From a virus, in the IMG/VR virus record IMGVR_UViG_3300044712_001016, positions 1-39,532 of that record: a stretch of 39,532 nt of DNA; one strand, given 5' to 3'. Positions 1 through 39,532 of this stretch are shown one piece after another (position 1 is the first letter of the stretch; each line of letters begins with the position of its first letter). Position numbers and translations under genes: made by a program. The notes under the pieces are model-generated. The model was not told where the DNA came from, ran no database searches, and saw only the letters and a program-made list of their open reading frames with translations.

Positions 1-127
1 AGAGATGAACTGCGGAGAAAAACAAAAGAAAGATGGGACATGATAAAAAAATTAAATAAAAATTTCAGAAAAAGAAAACACAGAAGTAGAAACAAAAAAA
101 CTAAAAACAGATTTGAGTATAGAAGTA
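1..127. repeat. terminal direct repeat, left copy (circular-contig overlap)
   Basis: These 127 bases are identical to 39406-39532. An overlap of exactly 127 bases is a common k-mer length in short-read assemblers, so it is more likely the signature of a circular contig than a biological terminal repeat. Removing one copy gives 39405 bp. A reading frame that starts at 39328 continues without interruption through this repeat to a stop at 151-153, which supports circularity. Confidence 0.95.
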
Positions 128-153
128 AAAAAAATATAAATTCATACTGGTAA
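1..153 (+). CDS. 3' part of a basic hypothetical protein that spans the contig junction
   Basis: The window opens inside a reading frame whose first codon is position 1 and whose stop is TAA at 151-153. Joined to 39328-39532 through the 127-base overlap, it encodes a 76-residue protein very rich in Lys and Arg. Such charge suggests nucleic-acid binding, but A-rich DNA yields Lys codons by chance. I see no ribosome binding site at its start at 39328, so whether it is translated is uncertain. It lies between the structured RNA (39144-39325) and the early promoter (216-244). Confidence 0.35.
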   Translation, partial: RDELRRKTKERWDMIKKLNKNFRKRKHRSRNKKTKNRFEYRSKKNINSYW

Positions 154-215
154 CTCTTTTAAAGAAGATTTATAAAACTAAAATTTGAGAGGGTAAAAAA
201 AAGATTTAAAAATAG

Positions 216-244
216 TTGACAAAGAAAAAATAAAATGTTATAAA
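216..244 (+). promoter_or_regulatory. early promoter P1, sigma70-type
   Basis: A perfect TTGACA (216-221) is separated by 17 bases from TATAAA (239-244). Transcription should start near 251, which is the A of an ATG, so the mRNA would be leaderless. The spacer has the 11-mer TAAAATGTTAT (231-241), shared with promoter P2 at 10911. In both promoters the distance from the first base of the -35 box to the ATG is 35 bases. It is placed to drive the early operon, subject to the two terminator hairpins at 286-356. Confidence 0.85.
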
Positions 245-250
245 TTATCC

Positions 251-364
251 ATGCTTAAAAGATTACGCACAATCTTTAACACAAACCGCGAAGAAACACA
301 TCGCGGCATTTTTATGCTCATCCGATGGGTGCGTCCATCGGGTGGGCTATTTTTTTGGAGGTAA
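251..364 (+). CDS. leaderless leader-peptide frame (37 aa)
   Basis: ATG at 251 coincides with the expected transcription start of P1. The frame has 37 codons and ends with TAA at 362-364. No Shine-Dalgarno is possible, since nothing lies upstream in the transcript. The frame passes through both terminator hairpins (286-313 and 316-356), and its stop overlaps the GGAGGT ribosome binding site (357-362) of the next gene at 369. This fits a regulatory leader in which translating ribosomes melt the terminators and are coupled to the next gene. The peptide has no recognisable domain and could be non-coding. Confidence 0.4.
   Translation: MLKRLRTIFNTNREETHRGIFMLIRWVRPSGGLFFWR
286..313 (+). terminator. 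attenuator hairpin 1 in the early leader
   Basis: A six-base perfect stem, CCGCGA (286-291) with TCGCGG (301-306), encloses a nine-base loop and is followed by CA and five Ts (309-313). It sits about 35 nt downstream of the expected P1 start and forms a weak to moderate intrinsic terminator, the first of two in tandem. Confidence 0.6.
316..356 (+). terminator. attenuator hairpin 2 in the early leader
   Basis: A 13-base stem (316-328 with 335-347, two wobble pairs) with loop GTGCGT is followed by TA and seven Ts (350-356). This is a textbook Rho-independent terminator, yet it lies between the early promoter and the first well-supported early gene. Early expression must therefore be attenuated or need antitermination. 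The ribosome binding site of gene 369 follows directly. Confidence 0.85.
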
Positions 365-368
365 CGCA

Positions 369-566
369 ATGGCACTCATCATCACAATAACCGTACTCAT
401 TTTAATTGCTCTCTTTAGTTTAGGAGCGATCATCACAGTAAAAAGAAAAGCAAAAAAAGACCGAGAAAAAATGTTACAGCAAATCGCACTCCGATTCTTT
501 GGACCGGAAGCAAGCACGAAAATTAAACGCGAACAATTTATAAGAGCAATGAGAGAAATTAAATAG
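369..566 (+). CDS. small single-span membrane protein
   Basis: Sixty-five residues. I chose ATG 369 because GGAGGT at 357-362 is ideally spaced; a longer frame from GTG 342 would begin inside the terminator stem. Residues about 2-24 are strongly hydrophobic (Ile, Leu, Thr), followed by a very basic stretch (KRKAKKDREK), so an N-out, C-in membrane protein is likely. It is the first gene of the early operon and is followed within ten bases by the RecT-like gene. Its function is unknown. A host-membrane or superinfection-exclusion role is possible but not shown. Confidence 0.65.
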   Translation: MALIITITVLILIALFSLGAIITVKRKAKKDREKMLQQIALRFFGPEASTKIKREQFIRAMREIK

Positions 567-574
567 GAGGAATC

Positions 575-1447
575 ATGGAAGAAAAACAAATCAGCACAAA
601 AGTAGTTCAAGGACAGTTATCAACGATTCAGAGGCCCAGGACGATCGATGAGACAATGGCGATCGCAAACATCCTATGTAAATGTGACCTGGTGCCGGAA
701 TGCTTTAGAGGAAAGCCACAGAGCGTTTTTCTTGCTATTGGATTTGGGGATTCTTTAGGACTGAACCCTTTCCAATCAATGCAGTCGATCATGGTCGTCA
801 AAGGAATGCCAACAATTTGGGGAAAGACCACCAGAGGACTCATCCTGACACAGCCAGACTTAGAGTACATAAAGGAGCGCCCAGTCCATGAGATCAAAGA
901 AAAACAAGCCGCAAGATGTGAAATAAAACGAAAAGGACATGAAGCGGTTATTGTGGAATTTACAGTAGCTGACGCAACAACTGCCGGACTTTGGAAGAAA
1001 GTTGGAACTTGGACAACATTCCCATGGCTCATGCTCCAATACAAAGCCGCTCACCTTTGCGAAGACAAAGCCTACGCAGACGTTTTAAAAGGAATCCGAA
1101 GAGTAGAAGAAGTGATGGATTATGTGGACACCGGAAAAGTGGTCGAAGCGCAGACCGTTGAAACCGATATGATGCCTAAAAGGAAGAAAGAAACAGCGCC
1201 GGAACAACCAAAGCTAACTGGAATTCAAAACACATTGGGACCAAATGAAATTACAACACCGGAACCATTACCGGAAGAAGTCATCGATCCTGAACAAGCC
1301 AAAGAACTCGTCAGTCTGGCAGACCAAAAAGGAATCCTTGTAGCAAAGCTCATTGAACACGTGATCGAGACCTACAAAATCAAATATCCATACCAGCTTC
1401 CAAAAAGCAAGTTTGATGATGTGAAGAAGTGGATCGAGGAGAAATAA
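575..1447 (+). CDS. recT: RecT-family single-strand annealing protein
   Basis: 290 residues. The N-terminal half carries the RecT-like pattern around residues 45-90, with FGDSLGLNPFQSMQSI followed by VVKGMPTIWG, then the KKVGTWTTFPWLMLQYKA region and a YADVLKGIRRVEEV segment. The acidic, Pro/Glu-rich C-terminal third is typical of these proteins. RecT proteins coat and anneal single-stranded DNA in phage recombination, usually with a partner exonuclease. Two candidate PD-(D/E)XK nucleases follow in the same operon (1697 and 3269). GGAGG at 566-570 precedes ATG 575. Family assignment is by pattern recognition. Confidence 0.85.
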   Translation: MEEKQISTKVVQGQLSTIQRPRTIDETMAIANILCKCDLVPECFRGKPQSVFLAIGFGDSLGLNPFQSMQSIMVVKGMPTIWGKTTRGLILTQPDLEYIKERPVHEIKEKQAARCEIKRKGHEAVIVEFTVADATTAGLWKKVGTWTTFPWLMLQYKAAHLCEDKAYADVLKGIRRVEEVMDYVDTGKVVEAQTVETDMMPKRKKETAPEQPKLTGIQNTLGPNEITTPEPLPEEVIDPEQAKELVSLADQKGILVAKLIEHVIETYKIKYPYQLPKSKFDDVKKWIEEK

Positions 1448-1448
1448 A

Positions 1449-1697
1449 ATGGAAGAACAAAAGATTAAAAAACCAGACGGAGGACAAGCATTTCCAAAAC
1501 CAGATGTTCAATTAGAAAATGGAGAAAAAGTATGGGGATTTGACGGAATGTCTCTTCGTGATTACTTCGCAGCAAAAGCGATGGAAGGATTATGCAGCTT
1601 TCCATTTAAAGATGACATGAAAACATCATTTGTTGAATGGGTCTCTCAATTATCATATGAAATAGCAGACGAAATGATAAAACAAAGGATAAAATAA
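1449..1697 (+). CDS. conserved phage protein of unknown function (GMSLRDYFA type)
   Basis: Eighty-two residues. The centre reads GFDGMSLRDYFAAKAMEGL, with an aromatic and Asp/Glu-rich C-terminal helix ending in IADEMIKQRIK. This pattern (GGxAFP near the N terminus, GMSLRDYFA, then an ADxM helix) is widespread in early regions of tailed phages and has no assigned role that I know of. It starts one base after the RecT-like gene's stop and its last base overlaps the next gene's ATG, so it is part of the recombination operon. Confidence 0.75.
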   Translation: MEEQKIKKPDGGQAFPKPDVQLENGEKVWGFDGMSLRDYFAAKAMEGLCSFPFKDDMKTSFVEWVSQLSYEIADEMIKQRIK

Positions 1698-2329
1698 TGT
1701 ACTCAATAGAAACTCCGCATGGGCTGTTCCAGTACCAGGACGAAACGCATACGTACACCCTAAACGGCTCTAAGTTAGACAACAACACGTCTATCTTACA
1801 ATCGGTAGGTATTACGGACTTCTCAGGAGTTCCCCCCGAAACTCTCGAAAAGGCGCGAATAAGAGGAAAGGCGGTCCATGCGGCGATCCATTACTTAGAA
1901 GAAGGAACCCTTGAATACGAAACCCTCCACCCAGTCGTCCGAAACCACGTAGACCAATACTTGAAATTTAAAGAGATGACCGAATGGAAGCCGGAGATTT
2001 TAGAGCGTCCGATCTTTTCAAAACTTATTGGGTACGGAACCACCACCGACCAAATCGGGAAAATGAAAGAGCGCTGGTCAATCCTTGAAATCAAGACCGG
2101 AACAAACATTCTTCATGCAGCCAAGATTCAGACCGCCGGACAGCTCCTGGCGATCCAGGAATGCCTTTACATGCTTCCAAACGTACCACCTAACCCAGAC
2201 CGCCTTGTATTGGAACTTCACGAAGAAAAATGGAAGCTACATGGACCGTTTTTGAATACAGAACAGCATATCGCAGTTTTTCGTAGCGCAATCTGGCTCA
2301 ATAACTACAAAAAAGGAGTAATAAAATGA
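1697..2329 (+). CDS. PD-(D/E)XK nuclease, likely RecT partner exonuclease
   Basis: 210 residues. The motifs fit a RecB/lambda-exonuclease-type fold: H61 in a GKAVHAAIHYLEEG helix, D118 in GYGTTTDQIG, then E131-x-K133 in SILEIKTG, followed by a QTAGQ helix (from Q145). These are the expected metal-binding and catalytic residues in the expected order. Such enzymes process double-stranded ends to make single strands for a RecT-type annealing protein, and the gene lies two genes downstream of one. ATG 1697 overlaps the previous stop and the end overlaps the next gene by four bases. Confidence 0.8.
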   Translation: MYSIETPHGLFQYQDETHTYTLNGSKLDNNTSILQSVGITDFSGVPPETLEKARIRGKAVHAAIHYLEEGTLEYETLHPVVRNHVDQYLKFKEMTEWKPEILERPIFSKLIGYGTTTDQIGKMKERWSILEIKTGTNILHAAKIQTAGQLLAIQECLYMLPNVPPNPDRLVLELHEEKWKLHGPFLNTEQHIAVFRSAIWLNNYKKGVIK

Positions 2330-3132
2330 CCGAAGAAACACAAATGACAGTAAAAATCCCAACCGATCTCGAACAGCGATCCAGGGATCTGACAAAAATG
2401 GCAGACAGCATGACCGTTACAGACCACTCAACATGGTTAAAAGCAAAGGAATTCATCACTGGACTCTGCAGACCTTTAGTAAAAGAAATCGAGGATTGCT
2501 TTGATGATCCTATTTCTAACGCAAACAAACTCCACAAGGGACTGTGTGCAAAAAAGAAAAAATACCTTCAAGACCCCGAAGAGGCCGAAAAGATAGCCCA
2601 GCGAAAGATGAAGAATTGGGAGATCGAAGAAGACCGCCGAAAAGAAGAGGAAGCCCGAAGGATTAGAGAAGAACAGGAAAGACTTGCTGAAATAGACAGA
2701 AAAAAGAAGGCAGAAGAAGAAAAACAACGCCAGGAGGCACAACTGATAGCCCAGGAAGCCCTCCGTAAAGCCGAAGAGGAGAAAAGGTTACAGGAAGCCA
2801 TCAAACTCGAAAAAGAGGGAAAAATGATCGAAAGCACCGCAGTTCTTGATAAACCGATCGTAACTCCGCAGGTTTCAATCCCCCAACCGGAACCAGAAAT
2901 GCCTCCCCCACCACCACCGACCGTTCAAGAGGAAAAACCAAAAGATGTCATAAGCACCAAAAAATGGACTTACGCAATTTTTGATGACATGAAAATCAAC
3001 AGGTTATACCTCATGCCAAACACAACCGAGATCGGAAAACTCGTTCGAGCGCTTGGACCAAAAGCACAAGAGATTGTTGGAGGAATTATTGTATCAGAAG
3101 ACCGAACCTATACGTTCAAGGAGACAAAATGA
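2326..3132 (+). CDS. coiled-coil protein of the recombination operon
   Basis: 268 residues. Residues about 1-75 form a helical domain (LEQRSRDLTKMADSMTVTD onward) resembling phage proteins encoded beside RecT/exonuclease genes. Residues about 85-170 are a long charged Glu/Lys/Arg coiled coil. A Pro-rich linker with PPPPPP follows near residue 190, and a compact C-terminal domain has KKWTYAIFDDMKINR. ATGA overlaps link it to both neighbours. It may scaffold or modulate the nuclease and annealing protein, but no catalytic motif is visible and the function is an inference from position. Confidence 0.65.
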   Translation: MTEETQMTVKIPTDLEQRSRDLTKMADSMTVTDHSTWLKAKEFITGLCRPLVKEIEDCFDDPISNANKLHKGLCAKKKKYLQDPEEAEKIAQRKMKNWEIEEDRRKEEEARRIREEQERLAEIDRKKKAEEEKQRQEAQLIAQEALRKAEEEKRLQEAIKLEKEGKMIESTAVLDKPIVTPQVSIPQPEPEMPPPPPPTVQEEKPKDVISTKKWTYAIFDDMKINRLYLMPNTTEIGKLVRALGPKAQEIVGGIIVSEDRTYTFKETK

Positions 3133-3272
3133 GAAACACACTACAAATGATAGACCAAGTATGCCTGGACTGTTTAGAAAATCTTAAGCGAAGATCAACA
3201 TGCACAGGATGTGTGATACTAAAACTTAAAGATTTAATCAAAAAAAGAGAAACACAAAAGGAGACAAAATGA
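3129..3272 (+). CDS. 47-residue CxxC/CxxC zinc-ribbon-like protein
   Basis: The ATG at 3129 overlaps the preceding TGA and the stop (3270-3272) overlaps the next gene's ATG at 3269, so the frame fits perfectly into the operon. Cys pairs at residues 12 and 15 (CLDC) and 25 and 28 (CTGC) suggest a small zinc-binding knuckle, followed by a basic Lys-rich tail. The putative ribosome binding site lies inside the previous gene (AAGGAGACAAA). The function is unknown, with DNA or protein binding the most likely role. Confidence 0.6.
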   Translation: MRNTLQMIDQVCLDCLENLKRRSTCTGCVILKLKDLIKKRETQKETK

Positions 3273-3982
3273 GCAACCTATCACCGTCAGCACTAGGAGA
3301 CTTCAAGAGATGTCCGAGATGTTTCTGGCTTGCCAAAAATAAGAAGATCGCACAGCCCAGAGGAATCTTCCCAAGCCTACCAGGAGGAATGGATCGCGTC
3401 ATTAAACCATGGTACGATCAACACCGAGAAAAAGGAATCCTCCCACCGGAGATCAGAGACTTCAAAGGAAAACTTTTCGACGCCACACTAAAACTCGAAA
3501 AGTGGAGAAATTGGCGCACCGGACTAACCGCCACTTTTGAACACAACGGAATATCGATAGTTTTATCCGGAGCAATCGACGACCTTTTCGTCACCGACAA
3601 AAACCTATTCGAGCCGTTGGATTACAAGACCAGAGGAGCCGCACCAAAACATGACGGTTCAAGCGAACAATACTACGGAACCCAGCTTGACACTTACGCC
3701 CTATTATTCCAAAATAACGGCATGCCACTCTCCGGTAAAGGACATCTGGTCTACTACTTCCCAAGACAAGAAGCAATCGTAGAACACTTCCCAAACAGCA
3801 CACCATCGGTAATTGATTTTGGATTTAACACTGAAGTCGTAACATTAGACGTTGACCCAAAAAGAGCAATCGAGATCGCAATCAAAGCAACCGAATGTTT
3901 AATGGAATCCAAAGCGCCGGACTCTCATCCTAACTGTGAACATTGCTCCTGGCACAAAACCTTAAACGAAAAGGGATACTAA
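3269..3982 (+). CDS. Cas4/RecB-like PD-(D/E)XK nuclease with four-Cys cluster
   Basis: 237 residues. Nuclease residues are D104 (GAIDDLF), then D118-x-K120 (PLDYKTRG), followed by a YYGTQLDTYALLF helix matching the motif with the conserved Gln. C15 and C18 (RCPRCFW) near the N terminus and C223 and C226 (NCEHCSW) at the C terminus are placed to bring a metal or Fe-S cluster together, as in Cas4 and AddB-type nucleases. Those families usually divide the cysteines as 1+3, not 2+2. AAGGAGACAAA precedes the ATG. It is the second nuclease of this fold in the operon. Confidence 0.78.
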   Translation: MSNLSPSALGDFKRCPRCFWLAKNKKIAQPRGIFPSLPGGMDRVIKPWYDQHREKGILPPEIRDFKGKLFDATLKLEKWRNWRTGLTATFEHNGISIVLSGAIDDLFVTDKNLFEPLDYKTRGAAPKHDGSSEQYYGTQLDTYALLFQNNGMPLSGKGHLVYYFPRQEAIVEHFPNSTPSVIDFGFNTEVVTLDVDPKRAIEIAIKATECLMESKAPDSHPNCEHCSWHKTLNEKGY

Positions 3983-3983
3983 A

Positions 3984-4172
3984 ATGAAATACTACAACAT
4001 CTGCACAAAACAAGAATGGGAAGAAAACGGAGTAAAGCGGCACAAATGGCTACCAATAGGAACACTCCGAGTCAAGGACGATGGTAGAATGAGCATGCAG
4101 CTCAACACCATGCCAAACGAGCAAATATTCGTATTTGCTCAGAAACCTAAAGAAGAGAGCCAGGAGGGATAA
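3984..4172 (+). CDS. small hypothetical protein, possible OB/beta-rich
   Basis: Sixty-two residues, starting two bases after the nuclease stop, with its last base overlapping the next ATG. It alternates short polar and aromatic stretches (KWLPIGTLRVKDDGRMSMQL, then EQIFVFAQK), which suggests a small beta-sheet protein. Similar short proteins occur near recombination genes of other phages without a known role. No signal or membrane segment is present. Confidence 0.6.
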   Translation: MKYYNICTKQEWEENGVKRHKWLPIGTLRVKDDGRMSMQLNTMPNEQIFVFAQKPKEESQEG

Positions 4173-5017
4173 TGTACCTCCTAAAGCGAATGAGCGGAAA
4201 CGCCATAAAGGTTTTCTACATCATTTGCCACAATTCAGATGGCAGGTTTTTTAACAACCTGGACACGATCATGGAATACAAAATAACAGCCCCGACCGTT
4301 TATAAATCAATTGGGGAACTTATGAAAAAAAACGTGATCCGAAAATACCAGGAAGCTGGAAAACCTGCCGTCCTTGAATTACAACCCCCATACGACCATT
4401 ATGCAGAACATTTAAAAGCCTTCCAAGGAAAACTTAAACCGGAAGGAACACCACAGGAAACAGACACAAGCGAACACCACAGAAACATCGTAGAAATCAT
4501 CTCATACTACGGGACCATGATAGGTATCGGAGACACACACAAAAATGAATGGTTCCAGCAAAACATCGGGACCCTTTACCCATTCGCAAAAAAACTTTAT
4601 AGATACACTTCAAACCTTGATAAATCAAAAAAAATTTTAGACAATGCTAACAGATACTACAAAGCCAAAGGAATAAGCTGGTCCATGCAAGGCGCACTCA
4701 TGAATAATATTCAAATATTTTTAAAACAGCTTGACGAACCTAAAGGATACCGAGCTGACACACCCGTCAAAAAACTTCTATGCGCCTACAAGATTTTAAA
4801 AGGCCTATCCCCAACAAACGTAGACTGGGACATCCGACACGCAGAACGTGCAAAACCCCACGCAGAACACATTCTAAACCGATTTGAAGGCGACTGGGAA
4901 CAAGCCTGCAACTATATCGAAAAAGAATCAAAAAAACTTACCGACGCAAAACTATCATTCACCATTCAAACCCTCGCTGATCGAGTGATGGAATGGAACC
5001 CAAAGGAAACGAAATGA
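4172..5017 (+). CDS. helix-turn-helix replication-type protein
   Basis: 281 residues. Residues about 5-65 look like a winged-helix domain: GNAIKVFYIICHN, then NLDTIMEYKITAPTVYKSIGELMKKNVI as helix-turn-helix. This resembles the N-terminal domains of phage replication initiators (O- or DnaD-like). The C-terminal two thirds are helical with many Lys and aromatic residues and no Walker motif, so it is not a helicase or loader ATPase. Its site after the recombination genes fits replication, and it is the only candidate initiator seen. A transcription-factor role remains possible. Confidence 0.55.
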   Translation: MYLLKRMSGNAIKVFYIICHNSDGRFFNNLDTIMEYKITAPTVYKSIGELMKKNVIRKYQEAGKPAVLELQPPYDHYAEHLKAFQGKLKPEGTPQETDTSEHHRNIVEIISYYGTMIGIGDTHKNEWFQQNIGTLYPFAKKLYRYTSNLDKSKKILDNANRYYKAKGISWSMQGALMNNIQIFLKQLDEPKGYRADTPVKKLLCAYKILKGLSPTNVDWDIRHAERAKPHAEHILNRFEGDWEQACNYIEKESKKLTDAKLSFTIQTLADRVMEWNPKETK

Positions 5018-5661
5018 AAATACTTAATCTTTATGCAGGGATAGGCGGGAACCGGAAATTATGGACGGATGTTGAGGTAACCGCAATCGAAATGAATCCC
5101 GACATAGCCAAAATCTATAAAGACTTTTTTCCGAATGATACGGTCATAGTGGCAGACGCACATCAGTATCTTTTAGACCACTTCAAAGAGTTTGATTTTA
5201 TATGGAGTAGCCCTCCTTGCCAAAGTCATAGTGTTTGTAATCATTTTCTAAAAGGACAAGGAATTTACAGATTTCCAGACATGAAACTATGGCAAGAGAT
5301 AATTTTTTTGAAACATTTTTTCAAAGGTAAATATGTTGTAGAGAATGTTAAAAGTTATTACAGCCCACTATATCCTCCCCAAGAGATAGGTCGACATTAT
5401 TTCTGGGCAAATTTCAAAATAAGTGACATAAAAATAGATTATCAGATAGGTACGATGAATAGACAAACTTCAAAAGAAACACAACGAAAAGCAATTATTC
5501 GCGAAGCACAAATACCAGAGTTTTTGTCACTTCGCGAATTACAAAATTTTAAGTTATCGAATAAAAGACAGGTATTGAGAAATTGCGTATTACCTAAAAT
5601 TGGATTACATGTCCTAAATGAAAGTAAAATAGATTTGTACCAAGAATTATTCAGAAACTAA
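5014..5661 (+). CDS. DNA (cytosine-5) methyltransferase, short phage type
   Basis: 215 residues from ATG 5014, which overlaps the previous stop as ATGA; an upstream in-frame start at 4993 would overlap further. Motif I is LNLYAGIGGNRKLW (4-17). Motif IV with catalytic C69 is SSPPCQSHS, motif VI is VVENV (108-112), and a motif IX/X-like region is QVLRNCVLPKIG near the end. The target-recognition region is short. The enzyme should transfer methyl from AdoMet to cytosine C5, probably to protect phage DNA from restriction. From about 5170 the DNA turns more AT-rich, which suggests mosaic exchange. Confidence 0.85.
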   Translation: MKILNLYAGIGGNRKLWTDVEVTAIEMNPDIAKIYKDFFPNDTVIVADAHQYLLDHFKEFDFIWSSPPCQSHSVCNHFLKGQGIYRFPDMKLWQEIIFLKHFFKGKYVVENVKSYYSPLYPPQEIGRHYFWANFKISDIKIDYQIGTMNRQTSKETQRKAIIREAQIPEFLSLRELQNFKLSNKRQVLRNCVLPKIGLHVLNESKIDLYQELFRN

Positions 5662-5671
5662 AGGAGCAATC

Positions 5672-6367
5672 ATGAAAATCAAATGCAAACTATGCGGAAT
5701 CGAAGAGAAGGCAATCATAATGAAGAACGAACTCTGCCCCACTTGCAATAAGATCACCGCAAAACAAATCGAAATGGCAGAACTCAAAAAGAACCCAAAA
5801 CACGTTTATGAGAACCCAAATAGCCCAGCAGGACGACTTGAGCAATATCTCATTTCAAAAAAAATAGACCACATTGGAGACATGATGTATATGTGGAAAA
5901 AATATGATTACAACAAAAGAATGGACAAAAACATCATGTGGGCTCCAAGAGAAAAATACTCATCTATTGACCGAGTTATCCGAACCGTCATTATAAAATT
6001 ATTAACAAAAGAGGCATTGGAAAGAGTCCATGCCAACGAGATAAGAAACGGAAAACTTTTCTGTATGAAGACAGAAATCCAGTCATTAAAAAGAGCTGCA
6101 GATCAAAATATTGATATCCCAGAAATCGTCGGGACTGAATGGACTATCATCAAAGAATTTATAAAACAACACAAACCAGAATACAAAAGAGAATTTGAAG
6201 GATTTAAAATCCCGCCGTTCTTTTTTTATGATTGTGAGTTTGACGGAATCGAATACAACCACGCCTGGGATTGGAAACTATGGAGCAATATATTGCAGGT
6301 AGTAAAACAAAAACCAAAAACACTCGCGGAAGCAGTAACCCAAATGGAACTACCAAATGAAAACTAA
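5672..6367 (+). CDS. hypothetical protein with N-terminal zinc ribbon
   Basis: 231 residues. Four Cys in CKLCGIEEKA and LCPTCNK (residues 5-25) form a clear zinc-ribbon pattern. The rest is a helical, basic and aromatic domain (DIGDMMYMWKKYDYNK-type segments, with many Trp and Tyr) that I do not recognise. AAAGGAG precedes ATG 5672. The position after the methyltransferase suggests DNA metabolism, but nothing in the sequence fixes a role. Confidence 0.65.
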   Translation: MKIKCKLCGIEEKAIIMKNELCPTCNKITAKQIEMAELKKNPKHVYENPNSPAGRLEQYLISKKIDHIGDMMYMWKKYDYNKRMDKNIMWAPREKYSSIDRVIRTVIIKLLTKEALERVHANEIRNGKLFCMKTEIQSLKRAADQNIDIPEIVGTEWTIIKEFIKQHKPEYKREFEGFKIPPFFFYDCEFDGIEYNHAWDWKLWSNILQVVKQKPKTLAEAVTQMELPNEN

Positions 6368-6767
6368 AATCTTAAATATCACCACAGAACTTCTCGTAGA
6401 AATCTTGAAAAGCAACCAAGTGATCGAATTCGCAATAAATAAAGGACTTCCAAAAGACGCTAAATGTGTAGCGATCAAGATAGGGATTGAAACAGCCGGA
6501 GTAAAAGAAACTCCGATTGTAGGACTCGTGATCGAAAGTCAGGAATACCCAGACGTCACACCAGAACAAACCCCTATTATGGAAGCAATCAACGCAAAAA
6601 AAACAAACCTTCTAAACGCTTTATGCGCCATCGCGGATGGATCTAAGAACGAAAAAGGAATCGAACTGATTTTAACACCACACGAAATGCAATACATAGC
6701 CCAAATCGCAGCCACAGACGCACTGACTGCCTCCGGACAGATGACCGGAAAGGAGATCATACACTAA
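6357..6767 (+). CDS. hypothetical early protein
   Basis: 136 residues, overlapping the previous gene by eleven bases (the ATG lies within AATGAAAAC). The sequence begins with a helix, then a hydrophobic strand-rich part (CVAIKIGIETAG, PIVGLVIES) and ends with a helical region. I do not recognise a family. It is neither secreted nor membrane-embedded. The last base overlaps the next ATG, so it is translated within the same operon. Confidence 0.6.
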   Translation: MKTKILNITTELLVEILKSNQVIEFAINKGLPKDAKCVAIKIGIETAGVKETPIVGLVIESQEYPDVTPEQTPIMEAINAKKTNLLNALCAIADGSKNEKGIELILTPHEMQYIAQIAATDALTASGQMTGKEIIH

Positions 6768-7015
6768 TGGAACACAAAGGAAGAAGACAACAAAGTCACA
6801 TCCGGCACTTAAAAAGAAGAAAAGCCAGAAAAGCCATGCTCAAAAAACACCCGAAAAATTACGCAATATTTAAAATACACAAGGAAATCAAAAACCGAGA
6901 GGAACTGATCAAGAGAAAAAAAGAGTTTGCTAAAAAAGAACAACAAAGAAGAGAAGAAGAAAAAAAACCGACCACGTTCGGAAAATTAAAGAAGTTATTC
7001 AGGAGGAAAGTATGA
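6767..7015 (+). CDS. very basic hypothetical protein
   Basis: Eighty-two residues, more than a third Lys or Arg, with predicted long helices (RHLKRRKARKAMLKKHPKN and an EELIKRKKEFAKKEQQRREE coiled coil). Such composition is typical of nucleic-acid-binding or host-interacting early phage proteins. TAATG overlap links it to the previous gene, and its stop overlaps the ATG at 7012. No catalytic motif is visible. Confidence 0.55.
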   Translation: MEHKGRRQQSHIRHLKRRKARKAMLKKHPKNYAIFKIHKEIKNREELIKRKKEFAKKEQQRREEEKKPTTFGKLKKLFRRKV

Positions 7016-7194
7016 GCACCAAAAGCTCATATTTTTACTATTCAATAGATTGTAAATGTTGTGACGCCACTATTTGGTATGTCCACATTTATAATGAACA
7101 CATGGACGACAAATGTTATATTGAAATTACTTATCCAGAAATACGGATTAGAATACCGCATATTTTTGGAATTATCATAAGGAGAATAAAATGA
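7012..7194 (+). CDS. small hypothetical protein
   Basis: Sixty residues, with GGAGG (7002-7006) before ATG 7012. The sequence contains CKCC near residue 14 and is rich in Ile, Tyr and His (DATIWYVHIYNEHMDDKCY), suggesting a small beta-type fold that might bind metal. It overlaps the previous stop and ends over the next ATG at 7191. It is more AT-rich than its neighbours. Function unknown. Confidence 0.5.
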   Translation: MSTKSSYFYYSIDCKCCDATIWYVHIYNEHMDDKCYIEITYPEIRIRIPHIFGIIIRRIK

Positions 7195-7463
7195 GCAAAA
7201 AACAAAACGACCTTCCACATATGCCCCCAAAAAGCGAACTGACGGAATTATGTGAGAAGTACTGTGAACACAGAGAAGAACTCGGAACCGTCCAAAGCAA
7301 CATGGAGACCCTAAAAAATCGAATCCTGGACATCATGAAAAAAGACAAATTAACAGAATGTACTGTCCAATACGATGGAGAAAAATACCGATTTACTCGG
7401 GTCGTAGAAGAAACAAGACTTAAAGTGAACAAAGGAATAGTACTCGAAAAAGCAACAGACTAA
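7191..7463 (+). CDS. small coiled-coil hypothetical protein
   Basis: Ninety residues. Residues about 15-60 form a heptad-like helix (ELTELCEKYCEHREELGTVQ onward), followed by a short strand pair (CTVQYDGEKYRFTRVVEE). This layout of coiled coil plus small beta hairpin occurs in many phage early proteins of unknown role. AAGGAGAATAAA precedes the ATG. It is the last gene before the structured non-coding stretch 7464-7668. Confidence 0.55.
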   Translation: MSKKQNDLPHMPPKSELTELCEKYCEHREELGTVQSNMETLKNRILDIMKKDKLTECTVQYDGEKYRFTRVVEETRLKVNKGIVLEKATD

Positions 7464-7469
7464 CCGGAA

Positions 7470-7649
7470 ACGACCGAGTCGTCAAACCTTGACCCAGGAG
7501 GAGGCGATCTTTGATTAGAATGAGCTCGCTGGGTAAAATTTAAACAGGATGATCAGAAATGATAGCTGAAACTGGAGCAGAGATTACAGACCAACTGTAC
7601 TTAGAGCGAGTAATGATCGCGCAGCTGAGGTAGACTCCCTCCATCCTGT
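7470..7649 (+). ncRNA. candidate structured RNA or cis-regulatory leader before the HNH gene
   Basis: The 205-base gap between 7463 and 7669 has no convincing ORF but several nested pairings. These are ACGAC/GTCGT (7470-7474 with 7478-7482), CCCAG/CTGGG (7493-7497 with 7529-7533), and a domain closed by ACAGGATG/CATCCTGT (7544-7551 with 7642-7649). That domain contains AGCTG/CAGCT, ACAG/CTGT and GCGA/TCGC helices, and possibly a GGAG/CTCC pseudoknot. The closing stem ends ten bases before the ribosome binding site (7659-7664) of the HNH gene, so a cis-acting switch, a trans-acting RNA or a replication origin are all possible. I do not recognise the family. Confidence 0.45.
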
Positions 7650-7668
7650 ACAATTTAAAGGAGAAACC

Positions 7669-7998
7669 ATGTACGAACCAGCAAAAGGACGACTTCTACC
7701 AAAGAAGACCATAAAAGCCCTAAAAGAACGCAGCCAGGGCCACTGTGAGTATCAATATCCAGGCTGCACAGGAAACGCTCAAGAGATCGACCACATCAAA
7801 AGCCGCGCCAGGATGGGAAGCCACGAACTCCACAACCTGGCCCACATCTGCAGAGCATGCCACGATAAAAAGACCAAAAATGACCCAATTTCAGCCAATC
7901 ACCGGACCCATGCATGGCAACCAGAAGGCACTGGAGAAGACGAAAAACCAGTCAAACTTAAACGACCTGACGGAACGGAGTTCCAATGCGTACAGTAA
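7669..7998 (+). CDS. HNH endonuclease
   Basis: 109 residues. The structural zinc site is C26, C33 (CEYQYPGC) and C61, C64 (CRAC). The HNH core is D41-H42 (QEIDHIKSR), N56 in HELHNLAHIC, and H65. The fold is complete and the catalytic His is present. It could be a DNA-processing enzyme of the phage, a homing-type nuclease or, in other phages, a packaging cofactor. Here it lies far from the terminase and overlaps the RusA gene by 13 bases, so a recombination or replication role is more likely. AAAGGAG precedes the ATG. Confidence 0.85.
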   Translation: MYEPAKGRLLPKKTIKALKERSQGHCEYQYPGCTGNAQEIDHIKSRARMGSHELHNLAHICRACHDKKTKNDPISANHRTHAWQPEGTGEDEKPVKLKRPDGTEFQCVQ

Positions 7999-8390
7999 AA
8001 TTCATCATCCCAGGAAAACCAAGAGCATGGAAGCGCCATAAAACCGGAAGATTCGGAAACTCATATAACCCAAGCGAAAAAGACCAGAAACGGATCGTAG
8101 ACTACGCCTTCGCTGCCGGAATACATGGAGAACCGCACCAGGGACCCGTAATATTGATAGTGAGGGCCTATGTTCAGCGCCCTTTAAGGCTCATGAGGGA
8201 AAAAGACCAAGAAGAGGCCATAATCAGCACCAGTTCTCCGGACGTAGACAATATCCTAAAAAACATAAAGGACGCCCTAAACACCATCGCATACCGCGAT
8301 GACGCGCAAATCTGGTTCGAGATCGGAAGCAAAAAATACCATGAAAAATCAGAAATGCCCAGAACAGAAGTAACTCTGATATTTCAATGA
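7986..8390 (+). CDS. rusA: RusA-family Holliday-junction resolvase
   Basis: 134 residues, close to the usual RusA length. It begins with FIIPGKPRAWKRHK, which is characteristic, and has the acidic active-site block SSPDVDNILKNIKDALN (D86, D88) and YRDDAQI (D105, D106). RusA dimers cut four-way junctions that arise in phage recombination. Together with the RecT-like protein and nucleases this completes a recombination pathway before packaging. ATG 7986 lies inside the HNH gene. Confidence 0.9.
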   Translation: MRTVKFIIPGKPRAWKRHKTGRFGNSYNPSEKDQKRIVDYAFAAGIHGEPHQGPVILIVRAYVQRPLRLMREKDQEEAIISTSSPDVDNILKNIKDALNTIAYRDDAQIWFEIGSKKYHEKSEMPRTEVTLIFQ

Positions 8391-8412
8391 ATCAATTTAT
8401 GGAGGTACAAAA

Positions 8413-8586
8413 ATGATATGTCCATCAAGCGATCGAGAAGAATCAATATTCATGTCTAAATGCGTGGAAAAGTTTTGCGAATTAAGAATAAAGAAAAAAC
8501 CAAAAATTCTTCCAAAATGGTTTTGGAATTGGATTGTTAATAGAGTTATTTATATTGAATATTTTAAAAAGGATTTGGAGATATAA
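8413..8586 (+). CDS. 57-residue hypothetical protein
   Basis: ATG 8413 is preceded by GGAGGT at 8401-8406, an excellent ribosome binding site; the frame runs to TAA at 8584-8586. The protein has three early Cys (residues 3, 17 and 22), a basic middle (RIKKKPKILPK) and a Trp-rich stretch (KWFWNWIVNRVIYIEYF). It opens the accessory block of different composition that follows RusA. Function unknown. Confidence 0.55.
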   Translation: MICPSSDREESIFMSKCVEKFCELRIKKKPKILPKWFWNWIVNRVIYIEYFKKDLEI

Positions 8587-8622
8587 AATGATCGAACTTA
8601 AAAAACAAAAGGAGATACTAAA

Positions 8623-8961
8623 ATGAATATAGAAGAATTAGAAGACAAGATTAAAAATATGGCAAAAGAACAAGTCGATAAAGCCATTGATAATTTTAAA
8701 AGTGAATTGAAAATTTCTTTAGGAAGATTACTGCTTAAAAATTTGCAATACTCAAATTCGTTAATTAGCGGAGAAGTAAAAGATGTTTTAAGTTCTATTT
8801 TAAATGAAAAAAACGAATATCCTTCTTGTATGTGGAGAAGAAGAGAGGAAGCAATTAGAAATGAAGTTATGTCGACATTCGATATAGTGCAAAGAATAAG
8901 AATGACAAAAGATGTTGAATCTGAAAACAAGGAAATAGAAAAGGTTACAGAAAATGAATAA
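8623..8961 (+). CDS. hypothetical helical protein
   Basis: 112 residues with AAAAGGAGAT before the ATG. The sequence is mostly charged helix (EELEDKIKNMAKEQVDKAID). The middle contains PSCMWRRREEAIRNEVM. It is AT-rich and lacks the GGA and ACC codon style of the flanking genes, as do the following genes up to about 10914. It overlaps the next gene by eight bases. Function unknown. Confidence 0.55.
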   Translation: MNIEELEDKIKNMAKEQVDKAIDNFKSELKISLGRLLLKNLQYSNSLISGEVKDVLSSILNEKNEYPSCMWRRREEAIRNEVMSTFDIVQRIRMTKDVESENKEIEKVTENE

Positions 8962-9553
8962 TCTAAAAATTGAATACGAAGCAGAAGTAGAAAGATTAAT
9001 TGACTTAGATAATACATTAGGGATTGATCTTACTGATAGTCTATGGACTTGGTTTGAGATTAAGATCAAAGAGAAGGATGAGAGGATTGAATCTCTTGCA
9101 AAATCATTAGAAATATGGATTGATTCTTGTCAAAAAGAAAAAAACAAGACTACCTCTATGGCGAATGAAGAATTGAAACAAGAAATAACACAACTAAAAC
9201 AGAGAAATGAGGAGTTGGAGAAATCGTTTGATGCTATAAATAAAAATAGTGCAGTAGCATTAGTTAAATATAGTGAAGAAGTTTTAACTCTAAAACAGCA
9301 GTTGAAAGAATCCGAGAGTAAAATAAAAAATATGATAATAGTAGAGAATAATTTAAAACAAATTAATGATGATATTTTTTCAGAAAAAGACAAAGAAATC
9401 TCATCTCTAAAGCAGCAGTTGAAAGATAATACAAAGAAAGTTTGTGATGAGATACTTGAAACAATTTCTATTACAACTTACGACGGTAATGCTTTTACAA
9501 GAGATAGACAAATCAACGAAATCATAGAGAGGATTAAAAAGGAGTCACTATGA
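8954..9553 (+). CDS. long coiled-coil protein
   Basis: 199 residues. Residues about 50-165 are a nearly continuous coiled coil. It contains a repeated LKQQLKESESK / LKQQLKDNTKK unit, encoded by 9289-9309 and 9406-9426, which match at 20 of 21 bases. The N terminus has an acidic, aromatic patch (DSLWTWFEIKIKEKDE). Such proteins often act as scaffolds or sequester a host factor, but no function can be read from the sequence. ATGAATAA overlaps the previous stop. Confidence 0.55.
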   Translation: MNNLKIEYEAEVERLIDLDNTLGIDLTDSLWTWFEIKIKEKDERIESLAKSLEIWIDSCQKEKNKTTSMANEELKQEITQLKQRNEELEKSFDAINKNSAVALVKYSEEVLTLKQQLKESESKIKNMIIVENNLKQINDDIFSEKDKEISSLKQQLKDNTKKVCDEILETISITTYDGNAFTRDRQINEIIERIKKESL

Positions 9554-9810
9554 GCGAAGATAAAGAGAAGTGGAGATACGTTTTAATAGAATTTTTAGAT
9601 TATCGGTTAGATTGTGGAGATAGAAGATGTTTTTTATGTGATAAATGTCAAAATAAGTTATTAGACCATATCCGCAATCTCCTGAAACAAGAAAAGCTGG
9701 AGTTGTTGGGGAGGATTAAGAAAACAGAATCGGAAATTAAAGATCCAATGTCTTATTGTAAATTTATTGAAATCCTAAACTCAGAACGCAAAAAGTTGGA
9801 GGAAAAGTAA
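9550..9810 (+). CDS. Cys-containing hypothetical protein
   Basis: Eighty-six residues. The sequence CGDRRCFLCDKCQNKLL (residues about 22-38) holds four Cys in a tight zinc-finger-like cluster, followed by a helical charged C-terminal half. AAAAAGGAGTC precedes ATG 9550. The start overlaps the previous stop as ATGA and the last base overlaps the next ATG. It belongs to the accessory block. A nucleic-acid or protein interaction module is likely; the specific role is unknown. Confidence 0.55.
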   Translation: MSEDKEKWRYVLIEFLDYRLDCGDRRCFLCDKCQNKLLDHIRNLLKQEKLELLGRIKKTESEIKDPMSYCKFIEILNSERKKLEEK

Positions 9811-9950
9811 TGGAAAAAACACTAGTAAGTTTTGAGTTGATTAATTTAAATTTGGTTATTTTAGACTCTAAAGAATGGGAAGTAATTGTTAATGATAAAC
9901 GACAAATAATAATAAGAAGAAGGGAAATAAAAAATGAAAAGGGGGAATGA
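9810..9950 (+). CDS. 46-residue hypothetical protein
   Basis: A short frame that fills the space between 9810 and 9954, with TAATG overlap at its start and GGAGGAAAAG (9797-9806) as ribosome binding site. The sequence looks like a small beta strand-helix unit (SFELINLNLVILDSKEWEV) with a basic tail. It is supported mainly by tight packing in the operon. Confidence 0.4.
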   Translation: MEKTLVSFELINLNLVILDSKEWEVIVNDKRQIIIRRREIKNEKGE

Positions 9951-9953
9951 GAG

Positions 9954-10739
9954 ATGTATTTTTCTTGTCAAGATTTAGACGACGGACACATTAAAAGATA
10001 TTGGAAGCACGGAAGGTGTTGGATTGGAAGATTTTTACATCTTGAGTGGTGTATTCCGACAAGCAGTTTCCATTTTGATTTTGGAATTAATGGTGGGGAT
10101 TGCCGTGACAATTTAACTTTCCATTTTGCCTGTTGGTTGTTTTCAATTTATATTTCGGTTAAGTTTCATCAGTTCAATGTTGGGCGTTGGGCAAAGTGTG
10201 ATAAAGAGAAATTTTTTATTTACGAAGAAAGAGAATTTGCATTGTCAATTCACGATGGGGGAATTTGGTTGTTGCCTTGGGGCGACACTATGGGCGATTG
10301 GAGTCGGGATATGCCTTGGCATAAAGAGAACCATAGTTTTTACCCAATGGATTTTTTGTTTGGTCTTAAAAAGTATTCAGAAGTTATGACAGAAGAAGGA
10401 AATTGTTTAATTCCGATGCCCGAAGGTTCTTACAATGCGAATTATAAACTTTTTGTATCAAATTGGAAACGACCACGGCTTCCATTTAAAGATGAACTGA
10501 TGCGGATTTCGATTGATTGTCCTGACGGAATCCCCCACGAAGGCAAAGGGGAAAATTCTTATGATTGTGGCGAAGATGCCTCTTTTGGAATTACTTGTCC
10601 AGCACGGAATTTAGAAGAAGGGATTGGCTATTTTGTCGGCTCGTGTTTAAGGGATAGGAGAAAATACAATCACAGCAATTTGCATCGAGGACAGAAAGCG
10701 GTTATGGCTAAATTAAAGGACTCCAAAAATGAAAAGTAA
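9954..10739 (+). CDS. Trp/Cys-rich conserved hypothetical protein
   Basis: 261 residues, unusually rich in Trp, Phe, Cys and His. N-terminal parts read like alternating beta strands (SFHFDFGINGGDCRDNLTFH, ACWLFSIYISVKFH). A later block with MPEGSYNANYKL, WKRPRLPF and GKGENSYDCGEDASFGI looks like a conserved family seen in other phages, with no known function to my knowledge. GGGGGAATGAGAG gives an acceptable ribosome binding site. The coding strand is GT-rich, unlike neighbouring genes with many CCGGA strings, so recent acquisition is likely. Confidence 0.65.
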   Translation: MYFSCQDLDDGHIKRYWKHGRCWIGRFLHLEWCIPTSSFHFDFGINGGDCRDNLTFHFACWLFSIYISVKFHQFNVGRWAKCDKEKFFIYEEREFALSIHDGGIWLLPWGDTMGDWSRDMPWHKENHSFYPMDFLFGLKKYSEVMTEEGNCLIPMPEGSYNANYKLFVSNWKRPRLPFKDELMRISIDCPDGIPHEGKGENSYDCGEDASFGITCPARNLEEGIGYFVGSCLRDRRKYNHSNLHRGQKAVMAKLKDSKNEK

Positions 10740-10914
10740 ATGGTATTCAAAATTTATCGACAAAATAATAAATATTTTTTTTGAATCTGAAAGGATTATG
10801 CTTGATCTGAGGTTCAGAAGACATAAGGAAAAATTAGACTTTCAGATTGAGTATGGAGAACAAATAAGACAGTGTGACGAGGATTTGTATAAATCAAAAG
10901 TAGAAAGGATTTGA
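10729..10914 (+). CDS. small hypothetical protein
   Basis: Sixty-one residues overlapping the previous gene by eleven bases. Basic and helical (SKWYSKFIDKIINIFFESER, then an RRHKEKLDFQIEYGEQIRQ helix). Its stop at 10912-10914 lies inside the -35 box of promoter P2, so the gene is the last of the early transcription unit. Function unknown. Confidence 0.5.
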   Translation: MKSKWYSKFIDKIINIFFESERIMLDLRFRRHKEKLDFQIEYGEQIRQCDEDLYKSKVERI

Positions 10915-10939
10915 CAAACAAACATTAAAATGTTATTTT
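10911..10939 (+). promoter_or_regulatory. promoter P2, sigma70-type
   Basis: TTGACA at 10911-10916, 17-base spacer, TATTTT at 10934-10939. The expected start falls on the ATG at 10946. Geometry from -35 to ATG equals that of P1 (35 bases), and both share TAAAATGTTAT. No Shine-Dalgarno precedes the ATG, so a leaderless message is predicted. It drives the ribbon-helix-helix-like gene and the ParB-methyltransferase gene. Confidence 0.75.
10921..10934 (+). promoter_or_regulatory. candidate operator palindrome in P2
   Basis: AACATT and AATGTT form perfect six-base inverted arms around AA, lying in the spacer between the -35 and -10 boxes and touching the -10 box. A protein bound here would block polymerase. 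The half-site AATGTT recurs at the same place in P1. The adjacent ribbon-helix-helix-like product is the obvious candidate autoregulator. Confidence 0.45.
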
Positions 10940-10945
10940 TTAACC

Positions 10946-11134
10946 ATGTTCAAAACTAAGACCTACACCATAGACAAGTCCAGAGAAAAAAAACTCCGAG
11001 AAATTAACAATTCTCTAGAGAGAACCACCGGACTCAAGATCGGAGAAAGCTACATCGTCCGAATCGCCATAGAAAGACTCATTGAAGACAAATCAGTCAA
11101 AAAAATCATTCTCGATCACAAATCAAAAATATGA
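10946..11134 (+). CDS. ribbon-helix-helix-like regulator, leaderless start
   Basis: Sixty-two residues. The pattern is a short basic strand (TKTYTIDKSREKKLREINN), a helix, a turn with GLKIGESYIV, and a second helix (RIAIERLIED). This matches small ribbon-helix-helix repressors in size and arrangement, but I cannot confirm the fold. ATG sits at the predicted start of transcription from P2 with no ribosome binding site. It overlaps the ParB-methyltransferase gene by four bases and may autoregulate both. Confidence 0.6.
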   Translation: MFKTKTYTIDKSREKKLREINNSLERTTGLKIGESYIVRIAIERLIEDKSVKKIILDHKSKI

Positions 11135-12372
11135 AAACAGAAAAACTATTCGCAAAATATTCCCCGACATTTAACCCACGCGCAGATTATACAGAATTAA
11201 AAGACTCCGAATACAACCCCAGAAAAAGCACCGAGAAACAATACCAAGACCTTAGACAATCAATCCGAAAATTCGGAACCATCTCCCCAATCATCGTCAA
11301 TTCAGCGCCAAACCGTAAGAACATCATCATCGGCGGCCACTTTAGAAGGAAGGTCTGCATTGACGAAGGGATAGTAACCGGACCCGTCATCTACGTAAAT
11401 ATCCCAGACATCAAAGAAGAGCAAGAGCTGTGCCTCAGATTAAACAAAAACGTTGGAGAATGGGACGTTGACCTTTTAGCAAACATAGACGACATAATCC
11501 TTGCCGACGTTGGATTCGACCTTAAGACCATAGACCAGATTTTCGCAAACATCCCATTTGAGGACGACTTCTCCGGACACGAAGAATACCAGAAGATCAA
11601 GAAACCGGAAACAAAGCCAGGAGACCTCATCGAATTAGGACATCACCGGCTCCTTTGCGGAGATTCCACAAAAGAAGAAGACCTCAAGAAATTAATGAAC
11701 GGAAAAAAAGCCGACATTTGCTTCACAGACCCGCCTTACAATGTGAACTATGTCGGAAGAGGAGAAAAAAACCCCACCGGAATCATGAACGACAACATGA
11801 CCGAAGACCAATTTATAGATTTCTCCGTAGGCTGGGCAAAACAGATGTCCGAGAATTTAAAGACCGGAGGCGTTTATTACATCTGCTCAGGATACAGCAG
11901 CTTTTCGACCTTCCTCTACGCCCTAAAGATGGCCGGAACCCACTTCTCACAGCCCATCATCTGGGTCAAAGACACCCACAGCATGGGATGGAACGATTTC
12001 CGATACAAGCACGAAACGATTTTAAAGGGAAAATTCAAACGGGACAAAAAAGCCCAATCCTTAATCTACGGATGGAACAAAGGAAAGCATTACTTTGACG
12101 GCGTAAAAGATGAAGCCGACGTTTGGACCATCAAGCGCCGATCAGGAAATACCATGGTTCACCCAACCCAGAAGCCAATCGAGATGATGAACCGAGCCCT
12201 AGTGCACAGCTCCAAGCGCGGAGACCTCGTCCTTGACCTATTTGGAGGCTCCGGAGGAACACTCATCAGCGCAGCAATCAACAACCGGATCTGCTACATG
12301 ATCGAACATGATCCCAAATATTGTGACGTTATCCGAAAAAGATATGAAGCCTACGAAAGAACAAAGAAATAG
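11131..12372 (+). CDS. ParB-like domain fused to beta-class DNA methyltransferase
   Basis: 413 residues. Residues about 29-78 carry a ParB/Srx-like motif set (YNPRKSTEKQYQDLRQSI, then IIIGGHFRRKVC). The C-terminal part is a methyltransferase with motif IV before motif I: D200-P-P-Y (TDPPYNVNY) and FGGSGG at 371-376. This order defines the beta class, which mostly makes N6-methyladenine and sometimes N4-methylcytosine. ParB-methyltransferase fusions are common in phages and probably guard phage DNA from restriction. It starts by ATGA overlap with the ribbon-helix-helix-like gene. Confidence 0.88.
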   Translation: MKTEKLFAKYSPTFNPRADYTELKDSEYNPRKSTEKQYQDLRQSIRKFGTISPIIVNSAPNRKNIIIGGHFRRKVCIDEGIVTGPVIYVNIPDIKEEQELCLRLNKNVGEWDVDLLANIDDIILADVGFDLKTIDQIFANIPFEDDFSGHEEYQKIKKPETKPGDLIELGHHRLLCGDSTKEEDLKKLMNGKKADICFTDPPYNVNYVGRGEKNPTGIMNDNMTEDQFIDFSVGWAKQMSENLKTGGVYYICSGYSSFSTFLYALKMAGTHFSQPIIWVKDTHSMGWNDFRYKHETILKGKFKRDKKAQSLIYGWNKGKHYFDGVKDEADVWTIKRRSGNTMVHPTQKPIEMMNRALVHSSKRGDLVLDLFGGSGGTLISAAINNRICYMIEHDPKYCDVIRKRYEAYERTKK

Positions 12373-12583
12373 TCTGACAAAAAAACTATGGAGTGCAAAT
12401 ATAATCAATGCAACCAGAGCAATGAATTATTCTATTTTTCCAAAAAGTAAACCAATAGAATACATTCACTATGAAACAATGTGCCCAGGATGTCACCTTA
12501 TGGAAATGGAAGTAAGAATCTTCACCGGATCAACCAAGACAAGAAAACACAAGGTCTGCAAAAACTGTGGCAAAAAAAAGTAA
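12344..12583 (+). CDS. zinc-ribbon hypothetical protein
   Basis: Seventy-nine residues from ATG 12344, which lies inside the end of the methyltransferase gene; a further in-frame ATG at 12308 is possible. The C-terminal half has CPGC and CKNCGKKK, spaced as a zinc ribbon, with a strand-rich linker (EMEVRIFTGSTKTRKHKV). The N terminus is basic. No good ribosome binding site is visible, so the start is uncertain. A DNA- or RNA-binding role is likely. Confidence 0.5.
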   Translation: MKPTKEQRNSLTKKLWSANIINATRAMNYSIFPKSKPIEYIHYETMCPGCHLMEMEVRIFTGSTKTRKHKVCKNCGKKK

Positions 12584-12755
12584 TAAAGAATGCGGAGAAA
12601 TATTCTATGACGAAGCACACAGTCAGATCGTCTGTAATCGTAAAAAAGGACACCGCGGACCCCACACAGAAAGCGAAATAATGCCCTACAAAAACCAAAG
12701 AAAAAACCAAGAATTTAAATACTACAACTGGATGAAAAACGGAGGACTATCATGA
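12567..12755 (+). CDS. small zinc-binding-type hypothetical protein
   Basis: Sixty-two residues from a GTG start at 12567, overlapping the previous gene by 17 bases. The pattern C9...C23..KKGHRGPH resembles small Cys2His2-type phage proteins in which a KxGHxGxH motif follows a Cys. The C terminus is aromatic. The region downstream holds promoter P3. Function unknown. Confidence 0.5.
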   Translation: MAKKSNKECGEIFYDEAHSQIVCNRKKGHRGPHTESEIMPYKNQRKNQEFKYYNWMKNGGLS

Positions 12756-12764
12756 CAGTCCCAC

Positions 12765-12792
12765 TTGTAATAAAATCAAAACGTGATATAAT
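12765..12792 (+). promoter_or_regulatory. late promoter P3 for packaging/structural operon
   Basis: TTGTAA (12765-12770), 16-base spacer, perfect TATAAT (12787-12792). Transcription should start about 12799, leaving roughly five bases before the ATG at 12804, which has no ribosome binding site. It is therefore the third promoter of the phage that sits almost on the start codon. It would drive the terminase-to-lysis genes, all on the same strand. Confidence 0.6.
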
Positions 12793-12803
12793 TAAACAGC
12801 GAA

Positions 12804-13238
12804 ATGAAAACGAGCACTAAAAGCAGCGCCGAATACGAACTCAGAATCCACGAAGTCTACACGCTCCTACTGTCATGCGCAAGTAGACAGAAAATATGGC
12901 AATACGTTTCACAAAAGTGGATGATCAGCAAACGATCAATGGATAGGATGATCGCAGAAGCAACTCGGAGAATAGAATCAGAAACCCAAAAGGACGAAAC
13001 AAAACTCCGAGAGAAGCACATAAGAATGAAGACGGACCTTTATAACAGGGCTTACGCAGATAAGAACTGGGCACTGTGTAAAGAGATTGAGAAAGACATG
13101 GCTGAATTTTTCAATCTCTATCCTGAGAAAACCAACACCCTGAACCTAAACTCCAACAAGCCCATATCATTCGTGTCAATCAGTACCGTTCCGCAAAGAG
13201 GAGTTAAACTTGCCTCAAGCGGAAGCAAAAAGACCTGA
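12804..13238 (+). CDS. terS: terminase small subunit
   Basis: 144 residues. The N-terminal 60 residues contain a helix-turn-helix-like segment (ASRQKIWQYVSQKWMISKRSMDRMI) for recognition of packaging DNA, followed by a long charged helix for oligomerisation and a Ser/Lys-rich tail. Position directly before the large terminase supports the call. Its 3' end overlaps the TTG-started large subunit by 29 bases. The start has no ribosome binding site and lies next to P3. Confidence 0.75.
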   Translation: MKTSTKSSAEYELRIHEVYTLLLSCASRQKIWQYVSQKWMISKRSMDRMIAEATRRIESETQKDETKLREKHIRMKTDLYNRAYADKNWALCKEIEKDMAEFFNLYPEKTNTLNLNSNKPISFVSISTVPQRGVKLASSGSKKT

Positions 13239-14634
13239 AGAACTAATTATAAACCTTTACTGTCCTGGCTCTATACAATGCCAGGATTTTCCTGTTTGTG
13301 GACATGGCCCAAATTGGGCTCAGAAACCCATGTCAGACGCCGTTCTTTCAGGAAACTTTGATGATGTGCTTGGAATCGGAGGCTTTAGAAGCGGAAAAAC
13401 AAGCGAAGGCGTCCGGATCGGCACAGAAATCTCCGTAAGATACCCAGGAAACCGCATTTTAATCACCAGGAAGTACAGCGTAGACTACCAATCCACCATA
13501 GCCCCAGTCATTAGAGAGATCATCCCAGAAGCGATCATTGTCAAAGAACCAACAAGCAAGGACCCCTACTACACGATCAGAACCCAGGGAGACAAGACAT
13601 CAGACATCTGGTGCATGGGACTCTACGGAACAAACCGGAAAAGGATCGGAAAGATCAAAGGACAAAGCTTCGGCGTCATCATTGTGGACCAGGCAGAAGA
13701 ACTCGACCAAGCAGACATCGACCTATTGAAAGCCCGCCTCAGTTTAAAAGCCATGCCGTTCCAAGTTCTCCTTCTTTTAGCAAATCCACCGAACATAGGA
13801 CACTGCCTACACACCAGATTTGAAATAGAGAAAAATAAAGGACGCAGAGCCATGTTTAATCTGCCCACAGAAGCGAACAAAGACAACATTCCACCGGATT
13901 ATATTGAGAAATTGAAGGAAGACTACCATGACCGACCAGGATGGGTACAGGCATATTTGAATGGAACATGGGGATATACGGTCATAGGAGACGCAGCATT
14001 CAAGGGATTCAAAGAAGAAACCCACATTTTGACCATACCATACGACAAAAACGTGGAAATCATACGATCGTGGGACTTTGGATGGAAACACCCCGCAGTA
14101 TCCTGGTACCAAAAGAAAGCCGGAGGAGGCATACACAAGCTCAAAGAACACATGGGAGACAAGATTCTCATCACAGACTTCGGACGAGCGGTCGTGACCA
14201 TGACAAACGAATTCTTCCCAGGAGCACAATGTTTAGACTTTGGAGACCACGCCGGAAACCAGGTTAATGATAAAGACAAACCAAGCATAGACGTCTTAAA
14301 AAGAGACCACAATATCGAAGTAAAAACCAAACCTAATACATCAATTGACGCCACAATCGATCTTTTGCAGCGCCAAATCTCATCACTCAACAGCGATGGA
14401 CAGCCCAGATTCACTTGTGACCCATCATGTCGGATAACAATTGACGCATTACAAGGCGGTTATTCAAGAGATGAGATCGGAGAAGTCATAAAAGACGGTT
14501 TCTTTGAGCATGTTATTGATACCGACCGATACGTCGTCTACAATTTGTACGGAAACCAAATAAGTGGAGCTCGCCAATCAGCAAAGAACATCAAAATTCG
14601 ATCAGCAACCTACGGATTCGGGAGACCTAAATGA
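13210..14634 (+). CDS. terL: terminase large subunit
   Basis: 474 residues. I use the TTG start at 13210 because GAGGAG (13197-13202) lies at ideal spacing. Walker A is GIGGFRSGKTS (55-65, K63), Walker B VIIVDQAEEL (about 156-165). The C-terminal nuclease has SWDFGWKHP (D near 289) and CLDFGDH (D near 343). The enzyme cuts concatemers and pumps DNA into the procapsid through the portal. N-terminal Cys residues (CPGSIQC, CGHG) form an unusual possible zinc site before the ATPase. Confidence 0.93.
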   Translation: MPQAEAKRPEELIINLYCPGSIQCQDFPVCGHGPNWAQKPMSDAVLSGNFDDVLGIGGFRSGKTSEGVRIGTEISVRYPGNRILITRKYSVDYQSTIAPVIREIIPEAIIVKEPTSKDPYYTIRTQGDKTSDIWCMGLYGTNRKRIGKIKGQSFGVIIVDQAEELDQADIDLLKARLSLKAMPFQVLLLLANPPNIGHCLHTRFEIEKNKGRRAMFNLPTEANKDNIPPDYIEKLKEDYHDRPGWVQAYLNGTWGYTVIGDAAFKGFKEETHILTIPYDKNVEIIRSWDFGWKHPAVSWYQKKAGGGIHKLKEHMGDKILITDFGRAVVTMTNEFFPGAQCLDFGDHAGNQVNDKDKPSIDVLKRDHNIEVKTKPNTSIDATIDLLQRQISSLNSDGQPRFTCDPSCRITIDALQGGYSRDEIGEVIKDGFFEHVIDTDRYVVYNLYGNQISGARQSAKNIKIRSATYGFGRPK

Positions 14635-14771
14635 GCTGGATCAGAGAAGATGAACCAACAGACGAAAATATGATAGGCATGTGCGCAATCGATTTCACCA
14701 CAAACTACGGAGTTCCGCTCGCTTGGACCACTCCATCAGCAGATAAAGACTTCCAGGAGGAACCAGCGTGA
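14631..14771 (+). CDS. 46-residue hypothetical between terminase and portal
   Basis: ATG 14631 overlaps the terminase stop and the frame ends over the portal's GTG (14768), so it fits exactly in the operon. Acidic N terminus, then a short hydrophobic stretch (MIGMCAIDFTTNYGVPLAW). The ribosome binding site of the portal gene (AGGAGG, 14755-14760) lies within it. Possibly a packaging accessory, otherwise only a coupling frame. Confidence 0.45.
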   Translation: MSWIREDEPTDENMIGMCAIDFTTNYGVPLAWTTPSADKDFQEEPA

Positions 14772-16744
14772 ACCCATTACAAGCCCTTTTGATGAACCAA
14801 TCCTTAGAAGAACCTCTACAAGACAGCGTAAAAGCGGCAAAATCCGAGCCAATTCCACCGCCTCCTGCACCAAGTGACACCGGAGCAGCCGAAACTACCC
14901 CAGTAGCCTCAAACCCCGAAGAAAGCCACTTTTTGAGAGTTATAGGAGAGTTTAAGACCTCCTCCGAGACCGCAAGAACCCAACACAAGGACAAATGGGA
15001 CGTCTGCTGGGGACTTTTCAACAACGAATACGACTTCTCAAAGAAGGCAGACTGGCAATCAAAGAACTGGATCCCGAAGATTCCAACCCTCGTACGAGCC
15101 ACCACAGCCTTAATTAAAAACTCCATCAAGTCTTCAAAGGACATAGGCCGGATCGATGGATACGGAGTTCTATCAAAACAAAAAGCACCGATGATGAACA
15201 AACTCGTCATGTGCGCGTTAGAAAAGGGCAAATTTGTAGAGAAATTGATTGAAGCGATCATGGGGGGACTATTGACCCCAGGCGTTAATTTGAAGATCTA
15301 CCCCAAAAGCGTAGCTGTTGACACCACAGAAAGCACACAGGGAGGACCAACAAGCACCACAATGGGGGGATACAAAAACATCATAGCTTATGAGGCCATC
15401 TCAGAATATGACATTTATCGGGACCCCACCGGAAGAAACAAGGGCCACATTCACAGATTTGAGATGGATTTAGAGGACTTAAAAACTTTAGCAGAAGACC
15501 CAAATAACGGGTATGATTTAGAGGTCGTCAACAGCATTTCCTCAGACTTTCAATCCCAGGAAGACAACTACGAACGATTAAAACGCGCCGGACAGACAAA
15601 CGTACAAAGACCAGCATGGAGAAAAACCGTCTTAGTAGAAGAATACTGGGGAGACATAAACAACTCGGATGGGAAAATACTCTTTAGAATGGGTACAATG
15701 AGCCGCGCAAACGAGAAATACCTCATCAGAAAGCCAATGAAAAACCCATTCAGGCATGGTAAATCACCAATTATCTCCGCATTCCCAGCAAAAGTTCCTT
15801 TCTCAACATGGCATGAGGCATTCGTTTACGCAGTTACAGGGCTTGCCATAATGATAACAGAGACCATGAACCTAACCCTTGACGCCAATCTGTTCGATTC
15901 CTTGAGAGTTTTCCAAATCGACGTTGATAAATGTACAGACCCAACAGACTTAATGGGGGGAATATGGCCAGGGAAAGTCATCAAGGCAGAAGAAACAAAC
16001 GGAAGACCCGTAATTCAAACAGCTCAGATGGGTCAAATCTCTCCTCAACAGACGGTGGTATATCAATCACTCGTTTCAGAACTGAATAACGGAGCCGGAA
16101 CGTCAGAGTTCTCAATCCCACAAATGAACCCAGCCGGAAAAAGAGGCGTTACAGCCACAGAAGTGGACCAGAAATCAAACCAGGCAGACATCTTCACCAA
16201 CAACCTAGCTCAGATAATCGAAGAAGAAGCGATCGAACCGGCACTCCAAATGACAACCGAGCTTATTATTCAATATTTTAACGACTTTCAAAGCCCAGAG
16301 ATCATCGACCTTTTAGGAACGGACGCGATGATCCTAGCCCAGGCACAGTCAGATGAGGAAAGAATCCATCTCCTCGGAGGGAATTATAAGTACAAGAGCC
16401 AAGCAATCACCGGAATCATAAAGAAATACGAAACCCTTAAGCAAATGCAGTACGTCAAGGATTTAGTGAAAGAATTCCCAGAACTTGCTCAATTTATCAA
16501 CGGCGTTGAAGTTTTAAAAGACGTCATAGACGTTACCGGACTCGATTCTAAGCGGTACGTAAAGGTCCCAGAAGACCCAGAAGCCCTCATGCTTGAAGCC
16601 CAGATACAGAACAGACCAAGCCCTCTCGCGGGACAACTGATCGAATACCGACAAAAACAAGGCATGGGAAACCCTATCGAACAAGCTATTAACCGCCCAA
16701 TCATGGGCAATGTAGAACAATCAGGAATGGAGGCTCTCATATGA
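14768..16744 (+). CDS. portal protein
   Basis: 658 residues, in the size range of podovirus portals. It starts at GTG 14768 with AGGAGG seven bases upstream. After a Pro/Ala-rich N terminus, features include DKWDVCWGLFNNEYDFSKKADWQS, YDIYRDPTGRN, a NPFRHGKSPI segment, a long helix with AIMITETMNLTLDANLF, and GVTATEVDQKSNQADIFTNN, all typical of portals. It forms the dodecameric ring through which DNA is packaged and to which the tail attaches. It follows the terminase and ends by ATGA overlap with the next gene. Confidence 0.88.
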   Translation: MNPLQALLMNQSLEEPLQDSVKAAKSEPIPPPPAPSDTGAAETTPVASNPEESHFLRVIGEFKTSSETARTQHKDKWDVCWGLFNNEYDFSKKADWQSKNWIPKIPTLVRATTALIKNSIKSSKDIGRIDGYGVLSKQKAPMMNKLVMCALEKGKFVEKLIEAIMGGLLTPGVNLKIYPKSVAVDTTESTQGGPTSTTMGGYKNIIAYEAISEYDIYRDPTGRNKGHIHRFEMDLEDLKTLAEDPNNGYDLEVVNSISSDFQSQEDNYERLKRAGQTNVQRPAWRKTVLVEEYWGDINNSDGKILFRMGTMSRANEKYLIRKPMKNPFRHGKSPIISAFPAKVPFSTWHEAFVYAVTGLAIMITETMNLTLDANLFDSLRVFQIDVDKCTDPTDLMGGIWPGKVIKAEETNGRPVIQTAQMGQISPQQTVVYQSLVSELNNGAGTSEFSIPQMNPAGKRGVTATEVDQKSNQADIFTNNLAQIIEEEAIEPALQMTTELIIQYFNDFQSPEIIDLLGTDAMILAQAQSDEERIHLLGGNYKYKSQAITGIIKKYETLKQMQYVKDLVKEFPELAQFINGVEVLKDVIDVTGLDSKRYVKVPEDPEALMLEAQIQNRPSPLAGQLIEYRQKQGMGNPIEQAINRPIMGNVEQSGMEALI

Positions 16745-16986
16745 AGAAGGTAACAAAACAACCAACAGCTATGGACAAAGAAGAACGAAAAAGACTCGGA
16801 AATCCACGTCTTGATCAAAGAGGATTCGAGAACCAGGCGCTTACTATCCCCGCAGATCAAAAAGGATACGAAACCGTAAAAGACCCAGGACCCGATCCAA
16901 GGAACACCGGACCAGCAGTTCCACCGCTTTCTCAAGGAAAAAACTGGAACGCAACCAGACCAAAAGCGCCACAGGCGGCAAAATAA
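16741..16986 (+). CDS. basic Pro-rich hypothetical protein
   Basis: Eighty-one residues, start overlapping the portal stop. It is basic, Pro- and Gly-rich and likely unstructured (GPDPRNTGPAVPPLSQGKNW). Such short proteins after the portal are common and may aid procapsid assembly. No enzymatic motif is visible. Confidence 0.55.
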   Translation: MKKVTKQPTAMDKEERKRLGNPRLDQRGFENQALTIPADQKGYETVKDPGPDPRNTGPAVPPLSQGKNWNATRPKAPQAAK

Positions 16987-17324
16987 TGGATTTACAGCAA
17001 ATTCTAAACAGATTCATGAAGTGGGACGTCAAAAAGACTCCCACCATTGACCAGATATGGGAAGTCGAAGAAGAGATCAAACGGCTTCAAAGCATCGCCT
17101 CAATGAAAGATGTAGTCACAAAATACATCGCAATGAGGAAACAGAAAATCTGCAAGGAAATTGCTAACTGCGAAGGAGACCCGAAGGTTTCCTCTGACGT
17201 AATCAGAGCAGCATGCGGACACTTAAGCGAGGTGATTCAATGGGAAAAAGACATTTTAACAGCAGAATATCAGTCAAAAACAATTTCAGACTGGTTCGCC
17301 AGCTGGAACAAAAAACAGCCGTAA
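16986..17324 (+). CDS. helical hypothetical virion-region protein
   Basis: 112 residues with TAATG junction to the previous gene. Mostly helix, with VEEEIKRLQSIASMKDVVTKY and two Cys in the middle (KICKEIANCEG) plus CGHLSEVIQW. Size and place between portal and scaffold resemble small head-assembly or protease-like slots, but no protease motif is present. Function unknown. Confidence 0.55.
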   Translation: MDLQQILNRFMKWDVKKTPTIDQIWEVEEEIKRLQSIASMKDVVTKYIAMRKQKICKEIANCEGDPKVSSDVIRAACGHLSEVIQWEKDILTAEYQSKTISDWFASWNKKQP

Positions 17325-17343
17325 TCGGCAGGAGGTGATAGAC

Positions 17344-17973
17344 ATGAATAAAGACTTAAAACATATCTTGTGGGCAATCGGTCTCATGCTTGCTATTATG
17401 TACGTTCCGCAACATCTGTTCGCCAGGGGATTCTTTGAAAATTGGATTGCACCAGGACAAACAGATAAAGGGAGAACTGCACAATTCAAGTTAATAGGAT
17501 CTGATCCGTTATATCCTACAACGATCACACTCAGCAACTCTGAAAGGACGGATTTATATATCAAAAACGTCAGTACGTTTCCTGCCGTAAGGATTTATAT
17601 TTCTACCTCTTCAACAGCGTTAATATGGAGTACCTCAACTATTAACCAAAGACCGTTTGAGTTGACAAGTTACTCAAGCAATTCATATCCCGCTGTAGGT
17701 CATGCAGGAGTTTTCGTGCTTGGTGAATACTCGACAATCGCATACGTTAATAAAAATTATTATCTAGGTGGGGCTACTATGACCCCAGTAGCTAATGAAT
17801 TGTACAACAGTGAAATGTATCCTGGAGTAAAAGGAAATACATACCATGAAAAGAACGCTGGATGGATTACTTACACCGGACCTTGGTACGCAGTGGCAGT
17901 AGGAAGCTACGGAGTAGTTGGAGCAACCCAAACCGCTACCGGAAAAGTTCTGATTGTAGAAGAACAGCCGTAA
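17344..17973 (+). CDS. putative exported or membrane-anchored beta-rich protein
   Basis: 209 residues from ATG 17344, preceded by AGGAGGTGAT (17330-17339), the strongest ribosome binding site in the genome; an upstream in-frame GTG at 17335 lies inside it. Residues about 8-27 (ILWAIGLMLAIMYVPQHLFA) are hydrophobic after a Lys-rich start, like a signal peptide or anchor. The remainder is Ser/Thr/Tyr-rich beta sheet (LYIKNVSTFPAVRIYISTSS). A capsid decoration or adhesion role is suggested by position and fold type. A signal peptide in a head module is odd. Confidence 0.6.
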   Translation: MNKDLKHILWAIGLMLAIMYVPQHLFARGFFENWIAPGQTDKGRTAQFKLIGSDPLYPTTITLSNSERTDLYIKNVSTFPAVRIYISTSSTALIWSTSTINQRPFELTSYSSNSYPAVGHAGVFVLGEYSTIAYVNKNYYLGGATMTPVANELYNSEMYPGVKGNTYHEKNAGWITYTGPWYAVAVGSYGVVGATQTATGKVLIVEEQP

Positions 17974-18028
17974 CACTTAGTAAAAAACAGCACCCAGAAT
18001 ACTGGACAAGCTGACAAGGAGAACAAAA

Positions 18029-18685
18029 ATGACACCAGAAGAAATGCAAGCTAAACTTGAAGAGGCACTTGGGAAAATTGACCAAGCCAACGCTCAAGTT
18101 GAAGAAATGAAACAAAGAAACCAAGAAATGCAGTCACAAATGACGGTTATCTCAGAAGAGAACGCTCGTCAACGTGGAATTATTCAGGAATTCGGAGGAC
18201 AGCCACCGGCTCGTTCACCAAAAAGATCAGAAGCGCCGGACCCTGTGACAGACCCTGACGGTTATGCAGACTGGGTAGCAGGTAAGGTAACAAACGAAAC
18301 TGAGGCAAGAACTAGGGGAAGAGAAGAAGCAGAGAGAGCCGCAAAAGCGATCCGCGCAGCATTCTTTACTAAATATCCCCACCTTTCAAACCACCAGCCG
18401 CTTGTATCGTTCTACACGAACGAAGTTCTGATGGAAAATCCTAGAATAACCCAGGACGAAGGATTCCGACAAGTATCCGAAAGATGTGACAGGTACATAG
18501 AAGAAAATCTAGGAAAGAAGAACGCACCAACAGCTCCTCATGTTGGAAGCGGAGGAAAGGCACCGGATAAGAAAGTAGAGCCGGAAACCCCTAAAACAGA
18601 AGCCGAACAGGTCCAGGATGAGATAGATTCTCGCCGAAAAAGACTTGATTCAAAGCTTCAACCTCCAGAACCAGCAAAGAAGTAG
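18029..18685 (+). CDS. scaffolding protein
   Basis: 218 residues directly before the capsid gene. The N-terminal 50 residues are coiled coil (EEMQAKLEEALGKIDQANAQ), the centre has DPVTDPDGYADWVAGKV, and the C terminus is charged, unstructured and rich in Glu, Pro and Lys, the usual design of phage scaffolds. They guide capsid assembly and leave before maturation. AAGGAGAAC precedes ATG 18029. No protease domain is visible. Confidence 0.75.
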   Translation: MTPEEMQAKLEEALGKIDQANAQVEEMKQRNQEMQSQMTVISEENARQRGIIQEFGGQPPARSPKRSEAPDPVTDPDGYADWVAGKVTNETEARTRGREEAERAAKAIRAAFFTKYPHLSNHQPLVSFYTNEVLMENPRITQDEGFRQVSERCDRYIEENLGKKNAPTAPHVGSGGKAPDKKVEPETPKTEAEQVQDEIDSRRKRLDSKLQPPEPAKK

Positions 18686-18714
18686 CTCTGGTCAAATTTT
18701 AAAGGAGGCCACCA

Positions 18715-19686
18715 ATGGCTGGACAAGTATGGGAAAAAAACGAATACGGCGGTTATTTTGCAAACCCCAAACTTTCGTCACAAGTAAGATTCGCAGCTCA
18801 AACCATGCAGAAGTTCCGACAGTTTGTTAAACCGGAACCAGGTTTCGGAGCAAAACAGGGAGAAACCCTTCTACTCGATATCGTAAATGATACCGATGAT
18901 GATACGGGCGAAACTCCTATAAAAGAGACAGAGAAGACACCGGAAACGAGAGCGCAGATCACTCAGACTTCGGTTACAGTTCACGAATACGGCCGCAAGA
19001 TTCCGTACACCGGAAAACTGGAATCATTGAGTCAGTACTCTCCTTCGGACAAATTCTCCGTCGCTATAAGAAACAATATGGCTCGCGGTTTGGATAGAGT
19101 AGCGGCAGCTGCCTTCATGGACACCCCACTCGTTATGACCCCAACCGGAAGCGTGTCAGCTAAAACTCACACCTTCTCAACCACAGGAACAGCAACCGCA
19201 ACAGCGTCTCGGCATATTGCATGGGACGACATGATCGAAATCAAGGCTTATTTGAGCCAGGAATGCTGTGCCCCAACGTATGATGGCGAAAACTTCATCG
19301 GAATCGGAAACAGTTACACAATCGCCGCCATGCAGAAGGACCCCGACTGGCAAGAAGCCAAGAATTACGGAGACCCCGCGTCTCGTTTCACCGGAGAAAT
19401 TGGCAAAACCAACGGTATCCGCTGGATCGAAGAGAACAACTACTTCAGAGGTTCAGGAGCAAACAAGAACTACCTCGGAAGCGGAAGTTATCGTGGAGTT
19501 GGAATCGTGTTCGGCGCAGACGCTGTAGTCGAAGCGGTAGCAGTCGCCGAAGAACTTCGCGCTGATCCACCTACGGACGGCGGTCGTTTTAAGAGCATTC
19601 AATGGTATGCTCTGCTCGGAATGGCGCTCGTTTGGTCCTCAACGACCAAAGGCCACGCAAGAGCAATCAAAATCCAGTCTTTATAA
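18715..19686 (+). CDS. major capsid protein, N4-gp56-like HK97 fold
   Basis: 323 residues with AAAGGAGG before ATG 18715. The sequence begins AGQVWEKNEYGGYFANPKLS, has an E-loop region with TQTSVTVHEYGRKIPYTGKL, a long helix FSVAIRNNMARGLDRVAAAAF, and late motifs NSYTIAAMQKDPDW, FTGEIGKTNGIRWIEENNYF and GIVFGADAVVEAVAV. This is typical of the N4-gp56 family of capsid proteins. It follows the scaffold gene, and a strong hairpin at 20353-20384 lies two genes downstream. Confidence 0.85.
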   Translation: MAGQVWEKNEYGGYFANPKLSSQVRFAAQTMQKFRQFVKPEPGFGAKQGETLLLDIVNDTDDDTGETPIKETEKTPETRAQITQTSVTVHEYGRKIPYTGKLESLSQYSPSDKFSVAIRNNMARGLDRVAAAAFMDTPLVMTPTGSVSAKTHTFSTTGTATATASRHIAWDDMIEIKAYLSQECCAPTYDGENFIGIGNSYTIAAMQKDPDWQEAKNYGDPASRFTGEIGKTNGIRWIEENNYFRGSGANKNYLGSGSYRGVGIVFGADAVVEAVAVAEELRADPPTDGGRFKSIQWYALLGMALVWSSTTKGHARAIKIQSL

Positions 19687-19696
19687 GGAGGAGAAA

Positions 19697-20137
19697 ATGT
19701 CTACTTTTGATCATCCAATTCAGCAAACCCTTCACAACACTGGAATCAACTACAATAACGGTACCGGAGATATCGTAGAAACAGAATGCGGAGGCCTTCC
19801 GATTGAGATTCACGCGATCGGAGCAGTCGTTACCACAGCGTTCGTTACTACGACAGATATCAGGTTTGATCTTTACATCAAAGATACAGACCGGACTACG
19901 GAAGACACAGAATGCCTTACCGTAACTATCCCGAACGGAGCCGCTGTCGGAGACGTTATCATCACACCATCGGAATTCTCTCCAGCAGGACAAAGCCTTC
20001 GGGTTAAACCTGGCGGTACGTTTACGATCGCATGCGGAGTTGATGGCGTTGGTTCAGCAGGTGTCGCAAAACCGTTCGTTCTATGGCGATACGCCCCTGC
20101 AGGTAATGGGGACAACGTCACTGAAACCGAAGAATAA
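19697..20137 (+). CDS. putative capsid decoration or head-stabilising protein
   Basis: 146 residues from ATG 19697, with AAGGAGGAG at 19686-19694; an upstream in-frame start would overlap the capsid gene. Thr-, Ile- and Gly-rich beta strands (AVVTTAFVTTTDIRFDLYI) suggest a compact sandwich or jelly roll, like decoration proteins that follow capsid genes. It has no signal peptide. Abundance is expected to be high, as it shares the capsid transcript. Confidence 0.55.
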   Translation: MSTFDHPIQQTLHNTGINYNNGTGDIVETECGGLPIEIHAIGAVVTTAFVTTTDIRFDLYIKDTDRTTEDTECLTVTIPNGAAVGDVIITPSEFSPAGQSLRVKPGGTFTIACGVDGVGSAGVAKPFVLWRYAPAGNGDNVTETEE

Positions 20138-20148
20138 GGAAGTGACTT

Positions 20149-20346
20149 ATGGCTAAAAAAGAAGAAGTAAAGCAAGAAGCTCCAAAGGAAAAAGAGGCCC
20201 CTAAAGCCACTAAAGCCAAGGAGCAGGTTCCTTTCCTTAATCGACACAAACCAATGAGTACAGTTGTTGACGTTGTGAATGGTAACACCTACATTCAGGA
20301 CGATAACATTTTCGCTCAGAACGGAAAATTCTTAAGGAAAGCCTAA
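20149..20346 (+). CDS. small Lys/Ala/Pro-tailed hypothetical protein
   Basis: Sixty-five residues with GGAAGTGACTT before the ATG. The N-terminal half is a charged repeat of KEEVKQEAPKEKEAPKATKA type, and the second half is a short beta-like domain (STVVDVVNGNTYIQDDNIFA). Similar two-part small proteins occur after capsid genes in podoviruses. Its stop is six bases before the terminator-like hairpin. Confidence 0.5.
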   Translation: MAKKEEVKQEAPKEKEAPKATKAKEQVPFLNRHKPMSTVVDVVNGNTYIQDDNIFAQNGKFLRKA

Positions 20347-20352
20347 ATGTTG

Positions 20353-20386
20353 AAGCTGGGATCGGTTAAAACTGGTCCCAGCTTTA
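20353..20386 (+). terminator. stem-loop downstream of capsid genes
   Basis: AAGCTGGGA (20353-20361) pairs with TCCCAGCTT (20376-20384). The stem continues inward through TCGGT and ACTGG to a TAAA loop, giving 15 near-continuous pairs including two G-T wobbles. Only three Ts follow, so it may be a partial terminator or an mRNA-stabilising end. It would raise capsid mRNA relative to downstream tail genes. Confidence 0.6.
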
Positions 20387-20401
20387 CACACAGGAGAAAA
20401 T

Positions 20402-21058
20402 ATGAACTTCAAAGATTTTAGAGATGACCACCTTTTAAAAGACCTCGGACGAAGCAACACCACTATCATCGCCCTGGCTCCAAAATGGACAAACACTGCC
20501 ATAAAAGATATCTACCGATCTACAAATCTGTGGCTCTCGTACAAGACAATCGAACGGGATATAACCCAAGGAAAGCGATCCTACTCCATCCCAGAACTGC
20601 TGGACGACGAAGCATTTTTCTATTTTTTAAGCTCGGATGAAACCGAATGGAAAGATATAAGAACCGAAGGACAAAGAGAAGCGATCCTTACATTTACACC
20701 GGAAGACACCGGAGAACCAGAACTGATCGTAATTGGAAAGAAATCATACAACGTGTTTCCTTTGCCGGACCAGACATACAAACTAAGGGCTCGAATTCAC
20801 TCGTTTGAGGAAGATTTAACCAATACTGACCCCGAAACACAGGAATCAGACCTCATCAACGAAGATTTAAACGTCGTCTTAACAAAAGCGCTTTATTACG
20901 GGTTCCGATACCTTGAGGAATTCGACAAAGCTGACTACTACCTAGGACACCATAAAGACGCTCTGAAAGAACTGATCAAGAAGAACACCCGAAAACTTCT
21001 CGGGTCAAACTTCACTTTGACACCCAGCCAGAACACAAGAGGGAGAGCCAGCAGATGA
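20402..21058 (+). CDS. head-tail adaptor protein, gatekeeper-like
   Basis: 218 residues with CAGGAGAAAAT before ATG 20402. Helices (LAPKWTNTAIKDIYRSTNLW), a beta region and a C-terminal YGFRYLEEFDKADYYLGHHKDALKELIKKN helix resemble podoviral adaptor proteins (P22 gp4 or T7 gp11-like) that sit below the portal. Position between the capsid block and the tail genes supports this. The assignment is by layout and secondary-structure impression. Confidence 0.5.
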   Translation: MNFKDFRDDHLLKDLGRSNTTIIALAPKWTNTAIKDIYRSTNLWLSYKTIERDITQGKRSYSIPELLDDEAFFYFLSSDETEWKDIRTEGQREAILTFTPEDTGEPELIVIGKKSYNVFPLPDQTYKLRARIHSFEEDLTNTDPETQESDLINEDLNVVLTKALYYGFRYLEEFDKADYYLGHHKDALKELIKKNTRKLLGSNFTLTPSQNTRGRASR

Positions 21059-21738
21059 CATGGAATAAGTTAGAACCCCTCGCGTCTGAATCCTTAAAAC
21101 TCGGAGACGACAGAATCCGAGAAACAAAAGAGGAATTCCAAAACGCAATGGACGATGAGAAGATATTCCCTGGACCCGATCCTCTCAACAACCCAGTATG
21201 CTACGACAAAATACTCTGCGACACCACAGTCAACCGACCAGCAGCCTCAGCATCGTATCCAGGGAGATTTTACGTCAATACCACAACAGGAACCATTCAG
21301 ATGGACAACGGAGGAGCCTGGATTGACATCACTCCACCCAAAGACATATTCCCATCAGGGTCTGTGATTCCATTTTACCAAGCTACAGCACCAACAGGAT
21401 GGAGCCAACTGACAGACGCTTCATTTGAGGACATAACACTACGGGTAGTATCTACAGTCGGAGGAAGCCTCGGAGGAACAGATTCGATAAAAACACCTCC
21501 AACACACGACCATGACGGAGTGAGCGGATCTGAGAATATTGACCACATACATTTAAATACTATTACAACAAAAGGAACTGCATGGTATTCTGGTCAAGTA
21601 GAAACTACTGTAGTGGCAAATTCAGGATGGATTACAGCGACAGAAACAAGCAGTTCAACAGAACACACGCATGTCATAGTAGCAACAGAAGAATTTAAAC
21701 CCTATTATTTAGATTTTATTTTAGCTGTGAGGGTATAA
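21055..21738 (+). CDS. tail-collar-domain fibre protein, paralogue 1
   Basis: 227 residues, first of three tandem related genes. The conserved N-terminal part has NRPAASASYPGRFYVNTTTG and DNGGAWIDITPPKDIFPSGS, then the collar motif APTGWSQ near residue 115. His motifs follow (THDHDG and EHTHV), and the C terminus is FKPYYLDFILAVRV. HxH motifs in tail fibres bind metal in trimeric tips. The stretch between the His motifs is AT-rich and differs in each copy. It overlaps the previous gene as ATGA. Confidence 0.75.
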   Translation: MTWNKLEPLASESLKLGDDRIRETKEEFQNAMDDEKIFPGPDPLNNPVCYDKILCDTTVNRPAASASYPGRFYVNTTTGTIQMDNGGAWIDITPPKDIFPSGSVIPFYQATAPTGWSQLTDASFEDITLRVVSTVGGSLGGTDSIKTPPTHDHDGVSGSENIDHIHLNTITTKGTAWYSGQVETTVVANSGWITATETSSSTEHTHVIVATEEFKPYYLDFILAVRV

Positions 21739-22406
21739 TGGCACGTTGGACATTTGCAGAACCTAAAGGTCAAGAAAACAAAAACCGAGTCTCTGAAAGA
21801 ATCAGAGAAGGGAAATCCGCGATGGAAGCCGCTCTTCAAGCCGGAGGACACTTCCCTGGACCAGATACAGCAAACCCGATCTACATCACAAAGATAAACT
21901 ACGGTATTACAGGAGATCGACCAGCCTCAAGCGCAGATTTTACAGGAAGATGGTACGTCAACAGCACCAACGGAACCATAGAAAGAGACAACGGAAGCTC
22001 CTACGTTAAAATCACCGAGTTTAAAGACGTTCTTCCGGCAGGAACAAAACTTCTATTTATTGCAGCGGCTGCTCCCACTGGATGGACGCAGATCACAACC
22101 GGAGTAGATGACAAAACAATCAGAATCACAAACACATCCACTATCGGATCAGGAGGTTCTCATTCAATTTCAAGCCCTCCTACACACACTCACACAACTG
22201 AAAAGACAGAATTAACCCATTCTCATGCATTATCAATACAAACTCAAACTGTCACACGTGTCGGTGGAGGAGAATTGATAATGGCAAATGTAAGTTCAAT
22301 AAGCAATAACACAGTCTCATTAAATCATAACCATGATATAACAGCAGAACAAGGATTCGCACCATACTATGTAGACGGAATAATTTGCGAAAAGGATACC
22401 TGGTAG
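21738..22406 (+). CDS. tail-collar-domain fibre protein, paralogue 2
   Basis: 222 residues, same layout as its neighbours: DRPASSADFTGRWYVNSTNG, DNGSSYVKITEFKDVLPAGT, AAPTGWTQ, SSPPTHTHTT, then NHNHDITAEQGFAPYYVDG at the C terminus. The insert between the two His motifs shares little with copies 1 and 3. TAATG joins it to copy 1. The protein likely forms a trimeric fibre or spike around the tail. Confidence 0.75.
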   Translation: MARWTFAEPKGQENKNRVSERIREGKSAMEAALQAGGHFPGPDTANPIYITKINYGITGDRPASSADFTGRWYVNSTNGTIERDNGSSYVKITEFKDVLPAGTKLLFIAAAAPTGWTQITTGVDDKTIRITNTSTIGSGGSHSISSPPTHTHTTEKTELTHSHALSIQTQTVTRVGGGELIMANVSSISNNTVSLNHNHDITAEQGFAPYYVDGIICEKDTW

Positions 22407-22407
22407 A

Positions 22408-23064
22408 ATGACCTGGGACAAAACAAAACCAGTAGGAACAGAAACGTGGACTCAAGGATCAGCATTCATTAGAGAGTGGCGCGCTGATACAGAAACAGCC
22501 CTTAATACTGATGGAGTATTCCCAGTCGTAGCGGCCGCTCCTTCGTTTATTCATAAATTTAAGTATGGAGTTACCGGATCAAGACCCACTGCCGCCTACG
22601 CCGGAAGACTTTACTACAACTCAACCACAGAAACCATTCAAAGAGACAACGGCGCCTCTTGGGACAATATAACTCCCCCAAAAAACATCATTCCTACGGC
22701 TTTAAAATTAGTTTTCTACAATTCATCAGCACCAACCGGATGGACACAGGATACTACATGGAACGACAGTATGATCCGAATAACGTCCGGAGCCGGAGAA
22801 GGAACAGGTGGAACGGACTCCATATCGAATCCACCAACTCACGATCACACAGCAGTTACTGAAAATCCTGATATAGACCTTTCACATATTCACACAATAG
22901 TCGCGAATATCACAGAAGAAGTCGCAATAAGTTTTAATAGAACAGGACTTCTCCCAGGAATTTATAATACAAATAGTTCGGGAGATTTAGACCATACACA
23001 CACAGTCACAACAGAAGTAGGATACGCCCCAAAATACGCAAATGTTATAGTTTGCTATCGGTAG
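22408..23064 (+). CDS. tail-collar-domain fibre protein, paralogue 3
   Basis: 218 residues with SRPTAAYAGRLYYNSTTE, DNGASWDNITPPKNIIP, SSAPTGWTQ, NPPTHDHTA and DHTHTVTTEVGYAPKYANV. It starts two bases after copy 2 ends. The N-terminal halves of the three copies align readily. Three collar proteins in tandem in the middle of the head-tail module, not at the fibre locus, suggest duplication and diversification. Confidence 0.75.
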   Translation: MTWDKTKPVGTETWTQGSAFIREWRADTETALNTDGVFPVVAAAPSFIHKFKYGVTGSRPTAAYAGRLYYNSTTETIQRDNGASWDNITPPKNIIPTALKLVFYNSSAPTGWTQDTTWNDSMIRITSGAGEGTGGTDSISNPPTHDHTAVTENPDIDLSHIHTIVANITEEVAISFNRTGLLPGIYNTNSSGDLDHTHTVTTEVGYAPKYANVIVCYR

Positions 23065-23069
23065 ATAAA

Positions 23070-23285
23070 ATGACCACTTTAAAAGGATTCATAGACCGGA
23101 TCGAAGGACACATGGTCGTCTGCATGATCAAAGACATAGGAGAAATCGTAATCGAGAAAAAGAAGTTTGATTTTAGAGTTTATGACGGACGACACATTAA
23201 ACTGATCGTGTGCCAGGACAACGAAGCAGAAATCAAGACTGAAAAAGAAATAAAAAAGATTCAAGAGAACCTATGCCAAAGCTAA
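23070..23285 (+). CDS. small DUF3006-like beta protein
   Basis: Seventy-one residues from ATG 23070 (an upstream in-frame ATG overlaps the collar gene). The pattern GFIDRIEGHMVVCMIKDIGE, then IVIEKKKFDFRVYDGRHI, is close to the small DUF3006 type (an IDRIEG start, a turn, then basic strands). Those proteins are of unknown function. The last 13 bases overlap the next frame. Confidence 0.55.
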   Translation: MTTLKGFIDRIEGHMVVCMIKDIGEIVIEKKKFDFRVYDGRHIKLIVCQDNEAEIKTEKEIKKIQENLCQS

Positions 23286-23446
23286 ACTTCATAGCCATTA
23301 AAATAAAAGATAATTTCTTATTTGGAGACTCTTCTCAAAAAGAATGTCTGCCAGTTTTAAAAGAGCTACAGTTCTATAAAGACGTTGTTTTCGACTACAT
23401 AGTCAGGAAACACAAAACTAAATCGAAAACCGCTTATTTAAATTAG
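23273..23446 (+). CDS. 57-residue hypothetical protein
   Basis: ATG 23273 overlaps the end of the preceding gene; the stop TAG (23444-23446) overlaps the GGAGG ribosome binding site of the next gene. The sequence has a strand-helix look (NFIAIKIKDNFLFGD) and a basic C terminus. Support comes from tight packing; no homology is evident to me. Confidence 0.45.
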   Translation: MPKLNFIAIKIKDNFLFGDSSQKECLPVLKELQFYKDVVFDYIVRKHKTKSKTAYLN

Positions 23447-23454
23447 GAGGACTC

Positions 23455-23817
23455 ATGTTCGGAAAAAAGAAGATCATCTGCGCTTTCATAAACAAACCCT
23501 GTATCAGAGAACAATGCGCCCATTGGACAAACGTCAAAGGAGTAGACCCCAATGATGTATCCGGAAGAATTATAGACGATTGGAAATGCGCATTCGCTCA
23601 CATGCCTCTCCTGTTCGTTGAAGTGGCTCGCCAGATCAGATCTTTTGCGGCCGCAGCCGAATCACACCGGAACGAAGCCGCTAAAAGTACCCAGGAAGTC
23701 GGGTCGTTCTTGAACGCATTCGCCCAGATGGTCAACAACATTTCAAAAGATATCAAGAGATTTACAGCTCTACCAAATTGTAAACCAGAACAGGAGCAAT
23801 TAGATGGTCCAAAGTAA
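23455..23817 (+). CDS. Cys-rich helical hypothetical protein
   Basis: 120 residues with AGGAGG before the ATG. The N-terminal 45 residues hold CAFINKPCIREQCAHW and WKCAFAHMP, four Cys that could bind a metal. A helix with repeated Ala (RQIRSFAAAAESHRNEAAKS) follows. Position between collar genes and the tail hub suggests a virion or tail-assembly role. It overlaps the next gene by 14 bases. Confidence 0.55.
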   Translation: MFGKKKIICAFINKPCIREQCAHWTNVKGVDPNDVSGRIIDDWKCAFAHMPLLFVEVARQIRSFAAAAESHRNEAAKSTQEVGSFLNAFAQMVNNISKDIKRFTALPNCKPEQEQLDGPK

Positions 23818-25384
23818 AATCCAGCTCTACCCTTTAGAACTAGGCGTCCCCCCAGGCTTGATAAAAGACAAGCCAGCCTATCTATTGCCGGATGGAGCAT
23901 ACCAGGAACTCAAGAACGCAAGACTCCTCAACAGAACCCTCAAAAAAGCCGTAGGATGGACTTTATTTGACAACCAAGACCTCGGAGCAAGGGTCATGCA
24001 CATCGATCAACTATTCAAGAGTGACGGGACTGATTACCTCGTCATTTACACTACAGCCGGAATGTTCGTATGGAACACCGGAACCAGCACATTTGATAGC
24101 ATTATAGCCACAGCATTCACTGGAACTTTAGACGAACTGTTCAGCGTGGACGTTGGATTTGACCTCATAGTCTCCGCAAACGACATCGATACAGTAAGAA
24201 AATACGATGGGACAGGAACCGAGGCCGTATTAGGAGGACTTGATGACGTCGAATATTTAGACGGAACCCCAACGATTGCAGTAGACAGCGCAGCCGCAAT
24301 ACGATATTTCAAGAATTTCTTCGTACTTTTTAACGTAATTGAGAACGGAACCAGAAAACCTTCCCGCGTAAGATGGTCAAGACTCGGACTCCCAGAGAAC
24401 TGGAAAAATGATTCGGATGGATCAGGACAAGCAGGAGCCACAGACATAGGAGACGTTGACTGGATATTAACCGGAGAACGACTTGGAGACACGATGGTCA
24501 TCTACAAAGAAAGATCAATATGGCTTATGACCTACGAAGGACCACCGACAATCTTCAATTTTAGGGAGAAAATAGGAGGTTTAGGACCCGTAGGACCACA
24601 AGCCGTGGCCTCTTTAGGTGATGAACACATGTTCGTAGGAAATGATGAGATTTACTTCTTCAACGGAGAAACCGTAGACCCTGTAGGCGATCCGGTCCGT
24701 AAATTCTTCTTTGACAACGTCGACCCTTCCGAGATCGGAAAGACCAACATATTTATAGCAGAGGAAGACAACGAAGCCATTATCGCATTTGTTTCTAGCG
24801 CTTCAAGCAACGGAATCATGGACAAAGCAATCGTTTATAACTACATCGAAAAAACCTGGTCTTATAGAGAACTATCTGCCTCTTGTTTTGGATATTACCG
24901 GAGAACTGCAAACCTTACCTGGGCAACAGCGACCGGAACCCTTGACGTCCCAGGAGAACCAGGAATCTGGGATGATAGACAATTCTTAGACAACGCCCCC
25001 ATCAATTTATTCGGAACAAACTCAGGGTACGTTTATAAATTTGAAGGAGTATCACTCGCCGGAGTAGCCCAGGAACTGCAAGCAACTACGAAAATTTATG
25101 ATTTTAAAACTCCTGACAAATTCAAAAGAATTCAAAGACTGCAAGTTTTGGCCTCTAAAGTCGCCAATTCTGTCCTTAAAATCAGGATCGGTTCTTCAGA
25201 GAACATGGATGACGACCCGACATGGAGCGAAACCTTCGAATATGACCTATCAACAACGGAAAACCCTTTCGTTGACATTGACGTCTCCGGACGCTTCTTC
25301 ACATTTGAAATCACGCATGATGACAATACAGACTTTGAAGGGACTGGAATCATAGTCCATTACATTCTAAAAGGAACAAAATGA
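23804..25384 (+). CDS. tail hub / stabilisation protein, P22 gp10-like
   Basis: 526 residues. After ELGVPPGLIKDKPAYLLPDGAYQELKNARLLN the sequence has repeated beta units with VIYTTAGMFVWN, YFKNFFVLFNVI, RWSRLGLPENW, GDTMVIYKERSIWLMTYEGPP and GDEHMFVGNDEIYFFNGE. This looks like the beta-propeller tail-hub proteins of short-tailed phages. It would plug the portal-adaptor channel and carry fibres. AGGAGCAATTAG precedes ATG 23804. Confidence 0.7.
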   Translation: MVQSKIQLYPLELGVPPGLIKDKPAYLLPDGAYQELKNARLLNRTLKKAVGWTLFDNQDLGARVMHIDQLFKSDGTDYLVIYTTAGMFVWNTGTSTFDSIIATAFTGTLDELFSVDVGFDLIVSANDIDTVRKYDGTGTEAVLGGLDDVEYLDGTPTIAVDSAAAIRYFKNFFVLFNVIENGTRKPSRVRWSRLGLPENWKNDSDGSGQAGATDIGDVDWILTGERLGDTMVIYKERSIWLMTYEGPPTIFNFREKIGGLGPVGPQAVASLGDEHMFVGNDEIYFFNGETVDPVGDPVRKFFFDNVDPSEIGKTNIFIAEEDNEAIIAFVSSASSNGIMDKAIVYNYIEKTWSYRELSASCFGYYRRTANLTWATATGTLDVPGEPGIWDDRQFLDNAPINLFGTNSGYVYKFEGVSLAGVAQELQATTKIYDFKTPDKFKRIQRLQVLASKVANSVLKIRIGSSENMDDDPTWSETFEYDLSTTENPFVDIDVSGRFFTFEITHDDNTDFEGTGIIVHYILKGTK

Positions 25385-25689
25385 GTCAGATACCAAAGAT
25401 GGCACGAGAAACCAGATTCCCTCAAGTGAGCGGAAAAGGAGACCCAGCAACACTAGTCTCCCAGATGGCAATAGCCCTCTCCCAATGGGTATTTGAAGTA
25501 GCATGGAGAATTAATAGGCTTATAGATGGAGATTTCGGACTCCTCCAACTTGAAGTACAGCATGCAGAACCAAATGCTGATATCATCAAAAAAGGAATGA
25601 TCGCATACGCAGACGGCACTGATTGGGACCCAGGCAGTGGAGAAGGCCCATATTTTTACAACGGATCAGCCTGGACGGCAATGTTCTAA
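25381..25689 (+). CDS. small tail-region protein
   Basis: 102 residues overlapping the tail-hub stop as ATGA. N-terminal helix (LVSQMAIALSQWVFEVAWRINRLIDG) followed by a short beta unit ending in YFYNGSAWTAMF, a frequent C-terminal pattern in phage fibre-adaptor proteins. Probably a tail or fibre attachment component; not identifiable further. Confidence 0.55.
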   Translation: MSQIPKMARETRFPQVSGKGDPATLVSQMAIALSQWVFEVAWRINRLIDGDFGLLQLEVQHAEPNADIIKKGMIAYADGTDWDPGSGEGPYFYNGSAWTAMF

Positions 25690-26144
25690 TGATTACACAA
25701 ATAAACAAATTCGAAGAGTTAGGAGCGTTAAAAGGTCAATTTGTGGCTCAATTGATGGAATTTTTAAATCGTTCTGAGACCTTAGACAAAAGACTCGACG
25801 TTCACATGACAGACATCATCAAAGCCTTGAGAGCAGGAAAAGCGGTATTGTGGATCGCTCAGGAAGAAGAAAAGATGATCGGTTTTTCAATATCGGAAAT
25901 CATTCAAACTTTAGACGGAAAAAAACAATGCTTCATTTCATACGCATATTCAAAAGATCAAAAATTTTCAATAGAAGGACTTTCGACCATTCTTAAATGG
26001 GCAAAAGAAAACAAATGCGACTCTGTAAACTTTATCACACGAAGGCACTCTGGCGCATACGAAAGATTACTCAGACGTTTCGATTTTAAAATCAAAAACG
26101 TCGAATTTGAGGTGGAACTATGGGCGAACAATCAAGACAAATAA
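25689..26144 (+). CDS. GNAT-like acetyltransferase-fold protein in tail module
   Basis: 151 residues from ATG 25689 (TAATG junction); an earlier in-frame start would overlap the previous gene. The arrangement of a helix, VLWIAQEEEKMIGFSISEII strands, CFISYAYSK, then ILKWAKENKCDSVNFITRRHSGAYERLLRRFDF looks like a GNAT fold. The acetyl-CoA loop (QxxGxG/A) is not clearly present, so it may be a catalytically inactive structural version. Similar proteins occur in podoviral tail modules. Confidence 0.55.
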   Translation: MITQINKFEELGALKGQFVAQLMEFLNRSETLDKRLDVHMTDIIKALRAGKAVLWIAQEEEKMIGFSISEIIQTLDGKKQCFISYAYSKDQKFSIEGLSTILKWAKENKCDSVNFITRRHSGAYERLLRRFDFKIKNVEFEVELWANNQDK

Positions 26145-26902
26145 CACCAAACGGAGCTGGAAATGTAACAAATATTTCCAACCGACTCGAAAGTTTAGCC
26201 GGAAAAAATGTTTATACACCGACTTCGTATAAAGGCGGGTATTCAACACCGTTAAGCGAAGCTGAGAAATCAACTCGGAGTAAAATGTACACCCAAACGG
26301 CAGATAACAACCCTCTGTACCAGACCGGATCGTCCAACATTCTCGCCACTTTAAGAGGGGATTATATGAACCCCGAATCAAATAAGTACCTCTCCTCAAC
26401 AGCTGACGAGATCACCCGAAAAGCAAAAGAAGCCTATCACTCCGAACTGGATAGCGGAAACACTTTTCTAAACAAATCAGGAAATCTTTATTCGACATCT
26501 GGAAACAAACTCCGAGGAGACGCGACAAAAAGATTCGGAGAAACCCTCACATCAGGACTCAACGACCTCTATAGTCAGAACTACACGAACGAAAGAGGAA
26601 ACCAACTCTCCGCATTAAATTCCGCTATGTCTTATTCACAGCTCCCATTCCAGCAAAGCCAAGACTTAATGGGATATGCCGGACTCGAAAGAGGAATCAA
26701 CGATAAAAACCTCGCAGGAGAATACGCAGATTACAACCGAGTAGAACAGGGAAAAGAAGCCGGAATAAATCAAGAGTACAACCAACTCATGTCCCTTTTA
26801 AGCGGATACCCAATGAGTTATGACCAATATACGCCAGGAAGAAGCGCATTCCAAGACGCTTCAAGCATTATGACACCGCTCGCGATGTTAATGATGATGT
26901 AA
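26120..26902 (+). CDS. putative DNA-ejection / internal virion protein A
   Basis: 260 residues, rich in Ser, Asn, Tyr and Gly, with long amphipathic helices (DEITRKAKEAYHSELDSGNT) and a Met-rich hydrophobic C terminus (IMTPLAMLMMM). Size, composition and position before two larger related-type genes match the first of three ejection proteins in podoviruses. It overlaps the GNAT-like gene by 25 bases. Confidence 0.55.
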   Translation: MGEQSRQITPNGAGNVTNISNRLESLAGKNVYTPTSYKGGYSTPLSEAEKSTRSKMYTQTADNNPLYQTGSSNILATLRGDYMNPESNKYLSSTADEITRKAKEAYHSELDSGNTFLNKSGNLYSTSGNKLRGDATKRFGETLTSGLNDLYSQNYTNERGNQLSALNSAMSYSQLPFQQSQDLMGYAGLERGINDKNLAGEYADYNRVEQGKEAGINQEYNQLMSLLSGYPMSYDQYTPGRSAFQDASSIMTPLAMLMMM

Positions 26903-26915
26903 TTAGGAGGATAAT

Positions 26916-27761
26916 ATGCCACAATTTATGCCGCAACCGCAAGGTTTATACCCGTACAAAAACGCAGGAATAAACGACTACGAAGGATTTGGAAATATGC
27001 TCCAAGCCCTCATTCCTGCTATTCAAGCGATGAAACAAAGACAACAAGGTAACCAAACATTCGCAGAAATGATGGGAGTTAAACCAACTCAAACAAACCT
27101 TAATCCTAACTTTAGAGCCTCCAATCAATCGGAAACTCCGAACTTACGGACCATGACCAGCCCACTTCAAGCACTGGCTATGCAGAAAGGTCAACAGTTC
27201 CAAACTCCACAGCAATACGCTCAAACAACCCCGAATCCCGTATTCGAAAAAATGGGACCAATGGCAAACGTAAGACGAAGAGACCTCGGAGACGTTTCCT
27301 CAGGAATCAACAGCATGAGAGCTCTCTCAGGAATGGAAAACGACCCCACTCAACTTCTTATCAAACAAATGCTCGCTGGATCTGCTGCAAACAAAAACGA
27401 AGCGATCGCAGATTATTATAAAAAAAGACCGACTGAAGGTGGAAGTGGATCACCTAAAGACCCTCGAACAAAATATGGTTTAGACGCCAGAGATAGCTAT
27501 AAAAAGAAAATGACTTCAATGGAAATGATAATACAAGGAATTAAACCAAATCAAATAGATGAACTCGCAGATAAAGAAGGAGAAAAAGCGATGATGGTAT
27601 TTGATTATTATTCTAAAAGAGGAAAAAGACCTCCACCCATAGAAACTCCACAAACAGAAAAATCATATCAATCAGCGGATGAAGTCAAACAAGCATATCA
27701 ATCGGGAACATTAAGCAAAGAAGAAGCTAAACAATTATTGCAGGGATTCGGATTCAAATAA
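26916..27761 (+). CDS. putative DNA-ejection / internal virion protein B
   Basis: 281 residues with TTAGGAGGATA before ATG 26916. Gln- and Met-rich N-terminal half (QALIPAIQAMKQRQQGNQ), charged disordered middle, and a C-terminal SADEVKQAYQSGTLSKEEAKQLLQGFGFK unit. This tail-helix motif is common at C termini of phage internal proteins. It is the second of the likely ejection proteins, directly before the giant third. Confidence 0.55.
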   Translation: MPQFMPQPQGLYPYKNAGINDYEGFGNMLQALIPAIQAMKQRQQGNQTFAEMMGVKPTQTNLNPNFRASNQSETPNLRTMTSPLQALAMQKGQQFQTPQQYAQTTPNPVFEKMGPMANVRRRDLGDVSSGINSMRALSGMENDPTQLLIKQMLAGSAANKNEAIADYYKKRPTEGGSGSPKDPRTKYGLDARDSYKKKMTSMEMIIQGIKPNQIDELADKEGEKAMMVFDYYSKRGKRPPPIETPQTEKSYQSADEVKQAYQSGTLSKEEAKQLLQGFGFK

Positions 27762-27762
27762 T

Positions 27763-30700
27763 ATGGTCATGAAATCAGCCGATGATTTTTTAAATAACAC
27801 AGAAGAAAAATCTACTTCTTTTTTCGGGAATTTATTCTCGAGTAAAAAGAAAGAAGTTTCTGCTGATGATTTTTTAGAAAGAAAATCCGCTGATGATTTT
27901 CTTGATGGAAAAACACAAGAACCCTCTCTCTTCGATCGGGCGAAGAAAGCCGCGCTCTCTTTAAAATCATCCTTTCAAGGATACCCCAAGACTGTCAACC
28001 AACCAGGAACCGAAGGAATGCCCCCTCTTGAGGAAACAGGATTTGAGGAAAAGCCAAACCTTCTCTCAAAACTCGGAATCCCTTCAACAGGAAATGTTCC
28101 GAAAGACCTTTTTAATTTTGCCCGTACTCCACCTGACATCACGGGGCTTGCAAAAATGGCACTTAGAACCGGATCAAAAGCTATCGGAGCCGGAGAAGAT
28201 ATCGGGTACATTAAAAGCGCTTACCCTAAATCAATGGCGATCGGAGAAGGAATCACGAACTCTCTTTCGGGATTATTAGCACCAGAAAACGTAGCAATCG
28301 CAGCCGCTTCTCAAGGCGTTGGTCCCCTTTATCAGCGCGCCTTAAGCGGAATGTTCACCTATCTTATGGGCAGGGAATACTTACCGTCAAAATATGTCCC
28401 TGGCGTTAAAGAAACCATGTTTGATAGAGTTTATAACTCAGAACCAGGATATGATCGCACCAAAGAACTAACAAGCGCTCTCGTTACAGCACCGTTTGTT
28501 GGATTAGCCGGAACTCACGCCTCAGGAGCAAGAGCGCCATTAATCCCAAATCGACGCATGATCAACCCAGAAGAAGCCCGCTATTACACCGGAGAAACCC
28601 TAAAAGAGGGGATAATTCCACCTGAAAGACAACTTCCAGCCCCTAATCAGATAGGACTGCCAAAATCGATAGAATTGCCATACCAATCGCCAATGGAAGC
28701 CCTAAAACAGCCAGTTCCAGAGACCCCATCAGGAGTGAACTACTTCCGGCCACAGAACGACGTAGTCAGCCAGATCGAAGCTCTAACCGGAAAAACATTC
28801 CGAAGATTTGAGCAGGATATGCGGGAAAACAAAATTAAAGCAGAAATGCCAACTCAACAAAAAGCCGAGACATTTATCCCGACATTTGAAGAGTTAAAAA
28901 CAATGCAACAGGAAGTGGGATCTGCAGACGCATACAAACATGGTGGAAAATTAGGAACTATCTCTAATCTCCCAGAATATTACAAACGAATTGGAATAGG
29001 AAGAAACGAATTCATGCCAGCATTGGAGAAAGCAATACGAGGAGAACCACTCACAGAACGACAAACACAATTCCTCTCAGACGTTACTGAACAATTCAGA
29101 AATCAGAAAAGAATCAAATCAGATTATGAAGCTTTTTCAGAAGCTAACAGAAAAGCAAAAACCGCTCCAAAAGAAGATATCTCATTCAATTTTGGAGAGA
29201 ATGCTAAAACAGAATGGCCATCCAACGCAGGCGCTGTACTAAATCCAGCCGGAGCAATGATCGATTTAGTCAAGATGGCAAGGAACAGCAAAAACCTTGC
29301 TGAGTTTAGAAAATCCGTCGCTGAAAACCAGGACATCTTAGACACCGTCCGGTTTTACAAAATGAACATCGACAACATTTATTCAAATCCCGACAAATTC
29401 GACCACACTCCTAAAACGAAAACCATGATTGAACAAAACGGAGCCACATACATTGGAGTTCAAGAAGTAGAAAAAGGAAAAACACCATTCGCCCTATTTA
29501 ACGAAAAAACAACAGGATCAACGCTCGCTCTCCCTATTGATAAACTTACTCCTGAGAATATCAAAGCGAAACTTCAAGAAACACAAAAAAAAATATGGAA
29601 ACCAACACTATCATCTAAACAAATAAAATTGATAAAAGAATCTCCATCACGTATTAAATTTGAAGATTTGGATAAAGATATGATCGATTTTTATTCCGGT
29701 AAAGAAACAAAATTTTATGAACCTATACCAGAAGGAAATGAAATAACCATTTATAGAGCTACACCAAACGATTCGATACGTCCAGGAGATTTCGTAACTC
29801 AAAGTAAAAAATACGCAGAAGAACACCTTAAAACATATCTCAAAGGAAAAGGGAAAATCATATCTGAAAAAGTTAAAAAAGAAGATTTAGAACTTCTTGC
29901 TCCAAATGAATTTAGATTATTAACAGAAGAAAAACTCGCACCTAAAGCATGGCCAAGTGAAGCCGGAGCCAGCCTTCTTCCAGTAGAAGCCGCGCGCCTC
30001 ATCATTAAACTCGCCAGGGAAGCCAAGAGTTACGCCGAATTTAGAGAGAGCGTCTCCAAGAACACAGATCTTCAAGACACCGTAAAACAGATGGGAACCA
30101 ACCTCCGGATCGTTTACGACAACCGAGACAAGGACTTGGCAAAAAGCACCGAGGAACCGACCGGAATAAACATCTCCAAGTTCCCAGAAGACGTTAGACT
30201 AAACGTCCAGGACATTGTAATGGGACCCGACTTCGATAAGACAAAACGAATCTCAAACGAAGAACTGATGGCCCGCGCCGCAGAACTTAAAGGAACCCCT
30301 ACAATTGACCACATAGCGAAAATGCCGGAAATAGACCTCCCAGCAGAAGCGCTCAGACTACGACAGGGAAACACAGAACTGATCCGTAAGGCCTTAAAAC
30401 TCGATCTGGGAGACCTTAAAACAACCCTGGACACGATCATAAAGACAGGAATGGAGAAACAGCGCAAAATCTCCTCAACTTTCGGAAGAGGACTCCAACA
30501 GCAGAAACTGCCTGCAGAAGCCCAAAATGAGATGGCTAACCTCATTCAGGAGCGCTTAAAAGCGATCAAGAAAGACCCCGTATTCAAAAATGACAAAGGA
30601 TTGATAGAATCCATCGAAAACCTACAGAAAACGGTCGTATCAAAGGAATTCAACCCCACCATGTGGAACAAGGCATACTACATATGGATGAATTCTCTAC

Positions 30701-32160
30701 TTTCAAACCCTTTAACGCACCTGGCGAACGTATCAGGAAATATGCTTTTTGCGCTTTCAAAGATACCTGAGAAGTTCGCGGCAGCAACCTTTGATATTCC
30801 ACTCTCCAAAATCACCGGAAAAAGAACCCAATTCTACGGAGAAATCCCAGCAATGGTCAAAGGCGCATTCGGGAAAGAAAAACCAGACGTCATGCCAGGC
30901 CATAAACTCGACACCTACGCAAGACCCATCGAAGGCAATGCAGGCAAAGTGATCGGATTTCCAACCGATATGTTAAAAGTTGAAGACGACATCGCCAAAA
31001 CTGTCATAGGGAAAATGGAACTTGCATCCCAAAAGTTTAAAGGAAAGACCGGAGAAGCCCTCACGCAAGCCGTCCATGACGAACAACTTTATCGTACATT
31101 CCAAAACGACCCAGGAGTTATCGCAGACACCATGATGTACGCGCGAAACAAAATCCCTGGTTTCCGTTATGTGATCCCGTTCTTAAGAACTCCGGCAAAC
31201 CTTATCAAAGCCGGACTTGAAAGAACCCCTTTCGTTTTAGCAAAGATTCTCTACAAAGGCGGGAAGAAATCCTACACCCAGGAAACCCTCGCCAACGATC
31301 TCGGACTGTTAGGACTCGGATCAACCCTTGCCGGATGGATCGCAATTCAACACAAAAAAGGAAACATCACCGGAGACGTACCAAGAGACGCCGCAGAAAG
31401 AGACGCATTCTACAGACAAGGAAAAAAACCAAACTCCTTTAAATTGGGAGGGATGTGGATACCAGTAGAACGCATGGAACCGCTCGGCTCTTCATTTTCA
31501 ATCATTGCAAACTTAATCCAGGATTATGAAAAGTCAGAACAACCAATCCCAGCAGACAAGGTACTGGACGCAGTAGGAGGACTCGCAAACACGCTCACGA
31601 ACAAAACCTATCTATCTGGAATGACCAGCCTCATTCAAATGACATCCGATCCAGAAAGATACGGAACCAGCTACATGAAACGAACTGCCGGAAGCATTAT
31701 CCCAGGAGCCGTCAAATTTTTTCAAGATATGTCGGATAATTACTACCGCGAAGCAAACACAACGCTCGAATTTATGAAATCAAAAATTCCAGGAGTTTCT
31801 CAAACAATGCCTCCAAAATTAAACGCATTCGGAGAGCCTGTAAGAAAAGAAAGATTTATCGGAAAAGCGAATGACTCATCAATCGAGAGCGCTCTAAAGG
31901 AAACGCCAATCAGATTCCCTTCAAAAATTTTAGCCGGACAGAAACTGTCTCCACAAGAATATCGGGAACTCTTAATGAATACCGGACCCACTACAAAAAA
32001 ATATCTTGAAAGAATCGGACCAGAAAGATTGCAAAGAATCCCTGTTGATGAACGTGAAAAAATAGTAGAATCTTTGCAGCGGGAAATACAAGGACCATAT
32101 CAGGACATATTAAGAATGAAAATTAAAGCACGAAACCCAATGGAGGCATTAAGACGATGA
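27763..32160 (+). CDS. giant ejection (internal virion) protein with inserted toxin-like domain
   Basis: 1465 residues. The N terminus has three SADDFL repeats (residues about 5, 33 and 41). A 61-residue unit occurs twice (W485-K545 and W730-K790) around an insert. That insert contains ITIYRATPNDSIRPGDFVTQ, SKKYAEEHL and a later NEFRLL, which recall an ADP-ribosyltransferase-like or other toxin-type fold; this is tentative. The C-terminal third is typical of large phage internal proteins: NKAYYIWMNSLLSNPLTHLAN, hydrophobic helices and IPFLRTPANLIKAGLERTPF. Likely ejected with DNA into the host. Confidence 0.7.
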   Translation: MVMKSADDFLNNTEEKSTSFFGNLFSSKKKEVSADDFLERKSADDFLDGKTQEPSLFDRAKKAALSLKSSFQGYPKTVNQPGTEGMPPLEETGFEEKPNLLSKLGIPSTGNVPKDLFNFARTPPDITGLAKMALRTGSKAIGAGEDIGYIKSAYPKSMAIGEGITNSLSGLLAPENVAIAAASQGVGPLYQRALSGMFTYLMGREYLPSKYVPGVKETMFDRVYNSEPGYDRTKELTSALVTAPFVGLAGTHASGARAPLIPNRRMINPEEARYYTGETLKEGIIPPERQLPAPNQIGLPKSIELPYQSPMEALKQPVPETPSGVNYFRPQNDVVSQIEALTGKTFRRFEQDMRENKIKAEMPTQQKAETFIPTFEELKTMQQEVGSADAYKHGGKLGTISNLPEYYKRIGIGRNEFMPALEKAIRGEPLTERQTQFLSDVTEQFRNQKRIKSDYEAFSEANRKAKTAPKEDISFNFGENAKTEWPSNAGAVLNPAGAMIDLVKMARNSKNLAEFRKSVAENQDILDTVRFYKMNIDNIYSNPDKFDHTPKTKTMIEQNGATYIGVQEVEKGKTPFALFNEKTTGSTLALPIDKLTPENIKAKLQETQKKIWKPTLSSKQIKLIKESPSRIKFEDLDKDMIDFYSGKETKFYEPIPEGNEITIYRATPNDSIRPGDFVTQSKKYAEEHLKTYLKGKGKIISEKVKKEDLELLAPNEFRLLTEEKLAPKAWPSEAGASLLPVEAARLIIKLAREAKSYAEFRESVSKNTDLQDTVKQMGTNLRIVYDNRDKDLAKSTEEPTGINISKFPEDVRLNVQDIVMGPDFDKTKRISNEELMARAAELKGTPTIDHIAKMPEIDLPAEALRLRQGNTELIRKALKLDLGDLKTTLDTIIKTGMEKQRKISSTFGRGLQQQKLPAEAQNEMANLIQERLKAIKKDPVFKNDKGLIESIENLQKTVVSKEFNPTMWNKAYYIWMNSLLSNPLTHLANVSGNMLFALSKIPEKFAAATFDIPLSKITGKRTQFYGEIPAMVKGAFGKEKPDVMPGHKLDTYARPIEGNAGKVIGFPTDMLKVEDDIAKTVIGKMELASQKFKGKTGEALTQAVHDEQLYRTFQNDPGVIADTMMYARNKIPGFRYVIPFLRTPANLIKAGLERTPFVLAKILYKGGKKSYTQETLANDLGLLGLGSTLAGWIAIQHKKGNITGDVPRDAAERDAFYRQGKKPNSFKLGGMWIPVERMEPLGSSFSIIANLIQDYEKSEQPIPADKVLDAVGGLANTLTNKTYLSGMTSLIQMTSDPERYGTSYMKRTAGSIIPGAVKFFQDMSDNYYREANTTLEFMKSKIPGVSQTMPPKLNAFGEPVRKERFIGKANDSSIESALKETPIRFPSKILAGQKLSPQEYRELLMNTGPTTKKYLERIGPERLQRIPVDEREKIVESLQREIQGPYQDILRMKIKARNPMEALRR
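29215..29397 (+). repeat. protein-level direct repeat, copy 1
   Basis: Encodes residues 485-545 of the giant ejection protein, beginning WPSNAGAVL and ending IYSNPDK. It aligns without gaps to residues 730-790, encoded by 29950-30132, with 29 of 61 residues identical by my count. Confidence 0.8.
29950..30132 (+). repeat. protein-level direct repeat, copy 2
   Basis: Encodes residues 730-790 of the giant ejection protein, beginning WPSEAGASL and ending VYDNRDK. The DNA between the copies, from about 29580 to 29930, is more AT-rich than the rest of the gene, consistent with a later insertion. Confidence 0.8.
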
Positions 32161-33482
32161 AGTTCCTTATTTTCTCACCACATGGAGACGCCGCCGGACT
32201 TGCATATAGAATCCAACAGGAAGGAAATGACGTCACGCTTTATATCCCAGAAGAGCAAGCAAAGCCAACCCTGGAAGGAATTATCCCGCAAGTGAACTCG
32301 GTCCAGGCAGGACTCGCAAAGAACCCAGACGTCGTCCTTTTTGACATGGTCGGATATGGAGACATCGCCGTACGGATGAAAAAACTAGGGTACAAAGTCA
32401 TAGGCTCAGGATCAATGCTTAAAGGCGACCACGTCCAAGACAAAATGGAACTAGACCGAGCATACGGTGAAAAAGTCATGAGGACCGGAAACATCCTCAC
32501 ACCGGAAACCATAGAATACTCATCCGCAAAAGACGCAATCAAGTTCGTCAAAGAACGAAAGAAAACCTACGTCATTAAACCCAACGGAAATAAAAATCCG
32601 TTTACAACTTACGTCCCAACAGATAACGAAGACACCATCGAACACCTTAAAAACCTCGAAACAAAAGGATCGTTCATCCTACAGGAAAAAATCGAAGGAA
32701 TAGAAATCTCAACCGAGATGTGGTTTTCAAAAGGGAAACCGATCTATCCAGCAAACGGAACAATGGAAACAAAAAAGTTTCTGGTAGGAGACCTGGGACC
32801 CAACACAGGCTGCCAAACCTCGCTTGTTTGGTTTTACGAAAAGAAAGAACCAAAGATCGTCCAAACAACCCTCAAAAAACTTTACACCTTTATGGACTTG
32901 GTTCAGTACACCGGACCCATCGACATCAACTGCATTGTCTCAAGCAAAGACCACAAACCATACGGTATAGAATGGACAGCGCGCCCAGGTTACTCTGCCA
33001 TTTACGCCATGATCCGTCTTTTAGACTTAAAGAAAATGGATCTTTCAGAACACCTTTATGGAATCGCAACAGGAGAAATCAAAGAATGGTCCATTAAACC
33101 AGGATTCGGATACTCAATGCGAGTATCAATCCCGCCCTACCCTTTAGCAATTCAAAACGATAAATTAAGAAATGATCTCTTTAAACATACCGAAGGATTA
33201 AAAATCTCAAATTATGACGACTCTTTTGTACCTTTAGACGTCAGGAAAAAAGATGATGGATTTGAAAGCGCCGGAATTGATGGAGTAATCGGAGAAATCA
33301 CAGGATACGGACTCACCATCGAAGAAGCCAAGAACGACGCTCATTCACGATTTAAACGTCTAAATGTGCCTCAAAAACAGGCGCGATTAGACGGCTGGAA
33401 GAAACCTATCAAGGACTTAGAAACATTGAAGGCATGGGGATTTGAAATGCCGGAAGTGAACAAAGGAGACAATCATGAGTAA
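32157..33482 (+). CDS. ATP-grasp enzyme, PurD (GARS)-like
   Basis: 441 residues, near the length of PurD. The N-terminal domain begins FLIFSPHGDAAGLAYRIQQEG. The ATP-grasp core has YVIKPNGNKNPF, FILQEKIEGIEISTEMWFS, a GDLGPNTGCQTS loop like the GPNTGG loop of glycinamide ribonucleotide synthetase, and GPIDINCIVSSKD with EWTARPGY. It should ligate a carboxylate to an amine using ATP, but the substrate is unknown and classical PurD residues may differ. It overlaps the ejection protein gene by four bases, so it belongs to the virion module, not a purine operon. Confidence 0.75.
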   Translation: MKFLIFSPHGDAAGLAYRIQQEGNDVTLYIPEEQAKPTLEGIIPQVNSVQAGLAKNPDVVLFDMVGYGDIAVRMKKLGYKVIGSGSMLKGDHVQDKMELDRAYGEKVMRTGNILTPETIEYSSAKDAIKFVKERKKTYVIKPNGNKNPFTTYVPTDNEDTIEHLKNLETKGSFILQEKIEGIEISTEMWFSKGKPIYPANGTMETKKFLVGDLGPNTGCQTSLVWFYEKKEPKIVQTTLKKLYTFMDLVQYTGPIDINCIVSSKDHKPYGIEWTARPGYSAIYAMIRLLDLKKMDLSEHLYGIATGEIKEWSIKPGFGYSMRVSIPPYPLAIQNDKLRNDLFKHTEGLKISNYDDSFVPLDVRKKDDGFESAGIDGVIGEITGYGLTIEEAKNDAHSRFKRLNVPQKQARLDGWKKPIKDLETLKAWGFEMPEVNKGDNHE

Positions 33483-33978
33483 TTTTCCTACGACTTTAGA
33501 CGATAATAATTCTCTGTTTTTACTTGCCAATCAAGTAAAATCATACCTCGATGGTACTATGGACACCACAGGAGGAAACAACAGCCAGGCCTCAGCGATT
33601 GACCTTGTAGACGGAACAGACTTCCCATCTACTGGAGGATACATAATGATCGGATCAGAACTCCTAAGCTACACCACAAAATCAACCAATAAACTGACCG
33701 GAGTTACAAGAGCATATGGAGGCACAACAGGAGCGATCCACAGGGATGGTTCCCTGGTTAAAATGGTAGTTATGGCCGAATATCACAACGCTTTGAAAGA
33801 TGCTATAATTGCCATTGAAACAGCGCTCGGTACCACGACTACAAGAAACTGGGTTAAAAGATTTACAGACGCAACAGAACCAACAACCGGAATGCTTGCT
33901 GGGGATATTTGGACCCCTTCAACAGAAGCCGCTCAATATGTTTATTCGGGCTCAAAATGGAACGTTATCGGAGGATAA
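33475..33978 (+). CDS. tail or fibre-associated structural protein
   Basis: 167 residues, overlapping the ATP-grasp gene by eight bases, with AAAGGAGACA before the ATG. Gly/Thr-rich beta pattern (GGYIMIGSELLSYTTKSTN, GVTRAYGGTTGAIHRDGS), ending in AAQYVYSGSKWNVIGG. This type of unit is common in phage fibre and baseplate attachment proteins. It precedes the large fibre gene directly. Confidence 0.65.
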   Translation: MSNFPTTLDDNNSLFLLANQVKSYLDGTMDTTGGNNSQASAIDLVDGTDFPSTGGYIMIGSELLSYTTKSTNKLTGVTRAYGGTTGAIHRDGSLVKMVVMAEYHNALKDAIIAIETALGTTTTRNWVKRFTDATEPTTGMLAGDIWTPSTEAAQYVYSGSKWNVIGG

Positions 33979-33979
33979 A

Positions 33980-36280
33980 ATGAAAAAATTAATCTTGGCA
34001 TTATTTATAACCGCCTCAATCTCAACAATTGTACAAGCAGGAATTTTCTATGATTCCCCATCCTATTCAACAGCAACCAATAAAGCAAATATGGGACTTG
34101 TTGGAAATTTTCACTTCTACAAATCCACAAGCGATAAAACTTATGAGACTGTAATCGGATCAACACAAGGAATAATCGCTTCAACCGTCAGCGCCACAAA
34201 CATCATCCTGGCAACTACAACTTTAAAAAGTAGGATTGATAATTTAGATTTATCTACAAAATCACTTACTGAGGGAAACGCTACTTCTTATATTAGAAGT
34301 GATGGAACCTTTCTATCTGGACAATCTTTTAAAGTTTCTTCTGGAACTTTATCTGATAAATTAACAGTTGGTTCTACACTTTATGTAGATACAATGGATG
34401 AAAATACTGTTGGCAATGGTGTATTGATTAATAATCATCTTCAATATTCTAATGGCATACTTGGGCAACCTATTTATATTGACAATGCGGACGGAACGAT
34501 TACTGTTGGAATAACTACGGCTATCATTCAAAATAACGCAGATTATCTTGGTGGTTGTAAACTAATCCATGTGGCTACTAGAACTTTATCGCTAACTCAA
34601 AATTCATTAAATTATGTTGTGATTAATTGGAATAGTGGCAGTCCCCAATATGAAATTGCTGCAGATAGAAATTTAATTACCCAGTCAGACATAATTCCAG
34701 TATTTAGAATTTATGCTAAAAATAATACTGTTGAGTATATAATGAATTATGGGATAGTTGGATTAGGGAATATTCCAAAAAACAATGATCGTCTTATTCG
34801 ATTGAGAGGAATAGAGAAAGAAGATGGGTTAGTTTTAACGTCTACCTCAAATTCTTCTGTTGTTGTTTCTGAAGGTCACGCATGGTTTGGGTTAAAAAGA
34901 TACACCTCTGATTCTTTTTTCTCCACAAGTCCAGCAACCTGCAAGATGGAATTAGTTAGTTATAACAACGGTTCTTGGGGTTCATATTCAACTACAACTT
35001 ATCCGACAGACATTTATCAAGGAACGGCTGGAACTACCACATTAACGTCTAATAGATATGCAATTATATGGGTGTGGAAAAACATTTTAGATTGTGAAGT
35101 GGACTTTCAATTAGGAACTGGAGATTATACTCTAGCACAAGCAATTGCAAGTTTAATTCCATCAAACAGACCTACATTTTTAACAGGGTTTTACGTTCCA
35201 ATTGGAAGAATCATTATTCAAAAAGGACAAACTGTTCCGTATTCTGTTGAAGCTTATGATGCTAAAAGCGGAGCATTGGTATCAGCTGGAATCACTTCTC
35301 ATCCAAATTTAACAGAACTTGCATATCCACAATCTGGTCATACTGGGTTTATTTCAACGACTACCTTTAACTTATTTAAATCTTCATTTGAAATTACTTC
35401 AGCAAATATTTCTTCTTTAACAGTAATTGGAACGATAACAAGCACTAATGGATTTGTTGGTGGTAAATCAACAATAACAGTTGGAGGAATTGTTACTGAT
35501 AAAATAACTTTTGCAGATGGAACTTACTTCACATCTGCTACATTTTCAGGCGGTGGCAGTGGTACAACTTACGTTTCATCAACTCACCCATTTTTAACTT
35601 ATGTTGTAATTTCGAGTGTGGCAACAGATAATGACAAAATATATATTTCAGCAAAACTACGACTAGGAAGCAGTGCGTTAAATTTCACAACGGTATGTGC
35701 TTTGAATATAACTGGAATCGGAGGTGCTGAGTCTGCTGAACAAGCGAGTACACTTTACAATTTATGGCTAGGATATAAAAGTGGCACATTTTCAGTATTG
35801 GCTTCAGCATACGCAAATGATGTACCAACGACTGATGGATATTACTGGATAAAAGTAGGACAAATTTACAACGATGGGACTTCAAATATTACTAAAATAA
35901 ATTCAAATGGTGGTAAAAAATATACTCTAAATACTCACTTGCAATTATTCTCAGGAGACCCATTGTCCACATATTCAGATATAGATTTAAACGGAATACT
36001 TCCTCCAAATACATCTAGAGCTTATTTTCATGTAACAGTTGGTTCTAATGGTGGAGACATAGGCGGTATTCATTTGAAATTCAAAAACCAAATCGCAATT
36101 GCTGAGGGCGGTGCTGACGATTCGTCAAAAATACTAATCTATGCAGTTGGAACGACGGGAGATTATGTTTCACAAAATGTTGACTTATCTCCAATAGATT
36201 CTTTAATACTTCAATTTCAAGAAACGAACTCAGATACAGATTTTCTTTATATTCAGCTTTTAGGGTACGAGGTACAATAA
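33980..36280 (+). CDS. large tail fibre with N-terminal signal peptide
   Basis: 766 residues from ATG 33980, with GGAGG at 33969-33973; longer in-frame starts lie inside the previous gene. Residues 1-20 (KKLILALFITASISTIVQAG) look like a Sec signal peptide with an Ala-x-Gly-type cleavage region. The rest is Ser/Thr/Gly beta-repeat with SSLTVIGTITSTNGFVGG, TVGGIVTDKITFADGTYF and a compact C-terminal domain. From about 34200 the DNA changes to an AT-rich style, consistent with exchange of the receptor-binding part. Confidence 0.75.
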   Translation: MKKLILALFITASISTIVQAGIFYDSPSYSTATNKANMGLVGNFHFYKSTSDKTYETVIGSTQGIIASTVSATNIILATTTLKSRIDNLDLSTKSLTEGNATSYIRSDGTFLSGQSFKVSSGTLSDKLTVGSTLYVDTMDENTVGNGVLINNHLQYSNGILGQPIYIDNADGTITVGITTAIIQNNADYLGGCKLIHVATRTLSLTQNSLNYVVINWNSGSPQYEIAADRNLITQSDIIPVFRIYAKNNTVEYIMNYGIVGLGNIPKNNDRLIRLRGIEKEDGLVLTSTSNSSVVVSEGHAWFGLKRYTSDSFFSTSPATCKMELVSYNNGSWGSYSTTTYPTDIYQGTAGTTTLTSNRYAIIWVWKNILDCEVDFQLGTGDYTLAQAIASLIPSNRPTFLTGFYVPIGRIIIQKGQTVPYSVEAYDAKSGALVSAGITSHPNLTELAYPQSGHTGFISTTTFNLFKSSFEITSANISSLTVIGTITSTNGFVGGKSTITVGGIVTDKITFADGTYFTSATFSGGGSGTTYVSSTHPFLTYVVISSVATDNDKIYISAKLRLGSSALNFTTVCALNITGIGGAESAEQASTLYNLWLGYKSGTFSVLASAYANDVPTTDGYYWIKVGQIYNDGTSNITKINSNGGKKYTLNTHLQLFSGDPLSTYSDIDLNGILPPNTSRAYFHVTVGSNGGDIGGIHLKFKNQIAIAEGGADDSSKILIYAVGTTGDYVSQNVDLSPIDSLILQFQETNSDTDFLYIQLLGYEVQ

Positions 36281-36281
36281 C

Positions 36282-36734
36282 ATGAAAAAAACATTATTAA
36301 GTTTATTTTTTATATTCACAGTTTCTTACGGGTATTCCTATACCGTCACTTACGATACAACGACCTATGATTTAACAGGTAAAATTATTCAAAATACCAT
36401 GAGTCAGGAAAACATAGATGAGTTAACATCGAAAGGTCAGTCATTTGAATATGTGCAAAATTCAACAACTGTAGCAAAAGAAAATTACAAATATCTAAAG
36501 TTTAACCCAATTACTAAGACTGTTTATAAAAAGACAGCAGAAGAGATTGCGATTATAGATACCCCGACATATCGAGAACTAAGAAAAAAAGAATATCCCA
36601 ATGACGGTGATCAGTTAGATGTAATTATGAAGACGTTTGACTATATGCGAAAAAATGGTACAGACGTCGGAAAAGAATGTGAGGCGTGGATTAGTTCATG
36701 TACGGCAGTTAAAGCGAAATATCCTAAACGTTAA
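36282..36734 (+). CDS. fibre-cassette protein with signal peptide and phage-tail DQLD motif
   Basis: 150 residues, starting two bases after the fibre stop. Residues 1-19 (KKTLLSLFFIFTVSYGYS) are a probable signal peptide. The C-terminal part has YRELRKKEYPNDGDQLDVIMK, a motif frequent in small tail proteins and fibre chaperones, then CEAWISSCTAVK with two Cys. AT-rich like the fibre. Possibly a fibre-associated factor acting outside the cytoplasm. Confidence 0.6.
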   Translation: MKKTLLSLFFIFTVSYGYSYTVTYDTTTYDLTGKIIQNTMSQENIDELTSKGQSFEYVQNSTTVAKENYKYLKFNPITKTVYKKTAEEIAIIDTPTYRELRKKEYPNDGDQLDVIMKTFDYMRKNGTDVGKECEAWISSCTAVKAKYPKR

Positions 36735-36740
36735 ACTAAG

Positions 36741-37007
36741 ATGATATTTATAATAGAATTATTAAACGATATTTGGGCTAAAGGAAACGGAAAAAAGAAA
36801 TATATTTTTACGATAATTCTTTTAGTAATAACTGGATTTGGATACTATGTTTTTGCCAGAGAGTGTAAACAGAATTTAAGGATTGCAAGAGTTGAAAAGA
36901 AGGTAAAACACCTGCCAAAAATGCAAAGACAATTGACAGCAATATGCGATAAATTAGGAGTACCAAAAGAAACAAATAGATTTAGTGATGAAGAAGAAGA
37001 ATATTAA
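36741..37007 (+). CDS. single-span membrane protein, possible spanin or lysis accessory
   Basis: Eighty-eight residues. Residues about 21-38 (YIFTIILLVITGFGYYVF) are a membrane segment after a basic flank. The remainder is a basic then acidic helix (ARVEKKVKHLPKMQRQL) ending in DEEEEY. Layout resembles i-spanin or Rz-like proteins, with one N-terminal span and a coiled periplasmic part, and the gene is just ahead of the lysis enzymes. No strong ribosome binding site is seen. A holin role is also possible. Confidence 0.5.
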   Translation: MIFIIELLNDIWAKGNGKKKYIFTIILLVITGFGYYVFARECKQNLRIARVEKKVKHLPKMQRQLTAICDKLGVPKETNRFSDEEEEY

Positions 37008-37069
37008 AATAATGGGTCACAAAACAGTTCGAGCGATTAGTACAAAGATGTTAAAAAGGAGTAAATAAA

Positions 37070-37654
37070 ATGGTTATTAAAAATTTATTTTTATCTATTC
37101 TTAACAGATTCTCTCCAAAGACATCCCCAGAACCTAAAAAAGAAATCCCACTGTACAATTTTAATCTTGTCAACGAATTAAAAATGCTATCCGAAAAAGA
37201 ATTCATAGAAATCGTTAAACCAATCGCTTTAAAAATTGCAGAAGATATGAAAATCAATGCCTGGGTCGCCATGTCTCAGGCAGCACACGAAAGCCGGAAC
37301 GGTAACTCTCAGCTCGCTCGCGTCGCTTTGAACCTATTCGGGATCAAAGCGACCGAAAGCTGGGCATCATCCGGAGGCGCCATGATGTCATTTAACACCG
37401 GAGAACACATCAAAGGAAAAGATTTAATGGTCCAGGACGCATTCCGAGTTTATGATTCCTGGGCGCATAGCTTCCTAGACTGGGCAAAACTTATGCAGAA
37501 ACCGATCTATAAAAAAGCTTTTGAGTATATGCAGAAAGAAGAAGACGGAATCTTTGCAATTAAGGAGATCGCAAGGGCAGGATATGCCACCGATCCACAC
37601 TATGCTGAGAAAGTGATAGAGACGTACCTAAAACTAACAGGAGGAAATGTATGA
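37070..37654 (+). CDS. peptidoglycan hydrolase, glucosaminidase/FlgJ-like
   Basis: 194 residues with AAAAGGAGTAAA before the ATG. The lysozyme-like core reads AWVAMSQAAHESRNGNSQLA with the probable catalytic E74, then LNLFGIKA, and a DAFRVYDSWAHSFLDWAKLM helix, characteristic of the glucosaminidase family. Residues 1-14 are weakly hydrophobic and might act as a signal-arrest anchor. It would cut glycan strands at lysis and lies first in the lysis block, joined by ATGA overlap to the Pal-like gene. Confidence 0.82.
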   Translation: MVIKNLFLSILNRFSPKTSPEPKKEIPLYNFNLVNELKMLSEKEFIEIVKPIALKIAEDMKINAWVAMSQAAHESRNGNSQLARVALNLFGIKATESWASSGGAMMSFNTGEHIKGKDLMVQDAFRVYDSWAHSFLDWAKLMQKPIYKKAFEYMQKEEDGIFAIKEIARAGYATDPHYAEKVIETYLKLTGGNV

Positions 37655-38250
37655 AGAAAAAAATAGTAGTAATGTCGTTATGCCTGCTTTTTGTTGGATG
37701 TGTTAACACCAAAAAAAACAAAAAACAAATCAACGAACTTAAATCAACCATTGCCCAACAACAGGACATCATTAATGGACAGAAGGAAATCATCAAAAAC
37801 TTAGAAGATAACCCAATCGTTATCGAAAAGGAAAAAGAGGTCATTAAAACCATCAACTCGGTCGAATACGTTCAACCTGTGCGATCCCAGCAAGTGATTC
37901 ACGATGACAAACTAGAATTTGAGAACATTCCGTTTGAATTTGACAAATACTCGGTATCCCCAAAGGCCATCCCAATCATTAATGAGTCAATAAATACCCT
38001 TAAAGACAACATGATGACTACCGTATTGATAGAAGGACGAGCGGATGAAAGAGGAACCGAGGAGTACAACTATGCTCTTGGATTAGCCCGCGCAGAACAA
38101 GTAAAGCAAGTTTTGGTCAAGAATGGTATTAGAGCCGGAAGACTTAAAACGATCTCATTGGGATTTAGCGAACCCATCTGCAGAGGAAAATCTGATCAAT
38201 GTTATGATAAGAACCGCGTAGTCTGTATACGCGAAATCTCATTTAAATGA
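37651..38250 (+). CDS. OmpA/Pal-like peptidoglycan-binding lipoprotein
   Basis: 199 residues. A lipoprotein signal with lipobox LFVGC (C17) is followed by a coiled-coil linker (QINELKSTIAQQQDIINGQ) and an OmpA-C domain: IPFEFDKYSV, then IEGRADERGTEEYNYALGLARAEQV with the Asp and Arg that bind diaminopimelate. Cys in the last 30 residues are extra. Such a protein ties outer membrane to wall in diderm hosts. In a lysis operon it could act as a spanin-like or Pal-competing factor. The call is firm, the role inferred. Confidence 0.82.
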   Translation: MKKKIVVMSLCLLFVGCVNTKKNKKQINELKSTIAQQQDIINGQKEIIKNLEDNPIVIEKEKEVIKTINSVEYVQPVRSQQVIHDDKLEFENIPFEFDKYSVSPKAIPIINESINTLKDNMMTTVLIEGRADERGTEEYNYALGLARAEQVKQVLVKNGIRAGRLKTISLGFSEPICRGKSDQCYDKNRVVCIREISFK

Positions 38251-38432
38251 CAATCTGGGACCTCCTGCCGAAAAAGATATTAATAAAAATTCGCTGGAGG
38301 TTCTCAGCAACCGGATATGTCAATAAAAGCAAAAGCCATAGAGTGGATCATTCGCGGAATTTACTCGAACAACAAAATCCACCACTCCATAGCCATGACA
38401 GCAGTAAAGATCAAAGCAAAACAAATCAGTAA
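38247..38432 (+). CDS. possible 61-residue frame overlapping the holin 5' region
   Basis: ATG 38247 overlaps the Pal-like stop and the TAA at 38430-38432 abuts the AAGGAGG of the inner holin start at 38446, an arrangement typical of real genes here. However, its second half (from about residue 28) is rich in His, Asn, Gln and Ser and reads like a shifted frame of the alternative gene from 38317. Only one of the two upstream frames may be used, or the two may be linked by frameshifting. Confidence 0.25.
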   Translation: MTIWDLLPKKILIKIRWRFSATGYVNKSKSHRVDHSRNLLEQQNPPLHSHDSSKDQSKTNQ

Positions 38433-38628
38433 GGAGGTTTTTCCAATGGATTCAAAAAGCAAATGGAAGTCAAAAGCAGTATGGGCAGCGATTATAGCAG
38501 CCATTCTTGGAGCAATCCAGCCAGTTTCTGCAGCTTTAGGACACCCGATCGTAGTTCCGACATGGGTATATGAAGTTTTAGCCGCTTTTGGGCTTTACGC
38601 CATCAGGGACGCCCAGGGACTTAAATGA
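38317..38628 (+). CDS. holin candidate with two possible starts
   Basis: 103 residues from 38317, or 60 residues from ATG 38446, which has AAGGAGG at 38431-38437 and is likely the main start. The shorter form has two hydrophobic stretches (AVWAAIIAAILGAIQPVSA and WVYEVLAAFGLYAI) with a short linker and charged N terminus, like small class II holins. The extra N-terminal 43 residues (KAKAIEWIIRGIYSNNKIHH) show the codon style of this phage, so a long form may also exist. It precedes the endopeptidase gene by four-base overlap. Confidence 0.65.
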   Translation: MSIKAKAIEWIIRGIYSNNKIHHSIAMTAVKIKAKQISKEVFPMDSKSKWKSKAVWAAIIAAILGAIQPVSAALGHPIVVPTWVYEVLAAFGLYAIRDAQGLK

Positions 38629-39110
38629 CCTACCAGGAACTGATCCGACAACTCCGGCCAGGAGACGTCTTAGTTTACAACACCAGGAGCTTCTTCGGAT
38701 GGCTCATCAGCTTTAAAACCTGGCACAGTATCACCCACGTTGAAGTTTATGCCGGAGATGAACTCGCAATAGCCGCCAGGACAGCCGGAGTAAACGTCTA
38801 CAAGATAGAAACACAAAACCTTGTAGGCGTTTATAGACCAAACCAACCATTCAATTTTGAAGCAGGAATGGAATGGTTCAATAAAGAAGCGCGTTACCAA
38901 AAATACGACTGGAAAGGAATCCTGGGATTTATTAGAGTAGTCCCAGGAGGAGACAGGACCAAACAATTCTGCTCAGAACTCATGACCCGATTCTGCCGAA
39001 AAGAAGGACTAGACCCATTCCCCCGCGAAGACGCGGACAAGATAGCCCCTTTCCAAATCACCATAAGCCCCTACTTCGATAAAGTCTTAGACTTCACAAA
39101 AAAAACTTGA
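38625..39110 (+). CDS. YiiX-like permuted NlpC/P60 cysteine peptidase
   Basis: 161 residues, overlapping the holin stop as ATGA. Key residues are H38 in WHSITHVEVYAG and C116 in TKQFCSELM, in the His-before-Cys order that marks permuted NlpC/P60 domains, with an early RPGDVLVY motif. The enzyme likely cuts a peptide or amide bond of the wall or of lipid-linked substrates at lysis. Virion-associated variants exist. A weak promoter (39107) overlaps its stop. Confidence 0.78.
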   Translation: MTYQELIRQLRPGDVLVYNTRSFFGWLISFKTWHSITHVEVYAGDELAIAARTAGVNVYKIETQNLVGVYRPNQPFNFEAGMEWFNKEARYQKYDWKGILGFIRVVPGGDRTKQFCSELMTRFCRKEGLDPFPREDADKIAPFQITISPYFDKVLDFTKKT

Positions 39111-39136
39111 CATCCTAAAAACTAATTTAGTAAACT
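39107..39136 (+). promoter_or_regulatory. promoter of the structured RNA
   Basis: TTGACA (39107-39112) and TAAACT (39131-39136, four of six matches) at 18-base spacing, with transcription expected near 39143, one base before the closing stem of the RNA. ACTAA-T-TTAGT (39121-39131) is a perfect 11-base palindrome between the boxes and may be an operator. It is unlike the operator in P2. Confidence 0.55.
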
Positions 39137-39143
39137 CCACACC

Positions 39144-39325
39144 ACAAGGGACAAGGCGCTGGCGAGCGCAAAATTCCGAAAGGATGATAGAGTAACTACC
39201 CGAGGGTGAAACGTACCTTAGAAGAGGGAAACCCCTTATGAAATACGCTCATAGCGATTTTAACGAATGTAGCAGTTAAATCGAGAAAAACAGCAAACTG
39301 GGCAGAGTCCCTTGTTTCTTCTTTT
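39144..39325 (+). ncRNA. compact multi-helix non-coding RNA, about 180 nt
   Basis: A nine-base closing stem (39144-39152 with 39307-39315) encloses several local helices. These are GCGCT/AGCGC (39156-39169), a GAAA-capped stem (39175-39184), a five-pair stem around 39203-39219, GAGGG/CCCTT with AAAC loop (39224-39237), and CGATTT(T)AAC with GTTAAATCG (39255-39283). A U-rich tail (39315-39325) follows the closing stem. Its own promoter starts exactly at the stem and no ORF covers it. I do not recognise it as tRNA, tmRNA, 6S, RNase P or a known riboswitch. A trans-acting or packaging RNA is possible. Confidence 0.6.
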
Positions 39326-39327
39326 AT

Positions 39328-39532
39328 ATGAACCAATTAACAGCAAGCATAGACCGAGAATTCAGACAGCGAATGGAGCTACACAAAGAAAGCTTCAAAG
39401 CGCATAGAGATGAACTGCGGAGAAAAACAAAAGAAAGATGGGACATGATAAAAAAATTAAATAAAAATTTCAGAAAAAGAAAACACAGAAGTAGAAACAA
39501 AAAAACTAAAAACAGATTTGAGTATAGAAGTA
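39328..39532 (+). CDS. 5' part of the basic hypothetical protein spanning the junction
   Basis: ATG 39328 lies directly after the structured RNA and has no ribosome binding site. The frame reaches the end of the window in codon 69 and continues at 128-153, giving 76 residues in total, mostly Lys, Arg and Glu. It could also start at ATG 39373. Strong charge bias in A-rich DNA makes the coding call weak. Confidence 0.35.
   Translation, partial: MNQLTASIDREFRQRMELHKESFKAHRDELRRKTKERWDMIKKLNKNFRKRKHRSRNKKTKNRFEYRS
39406..39532. repeat. terminal direct repeat, right copy
   Basis: Identical to 1-127. One copy should be removed before any gene count; the sequence is then a 39405-bp circle. Confidence 0.95.

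What the first reader, a model, noticed from the sequence alone, without database searches (positions are those of the whole stretch)
39107..39325. Free-standing structured RNA with its own promoter between lysis and early genes
The sequence shows a promoter whose start falls at the 5' edge of a nine-base closing stem, five or more internal helices, and a U-rich end. No reading frame covers it, and I cannot match it to a known RNA class. Its place after the lysis genes and ahead of the early operon would suit a regulatory RNA, a host-targeting RNA or a packaging RNA.
Basis: partly seen in the sequence, partly recalled or inferred. Interest (0 to 1): 0.75.

Follow-up and report, generated by a model that had tools for sequence, protein, structure and literature searches.

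The report
Orphan structured noncoding RNA in phage
A 185-base non-protein-coding gap in an unusual virus of bacteria probably makes a folded small RNA, but no relative of it could be found anywhere, so its shape and job remain a prediction from one sequence.

Summary
The sequence description is largely right. A 217-nt gap (39111-39327) with no reading frame follows the lysis genes of an orphan, circular 39.4-kb podovirus-like phage. A TTGACA-18-TAAACT promoter-like site (39107-39136) puts the predicted start at about 39143. There a perfect 9-bp stem begins (39144-39152 / 39307-39315), enclosing four well-predicted hairpins and followed by a T-rich stretch. The fold is more stable than shuffles (z -2.7, 1/200). 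A 9-bp end-to-end stem arises in 4 of 5000 shuffles. No Rfam family matches at any useful threshold. However, about 2% of windows in this genome score as well or better for stability, the promoter score is not unusual genome-wide, and the T-rich end is not a canonical terminator. The key test, covariation, could not be run: no homologue was found in phage or plasmid records, by motif scans of viral and bacterial collections, or by a covariance model over 84 viral records plus two named phages. Best reading: an orphan phage small RNA with a closed multi-hairpin fold; a structured leader or late-transcript 3' end is the main rival. A stronger leader/terminator element lies nearby at 252-358.

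The parts
39107..39136 (+). sigma70-type promoter-like site TTGACA-18-TAAACT, overlapping the end of the upstream gene
   Evidence: 10 of 12 consensus matches; not unusual genome-wide; predicted start about 39143 by inference
39143..39327 (+). candidate structured noncoding RNA (about 185 nt)
   Evidence: MFE -49.3 kcal/mol, z -2.75, 1/200 shuffles; no ORF; no Rfam match
39144..39152 (+). closing stem, 5' strand ACAAGGGAC
   Evidence: perfect complement of 39307-39315; p 0.87-0.99; 4/5000 shuffles
39307..39315 (+). closing stem, 3' strand GTCCCTTGT
39156..39169 (+). hairpin GCGCU-GGCG-AGCGC
   Evidence: pair probability 0.96-0.98
39175..39184 (+). hairpin UCC-GAAA-GGA (GNRA tetraloop)
   Evidence: pair probability 0.84-0.98
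39203..39219 (+). hairpin AGGGUG-AAACG-UACCUU
   Evidence: pair probability 0.56-0.73
39224..39237 (+). hairpin GAGGG-AAAC-CCCUU
   Evidence: pair probability 0.75-0.89
39239..39262 (+). hairpin UGAAAU.CGCU-CAU-AGCG.AUUUUA, competes with the next
   Evidence: pair probability 0.42-0.57
   Evidence: pair probability about 0.4; best fold containing it is 1.3 kcal/mol weaker (-48.0 vs -49.3)
39315..39327 (+). T-rich end TTTCTTCTTTTAT, not a canonical terminator
   Evidence: terminator scan finds nothing here

Best explanation
A phage-encoded, non-translated small RNA of about 175-185 nt. Host RNA polymerase starts at about 39143 from the 39107-39136 promoter. The two ends pair in a 9-bp stem that closes the molecule and shields its ends. 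Inside sit four stable hairpins, one rearrangeable helix and purine-rich single-stranded joints (GAUGAUAGAGUAACUACC; GAGAAAAACAGCAAACUGGGCAGAG). The 3' end is made by weak termination or processing at the U-rich run after the closing stem. The compact closed fold without tandem repeats suggests that it acts as a structured scaffold or decoy for a host or phage RNA-binding protein or enzyme during infection, more than as a simple antisense RNA. Shown: sequence features and predicted fold. Inferred: transcription, ends, independence, and all of the function.
For: Stem begins within a base or two of the predicted start and ends just before the U-run. z -2.7. Stem joining the ends in 4/5000 shuffles. 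No coding frame or ribosome site. The closing stem keeps p about 0.8 inside a 620-nt longer transcript. No long antisense match to the phage's own genome: the best is 13 nt, in the U-rich tail.
Against: One sequence only: no homologue and no covariation. Eight of about 328 windows on the + strand fold better against shuffles. Promoter score is matched by chance sites. No canonical terminator at the 3' end.
Confidence: 0.5

Rival explanations
1. A structured 5' leader (cis-acting) of a longer transcript. RNA polymerase from 39107 reads through the U-run and the A-rich stretch to the strong terminator at 316-347, about 0.6 kb on round the circle. The fold then controls RNA stability, read-through or the 76-aa basic frame that starts at 39328.
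For: No terminator-like site on this strand before the one at 316-347. An alternative pairing of 39307-39325 with 39426-39444 could open the closing stem. An open 76-codon frame follows directly.
Against: The 39328 frame has no Shine-Dalgarno, no family match below E 0.1, and its Lys/Arg content follows from 53% A. The 3' strand of the stem ends just before a U-run.
Confidence: 0.22
2. 3' end of the late (lysis) transcript: a stabilising or terminating structure, without a promoter of its own.
For: Follows the last late gene by 33 nt with no other terminator between. A 9-bp stem followed by a U-run would suit a transcript end.
Against: A 154-nt interior is far too long for an intrinsic terminator hairpin. 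A promoter-like site lies in register with the stem.
Confidence: 0.15
3. Chance: an intergenic stretch that happens to fold, with a DNA-level role (genome-end, replication or packaging site) or none.
For: About 2% of windows fold as well or better. No conservation detected. An A-rich tract (53% A) adjoins.
Against: Several features in register: promoter, 9-bp end-to-end stem, GNRA hairpin.
Confidence: 0.13

Closest known systems
phi29-type packaging RNA (pRNA)
   Same: Phage RNA of about 174 nt with paired ends, near the early end of the genome (own knowledge)
   Different: No Rfam match. This phage packages with a TerL-type terminase, not a phi29 gp16-type motor.
Phage-derived regulatory sRNAs (review PMC12197685, abstract read)
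   Same: Short noncoding RNA encoded in a phage genome
   Different: Those reviewed have reported roles; here neither transcript nor target is known and the fold is a closed multi-hairpin.
6S RNA
   Same: About 180 nt with paired ends (own knowledge)
   Different: No Rfam match; branched hairpins in place of one long rod with a central bubble.
GOLLD / ROOL ornate RNAs (PMC12286853, abstract only)
   Same: Structured RNAs of unknown role, some found in phages (own knowledge)
   Different: Much larger (own knowledge); no Rfam match.
RNA anti-CRISPRs, Racr (PMC10651486, abstract only)
   Same: Small noncoding RNA encoded in a viral genome
   Different: Racrs mimic CRISPR repeats as solitary units; this is a 185-nt branched fold. 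Host and its CRISPR repeats unknown, so not testable.

Membership tests
Any of 4227 Rfam 15 families | covariance-model score at or above gathering threshold | tested here: not met
   0 matches in the window; best at E up to 10 are chance matches far below threshold
phi29-type pRNA | match to the pRNA sequence-structure profile | tested here: not met
   that phi29 pRNA is in Rfam is own knowledge
phi29-type pRNA | partner gp16-type packaging ATPase | tested here: inconclusive
   terminase is TerL-type (phrog_3717, phrog_979), which argues against it; no explicit gp16 search was made
Retron ncRNA | reverse transcriptase in the same element | tested here: not met
   PF00078 absent from the phage
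Type III toxin-antitoxin RNA | tandem repeats of a pseudoknot unit before a toxin gene | tested here: not met
   no direct repeats within the RNA
tRNA / tmRNA | ARAGORN-detectable fold | tested here: not met
   0 genes
Conserved structured RNA | compensatory base changes among homologues | tested here: inconclusive
   no homologue found with model R1 or DNA searches, so no alignment could be made
Phage sRNA | discrete transcript in infected cells | not testable with these tools
   needs RNA-seq or Northern blot

The most novel reading that the evidence does not exclude
A previously undescribed class of phage structured RNA with a compact closed multi-helix fold that binds and redirects a host enzyme, such as RNA polymerase, an RNase or a defence effector.
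Probability: 0.12. Interest if true: 0.7.

Novelty: new member of a known kind. Interest (0 to 1): 0.35.

Why it matters
If transcribed, it would be an orphan phage noncoding RNA of a fold absent from Rfam, placed where host-takeover regulators often sit. It would be a concrete, testable case of phage RNA that sequence-based annotation misses. As it stands, it is a single-sequence prediction from a phage with no close relatives in the searched collections.

Tried and rejected
Homologue searches, all negative: megablast of 38000-39532 and blastn of 39107-39330 against phages and blastn against plasmids. DNA motif scans of viral contigs with three segments and of bacterial genomes with one. Hits were checked by blastn and nhmmer and those listed were scanned with covariance model R1; all look like chance. 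The one recurrent cluster (181-216 of the query, in L293, L320 and others) appears to be coding sequence: it runs into an ATG frame behind a ribosome-site-like GGGAG. Neighbour proteins as bait: 161-aa lysis-end protein, TerL, portal and structural protein found no close relative in viral contigs. A TerL alignment reached 80 distant loci at 24-34% identity. R1 over those 80 records, two named phages and four motif-hit records gave two weak matches that span only 62-64 nt for a 185-position model, so most of it is skipped. R1 was built from one sequence (two identical rows), so it is weak for distant relatives. The host could not be inferred: RecT hits lean to Komagataeibacter, Megaira and actinobacterial phages, methyltransferase and endolysin largely to Gram-positive phages. 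Rejected readings: retron, type III antitoxin, tRNA/tmRNA, phi29 pRNA (see membership test). A T-box- or group II-like look of GAGGGUGAAACGUACC was considered; Rfam gives no such match.

Full report
Context. The window is one IMG/VR record whose last 127 bases repeat its first 127, so it behaves as a circular genome of 39,405 bp and 39532 continues at 128. The recognisable genes all lie on the + strand: RecT and exonucleases (575-2329), methyltransferases, TerL (13210-14634), head-tail adaptor/portal (14768), major head protein (18715), structural proteins with podovirus-like matches, then an endolysin (37070-37654), an OmpA-domain protein (37651-38250), a holin-like protein (38446-38628, weak match) and a 161-aa protein (38625-39110). 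The phage is an orphan: best TerL relatives share about 30% identity, and portal and lysis-end proteins have no tblastn match among 50,697 phage records.

The observation. Between the stop at 39110 and the ATG at 39328 no reading frame of 20 aa or more lies on the + strand, apart from a TTG frame that starts at 39312. TTGACA-18-TAAACT at 39107-39136 scores 10/12 and predicts a start at about 39143. At 39144 begins ACAAGGGAC, the perfect complement of 39307-39315, with pair probability 0.87-0.99. Four hairpins are well predicted (39156-39169, 39175-39184, 39203-39219, 39224-39237). The 3' flank is U-rich but is not recognised as an intrinsic terminator; the next such site on this strand is at 316-347, about 0.6 kb on round the circle.

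Is it more than chance? The fold is 2.7 standard deviations more stable than dinucleotide shuffles, 1 in 200. A perfect stem of 9 bp between the first 24 and last 40 bases arises in 4 of 5000 shuffles; these bounds were chosen after seeing the stem, so the true significance is lower. Against this, in a + strand scan at 120-nt steps eight other windows, mostly coding, scored better, and 10/12 promoter-like sites occur about equally on the + strand (5) and on the - strand (4). The case rests on the coincidence of features in register, not on any one of them.

Homologues. Rfam 15 has no match. Absence of homologues reflects the isolation of the phage as much as the RNA itself, and the collections may leave out near-identical records.

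Function. The best-supported reading is a stand-alone small RNA with a closed, branched fold (about 0.5). Transcription, ends and any partner are inferred. A scaffold or decoy role for a protein is preferred to antisense because the molecule is closed and branched and shows no long complement in the phage genome (best 13 nt, in the U-rich tail); host targets could not be tested since the host is unknown. A leader of a longer transcript (0.22) and a late-transcript 3' end (0.15) remain open. The 76-aa basic frame at 39328 is probably not a gene: no ribosome site, no family match below E 0.1, and a 53% A composition that yields Lys/Arg codons by itself.

What it is not. A packaging RNA of the phi29 type is unlikely: no pRNA profile match, and the packaging motor is TerL-type. 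Not a retron (no RT), not a type III antitoxin (no repeats), not tRNA/tmRNA.

In passing, a better-supported RNA element lies at 252-358, behind a site reading TTGACA-17-TATAAA that starts at 217: three hairpins, z -5.35, 0 of 200 shuffles, ending in a 14-bp intrinsic terminator with a run of T. It stands just ahead of the first early gene and could be an attenuator or a second small RNA.

Noticed in passing
217-358 (+): TTGACA-17-TATAAA promoter-like site followed by three hairpins (z -5.35, 0/200 shuffles) ending in a 14-bp intrinsic terminator, just before the first early gene (ATG 369): likely an attenuator leader or a second small RNA, statistically stronger than the finding itself.
   Followed up: partly
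39328-39532 and 128-250 (+): A-rich stretch (53% A, 11% C) with an open 76-codon Lys/Arg-rich frame but no ribosome site; probably noncoding.
   Followed up: partly
39406-39532 and 1-127: 127-bp exact terminal repeat of the record: the contig behaves as circular, genome 39,405 bp.
   Followed up: yes
37651-38250 (+): OmpA-domain protein (PF00691, E 4e-16) inside the lysis cassette, next to the endolysin.
   Followed up: no
11131-12372 (+): Fusion of a ParB N-terminal domain with an N6/N4 DNA methylase (PF02195 + PF01555), relatives in phages of many hosts.
   Followed up: no
4103-4402 and 38783-39082 (+): Coding windows with unusually stable predicted RNA folds (z about -4.3 to -5.6, 20 shuffles each).
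   Followed up: no
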